DNA from: Thioalkalivibrio thiocyanoxidans ARh2
Lineage (GTDB): Bacteria > Pseudomonadota > Gammaproteobacteria > Ectothiorhodospirales > Ectothiorhodospiraceae
Assembly: GCF_000385215.1 (NCBI RefSeq)
Contig: NZ_ARQK01000058.1
Location: forward strand, 1-64,000
DNA: 64,000 bases
Direction of reading: 5' to 3'
Position numbers and translations under genes: made by a program. Of this stretch, positions 1 through 64,000 are shown in pieces. Each line of letters opens with the position of its first letter. Position 1 is the stretch's first letter. The notes under the pieces are model-generated. The model worked only from the letters and a program-made list of their open reading frames with translations. It ran no database searches and had not been told where the DNA came from.

Positions 1-1628
1 CTGTCGGTGATGGTCGCCACCACCTGGTCAGCTTCGGCTTCGCCTTCAAGCACATCGCCTTCCGCCGTCAGCGTGATCGATGGCTCGCCCACCGTCTCGG
101 GTACATCGGCATCATCGGAGGCGGTATTGTTTCCAGTGTCTGCAATCGTTACATCAACCGGCGGCAAATCATTGCCTTCGTTTGCATGGGCTGCCCCGGC
201 CGCTGTCAGGGAAACGTTTCCATCGTCATCGATCGAGTAGAAGTCTTCACCGGCACTGCCCGCCGTGATGGAATACGTAAGTCCCTCACCCAGCGGGTCC
301 ACTCCCTCTGCTGTCGCTACGGCTTGACCGGCCTCGCTCTGGCTTTCACCCTCGAGGAATTGTAGCCCGTCCACAAGGGTCACTTCGACGCTGGGCAAAG
401 TGAACGAAGCATCGAGCGTTTGTGAATCATCAACAAAGCCGAGATCGTCACTGGCTTCAGCATTTGCCGAGTATTCCACCCCTTCAGCAAGATCCAGGTC
501 AGTGAGGTCTGCCACCCACTCACCGCCTTCCTGGGTCGCCTCGACTTGCTGATTGCTGCCATCCGATCCACTTACAAATACGGTGACACTGGTTGCGTCG
601 GACGCACTGATCACCAGAGACGGATTCGGATCACCACCTTCGCCACGCACAAAGCCTTCCGGGGCAAATTCGAAATCGCTGATCTCCACGGACGGGAGGG
701 TGAATTCCGCTTCCAATTCGCCGGACTGCTCGTCACCATGTTCATCAACAACGAAGCCCTCGATCTGGAGCTCGCCGGGGCTCAGTTCAGAGATATCTAC
801 ATTGGTCGCAGTCCAGCTTCCGTCTTCCTGAACCTCAACTTCCTGCCCAGTGGCACTGCCATCAGTGCTGCCATACTCGACGCTGTTGCCCCCCGAATCC
901 GTGATTGTGAGGAGCACGGACGAACCGGCAGGGATATCCTCCGTGGACCCAGAAATCGTCGCCAATACGCTCTGGCTACCACCAACGTCCATGACGGCCG
1001 CGAACATCATCTCGTCACTCTGGGCATCGACCATCGGCCTTTCCCCAGGCGCGTAGGAGAAGGACGAAACTGTAATCGCACCGGCGGCTGGGCCTTCCCC
1101 TGTTTCGTCCCCGACGGTCTCATCCCCCGTGGTACCGTCATCATCACCCGTAGTGCCGTCACCGATCTCGGTTTGCTCCGCAGAGCGCAGCGCGTTCGGG
1201 TCGTACTCGTAGTTGACGGGGTCGACTTCCTCCGAGGAACGAGCAATGCGGACGAAGCCACCGCCTTCGCCGGCGGGACCGCCATCGACACCCGCGGCGG
1301 GTGCTTCGATCAGGTCGGTGATGTCTTCACCGCGCTCGAGGGCTTCGATGATCTCTTCGACGGTCGCGTCGGCGATCTCGGCTTCCTCGGGAGCCGGCTC
1401 GGCCGATTCCGCCAGGTCGTCGGTGATGGTGGCGGACTCGTTGCCCGCCAGGGACATGGTCGAGCCGTCCTCGAAGGCCATTTCGATGAAGGCGCCATCT
1501 TCGGCGATGACTTCCTCGCCGTAGAAGATCTCGTCTCCGGGTTGCAGGACGCGCGTGTTGCCGTCTTCATCTCGCGCGATGACGGTGCCGACAACGGACT
1601 CGACGGTAGCTACGACGACTTCAGACAT
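1..1628 (-). CDS. LapA-type RTX/biofilm adhesin, N-terminal part (runs off the window edge)
   Basis: The gene starts at an ATG preceded by a strong AAGGAGAAGG ribosome site and stays open for about 542 codons to base 1, so only the N-terminus is present. Residues 1-125 look like the retention module of LapA-family adhesins, which plugs the outer-membrane pore and holds the fibre on the cell. A P-A-A-G motif at residues 110-113 matches in type and position the site cut by the periplasmic protease LapG in Pseudomonas LapA. It is followed by a glycine-rich stretch and FVRIARSSEEVDP. A Thr/Asp/Gly-rich linker (about 150-180) leads to repeated Ig-like beta modules from about 190, and the last 100 residues resemble a cadherin-like repeat. 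The protein is very acidic. The exporter genes lie just upstream on the same strand. LapA-like assignment is confident; full length and C-terminal RTX signal are unseen. Confidence 0.85.
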   Translation of the reverse strand, partial: MSEVVVATVESVVGTVIARDEDGNTRVLQPGDEIFYGEEVIAEDGAFIEMAFEDGSTMSLAGNESATITDDLAESAEPAPEEAEIADATVEEIIEALERGEDITDLIEAPAAGVDGGPAGEGGGFVRIARSSEEVDPVNYEYDPNALRSAEQTEIGDGTTGDDDGTTGDETVGDETGEGPAAGAITVSSFSYAPGERPMVDAQSDEMMFAAVMDVGGSQSVLATISGSTEDIPAGSSVLLTITDSGGNSVEYGSTDGSATGQEVEVQEDGSWTATNVDISELSPGELQIEGFVVDEHGDEQSGELEAEFTLPSVEISDFEFAPEGFVRGEGGDPNPSLVISASDATSVTVFVSGSDGSNQQVEATQEGGEWVADLTDLDLAEGVEYSANAEASDDLGFVDDSQTLDASFTLPSVEVTLVDGLQFLEGESQSEAGQAVATAEGVDPLGEGLTYSITAGSAGEDFYSIDDDGNVSLTAAGAAHANEGNDLPPVDVTIADTGNNTASDDADVPETVGEPSITLTAEGDVLEGEAEADQVVATITD

Positions 1629-1802
1629 GACCTTCTCCTTGGAATCGGAAGTGCTTCACAGTTTTCGATGTGTACGAGCCTAGGGGAGCCGGCTTTGGCA
1701 CGACAGGTGTACTGAAGTACAGGTTTTGTAGGGTTATGGGAGAACCGGGTGAGGCTCAATTGGACGAAAGCGGATCGAATCTGCGGGGCGCGGGGCTGGG
1801 TT

Positions 1803-1895
1803 GATGCGATTCGCTGCGCTCATCGCATCTTACGTGACGCTACCCCCCTCGTTTGATGAGGGGCGTAGGATGCGATGAGCGCAGCGAATCGCATC
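1803..1895. repeat. Long inverted repeat with 27-bp perfect arms
   Basis: Bases 1803-1829 and 1869-1895 are perfect reverse complements of each other. Each arm is itself a near-palindrome (GATGCG near one end, CGCATC at the other), and the 39-base spacer holds a smaller CCCCTC/GAGGGG stem. A closely related single arm occurs at 29794-29820, so this is a dispersed element. It sits in the 308-base gap between the adhesin gene and the regulator upstream of it, where it could act as a transcript-end or stability structure. I see nothing else in that gap except the adhesin ribosome binding site. Confidence 0.8.
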
Positions 1896-1936
1896 ACCGC
1901 CGCTGGAGGCGAGTTACCCGCCTGGGGAGACGCTGA

Positions 1937-2551
1937 TCAGACGGTCGGCTGGGACTCGCGCAAGCGAGTCAGGTGAAGGACCAGCTGCACGCGGTCGTCC
2001 ACGTTGAGCTTCCTGAAGATCGAGCCCAAGTGCATCTTGACGGTGCGCTCGGTCATGCCGAGCTGGCGCGCGATCTCCTTGTTGTGCGCGCCCGTCGTAA
2101 CGGACAGCGCCACTTGGCGCTCGCGCGGGGTGAGATCCTCGAAACCCTCCGGGGGTGTTTCCGGGTCGCGCGGCTGCGCGCTGCGAACCGTACGAATCAT
2201 GCGGGTCATCAGGTCTGGGCCGACCCACAGCCCGCCACCCGTTACGGTCGCGGCAATCGTGCGCAACTGGGCCACGTTGGCCAGCGTATGGCAGTACCCG
2301 TGGGCCCCCGCGTCGAACGCTCGGATGCCCTCTTCGTCGTTCGGGTGGCGCGAGTGCACGACCACCCGATGCACCAGCGTCCTTTGCTTGACGTACTCCT
2401 CCCAGTCGGCCAGGTCCGTACCGATCCAGCAGGCCTCGGTCCCCTCCGGCAGCGTTGGCGGAAACGGCGGACTCAGCACCCGGGCATCCGGGAAGGCCTC
2501 TGTCCAGCGCGGCGACGGCCGCGACCCACGTTCCATCATGAAGATCTGCAT
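1937..2551 (-). CDS. LuxR-family response-regulator-like transcription factor with degenerate receiver
   Basis: This 204-residue protein has the layout of a NarL/FixJ regulator. The C-terminal part (about 138-195) is a clear LuxR helix-turn-helix: LTPRERQVALSV, then NKEIARQLGMTERTVKMHLG. The N-terminal 120 residues align only loosely with a receiver. The strand that normally ends in the phosphorylated Asp reads EACWIGTDLADW, and the acidic pocket near the N-terminus is missing, so control by phosphorylation is doubtful. The gene begins 5 bases after the secretion adaptor gene and precedes the adhesin gene, so it probably belongs to the exporter operon and may control the adhesin. The target is inferred from position only. 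Confidence 0.8.
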   Translation of the reverse strand: MQIFMMERGSRPSPRWTEAFPDARVLSPPFPPTLPEGTEACWIGTDLADWEEYVKQRTLVHRVVVHSRHPNDEEGIRAFDAGAHGYCHTLANVAQLRTIAATVTGGGLWVGPDLMTRMIRTVRSAQPRDPETPPEGFEDLTPRERQVALSVTTGAHNKEIARQLGMTERTVKMHLGSIFRKLNVDDRVQLVLHLTRLRESQPTV

Positions 2552-2556
2552 GTCGT

Positions 2557-3981
2557 TCAGCGCTCCGTAAAAGCCAGATCGCCCGCGCGGAGGATCGGCT
2601 TCATCAGGTACTGAAGGATGGTGCGCCGCCCGGTCATAATGTCCACTTGGGCGACCATCCCGGTCATGATTGGATGCTCCTCGTCGAACCCGGTCTCCTC
2701 GGTTCGCACGCGGACCTTGTAGTAGGTGTTGCCGTCGTCGTCGGTGATGGTATCGGGGCTGATATGTTCCACGGTGGCATCCAGGCCTCCGTAGATGGCG
2801 AAGTCATAGGCGGTGAACTTCACTTTTGCGCTCAGCCCTGGGCGCAGATAGGCAATGTCGCGCGGGGACACCCGCGCCTCGATCAGCAGCTCGTCCTCCA
2901 GCGGGACGACCTCGGCCACCTCGCGCCCGGGCGAAATAACGCCCCCGCGCGTGGTAATGAACATGCGCTGCACGATCCCGGACATCGGCGAGCGCACCTC
3001 GGACAACCGCACGCGGTCCTCCAGTCCCTCGGCGCCCTCGGCCAGCTCCTGCAGCCGTCCCAGCGTATCCGCCAGCTCGGAACGCCACTGGTTGCGGAAA
3101 TTCAGTCGTACCTCGCGGATCTTCTCCTCCGCCTCCTCGATCGCGGCCTCCAGCCGGGCGATCTGCGCCGTGGCCTGTTCGCGATCCCCGCGGGCATTGG
3201 AGACCTCACGGCGCAGTCTCAGCACCTCCACTTCGGATACCGCCCCGCTCTGCACCAGCGGCTCGGTCACCTCCAGTTCGCGACTGGCCAAGTCCAGCGC
3301 GCGGATGGCCTGGCTGCGGCGCGCCCGAACCTCGTTCAGTTCCTCGCGCCGCTGCCGCAACTGCTCTTCGGCGATCCGGATCCGCGAGCGCATCTCCTCC
3401 AGGCTCTCCTCGTAAAGCTCCTGTTCCTGCTCCACGATGGCCGAAGGCCCTTCCTGCAGGTCCGGGGTGATCAGGAACGGCGTCTCGGTCAACAGGGCCA
3501 TCAAGCGTGCGCGTCGCGCCTTTAACGCAAACTCGCTGGCGCGTACCTCGCCGAGATCGGACAGGAAACGGGTCGGGTCGACGCGCACCAGCACATCGCC
3601 CTCTTGCACGATATCCCCCTCACGCGCCAGGACCTCGGACACGACACCGCCATCCATCGACTGCAGCACCTGCAGGTTCTGCGAGGGAATCACCCGTCCG
3701 TCGCCCCGGGCCACCTCGTCGATCTCGGCGACCGAGGCCCAGTAAACCAGCAGGCCCAGCGTGATCAGGATCCCGTAGAGCAGCGCGCGAGCGCGAATCG
3801 GACGTTCCTGAATCTGTGTCCAGTCAGCGTCCGAGGCCCAGTCGCGATGATCGCCCCCTCCCCGGGTCAGCCAGGGGCGAAAGATCCGGTCGACCATCGG
3901 GGCGCCCACCTTCCCGGCCTGGTCCATGCCGCGGCCGAGCGCCTCGAAACCCTCGCCGTCCTTGCGCGTGCGCTTGCTCAT
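2557..3981 (-). CDS. lapC: Type I secretion membrane fusion protein (HlyD/LapC family)
   Basis: The 474-residue protein is a periplasmic adaptor linking the inner-membrane ABC exporter to an outer-membrane TolC-type channel. It has a cytoplasmic N-terminus, one membrane segment at about 67-88 (LLYGILITLGLLVYWASVAE), a lipoyl-like half (GDGRVIPSQNLQVLQSMDGG), long coiled-coil hairpins at about 165-310, the second lipoyl half (RSPMSGIVQRM) and a beta-barrel C-terminal domain. The start overlaps the exporter gene by 4 bases (ATGA), so the two are translationally coupled. No LapE/TolC-type partner is next to it. A TolC-like protein at 40563 belongs to an RND operon and may or may not serve here. 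The family is certain; the LapC name rests on the neighbouring adhesin. Confidence 0.9.
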   Translation of the reverse strand: MSKRTRKDGEGFEALGRGMDQAGKVGAPMVDRIFRPWLTRGGGDHRDWASDADWTQIQERPIRARALLYGILITLGLLVYWASVAEIDEVARGDGRVIPSQNLQVLQSMDGGVVSEVLAREGDIVQEGDVLVRVDPTRFLSDLGEVRASEFALKARRARLMALLTETPFLITPDLQEGPSAIVEQEQELYEESLEEMRSRIRIAEEQLRQRREELNEVRARRSQAIRALDLASRELEVTEPLVQSGAVSEVEVLRLRREVSNARGDREQATAQIARLEAAIEEAEEKIREVRLNFRNQWRSELADTLGRLQELAEGAEGLEDRVRLSEVRSPMSGIVQRMFITTRGGVISPGREVAEVVPLEDELLIEARVSPRDIAYLRPGLSAKVKFTAYDFAIYGGLDATVEHISPDTITDDDGNTYYKVRVRTEETGFDEEHPIMTGMVAQVDIMTGRRTILQYLMKPILRAGDLAFTER

Positions 3982-6275
3982 GTCTGCGCCTTGCCTACCC
4001 GGCCTTCCCGCAGAGCCTGGATCACCTGCTCCTTCGGTCCGTCAGCCACCACACGGCCCTGGTCGAGCACGATGATCCGGTCGACCAGCTCCAGCAGCGA
4101 GGTCCGATGCGTGACGATCACGGTGGTGCGCCCCTGGGTGAACTCCGCCAGCCGGCGCTTCATCCCCTGCTCGGTGGAGTTATCCATGGAGCTGGTCGGC
4201 TCGTCCATCAGCAGCATGCTGGGCTCGTGCAGCACCGCTCGCGCCACGCCGACACTCTGCTTCTGCCCGCCCGACAGCCGGCCACCGCGCTCCCCGACCT
4301 GCAAATCAACACCTTCCGGATGAGTGTTGATCAGATCCTCGATGCCGGAGATCGCAATCGCCTTGCGGATGGCCTCGTCGCTGGCCAGCGGATCTGCGGC
4401 CACCAGGTTCTCGCGCAGGCTCCCGTAAAACAGCGTGACCTCCTGACCCACGTAGCCCAGTGACCGCCGCAGCTCGGCCGGGTCCAGCTGGCGCACGTCG
4501 ATCCCGTCCACCAGCACCGCCCCGGAGCTGGGCTGATAAAGGCCCATGATCAGTTTGGCCAGCGTGCTTTTGCCCGAGCCCACGCGACCCAGAACGGCGA
4601 CGTGTTCGCCCGGCTCGATCTTCAGGGAAACCCCCTGCAGCGCCGGCGTGGCGGATTCGGGATACGCGAAGCTGACATTGCGAAATTCGATGGCGCCCTC
4701 GAACCGGTCGCGGCTCAGGAAGTGCGAATCGGCCGGGCGCTCCACGGGCAGTGCCATGATGTCGTTCAGCGAGCCGAGCGCGGTCGAGGCCTGGTGATAC
4801 TGCATCAGCAGCCCGGCCGTCTGACTGATGGGCGCCATCGCCCGTGAGGAGATCAGGTAGGCGGCAATCAGCCCGCCCATGGAGAGTTCCCCCTCCATCA
4901 GCAGGAACACGCCGAGCACGATGATCGCGACACCGACCGTGTGCTGCGCCCACATCGCCGTGTGGGTCACGCTCGCGGTCAGCAGGCGATTCTGTGCATT
5001 GGTTCGGGCGAGGTGCGTCGTGGCGCGTTCCCAGGTCGCCTGTACCCGACCCTCCGCGCCCAGGGCCTTGAGCGTCTCGGCGCCTGTCAGGCTCTCGACC
5101 AGGGTCGAGTTGCGCTGCGCCGCCACCCGATAGCTCTCTTCCGCGAGTGCGTGCAGCTTGCGGTGGATCGCGGTCGCGTAGAGCAGGAGCAGCAGCGCGC
5201 CGATCGCCACGGGAATCGCCAGCGGCCAGGCGATCAACGCAATAATGGCGATGAACATCAGCGCAAACGGCAGATCCACAAAGGCGATGATCGTCGCCGA
5301 CGATATAAAGCTGCGCACTGACTCGAACGCACCAATGTTGGACGCGAACGAGCCGACCGAGGCCGGACGGTTCTCCATACGGAGCCCGAGTACGCGTTCC
5401 ATGATGTGCGAGGAGAGCTTGACGTCCGCGCGCATCGCCGCCTTGTCGACGAAGTGGCTGCGCATGGTGCGCAGGATCAGGTCCGCGATCAGGACGATGA
5501 CCACACCCGCCGCAAACATGAACAGCGTCTCGGTCGCGTGATTCGGGACCACGCGGTCGTAAACGTTCAGCACGAAAAGTGGCATCGCCAGCGCGAAGAG
5601 GTTGATCATCACCGCCGCGATCAGCACGTCGCGATACAGCGGACGGTTCTCGCGAATAACCCGCCAGAACCAGTGCCCCTTGCTCTCCTTCGAGACACGC
5701 GGCGCGCGCGCATCCATGCGGAACTCGGGCCGCACATAGATGGCCCGGCCTGCGTAGCGTTCCTTCAGCCGCTTCAGCGGGACGTCGATGACCGCCTCAC
5801 CCAACTCGGGGTCGATCACCCTGGCCACGCTCTTGTCGTCGTTCCAGCCGACCAGCACCCACGCCTCGTTCTGGTCCAGCAGCAGCAACGCGGGCAGCAG
5901 ATCGTCCTTCAGGCCGCGCGCATCGCGGGTGACCGTGCGCGTCGTGAGACCGGCGCGCTGTGCCGCCCGCGGTACCAGAGAGGGGCAAAGTTGCCCGTCA
6001 TCCAGCGGCAGGCCCGCACGTGCGGAGTCCGGGGTCAGGCGCAGCCCGTGCATCCGCGCTATCAGGATCAGTCCGCCGAGCAGCGTGTCGGCGCGACCCT
6101 CCGCATCGAACACCGGGACGGGTTCGCGCTCGTCCGTATCACCCGCCGGCCCGCTATCGGGACCGGAATCCAGGACCGGATCCCCGCGATCATCATTGGA
6201 AGAAGGCTGGCTAATCGGTACACCCCGGCGGCTGGACACAGAATCCCGGCGCTCGCGTACAAGCCATCGACTCAA
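3978..6275 (-). CDS. lapB: Type I secretion ABC exporter (LapB/HlyB-like permease-ATPase)
   Basis: The 765-residue protein combines a C39-like N-terminal domain (about 60-185), a six-helix ABC membrane domain (about 210-500) and an ATPase domain (about 520-755). The ATPase has Walker A (GRVGSGKSTLAK), the signature LSGGQK and Walker B (MLLMDEPTSSMD). In the N-terminal domain the peptidase Cys is absent, so it is a C39-like substrate-docking domain, as in exporters of RTX proteins that keep their N-terminus. It should move the adhesin encoded at 1-1628 across the inner membrane. The reading frame opens with TTG at 6275 behind GAGAAGG; a GTG at 6239 is an alternative, so the start is uncertain. 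It is the first gene of the secretion operon. Confidence 0.9.
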   Translation of the reverse strand: MSRWLVRERRDSVSSRRGVPISQPSSNDDRGDPVLDSGPDSGPAGDTDEREPVPVFDAEGRADTLLGGLILIARMHGLRLTPDSARAGLPLDDGQLCPSLVPRAAQRAGLTTRTVTRDARGLKDDLLPALLLLDQNEAWVLVGWNDDKSVARVIDPELGEAVIDVPLKRLKERYAGRAIYVRPEFRMDARAPRVSKESKGHWFWRVIRENRPLYRDVLIAAVMINLFALAMPLFVLNVYDRVVPNHATETLFMFAAGVVIVLIADLILRTMRSHFVDKAAMRADVKLSSHIMERVLGLRMENRPASVGSFASNIGAFESVRSFISSATIIAFVDLPFALMFIAIIALIAWPLAIPVAIGALLLLLYATAIHRKLHALAEESYRVAAQRNSTLVESLTGAETLKALGAEGRVQATWERATTHLARTNAQNRLLTASVTHTAMWAQHTVGVAIIVLGVFLLMEGELSMGGLIAAYLISSRAMAPISQTAGLLMQYHQASTALGSLNDIMALPVERPADSHFLSRDRFEGAIEFRNVSFAYPESATPALQGVSLKIEPGEHVAVLGRVGSGKSTLAKLIMGLYQPSSGAVLVDGIDVRQLDPAELRRSLGYVGQEVTLFYGSLRENLVAADPLASDEAIRKAIAISGIEDLINTHPEGVDLQVGERGGRLSGGQKQSVGVARAVLHEPSMLLMDEPTSSMDNSTEQGMKRRLAEFTQGRTTVIVTHRTSLLELVDRIIVLDQGRVVADGPKEQVIQALREGRVGKAQT

Positions 6276-6321
6276 AACGTGAACGCCTTCTCATATTGAT
6301 CTGATTCTGCGCCCCAACGCG

Positions 6322-6339
6322 CCGCCGGGCAACGCCCGG
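6322..6339. terminator. GC-rich stem-loop downstream of tadA
   Basis: CCGGGC-AAC-GCCCGG at 6325-6339 can form a 6-bp stem with a 3-base loop just beyond the tadA stop. No run of T follows on the minus strand, so it would be at best a weak or factor-dependent end for the Mla-gpx-tadA operon. Confidence 0.3.
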
Positions 6340-6352
6340 GCATCACGCAGAT

Positions 6353-6880
6353 CTAACGCTTTCGACGGAGACGAAAGAAATCCTTCAACAGGGCGGCAGA
6401 ACGCTCGGCTGCGACACCATCGATGCATTCCGGCCGGTGGTTATGGGCCGGATGATGCAGCAGATCAATCGCGCCACCCACGGCCCCTGTGCGCGGGTCC
6501 GAAGCCGCGAAAACCAGCCGCTCCACCCGCGCATGGATTATGGCTCCCGCGCACATCGAACACGGCTCGAGCGTGACATAAAGCGTGGTGCCTGTCAGTC
6601 GATAGTTGGAACACCGTTTTCCCGCCGCGCGCAGAACCCTGATCTCGGCATGTGCAGTGGCATCATGCTCGCTGATCGGGGCGTTGTGGGCGGCAGCGAG
6701 ACAATGGCCCTCCGCATCCACCAGCACCGCGCCCACCGGCACCTCGCCTGCCTCGGCTGCCCGCTCGGCCTGTACGAGTGCGGCATCCATCCAGTACGCA
6801 TGCGCACCCGGGTCCGTGGGCGCCGGGCCTCGATCGCCCGGTTCCACAGTCCGGGGCTCGCGCTCGAGCTCAGCCGGCAT
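6353..6880 (-). CDS. tadA: tRNA-specific adenosine deaminase TadA
   Basis: TadA converts A34 to inosine in the anticodon of tRNA-Arg(ACG) and is essential in most bacteria. The 175-residue protein carries the cytidine/adenosine deaminase zinc motifs: HAEIRVLR (zinc His plus proton-shuttle Glu) and PCSMCAGA (two zinc Cys). The ATG at 6880 fits the family length with a short extra N-terminal tail. The open frame continues further upstream, but only as a shadow of the glutathione peroxidase gene, whose end this start overlaps by 11 bases. It is the last gene of the lipid-transport operon. Confidence 0.93.
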   Translation of the reverse strand: MPAELEREPRTVEPGDRGPAPTDPGAHAYWMDAALVQAERAAEAGEVPVGAVLVDAEGHCLAAAHNAPISEHDATAHAEIRVLRAAGKRCSNYRLTGTTLYVTLEPCSMCAGAIIHARVERLVFAASDPRTGAVGGAIDLLHHPAHNHRPECIDGVAAERSAALLKDFFRLRRKR

Positions 6881-7373
6881 CGTCCGGGCGCGGTACGGCG
6901 AGCGCGCGTTCGATCGCGTCGACCAGGTCCTGCGGCTTGCGCCGGGGGGCGAATCGGTCGAGTACCGACCCGTCGCGGCCAACCAAGAACTTGGTGAAGT
7001 TCCACTTGATGCCCTGCGTACCCAGCGCACCGGGGGCTTGCTCCTTGAGGTGCTGGTACAGCGGATGCGCCCCCTCGCCGTTGACCTCGATCTTGGCGAA
7101 CACCGGAAACGCCACCCCGAAGCGCGCGCCACAGGCCCGAATGGTCTCCGCGTCACCGGGTTCCTGCCCCCCAAACTGGTTGCAGGGGAATCCGAGGACG
7201 CGAAAACCACGCCCAGCGAACTGCTCATGGAGCGCCTGCAGCCCTTCGTACTGCGGCGTAAAGCCGCACTCGCTGGCCACATTGACGATCAGCAGGACAT
7301 CTCCGCAATACGTGCCCAGAGGCTGTTCGCTGCCATCCGCCGCCGGTACTGCAAAGTCGAAGACATCAGTCAT
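6870..7373 (-). CDS. Glutathione peroxidase family protein
   Basis: This 167-residue thiol peroxidase reduces peroxides using glutathione or, in many bacterial members, thioredoxin. The peroxidatic residue is Cys36 in NVASECGFTPQ, an ordinary cysteine rather than selenocysteine. Further family motifs are LGFPCNQFGGQEPG and WNFTKFLVGRDG, which hold the conserved Gln, Trp and Asn of the active site. The second Cys in the PCNQF loop is the usual resolving residue in thioredoxin-dependent members. The start overlaps the end of the lipoprotein gene by 8 bases. No signal peptide is seen, so it is cytoplasmic. Confidence 0.92.
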   Translation of the reverse strand: MTDVFDFAVPAADGSEQPLGTYCGDVLLIVNVASECGFTPQYEGLQALHEQFAGRGFRVLGFPCNQFGGQEPGDAETIRACGARFGVAFPVFAKIEVNGEGAHPLYQHLKEQAPGALGTQGIKWNFTKFLVGRDGSVLDRFAPRRKPQDLVDAIERALAVPRPDDAG

Positions 7374-8025
7374 CACGCATGGCCTCCGCATCTTCCAGAA
7401 TCGCGTCTTCCAGATCGGCCAGCACCTCGGCCGTGGCACGGGACAGCGCCGCCACCAGCTGCGACGCCGAGCGCCGCTCCAGGGCCTGGTCCGATTCCAG
7501 ATGCACCAGGCGGCTGCGCTCGCCCTGAGTCAGCTGCGCGCGCAGGCCCATGTGCCCGACCCCGGACGCCCCCGGGCCGTTGGACTCAATCCCCGTCACC
7601 CCTTCCAGATCCCCATACAGGGCGGTGATCAGCACATGCACGCGCACGGCGGGGCGACCCTGCTCGCGCACCGCGGACGCGTTGTCCACGAGTTCCAGCG
7701 CGGCCCCGCTTCGCGTCCAGCGCTCGCGCAGCAGCTGCTCCACCTGTTCCGACGGCTTCAGGAACCATTCGTTGTAGTAGTCCGACTCGTACTGGTGGTT
7801 GCCCAGCCGGTACACCAGGCCATTGCCGGCGTAGGCCGGGGCAACCCGCACCGAACCCAGTTCGACCGCCACGGGCTCTTCCGCCGTGCGTGCGGCGGGC
7901 TCGTCCGGCAGCTCCAGCAGGTACCAGGCGCGCTCCACCGGCTCGCGCTCCGGCAGCAACGTGCAGCCGCCCAGTAACAGGATTGCCAGAATCAGGGATG
8001 GGCCTTTCCACCAGTTCATGCTCAT
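7366..8025 (-). CDS. ABC-type transport auxiliary lipoprotein (PqiC/MlaB-operon type)
   Basis: The 219-residue protein starts with a lipoprotein signal ending in the lipobox LLGGC (Cys21), so it should be lipidated and anchored in the outer membrane or periplasm. The mature part resembles the PqiC/ABC-type transport auxiliary family (AWYLLELP near the N-terminus, then VELGSVRVAPAYAGNGLVYR). Such lipoproteins accompany MCE proteins and are thought to help lipids pass between the two membranes. Its ATG overlaps the stop of the MCE gene by 4 bases, which supports this start over a second ATG two codons later. Confidence 0.85.
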   Translation of the reverse strand: MSMNWWKGPSLILAILLLGGCTLLPEREPVERAWYLLELPDEPAARTAEEPVAVELGSVRVAPAYAGNGLVYRLGNHQYESDYYNEWFLKPSEQVEQLLRERWTRSGAALELVDNASAVREQGRPAVRVHVLITALYGDLEGVTGIESNGPGASGVGHMGLRAQLTQGERSRLVHLESDQALERRSASQLVAALSRATAEVLADLEDAILEDAEAMRDD

Positions 8026-9035
8026 TCCTCGTCCATGCGACTGCGGGGTGGCGGGGCGCCGAACAGCGCGCCCCCCGGGTTGCGCCGTACATCATCCGAC
8101 AGACTGCGCAGACCCGAGATGGCCCCTTGCAGCTCGTCCAGTGTCTCCAGCAGTTTCGACTCGCTGACATCCATGCCCCGATCGAGCCGTGCGACCATCG
8201 AGTCCATGCGCTCGATCAGTCCTTCGACATCGGCCGCCTCGGCCGTACGGCGAAGCTCCCGTATCGCCTGGCGGGTTTCGGTTGGAAGGGCCTGGGTATC
8301 GGGATGTTCTACGAGCGCCTCCACGGACTGCATCACCCGATCCGCGGTCCGCATCGTCTGTTCCAGTTCCGAGATGAGCTCGTCCGTTCGCCGGTTGAAC
8401 CCCTCGGTATCAAGCGCCGAAACGGTGTCATCCACGGTCACCAGCAAGGTGTTCAGGTTGTCGACGATCGCCTCTATGTCCAGCCCGTCGATCCGCTTGA
8501 GCAGGTTTTCCGCATACTCCATGAACTGCACGGCGATACTCGGGGCCGACGGGATGTAGAGCGAGCGCGGCTGCCAGTCATGCTCCAGCGGCGGGTGTTC
8601 CTCGGGGTCGGAGAAGTCGGCCTCCAGATAGTTCATGCCGGTGATGCCCTGTGCCGCGATACGCACACGCAGGCCGGCCTCCACCAGGTTCTTCAGGATC
8701 TCCGGTTCGAACTCCTGCTCGCGCGCCCCAGCGGCAAAGCGGTCTGGCCAGAGGCGCGCCTGGACCATGACGTAGCGCTTGCGTTCGCGCGGATCGACGT
8801 CCCTCTCGTACTCCACCGAGGTAAAGCCAAGGTGCGTAACCTCGCCGATCGTTACCCCTCGGAACTTCACGGGTGCGCCAACCTCCAGGCCCTGGACAGA
8901 CGCGTCAATGTAGGTTTCGATGGGGATCGATGCGCGGAAGAGATTGCCCGCAGTCATGATCATCAGCGCAACCACCAGCGCCACCAGGCCACCGACGATG
9001 AACAGCCCCAGGCGGAAATGTTGTCGGGCACTCAT
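8022..9035 (-). CDS. MCE-domain (MlaD/PqiB-like) periplasmic lipid-binding protein
   Basis: The protein has 337 residues from the ATG at 9035, which overlaps the ATPase gene by 4 bases. An N-terminal membrane anchor (about 9-32, LGLFIVGGLVALVVALMIM) is followed by one MCE domain (about 40-130) with the typical VQGLEVGAPVKFRGVTIGEV. A long helical region (about 170-310) presumably forms the tunnel or needle part. MCE proteins form hexameric rings that carry phospholipids across the periplasm. With the neighbouring ATPase, permease and lipoprotein this makes a complete Mla-like transporter, though lacking a MlaC-type periplasmic shuttle here. Confidence 0.9.
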   Translation of the reverse strand: MSARQHFRLGLFIVGGLVALVVALMIMTAGNLFRASIPIETYIDASVQGLEVGAPVKFRGVTIGEVTHLGFTSVEYERDVDPRERKRYVMVQARLWPDRFAAGAREQEFEPEILKNLVEAGLRVRIAAQGITGMNYLEADFSDPEEHPPLEHDWQPRSLYIPSAPSIAVQFMEYAENLLKRIDGLDIEAIVDNLNTLLVTVDDTVSALDTEGFNRRTDELISELEQTMRTADRVMQSVEALVEHPDTQALPTETRQAIRELRRTAEAADVEGLIERMDSMVARLDRGMDVSESKLLETLDELQGAISGLRSLSDDVRRNPGGALFGAPPPRSRMDEE

Positions 9036-9811
9036 GTAGATCTCTCTTCGGAGTCGGCCGGATCGGCCCGCTGGAGGAAACGCTGCACCCACGGGTGATC
9101 GGATGTGTCACGCAGAGTCGCCGGGTTCCCTTCGGCAACGATGCCCTTGCTCTCCTTGTCGAGCATAATCACCCGGTCGGCAATCGCAAAAATACTGGCC
9201 AGTTCGTGGCTGACAATCACGATCGTCATGTCCAGGCTGCGCGCCAGGCGCAGGATCAGCCGGTCGAGTCCCGCCGAGGTGATCGGGTCGAGCCCGGCCG
9301 AGGGCTCGTCCAGAAACAATACTTCCGGATCCAGCACCATCGCACGTGCGATCGCCGCGCGCTTCTGCATGCCGCCACTGATCTCCGAGGGCATGAACTC
9401 CGCGAACTCGCCCAGCCCCACCAGCTGCAGGCGGGCCCTGGCGATCTCGTCCATGGCCTCGCGCGGCAGGTCCGTATGGACCTCCAGCGGCAACCTCACG
9501 TTCTCGAGCAGCGTCATGGAGCCGAACAAGGCCCCCATCTGGTACATCACGCCCACCCGGCGGAGGATCGTCTCCCGCGCCTTGCCCTCGGCAGCCGTGA
9601 TGTCCGCCCCGGCAATCCAGATGTTGCCCTCGATCGGCGCGTAGAGCCCGATCATGTGCTTGAGCAGCGTACTCTTGCCGCTCCCGGAGCCCCCCAGAAT
9701 CACGAAGATCTCGCCTCGCCGGACATCGAAGTTGAGGTCCCGCATCAGCACCATGTCACCGAACCCCAGGGTGAGGTCCCGTACCTTGATCACCGGCTCC
9801 ACGCCTGTCAC
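9032..9811 (-). CDS. MlaF-like ATPase of an MCE lipid transporter
   Basis: The 259-residue ABC ATPase has Walker A (LGGSGSGKSTLLKH), signature ISGGMQKRAAIARA and Walker B (VLFLDEPSAGLDP). The GSMTLLENVRLPLE stretch and ISGGMQKR signature are typical of the MlaF/Ttg2A group rather than of nutrient importers. It powers lipid movement through the permease encoded just upstream. Translation begins at GTG 9811, 3 bases after the permease stop; a second GTG three codons on is possible. Confidence 0.9.
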   Translation of the reverse strand: MTGVEPVIKVRDLTLGFGDMVLMRDLNFDVRRGEIFVILGGSGSGKSTLLKHMIGLYAPIEGNIWIAGADITAAEGKARETILRRVGVMYQMGALFGSMTLLENVRLPLEVHTDLPREAMDEIARARLQLVGLGEFAEFMPSEISGGMQKRAAIARAMVLDPEVLFLDEPSAGLDPITSAGLDRLILRLARSLDMTIVIVSHELASIFAIADRVIMLDKESKGIVAEGNPATLRDTSDHPWVQRFLQRADPADSEERST

Positions 9812-9814
9812 CCG

Positions 9815-10963
9815 TCACACTCCCATGTGGTAGAAGAGGACGGCAAACAGGCCGTCGAACACCACGATCAGGACGAGCGATGTGACTACGGCGCTGGTGG
9901 TCGAGACGCCAACGGCCGCCGCACCGCTCGCCGTCTGCAACCCACGCAGACACCCTACGCCCGCGATCAGCAGGCCGAAGATCACGGCCTTGAACAACCC
10001 TGAAAAGAGATCGGACAGGCTGAGCGCCACCGTCACCTGGTTAAAGAACGCAGTCCAGGGGATTCCGAACCCCTGCATGACCACCGCAGCCCCCAGCAGG
10101 CCAATCATGTTCGCGTACAGGGCCAGCAGCGGTGCGACCAGGATGCCGGCCAGCACCTTGGGCAGGACGAGGAAACGCACCGGGTCCAGCCCCATGGTCT
10201 GCAGAGCGTTGACCTCCTCGTTCACCTTCATCGTGCCGATCTCGGCGGCGAACGCAGCTCCGGAGCGCCCGGCCAGCAGGATCGCCATCATCAACGGCCC
10301 CAGCTCGCGGAACAGCGACACGGCCACCAGATTGGCCACAAATATCTCGCCGCCGAACTGGCGCATCGCGATCGCGGACTGGAACGCCAGGATCACGCCC
10401 AGCAGGAAGGCAATCAGGGACACGATGGGCAGCGCCTGGAAGCCAGCCGCCTCGGCGACCCGGAAGGTATCGCCCCACCGAACCTGGCGGGGATGCAACA
10501 GCGCCGAACCCAGGGCCCGCGTCAGTTCGCCAATGAACCCGAACTGCGAATAGGCCGCCTGCCCAACGCGCGACACGGCCTCGAGCGACTGGGCCAGCAG
10601 TCCCCCACGAGTCTCGTGACGCGCCGGCTCTACGGTTTCCAGCTCTCGGTACGGGGTCAGCTGCTCCTCCACCAGGCCCTGGACACCCACCAGCTCCACC
10701 TTGCGCCCCGCTCGCTCGATGTCGCGCTCCAGGGCGTGGAGTAACGCCGCCCCGGCACCATCGCAATACTCGAGGTCACCGACATCCAGCGTCACCGCAG
10801 CCTGCGTACCCTCGGCCAGCTCACGGGCGCGGCGGCGCAGAGGCGACCAGGCCCGCTCCACTGCATGCACGTCCAGCCGACCCGTCAGATGCAGGCGGGC
10901 ATCCGGCGAGGCTGTGGCATCATAGCGAAACGTCTGGCCCGAATCGGCGGCCGGCTTGTCCAT
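9815..10963 (-). CDS. MlaE-like lipid transport permease with N-terminal STAS domain
   Basis: The 382-residue protein joins an N-terminal STAS domain (about 20-110; LHLTGRLDVHAVE and VTLDVGDLEYCDGAGAALL) to an MlaE permease (about 135-382). The permease carries the family motifs RELGPLMMAILLAGRSGAAFAAE and VNALQTMGLDPVRFLV. In E. coli the STAS part is a separate protein, MlaB, that controls MlaF; here it is fused to the permease. First gene of the operon, with an ATG start. Roughly five membrane helices are visible. The direction of lipid movement cannot be told from sequence. Confidence 0.9.
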   Translation of the reverse strand: MDKPAADSGQTFRYDATASPDARLHLTGRLDVHAVERAWSPLRRRARELAEGTQAAVTLDVGDLEYCDGAGAALLHALERDIERAGRKVELVGVQGLVEEQLTPYRELETVEPARHETRGGLLAQSLEAVSRVGQAAYSQFGFIGELTRALGSALLHPRQVRWGDTFRVAEAAGFQALPIVSLIAFLLGVILAFQSAIAMRQFGGEIFVANLVAVSLFRELGPLMMAILLAGRSGAAFAAEIGTMKVNEEVNALQTMGLDPVRFLVLPKVLAGILVAPLLALYANMIGLLGAAVVMQGFGIPWTAFFNQVTVALSLSDLFSGLFKAVIFGLLIAGVGCLRGLQTASGAAAVGVSTTSAVVTSLVLIVVFDGLFAVLFYHMGV

Positions 10964-11102
10964 ACTGTCGCTCGTGGGGCAATTGCGGCCATGGTAGCCG
11001 CAAACTCACCCGGCACGCGAAGCGGGGCTTAAATATCTCCCGCGCATCACGCTGATCGGTCTGCCTCTTTTTCACCCGACACCATCCACCACGAGGAGCC
11101 CA

Positions 11103-12029
11103 ATGCCCGCGGCCAACGAAGCTCTCCACCAGGTCGAAAGCGCACTGAACGACATCCTGCTGGGCAAACCGGATCGGGTCCGGCTGGCGCTGACCTGCCT
11201 GCTGGCCAATGGCCACCTGCTGATCGAGGATCAGCCGGGCGTTGGCAAGACGACGCTCGCACACGCACTGGCCGCGGCGATGAACCTCGACTACCGTCGT
11301 GTACAGTTCACCAGCGACCTGCTTCCCGGTGATGTACTCGGTGTCTCGGTATTCGAGCAGGGTTCCGGCGAGTTCCGCTTTCATCCTGGACCAATCTTTA
11401 CCCAGGTGCTCCTGGCCGACGAGATCAATCGTGCGCCTCCCAAGACCCAGAGCGCCCTGCTCGAGGCAATGGAGGAACGCCAGGCCAGTGTGGAGGGTGC
11501 GACCCGCCCGCTGCCCGAACCGTTCTTCGTGATCGCCACCCAGAACCCCGAAGAGCAGGTCGGTACGCATCCCCTGCCGGAATCGCAAATGGACCGCTTT
11601 CTGATGCGCATCGAGCTGGGCTATCCCGATGCCCGCGCCGAGCGCGCACTGCTCGAACGCGGTGGCGCCGCGCCAGCACCCGTCGCTCATCCCGCCCCGG
11701 ACGCGATCGTGACACCCGAAGACCTTCAGGGCTGGCAATCCCGAATCGCCCAGGTCCACGCCGAACCAGTAGTACTGGACTATCTGCAGGACCTGATCCA
11801 GACAAGCCGCGACCGGGCACGCTTTGTCCACGGGCTTTCGCCACGCGCCGGCCTCGGCCTGCTGCGCGCCGCGCGCGCGTACGCCTTCCTGGACGGGCGT
11901 GACTACGTGACCCCGGACGACCTGGCGGACGTCCTGCCGGCCGTGGCCGGCCATCGGGTCCGAGCCCGCGAGCCGGACACCCCCGCACGCACGGTGGAAC
12001 GGCTGCTGGAATGCGTGCCGGTTCGTTAG
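11103..12029 (+). CDS. MoxR-family AAA+ ATPase
   Basis: MoxR proteins are AAA+ chaperones that mature or activate partner complexes. This 308-residue member has Walker A (GQPGVGKTTLAHAL-like: DQPGVGKTTLAHALA), Walker B (VLLADEINRAPPKTQSALLE), sensor 1 (FFVIATQNPEEQ) and the C-terminal lid with FVHGLSPRAGLGLLRAARA. GAGGAG lies 4 bases before the ATG. Its end overlaps the DUF58 gene by 19 bases. The MoxR-DUF58-transglutaminase triplet is common in proteobacteria and is likely one unit; its substrate remains unknown. Confidence 0.93.
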   Translation: MPAANEALHQVESALNDILLGKPDRVRLALTCLLANGHLLIEDQPGVGKTTLAHALAAAMNLDYRRVQFTSDLLPGDVLGVSVFEQGSGEFRFHPGPIFTQVLLADEINRAPPKTQSALLEAMEERQASVEGATRPLPEPFFVIATQNPEEQVGTHPLPESQMDRFLMRIELGYPDARAERALLERGGAAPAPVAHPAPDAIVTPEDLQGWQSRIAQVHAEPVVLDYLQDLIQTSRDRARFVHGLSPRAGLGLLRAARAYAFLDGRDYVTPDDLADVLPAVAGHRVRAREPDTPARTVERLLECVPVR

Positions 12030-13045
12030 CCCTGCACAAGCGCTTCCGATCGCACGGGCATCGCCTGCGGGAAGGCGTGATCCGCTGGGTCACGCGACGC
12101 CACCGCGACGACGGCTCGGAGGTCACGCTCGGTCGCGACCGCATCTACATCCTGCCGACCCGGGCCGGTTACACCCTGCTGGCGATCCTCGGCGTGATGC
12201 TGCTGGGGGCGATCAACTACTCCAACAACATGGCGTTCCTGCTGACCTTTCTCCTGGTCGGGATCGGCCATAACGCCATCTGGTATACCCATCGCAACCT
12301 GCTCGGGCTCAAGGTTTCGGCGTTGCCCGCAACGCCGACGTTCGCGGGCCAGCCGCTGACGATTTCGCTGCGCCTGGCGGATACGCGGGGCCGCGACCGC
12401 GAGGCCCTGCACCTGCGTATCGGCGGATACACGAGCGAACCGGTTGCGGTCCCCGCCCGCGGACAACAAACGGCCAGCCTGACCCTTCCGGCACTCGGCC
12501 GCGGAATCTACCACCTGCCCCGCCAGCGGCTGGATACCCGATACCCGCTCGGCATCCTGAGTGCCTGGACCTGGCTTGGCCTGAACACCGAGATCCTTGT
12601 GTATCCACAGCCCGTCGACCCGGGCGCCGCCCATGCAGGGCCCGGGGACGAGGCCGACGCCCAGCGGCGTCAGGATGCCTCCACCCCCGATCACATCCGC
12701 CCGTACCGGCCCGGGGACCCGCCCGGCCGGATCCTTTGGAAGGCCCTGGCGCGCACCGGGAAGCTGCACATCCGCGAGACGGTCGCGGGAGGCCGTGACA
12801 CGCTCTGGATCGACTGGTCCGCAATGCCGGCCAGCGACACCGAGACTCGCCTTTCCATGCTCTGCCATCAGATCCTGGCCGCCGAGGCCGAGGGCCGCGC
12901 ATGGGGGCTGCGCCTGCCCGACCAGACGCTCCCGCCCGGGCAGGGCCCGGCACAAAGGGAACGGGGCCTGCGCGCCCTCGCCGAATTCCGCTTCGAGCCG
13001 ATCCCCTTGCCAATCAAGGAATCAACCACGGGAACGAAGAAGTGA
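12011..13045 (+). CDS. DUF58 domain membrane protein
   Basis: The 344-residue protein has two hydrophobic segments near the N-terminus (about 55-100: TLLAILGVMLLGAINYSNN, then FLLTFLLVGIGHNAIW) and a DUF58 region with IRPYRPGDPPGRILWKALAR at about 235. DUF58 proteins have a von Willebrand A-like fold and are regular partners of MoxR ATPases. Start is ATG 12011, inside the moxR end. It ends in a GTGA overlap with the transglutaminase gene, so all three proteins are translationally coupled. Function is not known beyond this association. Confidence 0.88.
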   Translation: MRAGSLALHKRFRSHGHRLREGVIRWVTRRHRDDGSEVTLGRDRIYILPTRAGYTLLAILGVMLLGAINYSNNMAFLLTFLLVGIGHNAIWYTHRNLLGLKVSALPATPTFAGQPLTISLRLADTRGRDREALHLRIGGYTSEPVAVPARGQQTASLTLPALGRGIYHLPRQRLDTRYPLGILSAWTWLGLNTEILVYPQPVDPGAAHAGPGDEADAQRRQDASTPDHIRPYRPGDPPGRILWKALARTGKLHIRETVAGGRDTLWIDWSAMPASDTETRLSMLCHQILAAEAEGRAWGLRLPDQTLPPGQGPAQRERGLRALAEFRFEPIPLPIKESTTGTKK

Positions 13046-15084
13046 ACCGCGCGGGCCGGACCCACTCACCGGAATTACGGGGCCTGGAACTCGCCCTGCT
13101 GGCCCTGCCGGTGGCCGCGCTGCCGCATGCCTGGCACCAGCCACCGTGGGTGACGCTGCTCGTGGCGGCCGCCGTCCTGCTGCGCACCTGGCTCCATCTG
13201 CGTGACCGCAATCCCCCTTCCCTTGGCGTGATGGCCCTTCTGGCCGCGTTCGCGGGGGGACTGACCTTTCTGCAGTACGGGACCCTGTTCGGGCAGGAGG
13301 CAGGCACCGCGCTGCTGCTGGTCATGATGGCCCTCAAACTGCTCGAGACCCGCAACCGGCGGGATATCGTGATTGGGCTTTTCCTCGGCTACTTCGTAGT
13401 TGTCACCACCTATTTCTTCGATCAGTCGCTGCTGATCGCCGCATGGTCCCTGCTGTCGGCCTGGCTGCTCACCGCCGCTCTGATCCAGGTGCATGCCGGG
13501 CGTACCCTCCAGCGGCGGCACCTGGCAAGGCAGTCCGGCTGGATGATCGTCCACGCCCTCCCGTTCATGCTGATCCTGTTCGTCGCCTTCCCGCGCGTAC
13601 AGGGACCACTGTGGGGCGACCCGCAGCGTGACGAAGTGGCCACCACGGCCCTCTCCGGCGAGCTGAATCCCGGCGACATCGCGGAGCTGCTGCAGGACCA
13701 AACCACCGCGATGCGCGTCCAGTTCCACGGCCCCGTGCCTCCACCCCGGGGCCAGTACTGGCGCGCGTTGGTGATGACCGATTTTGACGGCCGCCGCTGG
13801 CAGGCCGAGGGCGGAGAGTCCAGTATCGAGCTGCCCGAGCCCGGCGACCTCGACGAGGTAGTGGCCTACACCGCGACGCTGGAGCCCACCCGTGTGCGTT
13901 ACCTCCCGGTGCTCGACTACCCGGTTTCGCTGCCGGACAACGCCGAGTACCGCGACAATCACCAGGTCGTGCGCGATCGACGCATCGTGAACCGCATCCA
14001 GTACGAGGCTGAGGCCGATCTCGCCCACCCCCCGGGCAGTGACGACGCCCTGAGCCGCACCGCCCGTGAACAGGCCCTCGAGCTACCGCCCAGTGCGGCT
14101 CCCCGGGCCCGTGCCGAGGTCGCCCTCTGGCGGGCCACGCATGGTGACGATGATCGCGCGATCATCCAGGCCGCCCTTGATCGCTTCGCCGCTGCCCCCT
14201 ACCGCTATACGCTCCAGCCCCCCACCCTCGAGGGGGATGCCACCGACGAGTTCCTGTTCGAGACTCAGGCCGGGTACTGCGAGCACTATGCCTCCGCGTT
14301 CGCCGTGCTGATGCGCTCGGCGGGGATCCCGACCCGCGTCGTCACTGGCTACCAGGGAGGTGAATGGATGCAGCGGGGCGAATACCTGCGCCTGCGCAAT
14401 GCCGACGCACACGCCTGGAACGAGGTCTGGCTGGATGGCGAGGGCTGGATTCGTGTCGATCCCACTGCGGCGATTGCGCCGGAGCGTATCGAGGCCGGCA
14501 TCGGCGGCCTGACCGGTGGCGAGGGCGAATCGGTGCCCGATTTCCTGCGCCGCGACGGGCTGGGCTGGATGCAGCAACTCCGGTTCGGCCTGGAAGACTG
14601 GCGCGACTTCGCCCGGTTCCGCTGGGAGAGCTGGGTGCTGGCATTCGATCCCGAGCGCCAGCGTGAACTCTTCGCCCGTTTCGGGCTCGACGCAACGGAC
14701 TGGCGCCACATCGTCACGGCACTGGGTGTCGGCTTTGGCCTGCTGGCGGTCGCGGCCGTGGCCTGGAGCGTTTGGCGCCGTCCTCGCCGCCCCCGCGATG
14801 TAGCCGATCGACTGCTAGTGCGCCTCTCCCGCCGTATCGAACGACAGCACGCGGGGCTTGGCCGGCAAGCGCACGAACCCGTCGTCACCTGGACCCGGCG
14901 GGTCAAGGCCGCACGGCCCGACCTCGCCCCCATCGTCGACACCTTCGCCGAACGCTACAACCAGGCCCGATTCGCTCCCGTCCGGGACGACGACCGGGCC
15001 GAACACCTGACGGCCCTGCGCCGCCTGGCTGCATCCGACCTTCGCAAGCCAGACGCCGACCCGCCCTTGCCGCGGACGAACTAA
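13042..15084 (+). CDS. Membrane transglutaminase-like protein (DUF3488 / transglutaminase core / DUF4129)
   Basis: The 680-residue protein starts at GTG 13042, overlapping the DUF58 stop by 4 bases; the frame stays open further upstream but only as a shadow. Five or six membrane helices fill residues 10-185. An extracytoplasmic transglutaminase/protease core follows (about 390-480) with a complete Cys-His-Asp triad: Cys in QAGYCEHYASAF, His in NADAHAWNEVW and Asp in IRVDPTAA. One more membrane helix (about 555-575) precedes a cytoplasmic C-terminal tail. The enzyme could cleave or cross-link envelope proteins or peptides. The actual substrate is unknown. Confidence 0.9.
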   Translation: MNRAGRTHSPELRGLELALLALPVAALPHAWHQPPWVTLLVAAAVLLRTWLHLRDRNPPSLGVMALLAAFAGGLTFLQYGTLFGQEAGTALLLVMMALKLLETRNRRDIVIGLFLGYFVVVTTYFFDQSLLIAAWSLLSAWLLTAALIQVHAGRTLQRRHLARQSGWMIVHALPFMLILFVAFPRVQGPLWGDPQRDEVATTALSGELNPGDIAELLQDQTTAMRVQFHGPVPPPRGQYWRALVMTDFDGRRWQAEGGESSIELPEPGDLDEVVAYTATLEPTRVRYLPVLDYPVSLPDNAEYRDNHQVVRDRRIVNRIQYEAEADLAHPPGSDDALSRTAREQALELPPSAAPRARAEVALWRATHGDDDRAIIQAALDRFAAAPYRYTLQPPTLEGDATDEFLFETQAGYCEHYASAFAVLMRSAGIPTRVVTGYQGGEWMQRGEYLRLRNADAHAWNEVWLDGEGWIRVDPTAAIAPERIEAGIGGLTGGEGESVPDFLRRDGLGWMQQLRFGLEDWRDFARFRWESWVLAFDPERQRELFARFGLDATDWRHIVTALGVGFGLLAVAAVAWSVWRRPRRPRDVADRLLVRLSRRIERQHAGLGRQAHEPVVTWTRRVKAARPDLAPIVDTFAERYNQARFAPVRDDDRAEHLTALRRLAASDLRKPDADPPLPRTN

Positions 15085-15085
15085 C

Positions 15086-15124
15086 AAAAAAGGCCCGGCC
15101 GGATTCAGTATCCGGTCGGGCCTT
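15086..15124. terminator. Intrinsic terminator between transglutaminase gene and iscR
   Basis: AAGGCCCGGCCGGA (15090-15103) pairs with TCCGGTCGGGCCTT (15111-15124) around a 7-base loop, with one G-T pair. Six A residues at 15086-15091 give a U-run for minus-strand transcripts, so it is a classic terminator for iscR; the same hairpin also ends the plus-strand operon. Confidence 0.85.
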
Positions 15125-15179
15125 CAGGCGTTGCGCAGCGGCACCGGGAGCCCCGGGCCGCTGGGACGTTCGGCCGCTA

Positions 15180-15659
15180 TCAGGCCGCGTCGTTACGGAA
15201 GATGAAGTGGTGCCGCGCGCCGCGTCGCTCGTCCTGACGACGGGCGACCTTCTGCACTTCCGGACGGTTGGCAAACTGCGCCAGCGTAATGCCGTCGAGG
15301 AAGTCGTACAGCTGCTGACTCAGGTCATCCCACAGCTCGTGCGTCAGGCAGCGTTCGCCCTCCTGGCAGTCCTTGTGGCCCTTGCAGCGGGTCACGTCCA
15401 CCGACTCGTCAACTGCCGTAATGATGTTGGCAATACTGATCTGGTCGGCACGCTTGGCCAGGCGGTAACCGCCGCCGGGACCCCGCACGCCTTCCACCAG
15501 GTCGGCCTTGCGCAGTTTTGCAAACAGTTGTTCCAGATAGGACAACGAGATGCCCTGGCACTGCGAGATGTCGGCCAGGGTCACCGGTCCCACCCGATCA
15601 TGGATCGCGAGATCCATCATGGCGGTCACCGCGTAGCGGCCCTTGGTTGAGAGTTTCAT
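15180..15659 (-). CDS. iscR: Iron-sulfur cluster regulator IscR (Rrf2 family)
   Basis: The 159-residue protein begins [18 protein letters not shown], the standard IscR start, so the ATG at 15659 is chosen over an upstream frame extension. It has the Rrf2 winged helix (about 1-80, [15 protein letters not shown] in the wing). The [2Fe-2S] ligands Cys92, Cys98, Cys104 and His107 have exactly the spacing and numbering of E. coli IscR. It senses cluster status and represses cluster-assembly genes. Unusually, no iscS/iscU follows: the next thing downstream is a terminator, so iscR appears to stand alone. Upstream it has its own operator array. Confidence 0.95.
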
Positions 15660-15737
15660 GTCTTGATTCCTCCGAGAAACCGTGATCGTGCGTGTCGAGG
15701 TCGACATCCATTCACAGAATCGAATCCGTTCATCTTT

Positions 15738-15814
15738 CCTGACAATAAAGGTCAGGAATAATTCCCTTCTTACCTGACAACCTTTGTCAGGAATAATTCC
15801 CTGATTATATCAGG
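15738..15814 (-). promoter_or_regulatory. iscR promoter with tandem IscR-like operators
   Basis: Two copies of a 29-base unit (15738-15766 and 15773-15801) start 35 bases apart. Each contains CCTGAC-N7-GTCAGG followed by AATAATTCCC. The GAC-N7-GTC core has the same spacing as the E. coli type 1 IscR box. A third imperfect palindrome (15801-15814) reads CCTGATATAATCAG on the minus strand and supplies a TATAAT -10 box, placing the two operators at and just after the likely start site, as expected for autorepression. No clear -35 box is seen. The rest of the 313-base gap up to the L,D-transpeptidase gene shows nothing recognisable. Confidence 0.6.
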
Positions 15815-15972
15815 CGATTGGCCGGAATTCACGCACGCCAAACGCAGGTTATGGTAGGAACCGCGAAACGTTGACGGAGTTCCCCTGAAAAGGGTTCGAA
15901 AATTAGACCGTTCTGAAACTGCGGAGGTGGCGGACCGTATGGGCCGCCCGAGATGACGGGAGTCGACTCGCG

Positions 15973-16566
15973 CTATACGGGGAGAATACGGCCGGTCTCG
16001 TAATCCGGGCCGCTCAGGATGACCACAAGGGTCCCGGTCGGCAAACGCGGGAACAGTTCGATGACTTCGGCGTTACGCATACGCACGCAACCCTCGGAAG
16101 CGGGTTGCCCGATCCGTCCCTCTTCATCGGTGCCGTGGATGTAGATGTAACGCTGGTGGGAATCGATATTGCCTCCACGATTCAGGCCGGGCTCCAGGCC
16201 CTCCAGCCAGAGGATCCGCGAGGTAATGTTGTCGCGGCGGCTACGCTCCCCCTCCCCGGTGAGGATCTCGGCGATCTCGCCGGTATTCGCCCGCGCGCGG
16301 AAGACGGTCCCCGGCGCCACGCCATCGCCAAACCGTTCGGCGATTCGATGCAGCCCCAGCGGCGTCTTGTAGGTGCCATCCTGGTTGCCGATGCCCCGTT
16401 CCGAGGTCGAGACATCGAAGACATCGGTCACCTTGCCATCATCCCAGACGTACAGGCGCTGCTGGTCCACACGCACGACCACCACCGGAAAGCCCTCGCC
16501 GCTTCCCGCCTGTTTCCGTGCCGCCGCGACGACCGGCTCGATCCACTGCAGACTCGGCAATGTCAC
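15973..16566 (-). CDS. L,D-transpeptidase (YkuD) family protein
   Basis: The 197-residue protein has the YkuD catalytic signature: His144 in IYIHGTDEEG and the nucleophile Cys160 in ASEGCVRMRN. Such enzymes form 3-3 crosslinks in peptidoglycan or attach proteins to it. Translation starts at GTG 16566, 10 bases after the purF stop, so it is likely the last gene of the cvpA-purF unit. No signal peptide or anchor is visible at the N-terminus (TLPSLQWIEPVVAAARK), which is odd for an enzyme that should work in the periplasm. Either export is unusual or the substrate is a cytoplasmic precursor or recycled fragment. Confidence 0.88.
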   Translation of the reverse strand: MTLPSLQWIEPVVAAARKQAGSGEGFPVVVVRVDQQRLYVWDDGKVTDVFDVSTSERGIGNQDGTYKTPLGLHRIAERFGDGVAPGTVFRARANTGEIAEILTGEGERSRRDNITSRILWLEGLEPGLNRGGNIDSHQRYIYIHGTDEEGRIGQPASEGCVRMRNAEVIELFPRLPTGTLVVILSGPDYETGRILPV

Positions 16567-16576
16567 TACTCTCTCG

Positions 16577-18085
16577 TCACTTCTTGTTGGCCAGATCCAG
16601 CACCTCGCCCGCCACCGGCGTGTTCACGAGGCCCTCGCCCCGCAACGAGGCCAGGTGTTCGAGGTAATCAGGGGGCAGTCCGGTCACGTACTCGCCAGTA
16701 AACACGGAACAGTCGAAGGTCTCGATGTTCCGGTTGCCCCGCCGCACGGCCTTTTGCAGGTCTTCCAGGTCCTGGTAGATCAGGCGGTCGGCGGCAATTG
16801 CCTCGCATACTTCCTGTTCGTCTCTGCCATGGGCGATGAGTTCATGCGCCGCGGGCATGTCGATGCCGTAGACATTCGGGAACCGCACCGGGGGGGCGGC
16901 TGACGCAAAGTAGACCTTCCTGGCCCCCGCCTCGCGCGCCATCATCACAATCTCGCGCGAGGTGGTGCCACGCACGATCGAGTCGTCGACCAGCATCACG
17001 TTCTTGCCGCGAAACTCCAGCGAGATCGCGTTCAGCTTCTGGCGCACGGATTTTCGCCGCTTGGTCTGGCCCGGCATGATGAACGTACGGCCGATGTAGC
17101 GGTTCTTGATGAACCCCTCTCGGTACTTGATGTTCAGCTCGTGCGCCATCTCCAGCGCTACCGTGCGCCCGGTGTCAGGGATCGGCACGATCACGTCGAT
17201 GTCGTGATCCGGCCAGTCGCGGCGGATCTTCTCGCCCAGCGCAGTGCCCATGCGCATCCGCGCGCGATGCACAAACACGTTGTCGATCACCGAATCGGGG
17301 CGGGCAAAATACACGTGCTCGAAGATGCAGGGGTTGAGCTGGGTGTCCTCGGCGCAGACGCGTGTCGAGACCTCCCCCTCGGGCGTAATGAACAACGCCT
17401 CGCCGGGCGCCAGGTCGCGTTCCAGATCGAAGCCCTGGGACTCCAGCGCGGCGCTCTCGGAGGCGACCATCCACTCGCGCCCGCCTTCCTCGGCTTCACG
17501 CGAGCCATAGACGATCGGGCGGATCCCGTTCGGGTCGCGAAAGGCCAGCAGGCCGCGCCCCGCGATCATCGCGACCACGGCATACGCACCCTTGGCACGT
17601 TCGTGTACCCGCTCCACCGCATTGAACACCGAGTCGGCGGTGAGTCCGTTGTCCAGAAAGCGCAGCAATTCCTGCGCGAAGACGTTCAGCAGGATCTCGG
17701 AGTCGGAATCCGTGTTGATATGCCGACGATCGGTCGCAAACAGGGCCTGTTTCAGTTCGCGGGCATTGGTCAGGTTGCCGTTATGTCCCAGCGTAATACC
17801 GAACGGGGAGTTCACGTAGAACGGCTGGGCCTCGGCAGAACTGGAGCTCCCGGCGGTCGGATAGCGCACATGACCAATGCCCATGTTGCCGATCAGCCCC
17901 TGCATGTGCTGGTCGTTGAATACATCCCGCACCAGGCCGTTGTCCTTGCGCAGGTGCAACCGACCCTCGTCGTCGCAGGTCACGATCCCGGCGGCATCCT
18001 GCCCACGGTGCTGCAACACCAGCAAGGCATCATAAAGCGGCTGATTCACCGGGCCGCGCCCGACGATTCCGACTACTCCACACAT
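16577..18085 (-). CDS. purF: Amidophosphoribosyltransferase PurF
   Basis: PurF makes 5-phosphoribosylamine from PRPP and glutamine, the first step of purine synthesis. The 502-residue length matches the E. coli enzyme. After removal of the initial Met, Cys1 of CGVVGIVG is the glutaminase nucleophile. The PRPP-binding loop is [19 protein letters not shown], and the N-terminal glutaminase half holds TGLPPD-type and GHNGNLTNA motifs. It follows cvpA by 29 bases, the usual gammaproteobacterial arrangement. No iron-sulfur cluster propeptide is present. Confidence 0.97.
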
Positions 18086-18114
18086 ACGGCTCAGGGCTCC
18101 ATCAAGGCGATCGA

Positions 18115-18693
18115 CTAGAGATCTTCAGCGGGGGGTTCGGGTTGCGGTGCCGGCGAATCATCGGCGGGGTCATCCGGAGGCGGTTCGACGGGATCGTCGG
18201 CCAGCAGCTCACCGATCTGCTCCTGCCAGCCCTCCGGCAATTGCGCGATCATCCAGTCGACCAGGCGCTCGAACTCGGGGATCAGGCGGCTGTTCTCCCA
18301 CCAGCCTTCCTCGGGCATCAAGGTCAGGGAGGCAGCGAATACCAGCACGGCGACCAGTACCACCCCGCGCAGCAGACCAAAGATTACGCCGAGCGAGCGG
18401 TCGGTACCGGTCAGGCCACTCCCGCGTACGAGACGGTTGGCCAGCACTCCGAGAATGCCGCCCACAATGAGGACCCCGATGAAGATCAGCGCGAACCCCA
18501 CACCCAGGCGCAAAGTGGCATCCGACAGCGCCTGCGGCAGGACTTCGGCGACTTCCGCCGCATGTCGAATCCCAAGCCAGATGCCCACGATCCACGTGGC
18601 GAGCGAGAACGACTCGCGCACGAAGCCGCGAAACAGACTGATAAGCCCCGATACGACGATCAGGGCAACAATGACCAGGTCGATCCAGTTCAC
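18115..18693 (-). CDS. cvpA: CvpA family membrane protein
   Basis: The 192-residue protein has four hydrophobic segments in the first 125 residues, starting [22 protein letters not shown] with the family Arg-Gly-Phe turn, and an acidic Pro-rich tail (about 165-192). CvpA was named for colicin V production and influences envelope stress resistance. Its biochemical role is unsettled. The start is GTG 18693. It precedes purF as in most gammaproteobacteria. Confidence 0.9.
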
Positions 18694-18787
18694 GCGCGGC
18701 GGACTTCGGGTGCGAAAAGGCTGCGTAGTGTACCGCAGCGAATCGCGATTCGCAGGCGCTTGCCTGCCTCTCCACAGTCCCGGATGC

Positions 18788-19369
18788 TCACGGGAAGGTC
18801 ACCACAATGCCGGTAATGTCGAATTCCTCTTTTAGCTGCTCCCCCAGTTCCTGCGCCTCGTCGCGCTGCGCCACCGGTCCAACCTTGACTCGATAGATGC
18901 TGCGCCCTTCAGCCTCCGACTCGTCGATGAACGCCGGCAAGCCGGCCTCGCGCAAGCGCCCCTCCTCCTCGCGCGCATTGTCTCCGTCCCGATAGCTTCC
19001 CACCTGGACCGCCCAGCCGGCCTCGATCGCCCTGGACTCCGGCGCGGTTTCCACTGGCTCGGGGGTCGGCCCGTTGTCCATGTCGGCTGCGGTCTCGCGA
19101 CCCTCCTCGCCGTTCTCCAGCGCATGCAGGTCAGCAATTCGGGTCTCCCCTGCTCCCTCACGGTCGGGTCGCGGAGGCGTTGCCTCGCGTTCGGAAGGAA
19201 GCGCGATATCGGGTGCGGCGAAGGTAGGGGCATCGGGGACCGGGTCATCGATACCACTCATGTGTTCGTAGCCCGCGCCATCAAACAGCCACGGGAGAAA
19301 GATCACGGCGATCACGATCAGGATCACCGCGCCTGTGAGGCGAAAGCGAATGGGATTATCGGTGGTCAT
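18788..19369 (-). CDS. SPOR-domain membrane protein (DedD-like)
   Basis: The 193-residue protein has a short cytoplasmic start, one membrane helix (about 9-29, LTGAVILIVIAVIFLPWLFDG), an acidic linker and a C-terminal SPOR domain (about 115-193; AIEAGWAVQVGSYRDGDNA). SPOR domains bind glycan strands stripped of stem peptides at the division septum. The position between folC and cvpA is that of dedD in E. coli and Pseudomonas. ATG 19369 fits MTTDNPIRFRL, while an upstream in-frame start only adds a basic stretch unlike the family. Confidence 0.9.
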   Translation of the reverse strand: MTTDNPIRFRLTGAVILIVIAVIFLPWLFDGAGYEHMSGIDDPVPDAPTFAAPDIALPSEREATPPRPDREGAGETRIADLHALENGEEGRETAADMDNGPTPEPVETAPESRAIEAGWAVQVGSYRDGDNAREEEGRLREAGLPAFIDESEAEGRSIYRVKVGPVAQRDEAQELGEQLKEEFDITGIVVTFP

Positions 19370-19471
19370 GCCATGTTCGCATTGGGGTCCCGTGCGTCGG
19401 GTCTTCCCAGCGACCTTACGCCGCACGCGCCCGCCCGGGCAAGGCGAATGATCCGCTTCAGCCTCGCCATG

Positions 19472-20794
19472 TCACACGCCTTCCGCTACCGCTGAGCCGG
19501 GAAGGGCCTCTCGCAAGGCCGCAGCAGCCAGCTCCGGTGCCTGTTCAAGGACCGCAGCCACCGTGTGAAACGAGCCGAATACGACGCAACGACCCTGTGA
19601 ACCTGCCAATTCGGCGGCCTGTTTCAAGGCCTGCTGGATATCGCCAGCCGGACGGACCCCGGACTGACCCGCCTGTTCCAGCTCCACGGCCAGATCGGAG
19701 GCAGGAAGCGCCCGCGGGAGATCGAGCGGTACGGGGATCCAGATATCGACCAGCCCGATCAGTTCGCCCCACATCGCGCTGCGATCCTTGTCGGCCATCA
19801 CCGCCACCAGCGCAACGGTCGGCCCTGTCGACGGATTCGCGCGCAGCCAGCGGGCGAGTTCGGCGACCGCCTGGGCGTTGTGCGCCACATCCAGCAGCCA
19901 TTCGGGCGGGCCACTCAGGCGCTGCAGACGGCCCGGTGGGCGCACCTTCAGGGCCCGCTCCATCGTGGCTGCACTCAACCCGGGGCCCATGCCAAGCGAC
20001 TCGACCACCGCCAGCGCGGTGGCGGTATTCGCCAGCGCCGCACCACTCAGCCCGCGCGCCAGCGGGACATTCCACTCGACCTGAGCGCCATTCCAGCGCC
20101 ACACCAGCCGTTGCTGTTCGACCAGCAGGTCAAAATCGCGTCCCAGGCGGACAGTACGGCAACCAAGCGCTCGAGCCTGGTCCAGCACGCTCTGCGGAGG
20201 CGACAGCTCCCCGAGCACCACGGGGCGGCCCGCGCGCATGATGCCGGCCTTCTCGCGGCCGATCACCTCGCGCGAATCGCCGAGCCAGGCCTGGTGATCG
20301 AGATCCACCGCGGTAATCGCCGCCACACCCGCGTCCCAGATGTTCACGGCATCCAGCCGCCCACCGAGCCCGACCTCCAGCACCTGAACCTCGACCTGGG
20401 CCTCGCGGAAGAGCCAGGCCGCCGCCAGGGCCGCGAACTCGAAATAGGTCAGCGAATCGTCACCCCGGGCCCGGTCGATCGCCTCGAATGCCCGGCACAG
20501 GTCCGCGTCCGCCGCCGGCGTGCCGTTCAGGCGAATGCGTTCGTTGTACTGGAGCAAATGGGGAGAGGTGAACAGTCCGACCTTCAGACCCTGCGCCTGC
20601 AACAGCGCCGCCGTACGCGTGGTGACCGTGCCCTTGCCGTTGGTGCCGGCGACAATGACGGTACGGGGCGTCCCCGGCCCGCGCAGCCCCAGCCGGTCGG
20701 CGACCAGGGCGATCCGCTCCAGGGTGAGGTCCATCCCCACCGGGTGCAATCGCTCCTGGAAGGCCAGCCATTCAGCCAGTGTGGCGTAGCGCAC
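19472..20794 (-). CDS. folC: Bifunctional folylpolyglutamate/dihydrofolate synthase FolC
   Basis: FolC joins glutamate to dihydropteroate and to tetrahydrofolate. With the GTG at 20794 the protein has 440 residues and begins RYATLAEWLAFQERLHPVG, the usual family start; the frame stays open upstream but overlaps accD. The ATP-binding loop is VIVAGTNGKGTVTTRTAALL, followed by FTSPHLLQYNERIRLNG and the magnesium site EVGLGGRLDAVN. The gene starts 8 bases after accD, with no obvious ribosome site, which suggests coupled translation. Confidence 0.94.
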   Translation of the reverse strand: MRYATLAEWLAFQERLHPVGMDLTLERIALVADRLGLRGPGTPRTVIVAGTNGKGTVTTRTAALLQAQGLKVGLFTSPHLLQYNERIRLNGTPAADADLCRAFEAIDRARGDDSLTYFEFAALAAAWLFREAQVEVQVLEVGLGGRLDAVNIWDAGVAAITAVDLDHQAWLGDSREVIGREKAGIMRAGRPVVLGELSPPQSVLDQARALGCRTVRLGRDFDLLVEQQRLVWRWNGAQVEWNVPLARGLSGAALANTATALAVVESLGMGPGLSAATMERALKVRPPGRLQRLSGPPEWLLDVAHNAQAVAELARWLRANPSTGPTVALVAVMADKDRSAMWGELIGLVDIWIPVPLDLPRALPASDLAVELEQAGQSGVRPAGDIQQALKQAAELAGSQGRCVVFGSFHTVAAVLEQAPELAAAALREALPGSAVAEGV

Positions 20795-20802
20795 GGACGG
20801 AA

Positions 20803-21759
20803 TCAGGTAGAGCGCGGGGCGTCCGCCGATTCGCCGGTGTCCTCCGCCCGAATCACTTCCACCTCCGGCTCTACTTCCTCGACCGGAGGCGCCTCGGGGG
20901 CGGGGGCCGGCCCGTGGGTCAGCATGCCCAGCACGGAGGCCAGACGACGGCGCATCTCGCCGCGTTCGATGATCATGTCGACCGCACCGTGCTCGAGCAG
21001 GAACTCGGACCGCTGGAACCCCTCCGGCAGCGTCTCGCGCACGGTCTGCTGGATCACGCGCGGGCCGGCGAAACCAATCAGGGCGTTGGGCTCCGCCACG
21101 TTGATGTCGCCCAGCATCGCCAGGCTGGCCGAAACGCCGCCCATGGTCGGGTCGGTCATCACCGAGACGAACGGGATACGCTCCTCGCGCATCCGCGCCA
21201 GCACCGCGCTGGTCTTGGACATCTGCAGCAGCGAGAACAACGCCTCCTGCATCCGCGCCCCGCCGGATGCGCTGAAGCACACCAGCGGGATACGCTGCTC
21301 CAGCGCACGGTTGGCGCCACGGACAAAACGCTCGCCCACGGCCGAGCCCATGGACCCGCCCATGAAGCGGAAATCAAAGGCGGAGGCGACCAGCGGACGG
21401 CCGATCAGCTGGCCCTGCATGACGACCAGCGCATCGCGTTCGCCGGTCGACTTCTGCGCGGCGACCAGACGGTCCTTGTATTTCTTGGAGTCGCGGAACT
21501 TCAGGACATCGGAAGATTCGATCTGGGCAGCGATTTCCTCGCGCCCCTCCTCGTCGAGGAAGGTCTCCAGTCGCCGCCGCGCACTCATCCGGCGGTGATG
21601 CCCGCATTTCGGGCAGACATCGAGATTGCGTTCCACCTCGGGGCGATACAGCGTGGCGTCGCAGCCCTCGCAGCGCACCCACAGCCCCTCGGGCACGCCC
21701 CGCTTGTTGCTGCTGTCGGTGCGGATGCGCGAAGGCATCAGTCTTTCGAACCAGCTCAT
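20803..21759 (-). CDS. accD: Acetyl-CoA carboxylase carboxyltransferase subunit beta AccD
   Basis: With AccA this subunit transfers the carboxyl group from biotin to acetyl-CoA. The 318-residue protein begins [10 protein letters not shown], so ATG 21759 is preferred to one two codons upstream. An N-terminal zinc ribbon (CEGC, then CPKCGHH) lies at about 32-55. The crotonase-type carboxyltransferase core includes [14 protein letters not shown] and [13 protein letters not shown]. The C-terminal 35 residues are acidic and Pro-rich. It sits between trpA and folC, the standard order. Confidence 0.97.
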
Positions 21760-21794
21760 CCTCAATCCCTCAGTCCTGCGAGCGCCGCATTCTA

Positions 21795-22628
21795 CTACAC
21801 CGACGCCTCGACGCCGGACGCGCGCACGCGGTCCATTTCCACGCGCATCCCCGCCACGACCTCGGACGCAGCATGGGCAAATCCGGCCGGGTCGCCGTCG
21901 AATTCCTCGGCGAGACGCACGATGGCGCTGCCCACCACCACGGCATCGGCCACGCGCGCGACCCGCCCGGCCGTTTCGGCGTCGCGGATACCAAAACCCA
22001 CACCCAGCGGCAGATCCGTATGACGCCGAATGGCCTCAAGCCGCTCGGCGATCACCGACGTGTCCAGGGTCTGCGAACCGGTCACGCCCTTGAGCGACAC
22101 GTAGTAGATGAACCCCCGCGCCGCGCGCGCCACATGGGCGATGCGCTCGTCGGAGGTCGTGGGCGCCACCAGGAAGATCGGCGCGATCTGCGCGTTCTCC
22201 AGCAGCCCCGCGACTTCGTCGCATTCCTCGGGCGGCAGATCCACCGTCAGCAGGCCGTCCAGTCCCGCCTCGCGGGCCTTTTCGGCGAAGGTCTCGTAGC
22301 CCATCCGCTCGACCGGGTTCAGATAGCCCATCAGTACGACCGGCGTCTCGGTGTCGGTCTTGCGGAACTCGGCCACCATGTCCAGCACATCCCGCAGGCT
22401 CGTCCCGTAGCGCAGCGCCCGTTCGCAGGCCTTCTGGATCACCGGCCCATCCGCCATCGGATCGGAGAACGGGACCCCCAGCTCGATCAGGTCCGCACCC
22501 GCCTTCACCAGCGCATGCATCAGCGGCACGGTGGCGGCCGGCTCCGGGTCACCCGCGGTCACATAGGGCACCAGGGCGGCGCGCTTCTCCGTTCGCAGCC
22601 TGGCAAAACGTTGCTCGATACGGGTCAT
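21795..22628 (-). CDS. trpA: Tryptophan synthase alpha chain TrpA
   Basis: TrpA cleaves indole-3-glycerol phosphate to indole, which tunnels to TrpB. The 277-residue barrel has the catalytic Glu49 ([12 protein letters not shown]) and Asp60 (ADGPVIQ) at the same numbers as in E. coli, and the phosphate-binding GVGFGIRD near the C-terminus. It overlaps trpB by 4 bases. Confidence 0.97.
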
Positions 22629-23833
22629 AGCGTGATTCCTTCGCGTTCCGCCACGGTGTTGAGGTCCTTGTCACCCCGACCGGACAGGTTGACCACAATG
22701 CTCTGGTCCGGACGCATGGTCGGGGCCAGCTCCAGGACATGCGCGATGGCGTGGGAGGTCTCGAGTGCCGGAATGATGCCCTCGGTACGGGTCAGCCGAT
22801 GAAAGCCCTCCAGCGCCTGGTCGTCGGTCACGGCGACATAACGCGCACGGCCGGTGTCCTTCAGCCAGGCGTGTTCCGGCCCCACCCCCGGATAGTCGAG
22901 CCCGGCGGAGACCGAGTGGGTCCCGACGATCTGCCCGTGTTCGTCTTCCATCAGGTAGGTGCGATTGCCATGCAGCACGCCCGGCTGCCCGGCACAAAGC
23001 GGTGCCGAATGCCGGCCCGACTCGATCCCGGCCCCCGCGGCCTCGACGCCGATCATTTCCACGGACTCGTCATCCAGGAACGGATGGAACAGGCCGATGG
23101 CATTCGAACCTCCACCCACGCAGGCGACCAGTGTATCCGGCAGCTTGCCGGTCATCTCCAGGTGCTGCGCCCGCGCCTCGCGGCCGATCACGGCCTGAAA
23201 GTCCCGCACCATGGCCGGATACGGATGCGGACCCGCGACGGTACCGATGATGTAGAAGGTGTCGTCGACGTTGGTGACCCAGTCGCGCATGGCCTCGTTC
23301 AGGGCATCCTTCAGCGTGCGTGTGCCGGATTTCACCGCCACGACCTCGGCGCCCAGCAGACGCATGCGGAAGACGTTCGGAGTCTGGCGGCGCGTGTCCT
23401 CCTCGCCCATGTAGATCACGCACTCCAGTCCCAGGCGAGCGGCCACGGTCGCGGTCGCCACGCCGTGCTGGCCGGCGCCGGTCTCCGCGATGATCCGGGT
23501 CTTGCCCAGGCGCTTGGCCAGCAGGGCCTGGCCGATGGTGTTGTTCACCTTATGCGCGCCGGTGTGGTTCAGGTCTTCACGCTTGAAGTACACCTGAGCC
23601 CCGCCCAGTTCCCTGGACAGGCGCTCGGCGTGATAGAGCGGATTCGGGCGGCCGACGAACTGCTGCAGGTCATGGTCCAGTTCCGCCATGAAATCGGCAT
23701 CGCCCATGTACTGCTCGTACGCCTTCTGCAATTCGTCCAGCGCACCCATCAGCGTCTCGGAGACAAAACGTCCGCCATAGGGCCCGAAATGGCCGCGGGC
23801 ATCCGGGAACGCCGCCCAGTCGATCTTGCTCAT
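22625..23833 (-). CDS. trpB: Tryptophan synthase beta chain TrpB (operon copy)
   Basis: TrpB condenses indole with serine using PLP. This 402-residue protein holds the PLP Lys95 ([11 protein letters not shown]), Glu117 (AETGAGQHG), the phosphate loop GGGSNA and C-terminal SGRGDKD. ATG 23833 begins [11 protein letters not shown] and overlaps trpF by 4 bases. It is coupled to trpF and trpA, so it is the regular biosynthetic copy. A second trpB-like gene lies at 45622. Confidence 0.97.
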
Positions 23834-24459
23834 TCGTTCACCTCGCATTGGCGCACGGCCTTCACGAAGGCCTCCATGCGCCGTGCATCCTTGATCCCCG
23901 GGGCCGATTCCACCCCGGAGCTTACGTCGACCCCGTACGGGCGCAGGTGTCCCAGCGCCTCGCGTACCGAATCCTCGTCCAGTCCCCCGGCCAGCAGCCA
24001 GGGCCGGTCCAGCCCCTCGGGCACCGCGCCCCAGTCGAACTGGTGGCCGGACCCACCGCTGCGCCCGGCGCCGTGGCTGTCCAGCAGAAAGCCCTGCGCC
24101 TGGGGGTGGGCGTCCATCACCGGCCGCGGATCACCCGCCTCGCTCATCGAAACCGCCTTGAGATAGGGGTACCCAAAACGCGAACATTCCGCTGCCGATT
24201 CCTGACCGTGAAACTGCAGGCAGTCCAGGCGCACACCGGCCAGGACCTGCTCGACGCGCACCGGCTCCGGGTCCACGAACAGCCCGACCGTCGTCACGAA
24301 CGGGGGCAGCGCCGCCGCGATCTCCGCCGCCTGGCCGGGCTCGACACAACGGCGGCTGGGCGGATGGAACACCAGGCCGATCGCGTCGGCCCCGGCACGC
24401 GCCGCGGCCACCGCCTGTTCGGGCGTCGTAATCCCGCAAATCTTTACCCGATAGCGCAT
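23830..24459 (-). CDS. trpF: Phosphoribosylanthranilate isomerase TrpF
   Basis: The 209-residue barrel converts phosphoribosylanthranilate to CdRP. The start [12 protein letters not shown] includes the catalytic Cys8; later motifs are [15 protein letters not shown] and [13 protein letters not shown] (phosphate site). It is a separate TrpF, not fused to TrpC. It lies between truA and trpB, as in Pseudomonas; the other trp genes are not in this window. Confidence 0.96.
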
Positions 24460-24528
24460 CCCGCTCCGGCCTCATTCATCAAGCGACAAAGCCTACCAGA
24501 AGCGCGGCCCGCGCCCCCTTTCCCGCAA

Positions 24529-25386
24529 TCAGATCGCCCCATTGCCGGGGATCCCCTCCAGCACCGGCCCCTCGGCACTGGGGAGAGCGAACTCGGGCGG
24601 GTAGTCGACGTGCACGAAATAAAGCCCCCCGGCCGGGGCCGTGATGCCCGAGACGCGCCGGTCGCGGGCGGCAAGAATTCGCGCGGCCCAGCCCGGCGCC
24701 TCGCGCCCGTCCCCGATCGCCAGGAGAACCCCGGCGATGTTGCGCACCATGTGATGCAGGAAGGCATTGGCATGGATATCCAGGATCACGTACGACCCCC
24801 GCCGCTGGACTGCAATCGAATGCACTTCCCGGATCGGCGATTTGGCCTGGCATCCGGCAGCCCGCAGGCTGGAAAAGTCGTGCTCGCCCACAAAGGTCTG
24901 CGCCGCGTCATGCATCCGCGCAGCATCCAGCGGGCGGCGCCACCAGGCCACCCGGCCCGCCTCCAGTGCGGGACGTACCGGGCGATTCGCGATCACATAG
25001 CGATAGCGGCGGCCAAACGCCTTGAAGCGCGCATGGAAGTCGTCATCGACCGGCTCGGCCCAGCGCAGGGCAATCCCGTCCGGCAGGCGACTGTTTACCC
25101 CCAGCACCCAGGAATGCCGCTCCCGCACCGCCAAGGTGTCAAAGTGCGCCACCTGAGCCGTGGCATGAACCCCCGCATCCGTGCGTCCCGCGCACGTGAG
25201 CTCGACCCGCTGATTGGCCACGAAGCTCAACGCCGCTTCCAGCTGCCCCTGGACGCTGGGCCCGTCCTTCTGCCGCTGCCACCCCAGCAACCCACGCCCG
25301 TCGTATTCGATGCCCAGCGCCCAGCGCTGACAAACCGCTTCAGGCACATGGTCTGTGCCCCGCGTTCTGGACGTCTTGCTTGTCAT
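24529..25386 (-). CDS. truA: tRNA pseudouridine(38-40) synthase TruA
   Basis: TruA makes pseudouridine at positions 38-40 of the tRNA anticodon arm. In this 285-residue protein the catalytic Asp is Asp70 in TCAGRTDAGVHATAQVAHF. IEYDGRGLLGWQRQ near the start and FLHHMVRNIAGVL are further family motifs. ATG 25386 is chosen; it gives a 20-residue tail before the conserved core, somewhat longer than in E. coli. It follows fimV and a membrane protein gene. Confidence 0.96.
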   Translation of the reverse strand: MTSKTSRTRGTDHVPEAVCQRWALGIEYDGRGLLGWQRQKDGPSVQGQLEAALSFVANQRVELTCAGRTDAGVHATAQVAHFDTLAVRERHSWVLGVNSRLPDGIALRWAEPVDDDFHARFKAFGRRYRYVIANRPVRPALEAGRVAWWRRPLDAARMHDAAQTFVGEHDFSSLRAAGCQAKSPIREVHSIAVQRRGSYVILDIHANAFLHHMVRNIAGVLLAIGDGREAPGWAARILAARDRRVSGITAPAGGLYFVHVDYPPEFALPSAEGPVLEGIPGNGAI

Positions 25387-25393
25387 TACCCGT

Positions 25394-26107
25394 TCACCAC
25401 CACCAGGCCATCGCGCCGACGGCAACGGCCACTATCCACAACCACACCACCGCTCCCGCACCGCCATGGGGGGGCATACGCCGGCGCCCGGCGGACGCGT
25501 CGATCGCTGGTGCCCGAACGTCGCCACTGAGGGCGCGGTCCAGACGCACGATCAACCAGTCACGCGCGCCCTGCAATCGTTCGCGCCACCCGCCACGAAG
25601 CATCCCGCGTTCCCGTTCAATGTCGACCCGATCCGACTCGAACAGCGCAAGCGCCAGAAACAGCCGCTGCGCGAACCGCTCGCCCCACGTGCCAAAGCAG
25701 CCACCAGGGCCCGCCAGAAACGAAGACAGCGCCCGCACAAGCTCCCCTCGCGAGAAGCGCTCCGTCAGCCAGACCACCAGGACCACCACCAGCGCCAGCG
25801 CACCGATGCGCCAGAGCGCCTCGACCAGACCGGACAACGCCGAATCTACTTGTGCGTCGATCGGCCAGACCCCGAAGAACACCAGCAAAGAGAGGTAGAA
25901 CCATTTCAGGCGCCAGAGCAGGCGCCCGCAGCGGCGCCAGGCAAACGGCCCCACCCAGATCAGCCCGGCGGCCCCCACCAGCACTGCCAGCACCACGACC
26001 GGCTTCGCGGTCGCAAGCGAAACCGACACCAGCAAAACGGCCGGGAGCGCCCAGAGGGACGCCGGCCCGGCCGTTTCGCTCTCTATGTCGAACCCCTGCC
26101 GCATCAT
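25394..26107 (-). CDS. Membrane protein of unknown function, loosely EcfT/CbiQ-like
   Basis: The 237-residue protein has three or four hydrophobic segments in its first 110 residues, a hydrophilic basic stretch (about 115-210) and a last membrane helix at the C-terminus (VVWLWIVAVAVGAMAWWW). The middle region, LTERFSRGELVRALSSFLAG then an amphipathic Leu-rich helix and an Arg-rich end, recalls the transmembrane T component of ECF vitamin transporters. No ECF ATPase or substrate subunit is nearby, so the resemblance is weak. It sits between fimV and truA, 7 bases from truA. Confidence 0.65.
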   Translation of the reverse strand: MMRQGFDIESETAGPASLWALPAVLLVSVSLATAKPVVVLAVLVGAAGLIWVGPFAWRRCGRLLWRLKWFYLSLLVFFGVWPIDAQVDSALSGLVEALWRIGALALVVVLVVWLTERFSRGELVRALSSFLAGPGGCFGTWGERFAQRLFLALALFESDRVDIERERGMLRGGWRERLQGARDWLIVRLDRALSGDVRAPAIDASAGRRRMPPHGGAGAVVWLWIVAVAVGAMAWWW

Positions 26108-26144
26108 CGCGACAGGATACTGCTTCAGAACACGCGATGGCGGG

Positions 26145-28592
26145 TCAGGAACCGTCCAGCTGCTGGCGAATCGCCTCCGCCTTCGCCTTCTGCTCGTCAG
26201 TACCGGAGGCCGCGACCTCGTCGATCAACTCGCGCGCGCCTTCCTCGTCACCCATATCCGCATAGGCCTGGGCGAGGCTCAGACGCGTCTCGTTATCCTC
26301 GTCCGCCCCGACTGGTGCTGCTTCGTCCGCTTCCATCGGCAACTCTTCCGAACCCGGGGCAGACGTGTCGTCTTCACCCAGATCCAGCCCGGGAATGTCG
26401 CTGCCCGCTGGCGTCTCTTCGCCACGATCGTCGAGACCTGGCAGATCGCTGTCGTCGATATCGAATGACAGATCGTTCAAATCGTCGACAGTCTCGTCCG
26501 CTTTCGCCGGGTCCTCCGGCTCCGCGGCAGCCTGATCGAACGTCTCGTCGATATCGAAGGCCAGACCGGAATCCGACTCGTTCTTCGGGCCGGAGGTCTC
26601 GTCGATCTCCTCCGCCCCGACTTCTGCGTCCGGAAGATCCAGACCCGAGAAGTCGATCTCGTTCGGAGTCTCGGTCCTGGCTTCGGACTGCGGCTCGGCT
26701 GCCGCACCCAGACCTTCGGCACCACCCGGGGAGCCCACCGGCCCCGAGCGGTCATCCCCGGCCCCTCCAATACGCGACTCCAGCTCGGCCAGCTGGTTGC
26801 GGGTTTCCAGATCATCGGCCGGCAGACGGTCGCGCAGGCCGGATGCAGCCTCGCGTGCACCTTCCTCGTTGCCCAGTGCCACGCGCGCCTCGACCAGCTT
26901 CAGTCGATACTGGGTGTTGTCCGGATCCCGTTCGATGGCCTGCGTCAGCGTCTCCTCCGCCTGGTCGTTCATGCCGTAGGCCAGGCATACATCCACTTCG
27001 GCCAGCACATCGTCCACCGAGGCCTCGCCACTGGAACTGACGACCACGGGCCCGCTCACCGACTCCTCCGGCTCATCGGTGGCCTGCGTGCCCTGATCAT
27101 CATCCTTGCTCGCTGCGACCCCGGTCGCCACCCCGGCTGCGGCGCCACCGGCGGCTGCCGCCGTGCCGGCACCGGCCACCCCTGAGCGAGCCGCGGCGAC
27201 TTCACGCGTCTCGTACCCGCTCCGATCAGCGCCCGCGGCGCGCACACCGCTGTTGTCCGCGCGCGGTGGCATCCCGGGGCCACGCTCCTCCACCACGACC
27301 TCGCGGCGGCCGCCACGCGCGAACGCCAGCAGGACCAGCAACAGCAGGATCGCCAGCGCAATCGCCATCATCATCAGCAGCGGATCGTTCATGATCCGCT
27401 CGTGCAACGGAGCGTTGCGCTCGGCGTCCGCCCGGTCGAGCCGAGCCATCAGTTCATTGCGTTCCGCACGCAGCTGGCTCAGCTGCTCCTCCAGCTCGGC
27501 CATGTTCTCGCTCGAAACCTCCGCGAGACGGCCGCGCTCGCCCAGCTCCTCGCGAAGCTCGGAGATCTCGTCGCGCATCCCCTCCATCTCGGCCCGCTGG
27601 GACAGCATGGCCTCCTGGAGCAGATCGGGGGACTCGGCGGCAGCCGCCGCGCCCTCATCTGTCTCAGGCAGGAGTTCGGTCACGATCTCCAGCCGGTCGT
27701 CGGCCACTGCCGCCTCGTCGTCCTCGTCCGTCGCGGCCACTTCGTCGTCCTCGGGAACGGCTTCATCGTCTTCCGCGACAACCTCGTCTTCTTCCGGGAC
27801 CGGTTCGACTTCCGGCTCGGCCTCGGCGGTTTCGTCCGGTTCCGGCTCTTCGCGAGCGGCAGTCACCGTGCCGTCGCGCCAGGCCTGCGTCTGCCGCTGG
27901 ACCTCTTCGCGCGCCTCCGATGCACTGCGCTGTTCGAGTTCGGAACGCGACGGGACCGTCAGTTCGGCACCAGCGCGCAGGCTGTTGATGTTCTGATCGG
28001 CAAAGGCGTCCGGGTTGGCCTCGAGGAAGGCGATCATGGCCTGATCGGCCATACCGGCAAGACCCGCACGCTCGACAATGCGATAGAGGGTATCGCCGCT
28101 ACGCACGGTATAGGACTCGCCCTCGCGCGGCATAGGCGCGTCGCGACGCGCCGGGGCGTCGCGTTCGGTGTCACGCGGGACAGGCGCGGCAGCCTCCGCA
28201 GGCATGGTGTCGGGCGGGTCCAGCAACAGGGACACTTCGCGCATCGAACGACCGCCGTCCCAGCGCGCCTCGAGAAGGATGCCTACATACGGTTCGCGCA
28301 CCGGCTGCCGGGTCGTCAGCACGACCCGGCGATCGGCACCCTCGCCCTGCACCTGGATGTTCAGGTCACTCGGCACACCACCACGGCTCATGCCGGCGCG
28401 ACGGTATTCACTTTCCGAAGCCTGCCGCACCTGCAGCGAGTCACTGGCCGCGGCACCCCCCCGCAGCGGAATCTCCGCACGCAGGGCCTGATTCAGATGA
28501 GATTGCAGGCTGACCTCACCGAAGCTCACCGAGTTCGATGACGCCGGTGCAACCAGCAACAAAAGCAGTAGCCCGAATAGTAACTTGCGCAC
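26145..28592 (-). CDS. fimV: FimV/HubP-like polar scaffold protein
   Basis: FimV/HubP proteins mark the cell pole and organise type IV pili, flagella and chemosensory arrays. The 815-residue protein has a signal sequence (KLLFGLLLLLLVAPASSNS), a beta-rich N-terminal domain, a LysM-like peptidoglycan-binding domain (about 158-215, YTVRSGDTLYRIVERAG), a long Glu/Asp-rich linker (about 245-300), a coiled coil (about 325-385) and one membrane helix (about 400-420). The cytoplasmic part is very acidic and ends in the conserved TPR-like FimV C-terminal domain (SLAQAYADMGDEEGARELID). The start is GTG 28592 behind GGGGGG; an overlapping ATG is in another frame. Confidence 0.93.
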   Translation of the reverse strand: MRKLLFGLLLLLLVAPASSNSVSFGEVSLQSHLNQALRAEIPLRGGAAASDSLQVRQASESEYRRAGMSRGGVPSDLNIQVQGEGADRRVVLTTRQPVREPYVGILLEARWDGGRSMREVSLLLDPPDTMPAEAAAPVPRDTERDAPARRDAPMPREGESYTVRSGDTLYRIVERAGLAGMADQAMIAFLEANPDAFADQNINSLRAGAELTVPSRSELEQRSASEAREEVQRQTQAWRDGTVTAAREEPEPDETAEAEPEVEPVPEEDEVVAEDDEAVPEDDEVAATDEDDEAAVADDRLEIVTELLPETDEGAAAAAESPDLLQEAMLSQRAEMEGMRDEISELREELGERGRLAEVSSENMAELEEQLSQLRAERNELMARLDRADAERNAPLHERIMNDPLLMMMAIALAILLLLVLLAFARGGRREVVVEERGPGMPPRADNSGVRAAGADRSGYETREVAAARSGVAGAGTAAAAGGAAAGVATGVAASKDDDQGTQATDEPEESVSGPVVVSSSGEASVDDVLAEVDVCLAYGMNDQAEETLTQAIERDPDNTQYRLKLVEARVALGNEEGAREAASGLRDRLPADDLETRNQLAELESRIGGAGDDRSGPVGSPGGAEGLGAAAEPQSEARTETPNEIDFSGLDLPDAEVGAEEIDETSGPKNESDSGLAFDIDETFDQAAAEPEDPAKADETVDDLNDLSFDIDDSDLPGLDDRGEETPAGSDIPGLDLGEDDTSAPGSEELPMEADEAAPVGADEDNETRLSLAQAYADMGDEEGARELIDEVAASGTDEQKAKAEAIRQQLDGS

Positions 28593-28709
28593 GCATCCCC
28601 CCTGAATGTGCCGCGCGGCCCGTCATCGCCTGGGGCCCTATGACAGCCCCCGCGCCCCCTGGCCACGGTTTGCCGGGTATGAATTTTCCCGGACTTTTAC
28701 CGGATTAAA

Positions 28710-29735
28710 TCACAGGTAATCCCGGATCAAAACCTCGGCAATCTGGATCGTGTTCAACGCGGCCCCTTTACGCACGTTGTCGGAGACCACCCAGAGATCC
28801 AGCCCGCGGGGATGAGAGATGTCCTCACGGATCCGCCCGACGAACACCGCGTCCTTGCCGGAGCCCTCGGTGACGGCGGTCGGGTAGCCCCCGTCCTCGT
28901 GCTTGTCCAGCACCGTGATGCCCGGCGCCGCGGAGAGGATCTCGCGCGCTTTCTCGGCGCTGATCTTCTCGCGGGTCTCGATGTGCAGCGCCTCGGAGTG
29001 GCCGTAGAACACCGGGATGCGCACGGCGGTCGGGTTCACCAGTATGGACTCGTCGCCCATGATCTTGCGGGTCTCCCAGACCATCTTCATCTCTTCCTTG
29101 GTGTAGCCGTTTTCCTGGAAGACGTCGATGTGCGGCAGCGCGTTGAACGCGATCTGCTTGGGATACACATTGCACTCGACCGGGCGGCCGTTCAGCAGCG
29201 CGGCCGTCTGGTGGGCCAGTTCCTCGATCGCATCCTTGCCGGTCCCGGAGACGGCCTGGTACGTCGCGACGTTGATGCGCTCGATACCGACCGCGTCGTG
29301 CAGCGGCTTCAGCGCCACCAGCATCTGGATGGTGGAGCAGTTCGGGTTCGCGATGATCCCGTGGCGGGTGTAGTCCCCCACCGCGTCCGGGTTGACCTCC
29401 GGCACCACCAGCGGGATTTCCGGGTCGTAGCGAAACTGCGAGGTGTTGTCGATCACCACGCAGCCGGCCGCGGCCGCCTTCGGCGCGTACTCCGCCGACA
29501 CCGAGGCCCCCGGCGAGAACAGTCCGATCTGCACAGTGGAGAAATCGAAGGTGGCCAGGTCCTCGACCTCCAGCTCGCGATTGCCAAAGGCGACCGTCTT
29601 GCCCGCCGAGCGTGCACTGGCCAGCGCATGCACCTTGCCCAGCGGCAGGTCGCGCTCCGCCAGGATGGAGAGCAGGGTCTCGCCGACGGCGCCGGTTGCA
29701 CCCACCACGGCCACGTCAAACTTGCGGTCACTCAT
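28710..29735 (-). CDS. asd: Aspartate-semialdehyde dehydrogenase Asd
   Basis: Asd reduces aspartyl phosphate to aspartate semialdehyde for lysine, diaminopimelate, threonine and methionine synthesis. The 341-residue protein has the NADP loop VVGATGAVGETLL and the catalytic Cys133 in NPNCSTIQM; RIPVFYGHSEALHIE holds the active-site His. It lies between leuB and fimV as in Pseudomonas. The 117 bases to fimV show no gene. Confidence 0.97.
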   Translation of the reverse strand: MSDRKFDVAVVGATGAVGETLLSILAERDLPLGKVHALASARSAGKTVAFGNRELEVEDLATFDFSTVQIGLFSPGASVSAEYAPKAAAAGCVVIDNTSQFRYDPEIPLVVPEVNPDAVGDYTRHGIIANPNCSTIQMLVALKPLHDAVGIERINVATYQAVSGTGKDAIEELAHQTAALLNGRPVECNVYPKQIAFNALPHIDVFQENGYTKEEMKMVWETRKIMGDESILVNPTAVRIPVFYGHSEALHIETREKISAEKAREILSAAPGITVLDKHEDGGYPTAVTEGSGKDAVFVGRIREDISHPRGLDLWVVSDNVRKGAALNTIQIAEVLIRDYL

Positions 29736-29793
29736 CGTTCATTCCCGGTTTAAGTTCTAACTGCAAAATACTGATCCGTTGAAACATTCGTAG

Positions 29794-29820
29794 GATGCGT
29801 TGAGCGCAGCGAAACGCATC
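29794..29820. repeat. Dispersed palindromic repeat, same family as 1803-1895
   Basis: This 27-base element, GATGCG...GAGCGCAGCG...CGCATC, differs from the arms at 1803/1869 in only a few bases and is preceded by the same GTAG. It is a single copy between leuB and asd. Confidence 0.7.
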
Positions 29821-29834
29821 ATTGGCTACAACGC

Positions 29835-30908
29835 CTAGCCCTCCAGCGCAGCCACCAGGGCATCACCCATCCCCTGGGTGCCCACCAGCGTCATGCCCTC
29901 ACCAAAGATGTCCGGCGTGCGCAGCCCCTGATCCAGCACCCGCCCCACAGCCTGCTCTATGCGCTCGGCCAGGTCATTACGATTCAGGCTGTGGCGCAAG
30001 AGCATCGCGACCGACAGCACGGTCGCCATCGGATTGGCCTTGCCCTGCCCGGCGATATCCGGCGCGGAGCCGTGGATCGGCTCGTACAGACCGACCCCCT
30101 CGCTGTTCAGCGAGGCCGAGGGCAGCATGCCGATGGACCCGGTCAGCATGGCCGCGGCATCGGACAGGATGTCGCCGAACATGTTGCCGGTGACCATCAC
30201 GTCGAACTGCTTCGGGTCACGCACCAGCTGCATGGCCGCGTTGTCCACATACATATGAGACAGCTCGACCTCGGGGAATTCCTTCCCGACGCGCTCGACC
30301 ACCTCGCGCCACAGCTCCGAGACCTCGAGCACATTGGCCTTGTCCACCGAGCACAGGCGCTTGCCGCGCTTCATCGCGGACTCGAAACCAACCCGCGCGA
30401 TGCGTTCGATCTCCGATTCGCTGTAGGCGGCGGTATTGAAGCCATAGCGCTCGCCATTGCGCTCCTCGATCCCGCGCGGCTGGCCGAAGTAGATCCCGCC
30501 GGTCAGCTCGCGCACGATCAGGATATCCAGCCCGCTGACGACCTCCGGCTTCAGCGTGGAGGCCGAGGCCAGCTGCGGATACAGGATCGCCGGGCGCAGG
30601 TTTGCGAACAGCCCCAGGTCCGAACGGATGCCCAGCAGTCCGCGCTCCGGGCGCAGGTCACGCTCCAGCGACTCGTACTGCGGGCCGCCGACCGCGCCGA
30701 GCAGGATTGCGTCGGCGCGGCGGGCCGCCTCGCGGGTGGCCTCCGGATACGGGTGCCCGGCCGCATCGTGCGCCGCGCCCCCGATCAGCCCCTGCTCGAT
30801 CTCCAGATCCAGGCCGCCGATCTCGCCCACACGCTCCAGCACCTTCAGCGCCTCGGCCACGATCTCGGGCCCGATCCCGTCCCCGGGCAATACCAGAATT
30901 CGGCTCAC
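29835..30908 (-). CDS. leuB: 3-isopropylmalate dehydrogenase LeuB
   Basis: LeuB oxidatively decarboxylates 3-isopropylmalate in leucine synthesis. The 357-residue protein starts at GTG 30908 after GGAGAGG. Motifs: [12 protein letters not shown] at the start, the substrate Arg/Tyr site ([14 protein letters not shown]) and the metal/NAD region [23 protein letters not shown], then [15 protein letters not shown]. It follows leuD after a repeat-containing gap. Confidence 0.97.
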
Positions 30909-30950
30909 AAACCTCTCCTAACCATCAGATCAATCGAATTTCTTTTCTAC

Positions 30951-31024
30951 CTGTAGGAGGCCAGCCCTCTGGCCGATTGGGCCTATCGTGGCGCCCGATC
31001 GCCGAGAAGGCTCGGCTCCTACAA
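30951..31024. repeat. Palindromic intergenic repeat, imperfect copy
   Basis: The left side (CTGTAGGAGGCCAGCCCTCT...) is identical over 28 bases to the left arm of the perfect palindrome at 33162. The right side is a diverged arm ending GGCTCCTACA. It fills most of the leuD-leuB gap. Confidence 0.75.
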
Positions 31025-31034
31025 GGGGCACCAT

Positions 31035-31685
31035 TCAGCCCTGCGAGTGCTCCGCCATCCAGGGCCATTCGCTCCGCTGGCGCTCTTCATAGGCACGAAT
31101 GTCATCGGCGTACTGCAGCGTCAGCGCAATGTCATCCAGGCCGTTCAGCAGGCGGTGGCGGCGATCCTCATCGAGCGTGAAACGGAACACGGTACCGTCC
31201 GGTGCCGCTACGGTCATCTCTTCCAGGCTCACCTCGACCTGCGCGCCCGGGTTCGCCTCGACCTGCTCGAACAGTGCCTGCACCTCGTCCTCGGCCAGCA
31301 CCACCGGCAGCAGCCCGTTCTTGCAGCTGTTGGAGAAGAAGATGTCCGCGAATGACGGCGCGATCACCGCGCGAAAGCCGAAGTCGGTCAGCGCCCACAC
31401 CGCGTGTTCGCGCGAGGAGCCGCAGCCGAAGTTCTTGCGCGCCAGCAGCATGCTCGCCTGGTCGAACGGCGCCTGGTTGAGCACGAAATCCGGGTTGATC
31501 CGGCGCTGGGAGCTGTCCATGCCGGGCTCGCCCGGGTCCAGGTAGCGCCAGTCGTCGAAGGCGTTGGGCCCGAAGCCCGTGCGCTTGACCGACTTCAGGT
31601 ACTGCTTCGGGATAATCGCGTCGGTATCGACATTGGAGCGGTCCAGCGGCGCGACAATCCCCTTGTGTACGGTAAAAGCCTGCAT
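31035..31685 (-). CDS. leuD: 3-isopropylmalate dehydratase small subunit LeuD
   Basis: LeuD is the swivel-domain subunit that works with LeuC to isomerise isopropylmalate. The 216-residue protein has [21 protein letters not shown] near the start and [15 protein letters not shown], the substrate-binding motif. It starts 3 bases after the leuC stop. Confidence 0.97.
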
Positions 31686-31688
31686 CGC

Positions 31689-33101
31689 TTACGCCTCCTT
31701 CAGTGCCGACGGTTCGACAAAGTGCCCGGCCACGGCGGCCGCGGCGGCCAGCGCCGGACTGACCAGATGGGTACGCCCGCCCTGTCCCTGACGGCCCTCG
31801 AAGTTGCGGTTCGAGGTCGAGGCGCAGCGCTCGCCCGGCTCCAGCCGGTCCGCGTTCATCGCCAGGCACATGGAACACCCCGGCTCGCGCCACTCGAAGC
31901 CGGCATCCAGAAAGATCCGGTCCAGCCCTTCCTGCTCCGCCTGCTGCTTCACCAGCCCGGACCCTGGTACCACCAGCGCCAGCTTGATGTTGTCGGCCTT
32001 TTTGCGGCCCTTGACCACCTCGGCGGCGGCGCGCAGGTCCTCGATCCGTGAGTTCGTACAGGAGCCGATGAAGACCTTGTCCGGACGAATCTCGGTCATC
32101 GGCGTGTTCGGCTGCAGGTCCATGTACTCCAGCGCGCGCTTCATGCCCTCGGCACGCACCGGATCAGACTCGGCCGCCGGATCCGGCACGCGGCCATCGA
32201 TCGGCGCGACCATCTCCGGCGAGGTGCCCCAGCTCACCTGCGGGGCAATCTCGGCGGCATCCATCTCCACCACCGCGTCGAACTCGGCATCCGGGTCGGA
32301 GACCAGCGTGCGCCAGTACTCCGCCGCCTTGTCAAACAGCTCGCCGCTCGGCGCCTGCGGCTTGCCGCGCACATACTCGATGGTCTTCTCGTCCACCGCG
32401 ACCATGCCCGCGCGGGCCCCGGCCTCGATGGACATGTTGCAGATGCTCATGCGCCCCTCAAGCGACAGGCTCTGGATCGCCGAGCCGGCAAACTCGATCG
32501 CGTAGCCGGTGCCGCCGGCGGTGCCGATGCGGCCGATGATCGCCAGCACCACATCCTTGGCGGTCACGCCCGGGCGCAGCTCGCCCTCCACGCGGATCTG
32601 CATGGCCTTGGTCTTCTTCTGCCACAGGCACTGCGTGGCCAGGACATGCTCGACTTCGGAGGTGCCGATGCCGAAGGCCAGCGCGCCCAGCGCGCCGTGG
32701 GTGGAGGTGTGCGAGTCGCCGCAGACGACCGTCATGCCCGGCAGGGTCGCGCCCTGCTCGGGACCGATCACATGCACGATGCCCTGGCGTACATCGGCCA
32801 TCGGGAAGAACTTCAGCCCCAGGCTCGTGACGTTGGTCTCCAGCGTCTCCACCTGGGTGCGCGAGACCGGATCCGCGATGCCCTTGTCCCGGTCGGCGGT
32901 GGGTACATTGTGGTCCGGCACGGCCAGCACGGAATCCCCGCGCCAGGGCTTACGCCCGGCCAGACGCAGACCCTCGAAGGCCTGCGGGCTGGTCACCTCG
33001 TGCACCAGGTGGCGGTCGATGTAGAGCAGCGTCGAGCCATCCGGCTCCTCGCGCACCACATGCGCCTCCCACAGCTTGTCGTACAGTGTCTTGCCTGCCA
33101 T
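31689..33101 (-). CDS. leuC: 3-isopropylmalate dehydratase large subunit LeuC
   Basis: The 470-residue aconitase-family protein carries the [4Fe-4S] cysteines in [13 protein letters not shown] and [28 protein letters not shown] near residue 30 is typical of the LeuC group. It is the first gene of the leuCD-leuB-asd run; the promoter must lie in the 273-base gap toward the divergent LysR-type gene. Confidence 0.97.
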
Positions 33102-33161
33102 TACCTGCTCCCGCGGCGGCGCCGCGATGTTCCAGCCATGTTTTCGATGCGCTTCGCCCCC

Positions 33162-33230
33162 CTGTAGGAGGCCAGCCCTCTGGCCGATTGGCCCCGACGT
33201 CGAATCGGCCAGAGGGCTGGCCTCCTACAG
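33162..33230. repeat. Perfect 28-bp inverted repeat
   Basis: CTGTAGGAGGCCAGCCCTCT... at 33162-33189 is the exact reverse complement of 33203-33230, with a 13-base loop. The same left arm is found at 30951. It lies 60 bases upstream of leuC. On either strand the transcript would form a very stable hairpin. Confidence 0.85.
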
Positions 33231-33303
33231 ACGAGCGGGATCACCAGATTGCCAGTCTGCGGCCGCCCTTCCATTCTTTCAAATCCGATTTATTATCTTT
33301 AGT

Positions 33304-33323
33304 ATTCCATTTAGTTATGGATT
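33304..33323. promoter_or_regulatory. Candidate LysR-type operator between leuC and the regulator gene
   Basis: ATTCCAT-TTAGTT-ATGGATT is a nearly perfect dyad in the only AT-rich stretch (about 33275-33325) between the divergent leuC and LysR-type genes, 52 bases before the regulator start. Its form and position suit a LysR-family binding site, but no consensus can be checked. Confidence 0.4.
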
Positions 33324-33374
33324 CCGATCCGGCACCGTATCAATCAGCCGGTCATTATCCCACGGAGGCGGCAG

Positions 33375-34247
33375 ATGCGCCCGGAACAGCTCAGCATCGA
33401 GTCCCTGCAGGCCTTCGTGGCGGTAGTCGATACCGGCGCCTTCTCCGCTGCGGCCGAGCGGCTGCACCTGACCCAGCCGGCGATCAGCAAGCGCATCCAG
33501 TCGCTGGAGGCCACCTTGCAACGCCCCCTGTTCGAACGTCAGGGGCGCCGCGTGCGGCCCACAGAGGTCGCCGAACGCCTGCTGCCCGAGGCACGCGAGA
33601 TCCTGGCCCGCCTGCACGCGATCGAGCAGCAGGTGGCGGACCTCGACCAGGTCGTTCGCGGACGCATCCGCCTGGCCACCTCGCACCACATCGCCCTGCA
33701 CCGCCTGCCCGCGCCGCTGGCCGCTCTGCGCATCCGTTACCCCGAGCTGGAGCTGGAACTCGCGTTCATGGATTCCGAGGCCGGCATCGAAGCGGTCATG
33801 CACGGTGACGCCGATCTGGCCCTGGCCACACTGCCCGGCGACCTGCCAAAGGACGCCGAGGCGCACACCGTCTGGACCGACGAACTGGTCCCGATGATCG
33901 CCCGTGGCCGCGCCCAGGATGCCCCGCTGGAAACACTGCAACGGCTGCACGACTGGCCGGCGATCCTGCCACCGGTGGACTCCACCACCCGTCGCCAGAT
34001 CGATCAGGCCCTGGCCGCACAGGGCCTGCACCCCACCGCGGCGCAGGAGAGCCCGTACCTGGAGGTCATCCGCATGATGATCGCCGCCGGCCTCGGGATC
34101 GGCTTCCTCCCCCGCACCATGGCCACCGACGAACTGGCCATCCTCGAATGGCCCGCCCCACCCATCACCCGCCAGCTCGGCTGGGTGCGCCACGCGGACC
34201 GCTACCGTTCCCGCACCCTCGAGGCAGTCATCGAGGGATTACAGTGA
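33375..34247 (+). CDS. LysR-family transcriptional regulator
   Basis: The 290-residue protein has the LysR N-terminal helix-turn-helix (about 5-65; AFSAAAERLHLTQPAISKRI, then FERQGRRVRPTE) and a two-lobed substrate-binding domain (about 92-290). It is transcribed away from leuC, and regulators of this type usually act on the divergent neighbour, so a role in leucine synthesis is plausible. The effector is not deducible. Confidence 0.9.
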   Translation: MRPEQLSIESLQAFVAVVDTGAFSAAAERLHLTQPAISKRIQSLEATLQRPLFERQGRRVRPTEVAERLLPEAREILARLHAIEQQVADLDQVVRGRIRLATSHHIALHRLPAPLAALRIRYPELELELAFMDSEAGIEAVMHGDADLALATLPGDLPKDAEAHTVWTDELVPMIARGRAQDAPLETLQRLHDWPAILPPVDSTTRRQIDQALAAQGLHPTAAQESPYLEVIRMMIAAGLGIGFLPRTMATDELAILEWPAPPITRQLGWVRHADRYRSRTLEAVIEGLQ

Positions 34248-34274
34248 TTTGAAGACTGAAAGTGAACCCTCTTC

Positions 34275-35510
34275 TCAAGCCCGGGCGGGCTCCCGAGGGA
34301 GTAGGGAGGAGATCATCCAGGTGGCGAAGATGAACAGTGTGGATGCGATCAGCGTGCCCTCCAGGCCCCAGAACATGAAGATGGCACCGGAGGCGATGGT
34401 GCCGACGAGACGCCCACCGGCGTTGGCCATGTAATAGAAGCCGACCTTCATCGCGACCCGATCGCTCTCCGCATAGTCGAGGATCAGGAACGAATGCACG
34501 GCGGAGTTGATCGCAAATACCACCCCGAACACGCCCAGTCCGACCATCAGCACCCAGCCCGGGTCCAGTCCCGTCTCCAGGCCGATCACGATCCCGATGG
34601 GCAGCAGCATCAGGATGAAGGCCCACAGGCGTGCGGTCAGACCGGTCGGGTGCAGCCCGCCGCGCCCCAGCAGCCGCGGCACCGAGGCCTGCACGATGCC
34701 GTAGCCGATCACCCACAGCGCCAGAAACGCCCCCACCTGCATGTGGTTCCAGTCCAGCGTCGCGCTCAGGAACACCGGCAGGGCCACCACGAACCAGACA
34801 TCGCGCGCGCCGAACAGGAAGAACCGCGCGGCCGAGAGCACGTTGATCGCGGCGGAATTGGAAAACATCTGGGTGAATTTCGGCTTGCCGCCCATCTTCC
34901 CCAGCCCGCGTGGCAGGCCGACGATGGAGAACAGCATCACCACGGCCAGCATCCCGGCCAGGATCACCAGCGCCATCTGGAACCCGACCGAGTACAGCAG
35001 CGCCCCGCCGACGAAGAAGCCGACCCCCTTCAGCGCATTCTTCGAGCCGGTGAGTACCGCCACCCAGCGAAACAGCCGCCCCTCCCCGTCGCCGGCGACC
35101 AGCTTCACCCCGGACTTCGCACTCATCTTGTTCAGGTCCTTGGCGATGCCCGAAACGGCCTGCGCGAACATCACGTAGGCCACGCCCAGCCAGGCCTCCG
35201 GCACCGTGAGCATCAACAGGGCCGCGACCTGTAGCAGGGTCCCGGCGATCATGGTCGTGTTCACCCCCAGCCGTGCCGCCAGCCAGCCGCCGGTCAGGTT
35301 GGTGATCACCCCGAACAGCTCGTAGAACAGGAACAGGAACGCGATTTCTAGCGGGCTGTAGCCCAGCTGGTGGAAGAACAGCACGACCAGCATTCGGATC
35401 GCGCCGTCGGTGACGGTAAACGCCCAGTAGTTCGCGGTGATGCGCGCATACGCGCTCAGTCCCAGCGTGGGCGGGCTGCCCGGGTCTGGCTGTCCGGATA
35501 CGCTGCTCAT
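34275..35510 (-). CDS. arsJ: MFS transporter, ArsJ-like (organoarsenical efflux)
   Basis: From ATG 35510 the protein has 411 residues and about twelve membrane helices. The stretches YWAFTVTDGAIRMLVVLFFH, LGYSPLEIAFLFLFYELFG, GGWLAARLGVNTTM and MSAKSGVKLV match what I know of ArsJ, which exports 1-arseno-3-phosphoglycerate. In known systems arsJ is paired with a dedicated glyceraldehyde-3-phosphate dehydrogenase gene; none is here, nor is there an arsR or arsC. The frame is open upstream of the chosen start, but the extra residues do not look like protein of this family. Family assignment is fairly firm; the arsenic role is inference. Confidence 0.75.
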   Translation of the reverse strand: MSSVSGQPDPGSPPTLGLSAYARITANYWAFTVTDGAIRMLVVLFFHQLGYSPLEIAFLFLFYELFGVITNLTGGWLAARLGVNTTMIAGTLLQVAALLMLTVPEAWLGVAYVMFAQAVSGIAKDLNKMSAKSGVKLVAGDGEGRLFRWVAVLTGSKNALKGVGFFVGGALLYSVGFQMALVILAGMLAVVMLFSIVGLPRGLGKMGGKPKFTQMFSNSAAINVLSAARFFLFGARDVWFVVALPVFLSATLDWNHMQVGAFLALWVIGYGIVQASVPRLLGRGGLHPTGLTARLWAFILMLLPIGIVIGLETGLDPGWVLMVGLGVFGVVFAINSAVHSFLILDYAESDRVAMKVGFYYMANAGGRLVGTIASGAIFMFWGLEGTLIASTLFIFATWMISSLLPREPARA

Positions 35511-35634
35511 CCTGCTCTCGGACACATCGTTACCATTTGCCGATAGGGGTGGTGCCCTCGCGGCCGAACCACACCCCCATGGCGCGGTCCCGCGAAAGCG
35601 CGCGTCAGGATACCGGGTCCATGTGACGCTCGCG

Positions 35635-36111
35635 TTAATTGAGGACAACGATCGCCGCGTTCAGGTAGATCGCAAAGCCCACCCACAGCAGGTACGGCAG
35701 CAACAGCGCGCTCGCGATCCGGTCGTGACGCCAGAAGGCGATCAGAGTCGCCAGGATCAGCGGCCAGAGAATCAGGATCTCGATCAATGCCAGATCGGGC
35801 CTTTGCATACCGAAGAACAGCACGGACCAGCCCAGATTCAGCACCAGCTGGGCGAGGAACAGTCCTATCGCGACCGGCGCCCCCGCGAAGCCGACGCGAC
35901 GCCATACCCGCCAGACGGCCACGGCCATCAGCGCAAACAGTATCGTCCAGACCGGACCGAATACGGCGTCGGGTGGATTAAGTGCCGGACGCTCCAGCGT
36001 CTGGTACCAGTCCTGCACCGACAGGCTGGTGGCATACCCGCCCGCGGAGGCCACCAGGAACACCAGGGCCACCCAGCCCACCAGCCCGACCCCATCCCTT
36101 GTATTGATCAT
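35635..36111 (-). CDS. tspO: TspO/MBR family tryptophan-rich sensory protein
   Basis: The 158-residue protein has five membrane helices and the family motifs WYQTLERPALNPPDAVFGPVW and LVLNLGWSVLFFGMQRPDLAL. TspO binds porphyrins and is linked to tetrapyrrole and stress control. ATG 36111 follows GGAGGA, so it is preferred to an upstream start. It is 124 bases upstream of the ArsJ-like gene on the same strand. Confidence 0.93.
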   Translation of the reverse strand: MINTRDGVGLVGWVALVFLVASAGGYATSLSVQDWYQTLERPALNPPDAVFGPVWTILFALMAVAVWRVWRRVGFAGAPVAIGLFLAQLVLNLGWSVLFFGMQRPDLALIEILILWPLILATLIAFWRHDRIASALLLPYLLWVGFAIYLNAAIVVLN

Positions 36112-36269
36112 CGGTCCTCCTCTCACGCCTCGCGCACCGCTGCTTGTTGACACCTGCCCGAGTATTTTGAACCGAAATAGGCAAAATGAACGAGGTTCAT
36201 GCGGGATTCAGCGGCTTGGGGCACACTCGCAGCATATCGTGATCCCGCTCACCAATTCTGAGCCCCCGC

Positions 36270-37499
36270 ATGCCCAAAGCCTCCACCGTAATCACGCTGA
36301 TCCTGTTTCTCCTGGCGGGCGGCGTACTGGCCTGGCTCGTCTGGGGCACCGATGACGATCAGGCCACCTCCACGCGAGCTGGCGGCGGCGAAACGCGGCC
36401 CGTGGCCGTCGCCGTGGCTACCGTTCAGCCGCAGGACCTGGTGGAACGTCGCCGCTTCACCGGCAGTATCGAGGGTGCCGATCGCATCGTGATTACACCG
36501 CGCGTCGGGGGCCGCGTGGCCGAGGTCTTCGTGAACCTGGGCGACCGAGTCGAACCGGGTGACCCCCTGCTACAGCTGGATACCGAGGAATTCGAGCAGG
36601 ACGTCACGCAGGCCGAGGCCGAGCTGGAAGTGGCCGAAGCCAGCCTGGCGGAGGCCGTCGCCAGCCGTAACGCCGCCCAGCGCGACCTGCAGCGCACCCG
36701 CGAATTGCGCGACCAGGGGATCGCCTCGCGCTCGGAGCTGGAGGCCGCCGAGACCGAACTCGCCCTGGCACAGACCCGCGTGGCGCTTGCCGAGTCCCAG
36801 ATTCGACAACGCCGCTCTGCCCTGCGCACCCGCGAGATCCAGCTGGGCTACACGCGTATCGACGCCGACCCGGGCAGCACCACCCGCTGGGTGGCCGAAC
36901 GCCTGGTTGACCCCGGCTCGGTGATCAGCGCCAACGAACCCGCGCTGGCACTCGTCACACTGCAGCCGGTCCGCGCGATTCTGGCAGTCACCGAAGCGGA
37001 CTATTCGCGGATCTCGCGCGGCCAGGAAGTGACCGTGCGCACCTCCTCGTACCCCGACGAGTTATTCGAAGGCACCATCACACGGATCTCCCCGGAGTTT
37101 CGCCCGGGTTCGCGCCAGGCACGAATCGAGGTCGAAGTACCGAACGACGATGAACGCCTGCGGCCCGGGATGTTTGTCGAAACCGCGATCACTCTCGGCC
37201 AGCGCTCGGACACGCTGGCGATACCGCGGGACGCCATCATCCAGCGCGAGGCGGGTCCCACCCTGTTCAGCGTAGACCGTAGCGGCGAACGGCCAGAGGC
37301 TCGCCGCCACATGGCCGTTACCGGCGTGCGTGACGGCAACTGGATCGAGCTGCTGGAACCCGAGTTGCCCGAGGGCACCGAGGTGGTGGTGCTGGGGCAA
37401 CACCTGCTCGCCGATGGCACCCCGCTGCGCCTGACCGATCCGCGCAGTGTGCCCGGCGCGGACTTCGCCCCGGACCTGTCAGAGACCGAAGAGCCGTGA
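36270..37499 (+). CDS. RND efflux periplasmic adaptor (MFP)
   Basis: The 409-residue adaptor has an N-terminal membrane anchor or signal (about 5-25, VITLILFLLAGGVLAWLVWG), barrel-sandwich halves (RFTGSIEGADRIVITPRVGG, then LGYTRIDADPG), a coiled-coil hairpin (about 105-180) and a beta-barrel (about 235-310). It joins the RND pump encoded next to the outer-membrane factor. It ends in a GTGA overlap with the pump gene. The 158-base upstream gap holds an isolated TTGACA (36146) without a matching -10, so the promoter is unclear. Confidence 0.93.
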   Translation: MPKASTVITLILFLLAGGVLAWLVWGTDDDQATSTRAGGGETRPVAVAVATVQPQDLVERRRFTGSIEGADRIVITPRVGGRVAEVFVNLGDRVEPGDPLLQLDTEEFEQDVTQAEAELEVAEASLAEAVASRNAAQRDLQRTRELRDQGIASRSELEAAETELALAQTRVALAESQIRQRRSALRTREIQLGYTRIDADPGSTTRWVAERLVDPGSVISANEPALALVTLQPVRAILAVTEADYSRISRGQEVTVRTSSYPDELFEGTITRISPEFRPGSRQARIEVEVPNDDERLRPGMFVETAITLGQRSDTLAIPRDAIIQREAGPTLFSVDRSGERPEARRHMAVTGVRDGNWIELLEPELPEGTEVVVLGQHLLADGTPLRLTDPRSVPGADFAPDLSETEEP

Positions 37500-40400
37500 A
37501 TCCGGCTCGACTTACCGTCCACCGCCCCGTGCTGACCAGCATGGTGGCCCTGATCGTGGTGATCCTGGGCCTGACCGCGCTGACCCGCCTGCCCGTCGAC
37601 CTGCTGCCCGATATCACCTATCCGGTGGTCACGGTGATGACCTCCTACCCCAACGCCGGGGCCGAGGAGGTCGAGCAACTGGTGACCCGCCCAGTGGAAC
37701 AGGCCGCGGCCGCAATCACCGGGGCCCAGGAGATCCGTTCCACTTCGGCCGAAGGCAACAGCAATGTACGCGTCAACTTTGCCTGGGGCACGGATGTCCG
37801 CCAGGCCGTTGATGACCTGCGCGATCGTCTGGCGCGTATTGAAGGTCAGCTGCCGGATGGGGCGGATCGGCCCCTGGTGCGCCAGTTCGACACCCAGGAC
37901 TCGCCCATCATGCGCCTGGGCGTCGGGTCGCAGCTCGATGCCATTCACCTGCGCACCCTGATCGACAACCGCATTGCGCCGCGCCTGGAGCGCATCCCCG
38001 GCGTAGCCGCGGTGGACACGTTTGGCGGGCTGGAAAGAGAAGTGCGCGTGGAGGTCGATCCAGACCGGATACAGGCGATCGACCTGGGGCTGGATGACCT
38101 GCGCAACCGCATCCGCGATGCCAACGTGATCACCCCCGGCGGCCCGATCATGGACGGTCGCCGTGAGTACCGCCTGCGCACGCCGGCCGAGTTCCGCTCG
38201 GTGGGCGAGATACGCGATACCGTGGTCCAGCGCAGCGAGGATGGCGTGACCTACCTGCACCAGGTCGCCGAGGTCCGTGATACGCACCAGCGCGTCACCC
38301 GCCGTTTCCGGGTCAACCAGGAAGAAGGCGTCCAGCTGGCCGTGCGCAAACTGGCGGACGCCAATACGGTCGAGGTCTCCGAGGCGGTGCATGCCGAACT
38401 GGTCCGGCTCAACCGCGATTTCCCACAGATCGACATCCGTGCCGTGACCGACGAGGCCGGATTCATCCGCAGCTCCATCACCAATGTCGGGCAGGCGATC
38501 CTGTACGGGAGCGCGCTGGCCGTTCTGGTACTGCTCGTCTTTCTGCGCAACATCCGCTACACGCTGGTGGCGGCCACCGCGATCCCGCTCGCGGTCATAT
38601 CGACGTTCGGGCTGGTCTACTTCGGCGGACAGTCGCTCAACCTGATGACCATGGGCGGCATCGCACTGGGCGTGGGCCTGATGGTCGACAACGCGATCGT
38701 GGTGATCGAGAGCATCGCCCGAAGGCGGGAGGAGCACGCGGAGCAAGGAGCTATCGGGGCCGCCATCAGCGGTACCGGCCGCGTGGCGCCCGCGATCATC
38801 GCCAGCACGTTGACCACCGTGGCCATCTTCCTGCCGCTGTTCTTCGCCCAGGAACTGGCCGGGCAGCTCTTCAAGCCGCTCGCCGCCGTCGTGGCCTTTG
38901 CCCTCGCCGCCTCGCTGATCGTGGCCCTGACGGTGGTGCCGATGCTGATGGCGCGCGCCCCGATGCCCAGGGGCGACACCAGTGCCCTCGCCCGCATGGA
39001 GCTGCGTTACCAAGGCCTGCTGCGCGGCACACTGGCCCATCCCTGGATGGTGATCGGCATGAGTGCCTTGCTGATGGTCATCGCACTCGCCGGCCTGCGC
39101 GGCGTTGGTACCGAATTCCTGCCCGCCACCGACGAGGGCGAGCTGCGCGTCCATGTCTCCATGGAGCCCGGGACGCCGCTGGACGAACTGTACTCCACGA
39201 TGGCCGGCCTGGAAGAGGTCATCCGCGACGAGGTGCCGGAGCTCCAGAACCTGGTGTCCAGCTCCGGCGCCTCCGCCTTCCGTGCGTCGTCGCCCGCCTC
39301 CGGCAACATGCGCGTGATGGTCGGCTCGCGCGACAGTCGCAGCCGTTCTTCCGAGGAGATTGCCGTTGCCCTGCGCGAGGCCCTGGGCAGCCCGCCCGGA
39401 ACCGAGATCCGGGTGCGCGCCTCCAGCAGCATCTTCTTCCGCGGGTTCGGGCGCGGCGATGACGAGGAGCGCCTGTCGGTCGAGGTACGCGGTTTCGAGC
39501 TGTCGACCATGAATGCGGTGCTGGAGCGCTTCGAGGAGGCGCTGGCCGATGTCCCCGGCATTACCGACACGCGGGTGGGGGCCGATGGCGGCCAGCCCGA
39601 ATTCGCCACCCGCATCCATCGTGACCGCGCCGCCGACCTCGGCGTAGATGTGCGCACCATTGCCCAGACGCTGGAGACTGCGCTGGGGGGCTCCAGTGCC
39701 GGACAGCTGCGCGCGGGGGGCGACGAGACCCGCATATGGGTGCAGCTTCGCGACGCGGACCAGAGCTCGCTGGACGACCTGCTCAACCTGACCGTGCGTA
39801 GCGAGGACGGCGAACGCGTCGCCTTGCGCAGCCTGATTTCATTCGACACCGAGATCGGGCCCGACAGCATCGAACGACGTGAACAGGCCCGCGTACGGAC
39901 GCTGTTCATCAATCTGGGGGACCGTTCGCTGGGCGAAGTCGCGGCCTCGGTCCGCGAGGCCCTGGCAGACATCCCGCTGCCCGAGGAGATCGACTACTCC
40001 GTCACGGGCGATATCGAAGAACAGGAAGCCGCATTCTCGGAACTGCTGCTGGGTACGATGCTGGCCACCCTGCTGGTGTACATGGTCATGGCCAGCCTGT
40101 ACGAATCCCTGCGCGACCCCCTGATTGTGATGTTCTCGATCCCGCTGGCGATCATCGGGGTCACCGGCGCGCTGATCGTCACCGACACCACGCTCAACGT
40201 GCAGTCGCTGATCGGCGTGCTGCTGCTGGTCGGCATTGTGGTGAACAATGCGATCCTGCTGGTGGACCGCATGGCCCGACGACACCGTGACGACGGCATG
40301 GACCTGCGCGAGGCAGTCGTGGCTGCAGCCGGCGAGCGCCTGCGCCCCATCCTGATGACCACGCTCACCACGATACTGGCCCTCTCGCCCCTGGCCATCG

Positions 40401-40570
40401 GCATGGGCGACGGCGGTGAGGCCCAAGCGCCGATGGCACGGGTAGTGATCGGCGGGCTGCTGTCGTCTACCCTGATCACCCTGGTGCTGATCCCGACGCT
40501 CTACCTGCTGTTCCACCGTCGCGGCGAGCGGCCACAGCCCGTCTACCGAGTCGGAACCGAAGATGCCTAG
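37496..40570 (+). CDS. RND efflux pump, hydrophobe/amphiphile (HAE) type
   Basis: The 1024-residue inner-membrane proton antiporter has the two large periplasmic loops and twelve helices of the family. The start is NPARLTVHRPVLTSMVAL and helix 4 carries GLMVDNAIVVIES, where the second Asp of the usual pair is Asn, as in a large subgroup of HAE pumps. Helix 10-11 has VGIVVNNAILLVDRMARRH. The start is GTG 37496. Drug, detergent or solvent export is the expected role; the substrate cannot be told. The end overlaps the outer-membrane factor gene by 8 bases. Confidence 0.94.
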   Translation: MNPARLTVHRPVLTSMVALIVVILGLTALTRLPVDLLPDITYPVVTVMTSYPNAGAEEVEQLVTRPVEQAAAAITGAQEIRSTSAEGNSNVRVNFAWGTDVRQAVDDLRDRLARIEGQLPDGADRPLVRQFDTQDSPIMRLGVGSQLDAIHLRTLIDNRIAPRLERIPGVAAVDTFGGLEREVRVEVDPDRIQAIDLGLDDLRNRIRDANVITPGGPIMDGRREYRLRTPAEFRSVGEIRDTVVQRSEDGVTYLHQVAEVRDTHQRVTRRFRVNQEEGVQLAVRKLADANTVEVSEAVHAELVRLNRDFPQIDIRAVTDEAGFIRSSITNVGQAILYGSALAVLVLLVFLRNIRYTLVAATAIPLAVISTFGLVYFGGQSLNLMTMGGIALGVGLMVDNAIVVIESIARRREEHAEQGAIGAAISGTGRVAPAIIASTLTTVAIFLPLFFAQELAGQLFKPLAAVVAFALAASLIVALTVVPMLMARAPMPRGDTSALARMELRYQGLLRGTLAHPWMVIGMSALLMVIALAGLRGVGTEFLPATDEGELRVHVSMEPGTPLDELYSTMAGLEEVIRDEVPELQNLVSSSGASAFRASSPASGNMRVMVGSRDSRSRSSEEIAVALREALGSPPGTEIRVRASSSIFFRGFGRGDDEERLSVEVRGFELSTMNAVLERFEEALADVPGITDTRVGADGGQPEFATRIHRDRAADLGVDVRTIAQTLETALGGSSAGQLRAGGDETRIWVQLRDADQSSLDDLLNLTVRSEDGERVALRSLISFDTEIGPDSIERREQARVRTLFINLGDRSLGEVAASVREALADIPLPEEIDYSVTGDIEEQEAAFSELLLGTMLATLLVYMVMASLYESLRDPLIVMFSIPLAIIGVTGALIVTDTTLNVQSLIGVLLLVGIVVNNAILLVDRMARRHRDDGMDLREAVVAAAGERLRPILMTTLTTILALSPLAIGMGDGGEAQAPMARVVIGGLLSSTLITLVLIPTLYLLFHRRGERPQPVYRVGTEDA

Positions 40571-42149
40571 CCTGTACCGAGTCGCGCTGCCACTGCTGGC
40601 TTCGCTGGCCCTGGCCATTCCCGCCGCGGCAGACGAAGACGAGCCGACAGGCAACGGGTTGCGCCTTTCACTGCCGGCCGAGCAGCTGATGGCGATCGAT
40701 CCGTTCGCCCGCGAGCCGGTCGGTGAGGAGACGCTCTCGCTGGAAGAAGCCGTGGCGCGGGCACTGGAAGGCAACCGTGGCCTGCGCGCCGAACGCCTGC
40801 AGACCGCGATCGCGGGTACCTTCGAGGCACAGGAGCGCGCCGTGTTCGACCCCGAGCTGTTCGCCGAGGTCGAGGTCAGCCGGGACCAGAGCGTGCGCCT
40901 GCTGGAAGAGGCCGAAGAAGATACCGACGAGGTCACCTCGACCCAGCGCTTCGGCGAGGCGGGCGTTCGTCAGTCGCTCCCGACGGGTACCGACCTGAGC
41001 CTGTCCGTACGCAGCCAGCGCGCCAGCAGTTCGCGGGTCGACCAGACTCAGTTTTCCTCGCGCGCCGGCCTGACGCTGACTCAGGCCCTTCTGCGCGGGG
41101 GCCGGATCGAGTCCAATCTCGTGCGCCTGCAGCAGGCCGGGCTGGACGTCGAGGCCACCGAGTACGAGGTGCGCGCCTTCGTCGAGCAGCTGATCACCGA
41201 CGTCGAGACGGCCTACTGGGACCTGGTGCTCGCCGGCGAGCAGATCGAAATCTTCGAGGAGGCCCTGGCGGTCGCCAGCCAGCAACTGGACGAGACGCAA
41301 CGCCGCATCGATGCCGGTGATCGGCCGGAGACCGAGGCCGTATCCGCACGCGCCGAGGTCGCTCTGCGTCGCCAGGGGCTGATCGATGCCCGCAGCGAGC
41401 GCGCCCGCGCCCAGGACACCCTGGCGCGCCTGCTCCAGGGCGACGGGGGCCTGTGGGACACGCGGCTGCTGACCAGCTCCGAACCGGCGCTGGACCGGTA
41501 CGAGATCGAGCCGCTCGATACCTACGTGGCGCTGGCGCGCGATCACCGCGCGGACTTGAACGAGACCCGCCTGCGAGTTCAGCGCGACGAGCTGGAGGTC
41601 ATCCGCACCCGCAACGGACTCCTCCCCCGGCTGGACTTCTTCGTCACGCTGGGGCAATCGGGCTATGCGGACAGCTTCGGGCGTACCTTCCGCGACACCC
41701 AGGGCGACGGCTACGACCTCGCCGCGGGGCTGCGCTTCGAGATGCCGATCGGCAACCGTGCCGCCGAGGCGGAGCACACGCGCGCCCGCCTTACACGGCA
41801 GCAGATCGCCGAGACCCTGGCCAATCTGGAACAGCTGGCGATCGAAGACGTGCGCTCGGTCTGGTTCGACGCCGCCCGCGTGCGCGAGCAGATCCGCGCG
41901 CAGGAAGAGACCATCGAGCTGCAGGAGGAACTCCTGCGAGTCGAACAGACCCGATTCCGGGTCGGAGCCGGCACAGCACTGGCCGTGGCGCAGGCCCAGC
42001 GCGACCTGCTGGAAAGCCGCCTGCGCCTGACCGAGACGGTTGTGCGGTTTCGCCAGCTGAGCACCGAACTGCTGAACGCGAGCGGGACGCTACTGCTGCA
42101 CCGCGGGATCGACGCACCGGGCTCTGAACGCGTGGACCTGCGCATGTAA
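40563..42149 (+). CDS. TolC-like outer membrane efflux protein
   Basis: The 528-residue protein has a signal peptide (LPLLASLALAIPAAA, cut before DEDE) and two repeats of the outer-membrane efflux domain, with long Glu/Arg-rich helices (about 180-290 and 390-500) that form the periplasmic tunnel. It completes the three-part pump with the two genes before it. As the only TolC-like gene in the window it might also serve the LapBC exporter, but no evidence shows this. Confidence 0.92.
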   Translation: MPSLYRVALPLLASLALAIPAAADEDEPTGNGLRLSLPAEQLMAIDPFAREPVGEETLSLEEAVARALEGNRGLRAERLQTAIAGTFEAQERAVFDPELFAEVEVSRDQSVRLLEEAEEDTDEVTSTQRFGEAGVRQSLPTGTDLSLSVRSQRASSSRVDQTQFSSRAGLTLTQALLRGGRIESNLVRLQQAGLDVEATEYEVRAFVEQLITDVETAYWDLVLAGEQIEIFEEALAVASQQLDETQRRIDAGDRPETEAVSARAEVALRRQGLIDARSERARAQDTLARLLQGDGGLWDTRLLTSSEPALDRYEIEPLDTYVALARDHRADLNETRLRVQRDELEVIRTRNGLLPRLDFFVTLGQSGYADSFGRTFRDTQGDGYDLAAGLRFEMPIGNRAAEAEHTRARLTRQQIAETLANLEQLAIEDVRSVWFDAARVREQIRAQEETIELQEELLRVEQTRFRVGAGTALAVAQAQRDLLESRLRLTETVVRFRQLSTELLNASGTLLLHRGIDAPGSERVDLRM

Positions 42150-42176
42150 TTTCGGAGGGGCGCCTCTCCCGGGCCT

Positions 42177-42941
42177 CTATCCCCGCGCCAGACGCCGATT
42201 CAGGGCCCAGACGGACAGCGGTGCAAAGATCACCGCAATCGCGGCAGCCCAGACGAGGGTCCACAAGGCGGGCTCCAGCGCATTGCCCCCGCCCAACAGG
42301 GCGCGCGAGGCGTCCGCGAGCAACGAGACGGGGTTGGCCTGCACGAAGGGCTGCAGCACGGCGGGCATGGTATCCAGCGGTACAAAGGCGGTGGAGACGA
42401 ACGTCACCGGGAACAACGCCGTAAAACCGAACAGCTGCACATGTTCGGGGTCGCGTGACAGAACACCGACCAGCACCATAATCCAGGACGCAGCCGACGC
42501 GAAGACCAGCACCAGCGCCACCATCGCCAGCACCTCCCAGACCGAGGTCTCGATCCGGAAGCCCAGCAACACCCCCACGATCAGCAACAGCGCGATACAA
42601 AGGGCCTGTTTCAGCAGATCGGCCAGGATGCGCCCGGCCAGTGGCGCCCAGCGCGGAATGGGCAGGGCGCGAAAGCGATCGAACACGCCGCGCGTGAGAT
42701 CCGTATTCAGGCCGTGCCCGACGTAGACGGTGACGAACAGCATGTTCATCGCGATCACACCGGGCAGAACGAATGGCAGATAGGCTTCGGTCGAGCCCGC
42801 CACCGCGCCGCCGAACACGTACAGGAACAGCACCAGAAACAGGATCGGCTGGATGGAATAATCCCCCAGCTCCCAGGGATTGCGACGCACCTGCACGAGA
42901 CTGCGCCAAGCCAGCGCCAGCGTCTGGTCCAGTGCTTTCAT
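42177..42941 (-). CDS. ABC-2 type transporter permease (DrrB-like)
   Basis: The 254-residue protein has about six membrane helices and the ABC-2 pattern LFVTVYVGHGLNTDLTRGVFDRFRALPI after helix 2, typical for DrrB/NodJ-type exporters. It overlaps the ATPase gene by 4 bases. It converges with the RND operon, leaving 27 bases between them. Confidence 0.9.
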   Translation of the reverse strand: MKALDQTLALAWRSLVQVRRNPWELGDYSIQPILFLVLFLYVFGGAVAGSTEAYLPFVLPGVIAMNMLFVTVYVGHGLNTDLTRGVFDRFRALPIPRWAPLAGRILADLLKQALCIALLLIVGVLLGFRIETSVWEVLAMVALVLVFASAASWIMVLVGVLSRDPEHVQLFGFTALFPVTFVSTAFVPLDTMPAVLQPFVQANPVSLLADASRALLGGGNALEPALWTLVWAAAIAVIFAPLSVWALNRRLARG

Positions 42942-43900
42942 GCGTCCTCCTCTGACATCTCGGACGTGGCCTCGGCCGCATGCCCGGTCAGCGCCAGAAA
43001 GACATCGTCCAGGCTCGCGGTGCGCAAACCGAGTTCGACCACCTCGATTTCCGCCTGATCCAGGGCCCGCAGCACCTTCGGCACCACGGCACTGCTCGTC
43101 ACGGCGACGCTCAGCGTGCTGTCCCGCGCCTGCGGGCCCTCCCCGACGATACGCGCGATCGCCTCCGCCGCATCATCGAGCCGGGCCGAGTCCGCCACTA
43201 CCACGAACAGCGAGCGGCCACCCACGCGTTCCTTCAATTCCGCCGAGGTCCCCTCGGCAATGATCCGCCCGCGATCCAGCACCACGATCCGATCTGCCAG
43301 GGCGTCGGCTTCATCCAGATACTGGGTGGTCAGCAGCACGGTGGTGCCCTGCTCCCGCAGTTCTCCCACAAGGCGCCACAGGTCGCGGCGCGCCCGCGGG
43401 TCCAGTCCCGTGGTCGGCTCGTCGAGAAAGAGAATGGCAGGGTTCCCGACCAGACTGGCCGCCAGGTCCAGCCGCCGCCGCATGCCACCGGAATAGGTCT
43501 GTGCCGGACGGTTCGCCGCGTCCTGGAGATGAAACTGCCCCAGCAACTCGTCCGCGCGCCGACGCGCGTCGCGACGCCCCAGACCCAGCAACCGCGCGAT
43601 CAGCAACAGGTTCTCGCGCCCGGTAAGCTTCTCGTCGACCGAGGCATACTGCCCGGTCAGCCCGACGATCTCGCGCACCCGCGCCGCCTCGTGCACGACA
43701 TCGAAGCCGCCCACCTCGGCCCTGCCCGCATCCGGGGTGATCAGGGTGGCCAGCATGCGCACGATGGTGGTCTTGCCGGCACCGTTCGGCCCCAGAAGGC
43801 CGAGGATGCTCCCCCTCGGGACTTCCAGATCGACACCATCCACCGCGCGGGTGCCGTTATAGCTGCGCACCAGCCCCTGCAAACGAATCGCGATTTCCAT
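42938..43900 (-). CDS. ABC transporter ATPase (DrrA-like)
   Basis: From ATG 43900 the protein has 320 residues; a GTG at 43915 would add five. Walker A is [14 protein letters not shown], signature [15 protein letters not shown], Walker [14 protein letters not shown]. The 80-residue C-terminal extension with [22 protein letters not shown] is typical of the DrrA daunorubicin-resistance group. With the permease it forms an export system for an unknown hydrophobic compound. Confidence 0.92.
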
Positions 43901-43945
43901 CAGCGCAGCATTCACCGCACACGCCGATGGTGCAACCGACAGCGG

Positions 43946-44416
43946 CTACAAATGCCGACTGAACAACCCGTGCCGGGCCGCACCCAGGAGGTCCCGCCAG
44001 GCAAGGGCCGGCAGCTTCACCAGGGTCTCGTGATCGCCACCCTCGAGATATACATCCCCCTCGGTGGGGGCATGTTCGTCCAGCATCGCCTCCAGGCCGT
44101 AGGGCTCGGCCAGGGCCGGGATCGCGCCCAGTGCACAATCCGGGAAGAGTTCAGCCACCTCCCTTTCGGTGGCCAGCCCGACATGCTCCCCGATCAGGTG
44201 GTGGAGCTGCCCGAAGTGCAGGCGCCGCGACGACGGCAGGATCGCCAGCATGTAATGGCCGGCATCCTCCACCAGCACGGCCTTCGCCAGCCGATCACCG
44301 GGCACGTGCGCGGCCTCTGCCGTTCGGGTGGCACTGCTGGAATACGGGTGCCGAACCAGTTCATAAGCGACACCCTGTGCCGCCAGATAGTCACTCAGGG
44401 TTCTCGCGATGCCCAT
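43946..44416 (-). CDS. YbaK/ProX-type aminoacyl-tRNA deacylase domain protein
   Basis: The 156-residue protein has the YbaK/EbsC fold pattern: [19 protein letters not shown], then [19 protein letters not shown], where Lys is the conserved catalytic or binding residue, and a Gly-rich end. Such stand-alone domains hydrolyse mischarged tRNA (Cys- or Ala-tRNA-Pro). It is close to the free-standing YeaK/ProX kind in length; exact specificity is unclear. The 123-base gap to the next gene shows nothing clear. Confidence 0.85.
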
Positions 44417-44539
44417 GCTGCGGCCCTCTTTCCGTCCCTACCCCGGACTATAGACCCACTCTGCCCGCACGGTGCCTCGATTCCCCGCTACCCCGTCACC
44501 CGACAATCGGCACAACGCTCCCTGTCCTACAATGCCCCG

Positions 44540-45538
44540 ATGACGGACTTCTCCATACTCGATCTCGCACCGATCACTGCGGGGTCGGACGCAGGGCAGG
44601 CCCTGCACAACACCCTCGACCTGGCCCGGCGGGCGGACGAACGGGGATTCACGCGGTACTGGCTCGCCGAGCACCACAACATGCCGGGGATCGCCAGTGC
44701 GGCGACTGCTGTGGTCATCGGCCAGGTAGCGGCCGCCACGGCGCGCATCCGCGTGGGCGCTGGCGGCATCATGCTGCCCAACCACGCGCCGCTGATCGTC
44801 GCCGAGCAGTTCGGGACACTGGATGCCCTGTTTCCCGGTCGGATCGACCTCGGGCTTGGCCGTGCACCGGGGACAGACCCGGCCACGGCCCGCGCCCTGC
44901 GCCGCAGCGCGGAGAGCGACCCCAACCAGTTCCCACGCGATGTGGTGGAGCTGCAGGGCTACCTGGCGGACCCCGCTCCGGACCAGGCCATTCGGGCGAT
45001 ACCCGGCGCCGGTTCGCATGTTCCGGTCTGGATCCTCGGATCGAGCCTGTTCGGGGCCCGGCTTGCGGCGCACCTGGGGCTGCCCTACGCCTTTGCCTCG
45101 CATTTCGCCCCGGGTCAGCTGCATGACGCGATCGCGATCTACCGCCGCGAATTCCGGCCCTCCCCGGACCTGGATAAGCCCTGGGTGATGGCCGGCTACA
45201 ACGTCTATGTGGCCGACACCGATACCGATGCGCAGACACTGGCCAGTTCCATGGAGCAGGCCTTCATCAGCCTGCGCCGCGGCCGACCCGAACCGATCCA
45301 CCCCCCGATCCCGCACTACCGGGAACAGCTCGACCGGGCTGAACGGGCGATTGTCGAACAGACCATGGCCTGCTCCGCGATCGGGGCACCCGACACGGTC
45401 GAGCGGGAGATGCGCCGCTTCCTCGAAGTCACGCAGGTCGACGAACTGATCCTGACCACCACGACCTTCGATCATGACGCCCGCTGTCGCTCCCTGGAAC
45501 TCACCGCACAGGTCTGCGACCGCCTGTCATCAACCTGA
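44540..45538 (+). CDS. Luciferase-like (LLM) flavin monooxygenase family protein
   Basis: The 332-residue protein starts at ATG 44540 ([13 protein letters not shown]), typical of the YhbW-like, alkanal monooxygenase-like group. Motifs: [20 protein letters not shown], the FMN-site [20 protein letters not shown] and [14 protein letters not shown]. It would be an FMN-dependent oxygenase with the bacterial-luciferase barrel; the substrate is unknown. The frame is open far upstream but there it is only a shadow of the DrrA and YbaK genes. A second trpB follows 83 bases later on the same strand. Confidence 0.9.
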
Positions 45539-45621
45539 GGCCCGCGTTTTCAGGAACGGGCTTGGCAAAGGACGCCCGGCACAGGATCATTCGGCCTTTC
45601 GAACATGCACGAGGGCGGGCG

Positions 45622-46821
45622 ATGTCGTACCTGAAGGATTTTCCGAACCAGGAAGGCTATTTCGGCGAGTTCGGGGGTGCGTTCCTGCCACCCGAACTGG
45701 AACCCCATTTTGCCGAGATCAACCGCGCCTACCTGGCGCTCGCCCGCTCCGCCGATTTCCTGAACGAGCTGCGCTACATCCGCAAGCACTACCAGGGCCG
45801 CCCCACCCCGGTGTACTACGCGCACAACCTGAGCCGCGAGGCCGGCGCGCATATCTATCTCAAGCGCGAAGACCTGAACCACTCCGGGGCGCACAAGCTG
45901 AACCACTGCATGGGCGAGGCCCTGCTGGCCAAGCACATGGGCAAGCGCAAGCTGATCGCGGAGACCGGCGCCGGCCAGCACGGGGTCGCGCTGGCCACGG
46001 CGGCCGCGTACTTCGGCATGGAATGCGAGATCCACATGGGCGAGATCGACATCGCCAAGGAAGCGCCCAACGTCACCCGCATGAAACTGATGGGCGCACA
46101 GGTCGTGCCGGTCTCCTTTGGCGGGCGTTCGCTCAAGGAGGCCGTGGACTCCGCCTTCCAGTCCTATCTGTCGCAGGCCGACGAGGCGCTGTTCGCGATT
46201 GGCTCTGTGGTGGGGCCGCACCCGTTCCCGCTGATGGTGCGCAACTTCCAGTCCGTAGTCGGCATCGAGGCGCGCGAGCAGTTCATGGAGATGACCGGTG
46301 GCGAGCTGCCCGATCACGTCGTCGCCTGCGTCGGCGGAGGCTCCAACGCGATGGGTATGTTTGCCGGCTTCATCGAGGACGCCGGCGTCCAGCTGAACGG
46401 GGTCGAGCCGCTCGGACGCGGCACCAAGCTGGGCCAGCACTCCGCCACGATGACCTACGGCAAGCCCGGCATGATCCACGGCTTCAAGTGCATGCTGCTG
46501 GCCGACGAGGAAGGCAACCCGGCCCCGGTCCACTCCATCGCCTCGGGGCTGGACTACCCCGGCGTCGGCCCGGAACACTCCTACCTGAAGACCATCGAAC
46601 GCGTGGCCTACCATGCGATCAGCGACGACGAGACCCTGGAGGCCTTCTACCAGCTGTCACGCGCCGAGGGCATCATTCCGGCGCTGGAGAGCGCCCACGC
46701 CGTCGCCTGGGCGATGAAACACGGCCGCGAGCATCCCGGCGTCACGATCCTCGCCAACCTGTCCGGCCGGGGCGACAAGGACATCGACTACGTCGCCCGC
46801 GAATTCGGCCACGGTGGCTAA
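45622..46821 (+). CDS. Second tryptophan synthase beta chain-like protein (no TrpA partner)
   Basis: The 399-residue PLP protein keeps all TrpB hallmarks: PLP Lys92 in [11 protein letters not shown], Glu114 in [15 protein letters not shown], and SGRGDKD at the end. It differs from the operon TrpB throughout (for example [17 protein letters not shown] against [17 protein letters not shown], and [11 protein letters not shown] against [11 protein letters not shown]), so it is an old paralogue rather than a recent copy. ATG 45622 begins [10 protein letters not shown]. No trpA is nearby. It may make Trp from free indole, or use another amine or indole substrate; that is inference. Confidence 0.9.
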
Positions 46822-46886
46822 CAACCCGGGAACTCCCTGCCGGGCCATGGGTATCTAATCCCTGCGGGTTTCAGTGGAGCGGAGTC

Positions 46887-47153
46887 ATGGCAGGCGGCTG
46901 GTCCAAAGACGGCGCGGAACAGGAACAGATCGACGACACTGTCGAGGATGCGCTGGCGCGGGTGCGCAGCCAGCTCCCGCAAGGCGACAGTCTGGAAGAG
47001 TGCGAGGAATGCGGGGCCGCGATCCCCGAGGCCCGCCGCCGTGCCCTGCCCGGCGTACGCCTGTGCGTCCCCTGCCAGGAAGCACATGACGAGTCGGACG
47101 CAGCCTTCAGCCCCTACAACCGGCGCGCCTCCAAGGACAGCCAGTTACGCTGA
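46887..47153 (+). CDS. Small DksA/TraR-type zinc finger protein
   Basis: The 88-residue protein has one C4 zinc finger near its middle, CEECGAAIPEARR then LCVPCQE, with DksA/TraR spacing, and lacks the long coiled coil of DksA. It resembles the short YbiI-like group. These can bind RNA polymerase or have unknown roles. It begins at ATG 46887 after GGAG, 65 bases after the trpB-like gene. Confidence 0.85.
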   Translation: MAGGWSKDGAEQEQIDDTVEDALARVRSQLPQGDSLEECEECGAAIPEARRRALPGVRLCVPCQEAHDESDAAFSPYNRRASKDSQLR

Positions 47154-47195
47154 CGCCCGCCGCATGTCGTGGCCAGCAAGCAGAGGTCGAAGCCC

Positions 47196-48119
47196 ATGGC
47201 GCGAACCCTGTACATCACCCACCCCTCCGGCCGACTTCACGATCCGGGATCCGGACACCCGGAGTGCCCGCAGCGCCTGGCCGCCATCGATGCCGCGCTG
47301 CAAAACCTTGCGCGACTGGAACGTCTCGAGGATCCAGCGGCAGCGACGGACGAGGACCTGACGCGTGCCCACACCCGCGCACACGTGGACGCGATTCATG
47401 CCGCACAACCGGGGCCCGGCGTTCGCGTCGCAGTGGACCCCGACACCCGTATCAATGAGCACTCGGTCTTCGCGGCACATCATGCGGCCGGCGCGGCAAT
47501 CGAGGGCGTTCGGCGGGTACTGGACGGCAAGGCTGACCATGCCTTCTGTGCGGTTCGTCCCCCGGGCCACCACGCGGAACGGGACCGGGCGATGGGCTTT
47601 TGCCTGTTCAACAACGTGGCCATCGCGGCGCGCTGGGCACTGGAGGGGCACGGCCTGAGCCGTGTCGCAATCGCGGACTTCGACGTTCACCACGGCAACG
47701 GGACCGAGGATATCTTTCGCGATGACCCCCGGGTGCTGTTCTGCTCCAGCTTCCAGCATCCGTTCTACCCGGACCGCCCGCTGTCCCGCCGCGAGCACCT
47801 GGTTCATACGCCGCTCGCGGCGGGTACAGACGGCCCCGCCTTTCGCGCGGCGATCGAGCGCGACTGGCTGCCCGCCCTGGAACGATTCCGGCCGGAGTTG
47901 ATCCTGATATCAGCCGGGTTCGACGCCCACCGGGACGACCCGCTCGCCGGTCTCAATCTGGTCGAGAGCGACTTCGAGTGGATCACGCGCCAGCTGCTGG
48001 ACATTGCCGAGCGGCACACGGCCGGACGCCTGGTCTCGGTGCTGGAGGGCGGATACGATCTCGCCGCGCTGTCGCGCAGCGTGCGCAGCCATGTCCAGAC
48101 ACTGATGGGCATCCGATAA
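47196..48119 (+). CDS. Histone deacetylase-family (acetoin utilisation/AcuC-like) amidohydrolase
   Basis: The 307-residue arginase-fold enzyme has the zinc and catalytic motifs of class II HDAC-like bacterial proteins: AVRPPGHHAERDRAMGFCLF, IADFDVHHGNGTEDIF, SAGFDAHRDDPL and VLEGGYD. Bacterial members deacetylate polyamines or acetyl-lysine. ATG 47196 follows AGAGG and begins the conserved core immediately; an upstream start is possible. The next gene starts 33 bases on. Confidence 0.92.
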   Translation: MARTLYITHPSGRLHDPGSGHPECPQRLAAIDAALQNLARLERLEDPAAATDEDLTRAHTRAHVDAIHAAQPGPGVRVAVDPDTRINEHSVFAAHHAAGAAIEGVRRVLDGKADHAFCAVRPPGHHAERDRAMGFCLFNNVAIAARWALEGHGLSRVAIADFDVHHGNGTEDIFRDDPRVLFCSSFQHPFYPDRPLSRREHLVHTPLAAGTDGPAFRAAIERDWLPALERFRPELILISAGFDAHRDDPLAGLNLVESDFEWITRQLLDIAERHTAGRLVSVLEGGYDLAALSRSVRSHVQTLMGIR

Positions 48120-48152
48120 CAGGGTTTCCCATCGCTACGGTACCCTGCGCCC

Positions 48153-48710
48153 ATGAACCTGCGCAGCCATCCCCTTTTGCTCGGCCTGATGTTCCAGGCC
48201 GCCCTGATTCCCCTGGCATTCCTGCTGGCCGCAATCGCCGGGATTCCGCTGGGCGAGCACCTGTATTGGGACCCCGATCATGCATTGATCGGCGTACTCG
48301 CGGTCCTGCCAATGCTGGCGATGCTGGGGCTGGTCGCGCATTTCGGCGGGTCCGCCTACGACACCCTTTCGGGCCAGGTGCGCGATTTCATCGCGCGGTT
48401 GTTCGGAAACGCCTGGCCGGGGGCCATCCTGCTGATCTCTCTACTGGCCGGGCTCGGCGAGGAACTCCTGATACGCGGTGTCCTGCAGACCTGGCTGGAC
48501 ACCCACCTCCCGGCGTTCCTGGCCATCCTGATCGCCGGGGTAATCTTCGGCCTGGCCCATGCGATCACGCGGCTCTATTTCGTTTTTGCCACAGCCATCG
48601 GGCTCTATCTGGGACTCGTCTATTACCTGACAGGCAACCTGCTGGTGGTCATCATCACCCACGCGCTGTATGACTGGCTCGTGATCCACTGGTACCGGCG
48701 CAGACTCTGA
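48153..48710 (+). CDS. CPBP-family intramembrane metalloprotease
   Basis: The 185-residue membrane protein has about five helices and the three CPBP/Abi motifs: GLGEELLIRGVLQ (Glu-Glu...Arg), IFGLAHAIT and ITHALYDW, which together hold the metal ligands. Family members cleave within or near membranes or modify prenylated peptides. The substrate is unknown. Confidence 0.88.
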   Translation: MNLRSHPLLLGLMFQAALIPLAFLLAAIAGIPLGEHLYWDPDHALIGVLAVLPMLAMLGLVAHFGGSAYDTLSGQVRDFIARLFGNAWPGAILLISLLAGLGEELLIRGVLQTWLDTHLPAFLAILIAGVIFGLAHAITRLYFVFATAIGLYLGLVYYLTGNLLVVIITHALYDWLVIHWYRRRL

Positions 48711-48752
48711 CGCCCGCTTGCGAAGCACACGAGGCATTTCCAGACTCGATGG

Positions 48753-48953
48753 ATGGTCACCCTTCGGGGCACCGTCGTGAGCTGACTCCACCGGGGCGAT
48801 TTTCTGCTGCTGGCGCTGCTCGTCCCGCGCTGGACCGGTGGACACCTGGCGCCCATCACCGGGGAACGCGACGAGGTCATCCGCTGGCTGGCGCAGGTCT
48901 CCGGGGTACTCGCCCTCACCTGCATGCTGCTTGCCGGCGAGGAGCAGCCCTGA
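48753..48953 (+). pseudogene. Possible remnant of a small membrane protein, interrupted by TGA
   Basis: From ATG 48753 a frame gives ten codons, then TGA at 48783, then 55 further codons that look protein-like: a Leu-rich segment, LVPRWTGGHLAPITGERDEV, and a second hydrophobic stretch ending LLAGEEQP. The second part has no usual start codon. It may be a decayed gene or chance. The rest of the 264-base gap between the CPBP and pseudokinase genes holds nothing else I recognise. Confidence 0.25.
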
Positions 48954-48974
48954 ACCCGGCTCTTCGGGTCGGCT

Positions 48975-51347
48975 TCAGGAACGCGCCTCGCAGATCGCGA
49001 GGGCGAGCTGGTTCCTTACCGATTTCAGCGCGCGCAGGACCAGCGGATCCAGCTCCGTGCGGCCCGACGGCAACTCCAGGTACAGCAGTCCTACACACCG
49101 CTCACGCACACCCAGAGGCAATAACAGAAAGCTGCGCGCATCCAGTGCATCACGGAACTCGCCTGGAATGTAGCGGCTGATCGCCGGGTCCGAGCTGTCG
49201 CTGATCACCATGTCCTTGCGCTGCGTCATGGCCAGCGAGAGCACGTTGCCCGAGCCGGACAGCGACAGGCGCAGACGCCCGGACAGGGATTCCGCCTCGT
49301 GCCCGAACGCCGTATGGGCCACCAGCGTGCGCCGTTCCCGATCCGCCAGCATCAGCATCGCGCGGCGCAGTCCGAGCACCTGGTAGATGTTTTCCAGCGT
49401 GGCCTGCACCAGCGGGTTCAGCTCGGATCCCTCGACCATTGCGTCGAGCATTTCCGTCAGCGACTCCATCAGCGCCGCCGCCTGCTCGGCCGGCGAGGTC
49501 GACTCGGGCTCCGGGCCGTCGGGCGCCGGGCCACCATTGGCGTCCAGCAGGGCCTCCTCGTCGGGGGCATCGCCGCCCTGCGCGTTATCGCCGACCCCCA
49601 GATTCCGGCGCAGGTGCCGCAGATGTTCCTGCCCCTCGCGCGGCAGCTTGACCACGCTCAGAAACTGTTCGAGGCGCTCGCGCCCCTCCTGGATCGCTCG
49701 GCGCATACCCGTGGCCCCGACATCCAGCGAGGCCTTGTACCTGCGCCGCAGTTCCGCCAGGGCGAGATCCTGCTCCGCCGGGTCCTGGTGGATGATGCGA
49801 CCCGCCATCTCGCTGGCCAGGGTCACGACCCGGTGGAGGCGCTGGTCCGGGTCCCGTACCGCGGGCAGCGTGCCCTCGGGCGCCCGTTCGACCGCCTGCA
49901 CGATCTCGCGCGGGAAGTTCCAGTCCTCCAGTACGGCACGCGCCAGTGCCTCGTACGAGATACCAAGGACCTGGCGCGCCGCGCTGCCCTCGGAGACCCC
50001 CTGCGTCTGCCGGATCTGGATCTCGTCCGCCTCCTCGGGGAGGTAGTAGAGCGCCAGCATCCGCCCGATGTCGTGGAACAACGCGCAGACAAACGCCTGT
50101 TCGCTTTCGATTCCACCGAGCTGCCGGGCCAGCGTGCGCGCCAGCATCGCGCTGAACAGCGTCTGGACCATGGCCTGCATCAGACGAGCGGACTGGCTCC
50201 CGCCCTTGAGGTTTTCCAGCAGGACGAGGCCGAGCGCCGCCGTGCGCACCTGCTCGAAACCCAGCAGGACGACCGCCCGGGACACCGTGCGGATGTTGCC
50301 TCCGAAGTTGCTGTAGAAAGGGGAATTGGCCAGCCGCAGAAGCTTCTGTGTCGTCGCGTAGTCCTTCAGCACGGCATTCGACAGCTCGGCGACCGAGCGC
50401 TGCTCGCTGTCATCCGAACACTGGGTAATCTCGCGAATATGCGCCGAGACTCCCGGAAAATCGGGCTTGCGCCGGATCCGGCGCAGAATGAAATCGCCGG
50501 GCTCCCCCTCCTCGTTCTCGCGACCCTCGGTTACGGCAAGAAATGCCTCGCGCAGTGCCTGGGCCGTTGCGTAGCGCTCGTGCGGATCGGGCCGCTGCGC
50601 CCTCAGGGCGATGGCATCCAGGCGTTCGTCGCCCTCGCCCGTGTGCTTCGACGGCGGCTCGGGGACACCGGCTTCCATCGCATTCAGTACATCCTGGTCG
50701 GTGTCCCCGGGAAAGGCCCGACGCCCCGCGAGCAGTTCGTAGAACAGCGCACCCAGCGAATACACGTCGGCTGCCAGTGAAGGCGGTCCGCCACGCAGCT
50801 GCTCCGGGGCCAGGTAATGGCGCGTCTGGGTCTGATGCCCCGCGGCCTGCTCGCTCCCCTGCGGCAACGCAAGCCCGAGACCGGTCACGCGCGCATGACC
50901 ATCCGCGCCGACTGTGATGTTCGCAGGCTGCAGCGACCCATGCACAATCCCCTGCTCGTGCGCGGCGGCCAGGGCATCGACCATCTCGCGCATCAGCGCC
51001 AGGGCGCGATCCAGCGGCAGCCGCCCCCTGGCAAGCAGGGCATCCAGCGTTTCGCCCTCGATGTACTCGAACACGAGGTAGAGGCCCTCGTCCCAGGGCC
51101 CCGCTTCGAAGATCGCCGCGCTGTGGGGATGCCGGAAGCGGCTCACCGCGCGGGCCGCGCGCATCAGGTCGTCACGCACCTCGGCATCACCCAGGGCCTG
51201 GTGCGTCAGCGTACGCACCATCACGCGCCGGTCCAGCACGCCGTCATGCGCGACATACAGCCCGTCGCGCGCACTCTCCCCCAGTGTCTCCAGGACACGA
51301 AACCGATCGATCCAGCGTTCCTGGCTCGCGTCACGCGACCTCGCCAT
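48975..51347 (-). CDS. Pseudokinase - HDOD - GAF signalling protein
   Basis: The 790-residue protein starts at ATG 51347 behind GGAGGGGG. It has a Ser/Thr kinase-like domain (about 12-270), an HDOD domain (about 295-490; LLRLANSPFYSNFGG, VCALFHDIGRML) and a C-terminal GAF domain (about 640-790). The kinase part has the overall family pattern (YLAPEQLRGGPPSLAADVYS), but the ATP Lys position reads VMVRTL, the catalytic loop reads VHGSLQPANI (no HRD Asp, no Lys), and the DFG site reads TGLGLA. All catalytic residues are gone, so it is very probably a pseudokinase that binds partners. The HDOD domain keeps the shape seen in signalling regulators. The ligand is unknown. Confidence 0.88.
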   Translation of the reverse strand: MARSRDASQERWIDRFRVLETLGESARDGLYVAHDGVLDRRVMVRTLTHQALGDAEVRDDLMRAARAVSRFRHPHSAAIFEAGPWDEGLYLVFEYIEGETLDALLARGRLPLDRALALMREMVDALAAAHEQGIVHGSLQPANITVGADGHARVTGLGLALPQGSEQAAGHQTQTRHYLAPEQLRGGPPSLAADVYSLGALFYELLAGRRAFPGDTDQDVLNAMEAGVPEPPSKHTGEGDERLDAIALRAQRPDPHERYATAQALREAFLAVTEGRENEEGEPGDFILRRIRRKPDFPGVSAHIREITQCSDDSEQRSVAELSNAVLKDYATTQKLLRLANSPFYSNFGGNIRTVSRAVVLLGFEQVRTAALGLVLLENLKGGSQSARLMQAMVQTLFSAMLARTLARQLGGIESEQAFVCALFHDIGRMLALYYLPEEADEIQIRQTQGVSEGSAARQVLGISYEALARAVLEDWNFPREIVQAVERAPEGTLPAVRDPDQRLHRVVTLASEMAGRIIHQDPAEQDLALAELRRRYKASLDVGATGMRRAIQEGRERLEQFLSVVKLPREGQEHLRHLRRNLGVGDNAQGGDAPDEEALLDANGGPAPDGPEPESTSPAEQAAALMESLTEMLDAMVEGSELNPLVQATLENIYQVLGLRRAMLMLADRERRTLVAHTAFGHEAESLSGRLRLSLSGSGNVLSLAMTQRKDMVISDSSDPAISRYIPGEFRDALDARSFLLLPLGVRERCVGLLYLELPSGRTELDPLVLRALKSVRNQLALAICEARS

Positions 51348-51476
51348 GCCCCCTCCCCAAAGTCCTCGCCACTGTTTCGCCCCCAAGCCCGGCGCCGCGC
51401 CCAACCGGCGGTTATGCCTCTATCGGTCTACCGCGTGCCGGGGCATCCATGATGACACGGGCCGGGGCCAGTGAGG

Positions 51477-52505
51477 TCACTTATCGCGGGCTCGCTTGGC
51501 GAGATAGGCCTTGACGTTTGGAGGCCGGTAGTCGCGAGACTGCTGGTAACGTTCTTCGACCGAGGGGTGCAGCCGGGTCGAAGAATCCGCAGGTTCGAGG
51601 TCCCGGACGAGTGTGCGGCGCAGGCGATAGATGTGGCGCCGCGACTGATGGATCGCGGCGCGAGGGTCGGGTCGCAGGCTGGCCGGGAGGTGCGGCTCGA
51701 ACTCCAGCCCTGCGGCGGATGCCTGCTCCAGCATCCAGTGGAGGGCAATATCGGCGACCTGCAGTCCCTTGTCATCAGGCGGATAGCCGCCCCCGACATC
51801 CGCGTGCACCCCGGCGAACCACTGCTGGTCCAGATCCAGCCCTGCGCGTGGCTCCCACAGGGTGGGTTCGAAATCCGCACGGCGCTCGTCGATGGCCAGC
51901 GCATGCCGGGCAACCCGGACGTTCGGGCCCAGCTTGGTGTCGTAGAACTCGTCGGTGCGATCGAACAGCCCGAGCACCGAAAACGGGATGCCCAGCGCCC
52001 CGACGGTATCCCAGGCACCCACGAAACGGATCTGCCGCGAGGGGTGGCTGTGGGCCTCGCGAAAGGCGCGCGAGTGCTTGCCGTCGGGCTTGTACGCCGC
52101 CCCCGTGCGCTTGTACAGGCGAAAGGCCTGCTCGATCAGGCGTGCATCCGGGCGCCGGAGGATCCCGCAGTTGTTGATCAGACCGCACAGGCTGCGCACG
52201 GTGTACGCACCCCGGCTGAACCCGAACAAGAAGAGCTCCGTCCCCGAGGCATAGTTCTGCACGATGTAGCGGTAGGCATCGGTGATGTTCTTGTGGATGC
52301 CCCGGCCGGTCACGCCGCCACTGACCCGGGCATGGTAGGACCCCACGCCCCAGTCATAGAACACCTGCTGGGTGTCGCCGGCGGCGTCCACGGGCGCCAC
52401 CGCCCGCGCCAGCCGCAATACGTTCGTCGGGACGTCGGACTCGACGTCGTCCTCCGGACGGTTCCAGGTCCCGTCCGCGCAGATCACGATACGGCGCGTC
52501 ATCAT
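51477..52505 (-). CDS. DUF2235 / Tle1-like alpha/beta hydrolase
   Basis: The 342-residue protein starts TRRIVICADGTWNRPEDD, the DUF2235 opening, and has the nucleophile elbow FLFGFSRGAYTVRSL (G-x-S-x-G), an Asp in FVGAWDTVGALG and a His in GVHADVGGGYP. These could form the Ser-Asp-His triad of Tle1-type phospholipases. No signal peptide or type VI secretion gene is nearby, so it may be a cytoplasmic enzyme rather than a secreted effector. It follows the sHSP gene on the same strand. Confidence 0.88.
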   Translation of the reverse strand: MMTRRIVICADGTWNRPEDDVESDVPTNVLRLARAVAPVDAAGDTQQVFYDWGVGSYHARVSGGVTGRGIHKNITDAYRYIVQNYASGTELFLFGFSRGAYTVRSLCGLINNCGILRRPDARLIEQAFRLYKRTGAAYKPDGKHSRAFREAHSHPSRQIRFVGAWDTVGALGIPFSVLGLFDRTDEFYDTKLGPNVRVARHALAIDERRADFEPTLWEPRAGLDLDQQWFAGVHADVGGGYPPDDKGLQVADIALHWMLEQASAAGLEFEPHLPASLRPDPRAAIHQSRRHIYRLRRTLVRDLEPADSSTRLHPSVEERYQQSRDYRPPNVKAYLAKRARDK

Positions 52506-52599
52506 CGGCCTCCCTGCCGCCTACGCTTTCTTCAGCCTAGACTGCGCCGGGCCGATGCGCATGTGCCGATCGGCTCTCCATTGGCTGGATCTCCTTGGC

Positions 52600-53130
52600 C
52601 TAACGGCCAATCTCGATGCGCCGCACCCCGGGGCGCTCGCCATCCTTGCGACGGGGGACATGGACATCCAGCACCCCGTTCTTGAAGCGGGCGGATATGC
52701 CATCCGTGTCGGCATCACCGGGAAGGCTCAGGACTCGGCGAAACTGCCCGTAACTGCGCTCGATCCGGTGGTAGCCCTCCTCGTCTTCCTCGTGTTCCTG
52801 GCGTTTCTCGCCCGAGATGATCAGGTCGTCCCCATCGATGGAGAGGTCGATCTCGTCCTCCGAGATCCCGGGCACCTCCACCGATATCCGATAGGCCTTG
52901 CGTCCCTCGGCGATATCCACGCTGGGCTTCAGCCACAGGGGCCCGGTACGCCCCGCGAGGGCACCCCCCGGGGCACGACCGAAGAACTGCTCAAACATCC
53001 GGTCCATCTCCTGGTGCATCCGCAGCAGCGGGTCGCCCGGGGCATCATCGCGCCGCGCGGGCAGGACCTCGGGCTGTTCCTGTTCCTCGCGCTTGAACCA
53101 GTTCCACGGCTTGAGCTTTTGCAGGTCCAT
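52600..53130 (-). CDS. Hsp20 family small heat shock protein
   Basis: The 176-residue protein has a variable N-terminus (about 1-70), an alpha-crystallin domain (about 72-165; KPSVDIAEGRKAYRISVEVPG, LIISGEKRQEHEEDEEGYHR) and a short tail. It keeps unfolding proteins soluble without ATP. The C-terminal I-x-I is replaced by IEIGR at the end. AGGAGG lies 8-10 bases before ATG 53130, and a heat-shock-like promoter is found upstream. Confidence 0.94.
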   Translation of the reverse strand: MDLQKLKPWNWFKREEQEQPEVLPARRDDAPGDPLLRMHQEMDRMFEQFFGRAPGGALAGRTGPLWLKPSVDIAEGRKAYRISVEVPGISEDEIDLSIDGDDLIISGEKRQEHEEDEEGYHRIERSYGQFRRVLSLPGDADTDGISARFKNGVLDVHVPRRKDGERPGVRRIEIGR

Positions 53131-53187
53131 GCAGTCACCTCCTCGTATCCTGTGTCATGAGCACTTGCATTCAGGGCTCCTACCCCG

Positions 53188-53217
53188 ATAGGTAGGAAGT
53201 CGAACGAGCTTTTCAAG
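53188..53217 (-). promoter_or_regulatory. Sigma-32-type heat shock promoter for hsp20
   Basis: On the minus strand CTTGAAA (53217-53211) matches the sigma-32 -35 consensus exactly. A 15-base spacer leads to CTACCTAT (53195-53188), a partial match to the CCCCATNT -10. CCTACC...GGTAGG forms a small palindrome at the -10 region. No start site can be proven. Confidence 0.5.
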
Positions 53218-53271
53218 ATCCGGGGCCGAAGCTTTCAGAAAAACCGGCCCCTCGGGAGCGGCCGATCATCA

Positions 53272-53889
53272 ATGGAACAGGACTTCTACATCACACTGTT
53301 CATCATCGCGGGTACCGTGGCGACCTCCATCTGGGCCTGGCAGCGCCCGCGCGTACTGGAGCGGATGATCTACTGGCCACCGGCAGTGGCCCGCGGTGAA
53401 TACTGGCGGCTGATCACCCACGGGTTTATCCACGCCGACGGCACCCATCTCGCGTTCAACATGATCACGCTGTTCTTCTTCGGCATGGCCATGGAGCGCG
53501 TACTGGTCCCGGAGATTGGCGTACTCGGCTTTGTGGCGTTCTACCTGGCCGGCATCGTGCTGGCGATCCTGCCCACCCACCTGCGCCACCGGGACAACCG
53601 TTTCTACCGCAGCCTGGGCGCCTCGGGGGCGGTCTCGGCCGTTTTGTTCGCCTATATCCTGCTGCAACCCTGGTCGATGCTGTTCGTGTTCTTCATCCCG
53701 ATGCCGGCGATCGTGTTCGCGGCGGCCTACGTGGCCTATTCGTTCTGGGCGCAGCGCCAGGCGCGCGACAACGTGAATCACAGCGCCCACCTCTGGGGCG
53801 GTGCCTGGGGCGTGGGCTTCATGCTCTTCCTGGAGCCGGCCCTGTTCGGCCGTTTCCTGCAGGAGCTCCTGTCACCGCTTGGAGCATAG
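53272..53889 (+). CDS. Rhomboid family intramembrane serine protease
   Basis: The 205-residue protein has about six membrane helices with the rhomboid motifs: WRLITHGFIHADGTHLAFNM in the L1/helix 2 region, the nucleophile Ser in SLGASGAVSAVL (helix 4) and the base His in NVNHSAHLWGGAWG (helix 6). It should cut membrane proteins within the bilayer. Substrate unknown. It is divergent from hsp20. Confidence 0.92.
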   Translation: MEQDFYITLFIIAGTVATSIWAWQRPRVLERMIYWPPAVARGEYWRLITHGFIHADGTHLAFNMITLFFFGMAMERVLVPEIGVLGFVAFYLAGIVLAILPTHLRHRDNRFYRSLGASGAVSAVLFAYILLQPWSMLFVFFIPMPAIVFAAAYVAYSFWAQRQARDNVNHSAHLWGGAWGVGFMLFLEPALFGRFLQELLSPLGA

Positions 53890-53970
53890 ACGTGAATCCT
53901 TCCGGGCACCCGGTGGTCCTATAAAGCGCAGTTGCACGAAACGGGCCCGGATTTCGCCACAGGAGGTCGC

Positions 53971-55338
53971 ATGCCTCGAACCACATACGCACACGCCTGG
54001 CCGGCCATTGGCCTCGTCGCCGGGTTTGCTCTCGTTTTTGGGTCCAAAACCGCCCTGGCGGACGACGACGCCCAGAGCCGGGTTGCCTGGCAGGATCCCG
54101 TCGAGGTCGCCCGCGGCGAGGCCTATCGAGGCCCCTGGCGCATGAATGCCTCCGACTTTCGCTATGTGGACGACGCCTCGGTGGCGATCAACGACCACGG
54201 CGAGGTGGTCGTCGTATGGGTTGACCAGGTGGAGCAGGCGATCCTGCTGCAACGCTACGACCGCGACGGTCAGGCCGTCCTGGATGAACCCACCCGGATC
54301 GGCGGGGAACCGGACACCTTCTCCTGGCTGCCGCGCGTCGCGATCGAGCCGGCACCAGACGACGAGGACGACTTCACCGTTCACCTGCTCTGGCAGGAGA
54401 TCCTGTTTACCGGCGGCGATCACGGCGGGGAGATCCTCTACGCCCGCTCCCGGGACGGCGGCCGATCGTTCGAGGATCACCAGAACCTGTCGAATTCGCG
54501 CGATGGGGCCGGCAAGGGACGCATCACCGCCCATCGCTGGGACAACGGCAGCCTGGACCTCCTGCTGGCCGGAGAGGGTCAGGTCGTCGCGGCCTGGACC
54601 GAATACCAGGGTCCGCTGCGCGTCACCTACTCGTCCGACAACGGCGAAAGCTTCGCGGAACCCGAAACGATCAACGAGGGGGCCGACAAACCGGCCCGCG
54701 CACCGAGTCTGGCCCGGGCCCCCTCGGGGCGCGTCCTGCTTGCCTGGTCGGAGGGCGACAGTCCGTATGCCGACATCCGCATCGCGAGCTCCGATGAACT
54801 GGGCGAAGGCTTTTCCACTCCCGCCACGGCGCTTGAAACGCCCGGTCACGCCGATGCCCCTTCGCTGGTAGTGAATGACGAAGGCACCGCGCATCTTGCG
54901 TTCGGGGCCATCCCGGCGAACGACCTGGAGGACTACCGCCAGCCCTACCACCGTCGACTGCACCTCACCCAAGCGGATGCCGACGCCCTGGAGTTCAGCC
55001 CGGCGAACGAACTCGACGCGGACGCCTGGCCGGGCGGCTTCCCCACGCTGGCGCGCTCCGACGAACGGCTCTATCTCGTCTGGCAGCGCTATCCACACCC
55101 GACCGATCGCCCGTACGGCCTCGCGTTTACCCACGCCCCACTGGACAACCTGAAGTTCGCGCCCGTCGAGCCCGTCCCGGGCACCGTCGACCGGCCCTAC
55201 AGCGGCGGGCTGCAGGGGCAGCTGAAGCGGCGGATGGCGGTCAACGCGGCGGGCGAGATCGCGATCGCCCAGAGCCGGTTCATCCCCGGCAGCCACAGCG
55301 ACATCCTGTTGATCCGCGGACAGGTGCAGGACCGCTGA
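53971..55338 (+). CDS. Exported Asp-box (sialidase-like beta-propeller) protein
   Basis: From ATG 53971 (behind AGGAGG) the protein has 455 residues with a signal peptide (AIGLVAGFALVFGSKTALA, cut before DDDAQ). The mature part carries Asp-box motifs of six- or seven-bladed propellers: SRDGGRSFEDH and SSDNGESFAEP, with repeated LLAW and VVVVW strands. No complete sialidase Arg triad or active site is recognised, so enzyme activity is not claimed. It is very acidic. It overlaps the next gene by one base (TGATG). Confidence 0.75.
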   Translation: MPRTTYAHAWPAIGLVAGFALVFGSKTALADDDAQSRVAWQDPVEVARGEAYRGPWRMNASDFRYVDDASVAINDHGEVVVVWVDQVEQAILLQRYDRDGQAVLDEPTRIGGEPDTFSWLPRVAIEPAPDDEDDFTVHLLWQEILFTGGDHGGEILYARSRDGGRSFEDHQNLSNSRDGAGKGRITAHRWDNGSLDLLLAGEGQVVAAWTEYQGPLRVTYSSDNGESFAEPETINEGADKPARAPSLARAPSGRVLLAWSEGDSPYADIRIASSDELGEGFSTPATALETPGHADAPSLVVNDEGTAHLAFGAIPANDLEDYRQPYHRRLHLTQADADALEFSPANELDADAWPGGFPTLARSDERLYLVWQRYPHPTDRPYGLAFTHAPLDNLKFAPVEPVPGTVDRPYSGGLQGQLKRRMAVNAAGEIAIAQSRFIPGSHSDILLIRGQVQDR

Positions 55339-56261
55339 TGGCCTCGAAGTCCTTCTCGCTGATGATCCATGGCGGTGCCGGGCGCATCCGCGAGGCCCAG
55401 GACCCACTGGTTGCCGAGCAGTACCACGCCGCGATGCTGCGGGTACTGGAGGCCGGCCGCGAGCGCCTGGCCCGTGGCGAGCGCGCACTCGATACCGTTG
55501 AATACTGCGCGGCGCTGCTTGAGGACGACCCACTGTTCAACGCCGGCACCGGGGCCGCGCTGACGCGCGAGGGCACGGTCGAGCTGGACGCCGCAATCAT
55601 GGACGGTGAAACCCTCGGTGTGGGGGCCGTGGGCGCGGTTCGCGGGATCGCCAATCCCATCCGCCTGGCCCGCGCGATCCTGGAGGACGGTGCGCACGTG
55701 TTCCTGGTCGCAGAGGGCGCCGCAAGCTTTGCTCGGCAGGCCGGGCTGCCCCTGATCGACGAAAGCCGCCTGATCACGGCGCAGCGGCGGGAGCAACTGG
55801 AACGAACGCTGCGGCGCGACGTGGTCACTCTGGACCATGACGAGCCTGCCCCGGGGACCATCGGCGCGGTCGCCCGCGATCAGCGCGGCCACCTGGCGAC
55901 GGCAACCTCCACCGGCGGCATGAATGGCCAGCGCCCCGGTCGCATCGGGGACTCACCCATCGCGGGGGCGGGCGTCTACGCCGACGATCACACCGCCGCC
56001 ATCTCCGCCACCGGCCTCGGCGAGCATTTCCTGCGCAGTGTCTTCGCCAAGGACCTGGCCGACCGTATCGCGCTGCTGGGTCTAGGCGCCGCTGAAGCCC
56101 TCAACGCGAGCCTGCGGCGGCTGCGCGAGCGACTGGATGGCTACGGCGGTGCGATCGTGATCGACCGCGAGGGCCGCTGTGCGGCCGGCACCACCACCCC
56201 GCGAATGATCCATGGCTGGATCGAGCACGGCGGTACCAGCGACACGCGTATCGAGCCATGA
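55338..56261 (+). CDS. iaaA: Isoaspartyl peptidase/L-asparaginase (Ntn hydrolase)
   Basis: The 307-residue proenzyme should cleave itself before Thr174 (GTIGAVARD), whose amino group becomes the nucleophile. Other motifs are HGGAG near residue 11, NAGTGAALTREG, RIGDSPIAGAGVYAD and SATGLGEHFLR. It removes isoaspartyl residues from damaged peptides or hydrolyses asparagine. Start is ATG 55338, directly coupled to the preceding gene. The frame before the next gene leaves 73 bases. Confidence 0.93.
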   Translation: MASKSFSLMIHGGAGRIREAQDPLVAEQYHAAMLRVLEAGRERLARGERALDTVEYCAALLEDDPLFNAGTGAALTREGTVELDAAIMDGETLGVGAVGAVRGIANPIRLARAILEDGAHVFLVAEGAASFARQAGLPLIDESRLITAQRREQLERTLRRDVVTLDHDEPAPGTIGAVARDQRGHLATATSTGGMNGQRPGRIGDSPIAGAGVYADDHTAAISATGLGEHFLRSVFAKDLADRIALLGLGAAEALNASLRRLRERLDGYGGAIVIDREGRCAAGTTTPRMIHGWIEHGGTSDTRIEP

Positions 56262-56325
56262 TCGGAGGTCCCACCGAGCACCCGTCGGGCCAAGCCGTTA
56301 CCATGCCTCGCCCCGCACGGACTAG

Positions 56326-57342
<1,017 letters not shown>

Positions 57343-57368
57343 CCGGAATCAGATGCAGGGACGATGCT

Positions 57369-58898
57369 TCAGCCCTGGCCCGTCCCCGGCAGGGGTGGCG
57401 GCACCCGGTCAAACCAGGGCTGCGCGGCCTCCAGCTGAGTCGCCAGCGAGAGGAGCCGCCCCTCCTCGCCCCAGGGCGCCATGAACTGCACACCCACGGG
57501 GAGTCCATCCCGATCCCAGTGCAACGGCACCGACATCGCGGGGATGCCGGCCAGATTGGCCGCCATGGTAAACGGCGTGCGCTCCAGGTTCTCGAAGGTC
57601 ATCCGCTCCAGAAAGCGGCTGTTCAGCATCCAGCGGCCCACCGGCAGGTACAGGGCGAGACGCTGCAGGGCGCGAACCAGGGGAACCGGCTCCAGCTCGC
57701 CGATCCGCGGCGGCGGCATGGCCACGGTCGGTAGCAGCAGGAGGTCGTAGCGCTCGAACAGCGCCGCCAGCTCGAGACGGACGCGGTGCCAGCCCTGCCG
57801 CGCGCGGGCGTATTCCCCCGCATTCAAAGCCCGGCCCAGGCGCGCCAGCGTGCGCGTATCCAGCTCGAATTCGCCCCGGCGCGCACCCCGTTCGCGCGCC
57901 CGCGCCACAAACGCTGCGGCCTGCCCGTAGAACAGCGCCAGTACTGCCCGCGCCACCCCCCGGCCGTCCACCGGCCAGTCCGTTACCCGCTCGACGACGT
58001 GCCCCTGGGCTTCCAGTAACCCGCCGGCTCGCTCAACGGCCTCGACACAATCGCGATCGACCCGCCCGCCCACGGGCGAATCAACGTTCCAGCCGACCCG
58101 CAGGCAGCCCGGCTCACGCCGGGCGAGCGCCTCGAAGCTTGCCGGAGGCGCCTCCACCCGAAAGGGCGCGGCGGCGCTGTGTCCGGAGGACAGGACATCG
58201 AGCATCCGGGCACTGTCGCGCACGCTGCGCGAAAGCACCCCCTCGCTCACCGCACCCTCCCAGGCCTCACCGGCCAGTGGCGTGGTCGGCACCCGCCCCC
58301 GGGAAGGCTTCAATCCGAACAGGCCGCAGTACGAGGCCGGTATGCGAATCGATCCGGCCCCGTCGTTAGCACCGGCCATGGGCACAACCCCGGCCGCCAC
58401 GGCCGCCGCCGCCCCACCACTGGAACCGCCAGGCGACCGCTCAATGTCCCAGGGATTCCGTGTTGCCCCCCAGAGCACGGACTCCGTAATCCCCTTGAGC
58501 CCGAATTCCGGCGTCGTGGTCTTGCCCAGAATCACCAGGCCCGCTTCCTCGGCGCGCCTCACACTGTCAGCCGTGGCCGATGCGACCACATCGCGGCAGG
58601 CCCGACTGCCCGAGGTACTCCGCAACCCCTGCACGTCCTGCAGCAGATCCTTGATCAGGAAGGGGACGCCCGCAAACGGGCCTTCAATACGCTTCTCGAT
58701 CCGTTTGCGGGCACGCTCGCGGGCGTCGATGCAAACCGCATTGAGCACGGGATTGACGGTATCCAGGCGCTCCAGCGCACAGTGGAGCAGAGACTCGGGC
58801 GTTACCTCCCCGTCCCGTACCGCTGCCGCACTGGCACAGGCATCCCATTGGCGATACGCGCGCGCATCCAGTGCCTGTTCCGGTTTTTCCCCTTTCAT
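57369..58898 (-). CDS. Amidase signature family protein
   Basis: The 509-residue protein has the Ser-cisSer-Lys triad of amidase signature enzymes: Lys in PFLIKDLLQD, cis-Ser in RSPGGSSGGAAAAV and the nucleophile Ser in NDGAGSIRIPASYCGL. ATG 58898 (MKGEKPEQALDAR) is used; the longer frame looks like noncoding. It hydrolyses an unknown amide. It is not GatA, since the associated GatB/GatC genes are absent and the C-terminal part is different. Confidence 0.92.
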   Translation of the reverse strand: MKGEKPEQALDARAYRQWDACASAAAVRDGEVTPESLLHCALERLDTVNPVLNAVCIDARERARKRIEKRIEGPFAGVPFLIKDLLQDVQGLRSTSGSRACRDVVASATADSVRRAEEAGLVILGKTTTPEFGLKGITESVLWGATRNPWDIERSPGGSSGGAAAAVAAGVVPMAGANDGAGSIRIPASYCGLFGLKPSRGRVPTTPLAGEAWEGAVSEGVLSRSVRDSARMLDVLSSGHSAAAPFRVEAPPASFEALARREPGCLRVGWNVDSPVGGRVDRDCVEAVERAGGLLEAQGHVVERVTDWPVDGRGVARAVLALFYGQAAAFVARARERGARRGEFELDTRTLARLGRALNAGEYARARQGWHRVRLELAALFERYDLLLLPTVAMPPPRIGELEPVPLVRALQRLALYLPVGRWMLNSRFLERMTFENLERTPFTMAANLAGIPAMSVPLHWDRDGLPVGVQFMAPWGEEGRLLSLATQLEAAQPWFDRVPPPLPGTGQG

Positions 58899-58987
58899 CC
58901 GGGAACTGTACCGTGGCTCGCCGCATGCGGTCAGGACACCAGGCTCCGTTTCCGGGCCGCCACCGCGGGGCTGCCGCGTCAAAGTTG

Positions 58988-59016
58988 TTGCAAAGGCGCA
59001 CAGCACGCACTATACG
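58988..59016 (+). promoter_or_regulatory. Predicted sigma-70 promoter of the diguanylate cyclase gene
   Basis: TTGCAA (58988-58993), a 17-base spacer and TATACG (59011-59016) lie about 100 bases upstream of the cyclase start, in the divergent gap to the amidase. The match to consensus is fair. Confidence 0.45.
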
Positions 59017-59116
59017 AAGCGGCAGCACGGAGGCTGCAGTTTCAGGATGGACTCGGGAGCAAGGACATGCGCGGCCACAGGGGGCCACCGCCAGATCACC
59101 AACAGGGGCCGGGATC

Positions 59117-60427
59117 ATGAGGATTCTGGTGGTGGATCGCTCGCGCGTGTTCCGGGCCCTGTGGAGCCGCATGGTGGGCGCCGCCGGGCATGAAGCCAGC
59201 ATGGCCGGCACCGGCGCCGAGGGCCTCGCGCGCCTTGAGATCTTCCGCGCGCAGCTGGCCTGCGTTGCGCTGAACCTGCCCGACATGGATGGCCTGGCAT
59301 TCTGCCGCGAGGCGCGCAAGAAGCGCTACGGCCAGGGTCTCCCCCTGATCATCCTCACGTCCAACCCGGACAGACGTATTCGTGAACGCGCTTTCGCCGT
59401 GGGGGCGACCGACGTCCACGACCGGACCAACATTGGCGACCTCTTCCAGCAGGCCGAACGCTACGCGCAGCCTCTGGAACACCTCCACAGCGCCCGCATT
59501 CTGTACGTGGAGGACAGCCCTACCGCCGCGCGTTATCTGCACCGCGCACTGGAGCCCATGGGGCTCGATATCGTCCACTACACCAGCGCCGCCGCGGCCC
59601 TCGCGGCATTCGAGCCGTCGCAGTTCGACCTGGTCCTGACCGATATCCTGGTCGAGGGCGACCTGAGCGGGATGGGGCTCGTGGGGCACATTCGTCAGCA
59701 ATGCCCGGACATGACCGCCATGCCGATCGTCGCCATGTCCGGGCTGGATGACCAGCATCGTCGCGCGGAGCTGTTTCGCCTGGGGGTGAATGACTTCATC
59801 ACCAAGCCTTTCCAGGGGGATGAACTTCGAGCGCGCCTGTGCAACCTGCTGAACAACAAGCGACTGGTGGAAGAGGTACGCCTCCAGCGCCAGAAACACT
59901 ACGAACTGGCCATGGTCGACCCGCTGACCGGCCTCAGCAATCGCAATGCCCTGACCGACTTCGCCAGCCGTTATGTCGACGATCCGTGCAGCCGCGAGCA
60001 ACCACTGGCCCTGATCCTGATGGACCTCGACCACTTCAAGGCCATCAACGACCGTCACGGTCATCTGATCGGCGACGAGGTCCTCGCAGCCATTGGCGAG
60101 CTCCTGCGGGCGGTCGCCGCCCCCGGCGAGGTCCCCATCCGCTTTGGCGGCGAGGAGCTGCTGATGCTGATGCCGGGCAGCGACCTGTTCGATGCCCATA
60201 CCCGTGCCGAGGACCTGCGCCAGCGGATCCAGGATCTGCGCCCGGCGGGCCTGCCGCTCACCGCATCCTTCGGCGTCACCAGCCGAGAGCCCGGCAGCAA
60301 TGCCGAACTCAATGACCTGTTCCGTGCGGCCGACGAGGCCGTCTACAACGCCAAGGCCCGGGGACGAAACTGCGTGGTCTCGGTCCCCGCACAGCCAGAT
60401 GAGTCAGCGGAACAGCAGTTCGGCTGA
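59117..60427 (+). CDS. Two-receiver diguanylate cyclase (REC-REC-GGDEF)
   Basis: From ATG 59117 the protein has 436 residues: receiver 1 (about 1-115), receiver 2 (about 128-245) and a GGDEF domain (about 270-425). The cyclase site reads RFGGEELLML, an active-type GGEEF variant, with MDLDHFKAINDRHGH for metal and substrate. The inhibitory RxxD site before it is absent (GEVPIRFGG). Receiver 2 has its Asp in LVLTDILVEG. In receiver 1 the phospho-Asp position is Ala (CVALNLPDMDG), so it is degenerate. It should make c-di-GMP, the signal that in LapD/LapG systems retains adhesins like the one at 1-1628. Confidence 0.9.
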   Translation: MRILVVDRSRVFRALWSRMVGAAGHEASMAGTGAEGLARLEIFRAQLACVALNLPDMDGLAFCREARKKRYGQGLPLIILTSNPDRRIRERAFAVGATDVHDRTNIGDLFQQAERYAQPLEHLHSARILYVEDSPTAARYLHRALEPMGLDIVHYTSAAAALAAFEPSQFDLVLTDILVEGDLSGMGLVGHIRQQCPDMTAMPIVAMSGLDDQHRRAELFRLGVNDFITKPFQGDELRARLCNLLNNKRLVEEVRLQRQKHYELAMVDPLTGLSNRNALTDFASRYVDDPCSREQPLALILMDLDHFKAINDRHGHLIGDEVLAAIGELLRAVAAPGEVPIRFGGEELLMLMPGSDLFDAHTRAEDLRQRIQDLRPAGLPLTASFGVTSREPGSNAELNDLFRAADEAVYNAKARGRNCVVSVPAQPDESAEQQFG

Positions 60428-60570
60428 CTGGCATCTCTCCAGACCAGCGCGCCCTCCCGGGGCCGGAACCCGGAACCTCTTCACAGCTTCCCGCATGCGT
60501 CCCCCAGTATCCGCCATGGGGTTGTACAGAATCCCTATACTCATCACACATTCGCTTCCCGGAAGTCTGC

Positions 60571-61320
60571 GTGCCTGAGCCCGCCTCCCCGCACATGGCC
60601 GACCACGATCGGCTCCTCGACACCAACCGTCGTTTCTACAATGACTTGTGGAAGGACTCGCAGCTGGTGTCACCCGATCAGTTCAATACCTGGCCCCTGG
60701 TCTGCCGACTCAATCGGGAAGGCTGCGAGCGCCTCGAAGTCGGGCCCGGCATGCGTCCACGGCTGCCCCTGGCCGGCACTCACTTCGCCGACATCAGCGA
60801 CCCCGCCCTGCGCACGCTGCGAGCCGAGGGCGGGCATGCGGAGTCCGCGGTCATCGGCGACCTCCCCTACGAAGACGGGCGCTTCGACCTGATCTGTGCG
60901 CTCGATATCATCGAGCACGTGGAGGATGACGAGCAGGCCCTGCGCGAACTGACGCGAGTCGCGGCACCGGGCGCGCGCATCCTGCTGTCGACGCCACTCC
61001 ATCCGCAGTACTGGACCCGCTTCGACGAAATCGTGGGGCACTATCGGCGCTACACACCCAACAGGCTGTTCGCCTTGCTGGAACGCCATGGTCTGGTCAT
61101 CGACCAAAGCGCTGTCTTCGGCATGAAGCCCCGCTCGTCGCTGCTCACCCGGCTGGGTATGTGGTTCCTGCAGCATCATCGCGATACGGCCATGCATTAC
61201 TACAACCGTTACTTCATGCCGATGGCCCTGAAGCGGCAAAAGACGCTGCAGCTCTACCCGGGCATGATCCCGACGGAGGATGTCGGGGAGGTCTTTCTGG
61301 TCTGCCGCCGGGTTGCCTGA
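60571..61320 (+). CDS. Class I SAM-dependent methyltransferase
   Basis: The 249-residue protein has a Rossmann methyltransferase core: RLEVGPGMRPRLP (motif I), LPYEDGRFDLICALDIIEHV (motif II/IV region) and RILLSTPLHPQYW. GTG 60571 follows GGAAG; ATG 60595 is an alternative. The substrate is unknown; a tail with YYNRYFMPMALKRQK suggests a membrane-near or glycolipid-like target only weakly. Confidence 0.85.
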   Translation: MPEPASPHMADHDRLLDTNRRFYNDLWKDSQLVSPDQFNTWPLVCRLNREGCERLEVGPGMRPRLPLAGTHFADISDPALRTLRAEGGHAESAVIGDLPYEDGRFDLICALDIIEHVEDDEQALRELTRVAAPGARILLSTPLHPQYWTRFDEIVGHYRRYTPNRLFALLERHGLVIDQSAVFGMKPRSSLLTRLGMWFLQHHRDTAMHYYNRYFMPMALKRQKTLQLYPGMIPTEDVGEVFLVCRRVA

Positions 61321-61412
61321 GACGGACACTCGCCAGGCAATCGTGGTTGCTTGAATGAACCCGCTCCCGCGGGTATTGTCCATGGATCAAGACTCTGACT
61401 CAGGCTGCATCG

Positions 61413-61730
61413 ATGTTCGATACGCGTCCCCTGCATACGGCCCAACAACAGCACCCGTTCATCCTGTCGCTGCTCGTGCTGGCGACCGGCTTCGTGCTGA
61501 CGATGCAGAATCCGCAGGCCCAGGACGCCACCGCCGAGTTGGTGTCCAAAGTCGAGCTGCCCACCCTCGCCCAAGTCATGGAGATGCGTCCTCAAAGCCC
61601 GCCACCCGGGGTCGAAGGCGACCAGCTGATGAGCGAGGAGGCCGAGGAAACTCAGGCCCTGATCATGCTGGACCGCGAGGCACAGGTCACGCGCTCCGCG
61701 AGCGAGCTGCGCGAACGCCCGCAACGGTAA
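61413..61730 (+). CDS. Small membrane-anchored or exported protein beside an orphan secretion ATPase
   Basis: The 105-residue protein has one hydrophobic segment (about 16-31, PFILSLLVLATGFVLTMQN) that may be an anchor or signal, then a charged, mostly helical tail rich in Glu, Gln and Arg. No known family is recognised. It ends 25 bases before the GspE-like gene on the same strand, so the two are likely co-expressed and could act together. Confidence 0.6.
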   Translation: MFDTRPLHTAQQQHPFILSLLVLATGFVLTMQNPQAQDATAELVSKVELPTLAQVMEMRPQSPPPGVEGDQLMSEEAEETQALIMLDREAQVTRSASELRERPQR

Positions 61731-61755
61731 GTCCTGTCGTTCGACCGGGGGCTGA

Positions 61756-63015
61756 ATGCCGGAACCCCTCCGCCAGACGCCCGGTGACGGACGCGCGCTG
61801 AAACCCCACCTTGTCCCCGGCCTGCGCGAATACCTCGACGAGGACGAACACGCGCAGGGCCGGCTCGAGGCCCATGCCCTGATCGAGGACGCCGTGGCCG
61901 TACGCGCCTCGGATATCCACCTCGACCCGGAACCCCACGGCTATCGTATTCGCCTGCGCATCGACGGCCTGATGGTGGATGCCATCACCCTCGAGCCCGG
62001 GCTGGGCGAGCTCCTGGCCAACCAGCTCAAGACACTGGCCGGCCTGGACCCCATGCCAACCCTGAACTCCGCCGAAGGCAGCTTCGCCTGGCGCGGTGAA
62101 GACACGGGGCACCTGGATCTTCGTGTCACCACGGTGCCCTGCATCAACGGCGACAAGCTCTCCGTGCGCATCCTGGCCGAGCCGGACGCCTTTCAGGACC
62201 TGGGGGACCTGGGCCTGCCGGGGCGCGAGCTCGACGCGATCCGCCAATGGACACAAACGGCCGGCGGTGTGCTGCTGGTCACCGGCCCCACCGGCAGCGG
62301 CAAAACGACGACGCTCTACGCCCTGCTGCACGAGATTGGTCAGACGCCGCAGCAAATCATTACCCTCGAGGACCCGGTGGAGTACGCCATCCCCGGGATC
62401 AACCAGATCCAGATCAACAGCGAACAGGGGCTCGATTTCGAACAGGGTACCCAGACACTGCTCCGACTCGATCCGGACTACGTGCTCGTGGGCGAGGTCC
62501 GCGATGGCGGTTCTGCGCGGGGGGCGATCAACATCGCCACCAGCGGGCGCTCCCTGATGGCCACCCTCCACAGTCGCGATGCGGTCGGTACCGTCGCCTC
62601 CCTGCGCAATATGGGCCTGGAGGACTTCGAGATTGCACCGACGCTCGAACTGGTGATCGCGCAGCGCCTCGTCCGACGTCTGTGCCCCCATTGCCACGAA
62701 CGCCGGGCACCGGACGACAGGGAGCGACAGTGGCTCGGTATCAGTGGGCGCGAAGCCCCCGAGACGATCTGGACCGCGCGCGGCTGCTCCGCATGCAACA
62801 ATCTCGGCTACCATGGCCGAATCGGCATCTTCGAGGTCTGGCACCTGGACGACGATGACGCCGCGGCGATCCTCGATCACCGCGACGACCGCGGACTGCG
62901 CCAGCGCCTGTCCGACAAGGGCCGGCGCATGCTCCTCGATGACGGCATGGACAAGGCCGAACAAGGCCTGACGACCTACGACGAACTCTTTCGCGCCGGC
63001 CTGCTGTCCCCGTAG
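61756..63015 (+). CDS. GspE/PilB-family secretion ATPase without N1 domain
   Basis: The 419-residue protein is a type II secretion/type IV pilus assembly ATPase. It starts directly with the N2 domain (SDIHLDPEPHGY) and has Walker A (GPTGSGKTTTLYAL), Asp box (ITLEDPVEYAIPG), Walker B (DYVLVGEVRDGG), His box (LMATLHSRDAV) and the tetracysteine zinc motif (CPHCHE, then CSACNNLGYHGR). The N1 domain that docks on the membrane partner, normally about 150 residues, is missing. No other gsp/pil gene is nearby except the small membrane protein before it. It may use a pilus machine encoded elsewhere. Confidence 0.9.
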   Translation: MPEPLRQTPGDGRALKPHLVPGLREYLDEDEHAQGRLEAHALIEDAVAVRASDIHLDPEPHGYRIRLRIDGLMVDAITLEPGLGELLANQLKTLAGLDPMPTLNSAEGSFAWRGEDTGHLDLRVTTVPCINGDKLSVRILAEPDAFQDLGDLGLPGRELDAIRQWTQTAGGVLLVTGPTGSGKTTTLYALLHEIGQTPQQIITLEDPVEYAIPGINQIQINSEQGLDFEQGTQTLLRLDPDYVLVGEVRDGGSARGAINIATSGRSLMATLHSRDAVGTVASLRNMGLEDFEIAPTLELVIAQRLVRRLCPHCHERRAPDDRERQWLGISGREAPETIWTARGCSACNNLGYHGRIGIFEVWHLDDDDAAAILDHRDDRGLRQRLSDKGRRMLLDDGMDKAEQGLTTYDELFRAGLLSP

Positions 63016-63051
63016 CGGGCCATGCGGCCCATACCCGAATACAGACCCGCC

Positions 63052-64000
63052 ATGACCTCGACAGACACTTTCAGCGCACTGCGGCTGCAGACCGGCTACC
63101 CGCGACCGATCCCCGACGTATGCACCTTGAACCGGAGCGACCTCCCCGCCGGCGAGGTGCTGGTCGCCGTTGAACACTCCGGGCTGAACTACAAGGATGC
63201 GATGATCATCAACGGTCTCGGCCGCCTGGTGCAGGAATACCCCCATGTGCCGGGGATCGACCTGGCCGGCACGGTGCGAGAGTCCACCGATGACCGCTAC
63301 CGGCCGGGGGATCGCGTCCTGCTGACGGGCTGGCATGTCGGCGAGCGCCACTGGGGCGGCTTTGCACAGTACGCCCGCGTCCAGGGCGACTGGCTGACCC
63401 CGATCCCGGACACGCTGGATGCGCGTAGCGCGATGATCGTGGGCACGGCCGGGTTTACCGCCATGCTGGCGGTCGAGGCGCTGGAACAGGGCGGTATCAC
63501 CCCCGAGAGCGGCGAGATCCTGGTCACGGGCGCCTCCGGCGGCGTGGGCAACCTGGCGATCGCACTCCTTGCCGCGTTGGGCTATCGCGTCGCGGCCGCC
63601 ACTGGACGGCCGGAGAACACCGCCCATCTGGAGGCCCTGGGCGCCTGCTCGATCGTGCCCCGAACCGAGCTTGCCGAGCGACCCGACCGCCCGCTGCTGT
63701 CCGAACGCTGGGCGGGCGTGATCGACAGCGTAGGTGGCGATACCCTCGCCCACGCCCTCGCCGAGACGCAGGCGCGCGGCGTGGTGGCGGCCTGCGGGCT
63801 CGCGGGCGGTGCGGAGCTGACCACCACGGTCATCCCGTTTCTGCTGCGCGGCATTCGCCTGCAGGGCATCGACTCGGTTCAATATCCGGCGAACGACCGC
63901 GAACGGGTCTGGCAACGCATCGGCGAACTCCTGTCAGCGCAGACGCTGGAGCGTTGCCTGGCCGAAGAGACCGGTCTGTCCCGGCTTCCACAGCGTGCCG
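63052..64000 (+). CDS. YhdH/AcuI-type acryloyl-CoA reductase-like oxidoreductase (3' end cut off)
   Basis: The visible 316 codons form a zinc-free medium-chain dehydrogenase: GLNYKDAMIINGLGRLVQE, VPGIDLAGTVRES, the NADP loop VTGASGGVGNLAIALLAALGY and GVIDSVGGDTLAHAL. These match the YhdH group that reduces acryloyl-CoA. The end is beyond the window, with only a few codons missing compared with the usual 325-330. ATG 63052 is preferred; an in-frame ATG ten codons upstream is possible. Confidence 0.92.
   Translation, partial: MTSTDTFSALRLQTGYPRPIPDVCTLNRSDLPAGEVLVAVEHSGLNYKDAMIINGLGRLVQEYPHVPGIDLAGTVRESTDDRYRPGDRVLLTGWHVGERHWGGFAQYARVQGDWLTPIPDTLDARSAMIVGTAGFTAMLAVEALEQGGITPESGEILVTGASGGVGNLAIALLAALGYRVAAATGRPENTAHLEALGACSIVPRTELAERPDRPLLSERWAGVIDSVGGDTLAHALAETQARGVVAACGLAGGAELTTTVIPFLLRGIRLQGIDSVQYPANDRERVWQRIGELLSAQTLERCLAEETGLSRLPQRA

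Follow-up and report, generated by a model that had tools for sequence, protein, structure and literature searches.

A predicted pseudokinase clade of Thioalkalivibrio within a kinase–HDOD–GAF protein family

What does a kinase-like domain do in a signalling protein once its catalytic residues are gone? The question is raised by a gene of Thioalkalivibrio thiocyanoxidans ARh2 in a 64,000-nucleotide stretch of DNA (hereafter the window), which encodes a kinase-like domain linked to HDOD and GAF domains (Table 1). A sequence-only reading had proposed a non-catalytic signalling hub that might sense a nucleotide through GAF and act through HDOD. Few studies have dealt with bacterial pseudokinases, and there is no agreement on how HDOD domains work. 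Our literature searches found no paper mentioning both pseudokinase and HDOD and nothing on the combination of kinase, HDOD and GAF domains. Relatives of the protein were collected from whole genomes and GTDB contigs.

Table 1. Coordinates of the features discussed, in window numbering
Feature	Coordinates	Strand	Details
Kinase-like/HDOD/GAF protein gene	48975..51347	-	790 aa; ATG at 51347, stop 48975-48977
Predicted pseudokinase domain, residues 12-271	50535..51314	-	PknB-like by sequence and predicted fold
HDOD domain, residues 301-488	49884..50447	-	PF08668, E 1.2e-38, 133 bits vs 22.9
GAF domain, residues 643-785	48993..49421	-	PF01590, E 8e-11, 43 bits vs 22.4
R45 for the ATP-binding Lys (VMVRTL)	51213..51215	-	R in 13/13 clade members, K in 38/39 others
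S138 for the HRD Asp (HGSLQPAN)	50934..50936	-	S/A/T in 13/13 clade members, D in 39/39 others
G156 for the DFG Asp (GLG at 156-158)	50880..50882	-	G in 13/13 clade members, D in 39/39 others
W476 of the HDOD W-x-F/L-P motif	49920..49922	-	W in 13/13 clade members and all but one other homologue
DUF2235/Tle1-like alpha/beta hydrolase gene, upstream neighbour	51477..52505	-	PF09994, E 5e-83

Domain architecture and predicted fold

Pfam finds kinase, HDOD and GAF domains in that order and nothing else, apart from a weak HD match inside the HDOD domain, so the linkage described in the sequence-only reading holds. The kinase match (PF00069, residues 49–269) has an E-value of 2e-26 and scores 93 bits against a cut-off of 31.7. 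PknB leads the matches in a PDB sequence search, with an alignment spanning residues 12–277. An AlphaFold2 model built with 17 relatives has a mean pLDDT of 78; its single domains are reasonable, and with a pTM of 0.43 the arrangement between domains is unreliable. The kinase part of the model adopts a predicted PknA/PknB fold (Foldseek target TM-score 0.71–0.83), with a disordered activation loop at residues 159–173. Sequence and predicted fold agree in assigning the domain to the Hanks-type Ser/Thr kinase fold, and the earlier view that it keeps its fold motifs stands. Among solved structures, the HDOD domain is nearest to MmoQ (3p3q/3ljx), and the GAF domain is nearest by sequence to 3oov, a putative chemotaxis receptor.

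Loss of catalytic residues and its place in the family

Full-length orthologues of the protein occur in 12 other Thioalkalivibrio genomes, and residues were counted in a 52-sequence alignment of these 13 clade members and 39 other homologues; three more full-length homologues found later are also intact. The three changes noticed at first reading are real and occur together: where an active Ser/Thr kinase has the ATP-binding Lys, HRD Asp and DFG Asp, the window protein has R45, S138 and G156. Chance is excluded, because positions 138 and 156 carry Asp in each of the 39 homologues outside the clade and in none of the 13 members within it. Sequencing error or a false open reading frame is ruled out by a loss common to 13 genomes. 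The window protein has further lost the second Gly-loop Gly (S25), the loop Val (L30) and the alphaC Glu (A64), and retains the HRD His, the catalytic-loop Asn (N143), the DFG Gly, the APE motif and D194 and G199 of the C-lobe.

The loss is concentrated at functional positions. The intact set has 43 kinase columns with at least 85% conservation; 10 of these are mostly changed in the clade, comprising 7 of the 12 defined as ATP/catalytic versus 3 of the other 31 (Fisher p 0.002, a value qualified by our having chosen the 12 columns after seeing the table). The remaining columns of the kinase fold signature are retained. On this residue pattern, loss of catalysis in the window protein and its clade is well supported, and conservation of the loss in 13 of 13 orthologues marks the domain as a predicted bacterial pseudokinase.

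Could the domain still serve as a nucleotide-gated switch that binds ATP or a different nucleotide but transfers no phosphate, or have an unusual activity such as AMPylation? Arg can sometimes replace Lys in ATP binding, and N143 and the DFG Gly are retained, but the Gly loop, the Lys, the alphaC Glu and both metal-binding/catalytic Asp positions are all gone. According to a review (PMC12599244), ATP binding is almost never retained by bacterial pseudokinases in which all three motifs are missing, and we consider nucleotide binding or unusual catalysis improbable.

Within the order, the full protein occurs in 14 of 47 genomes, namely the 13 Thioalkalivibrio and T. denitrificans, which belongs to another genus in the taxonomy used. 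In the class, a match spanning both kinase and HDOD occurs in at least 27 of 370 further, evenly drawn genomes, a lower bound as two candidates were scored per genome. The kinase–HDOD(–GAF) proteins of T. denitrificans, Methylovorus, Rubrivivax and other Gammaproteobacteria share the domain order and align over their full length with the window protein, as a true homologous family. Unlike the clade, they keep the Lys (38/39) and both the HRD-type and DFG Asp (39/39) and look catalytically active. Three further observations concern such relatives. A distant kinase–HDOD homologue (L142, genome G363) has Arg at the Lys position and keeps both Asp, perhaps an independent partial loss. Two kinase–HDOD–GAF genes lie in tandem, about 40 bp apart, at G191:C113 10838-15549. 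Two tandem HDOD–GAF-type genes at G598:C1 2202705-2205780 match only the HDOD–GAF part of the profile and are without the kinase part.

Trees built from the kinase and HDOD domains each group the 13 members in a single clade, with support of 100/100 and 99/95 respectively. In both trees their sister is the intact T. denitrificans copy, 59% identical to the window protein, followed by the intact L129; the HDOD tree supports this sister placement well, the kinase tree weakly (86/32). The predicted loss of catalysis arose once, in the ancestor of the Thioalkalivibrio clade. The sequence-only reading had allowed that intact orthologues might reduce the locus to a single degenerate copy. Intact orthologues do exist, in T. 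denitrificans and in distant relatives, but a single degenerate copy is ruled out by the same loss in 13 genomes, fixed across the clade and accompanied by purifying selection. The proposal of a non-catalytic domain is thereby supported, the loss being common to every genus member with the gene.

The clade thus appears as a group of Hanks-type pseudokinases inside an otherwise intact kinase–HDOD–GAF family, and the definitions of two described pseudokinase groups (PMC12599244) set it apart from both. GLW pseudokinases have GLW for HRD and Leu or Trp for Lys, whereas the clade has HG[SAT] or HRA, and Arg. CP1 pseudokinases are linked to a COG3899 ATPase domain, whereas the window protein consists of kinase, HDOD and GAF domains.

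Constraint on the kinase, HDOD and GAF domains

Selection was assessed by pairwise Nei–Gojobori omega within two subclades; the values are simple pairwise estimates and not a likelihood test. Omega is lowest in the HDOD domain (0.03–0.04), followed by GAF (0.06–0.12), the kinase domain (0.16 and 0.11 in the two subclades) and a linker (0.33–0.51), and the N-lobe of the kinase reaches 0.07 in the window clade. The dead kinase domain remains under purifying selection that is relaxed relative to HDOD, and some decay is under way.

These values bear on the reading that the kinase domain is vestigial, that is, unneeded and without a signalling role of its own, persisting as it is folded into an HDOD–GAF protein. 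The clade stem branch measures 0.44 changes per site in the kinase tree versus 0.16 for HDOD. Kinase dN is about 3–4 times HDOD dN or more in the clade, compared with about 0.9–1.7 times in most intact pairs, many of which have saturated dS and among which a close Methylovorus pair is an exception at about 5 times. Progressive decay points the same way. L021, which lacks the Lys and both Asp, branches first in the kinase tree and keeps the Gly-loop Gly, alphaC Glu and HRD Arg that later members lose, so these three residues would have decayed later; in the HDOD tree it lies elsewhere within the clade with weak support, and this order of losses is tentative. Clade members L011 and L012 have Arg for the APE Pro (LAREQL), a sign of ongoing decay, and related HDOD–GAF proteins without a kinase domain exist. 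Against this, kinase and N-lobe omega are far under the linker values, fold columns are kept while catalytic columns are lost, and the domain is neither missing nor shortened in any member of the clade. A vestigial domain is, on balance, a somewhat unlikely explanation.

Signalling through HDOD as the output of such a hub is plausible, given that HDOD is the most constrained part of the protein and carries the conserved W476. The HDOD regulators GsmR, SadB and B. pseudomallei I2285 likewise have an HDOD output with a conserved Trp and no consistent metal-site residues (PMC9040570, PMC11004494, PMC8262913). Unlike the window protein, they are without a kinase-like domain, and they have known roles in motility and biofilm. 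In one HDOD protein without a kinase domain, changes of His had no effect, whereas changes of the conserved Trp, to which W476 corresponds by motif, and of a nearby Tyr partly did (PMC9040570). An HD doublet is present in the window protein (FHDIG) and replaced in most homologues, and there is no His at the first metal-ligand position of HDOD as aligned by eye. A metal-dependent HD phosphohydrolase is ruled out, as the His/Asp ligands are not conserved.

The GAF domain might itself sense a cyclic or other nucleotide and drive HDOD, with the pseudokinase as a passive spacer. It is conserved and lies directly C-terminal to HDOD. GAF domains bind many things, however, and the nearest solved relative is the putative chemotaxis receptor noted above, which leaves this a reading of low probability.

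Genomic context, candidate partner and working model

The DUF2235/Tle1-like gene adjoins the pseudokinase gene on its upstream side in all 13 clade loci. It is absent beside the intact T. denitrificans copy, and close orthologues were not found in 11 checked genus members without the pseudokinase. An operon was considered and the gene left as a neighbour only: the gap, about 130 bp here, widens to about 600 bp in other members, and a DUF2237-like gene lies between in at least one member. The T. denitrificans neighbourhood is housekeeping-like (trxB-like, nth-like genes) and gives no pathway hint. A rhomboid gene was rejected as a marker of the empty site, since only one genome without the pseudokinase has the close orthologue, and there in a different setting. 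A role as a defence-system kinase was likewise rejected; all PADLOC matches were to generic kinase domains (PD-T4-6, mad6 and similar) without system context.

Pfam finds only two kinases in the window genome, the pseudokinase and one receptor kinase (G000:C53 44618-46306; L156, L186). The latter has intact LAIK, HRD and DFG motifs and a HAMP domain, matches Cache weakly with a score below the cut-off, and adjoins an FHA-domain gene. Close orthologues of this pair occur in all 13 pseudokinase genomes with the kinase motifs intact, compared with 2 of 11 genus members checked, which were chosen as lacking the pseudokinase. The pair was not found in T. denitrificans, whose kinase–HDOD–GAF protein is intact. 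A naive Fisher test of co-occurrence gives p 2e-5, a value confounded by the shared ancestry of related genomes. As a sign of partnership the co-occurrence is suggestive only, and the two genomes that have the receptor kinase without the pseudokinase count against it.

The N-lobe offers a possible point of contact. We take R10, L33 and D76 to be the PknB back-to-back dimer contacts, with numbering worked out from the alignment. Their equivalents are R15, L38 and E81 in all 13 clade members; the positions are equally conserved in intact homologues and may have been retained by descent for structural reasons. In the receptor kinase, Ile takes the place of Leu at the L33 position.

The best functional precedent is MviN (MurJ) of M. 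tuberculosis, a pseudokinase of the ActPs3 family that forms a back-to-back dimer and, once phosphorylated by PknB, recruits FhaA (PMC12599244). Like MviN, the window domain has a PknB-like fold and has lost all three catalytic motifs, the dimer-contact Leu and acidic residue are kept, and an active receptor kinase and FHA protein are encoded in the same genome. In MviN, however, the domain belongs to a membrane flippase and its activation loop carries deletions, whereas the window domain is part of a predicted soluble HDOD–GAF protein; phosphorylation and FHA binding, shown for MviN, are only guesses here. The ActPs3 family is mostly actinobacterial, with activation-loop deletion as its hallmark and often a C-terminal transmembrane segment (PMC12599244). 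The activation loop of the window protein aligns with intact homologues save for a gap of about three columns, and HDOD and GAF follow in the domain order.

We propose, with moderate confidence, that the domain is a non-catalytic module for dimerisation or docking, carried by an HDOD output protein and perhaps in the service of the receptor kinase. A Hanks-type kinase fused to HDOD and GAF would have lost catalysis once and persisted thereafter as a module for protein interactions without enzymatic activity. Its N-lobe would most likely form a back-to-back dimer, whether with another copy of itself or with the sole intact Hanks-type kinase, the HAMP/sCache protein encoded beside the FHA gene. 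HDOD would act as a protein–protein output domain, its state set jointly by this contact and by GAF. In this model we infer that the domain dimerises, which protein is its partner, in which direction the signal runs and what GAF contributes. Given that catalysis is lost and that constraint is strongest on HDOD, the simplest working model has the pseudokinase dimerise or dock and so control the output of HDOD.

A more far-reaching version is doubtful. It would make the system a gammaproteobacterial counterpart of PknB–MviN–FhaA, in which the receptor kinase dimerises with the dead kinase or phosphorylates it, the FHA protein reads it and the signal passes to HDOD; the clade would then be a pseudokinase family not described before, with its loss on a single branch inside one genus. 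An intact family beside a dead clade, with 59% identity between the nearest members, provides matched proteins in which the kinase fold without catalysis, and its link to HDOD, may be compared.
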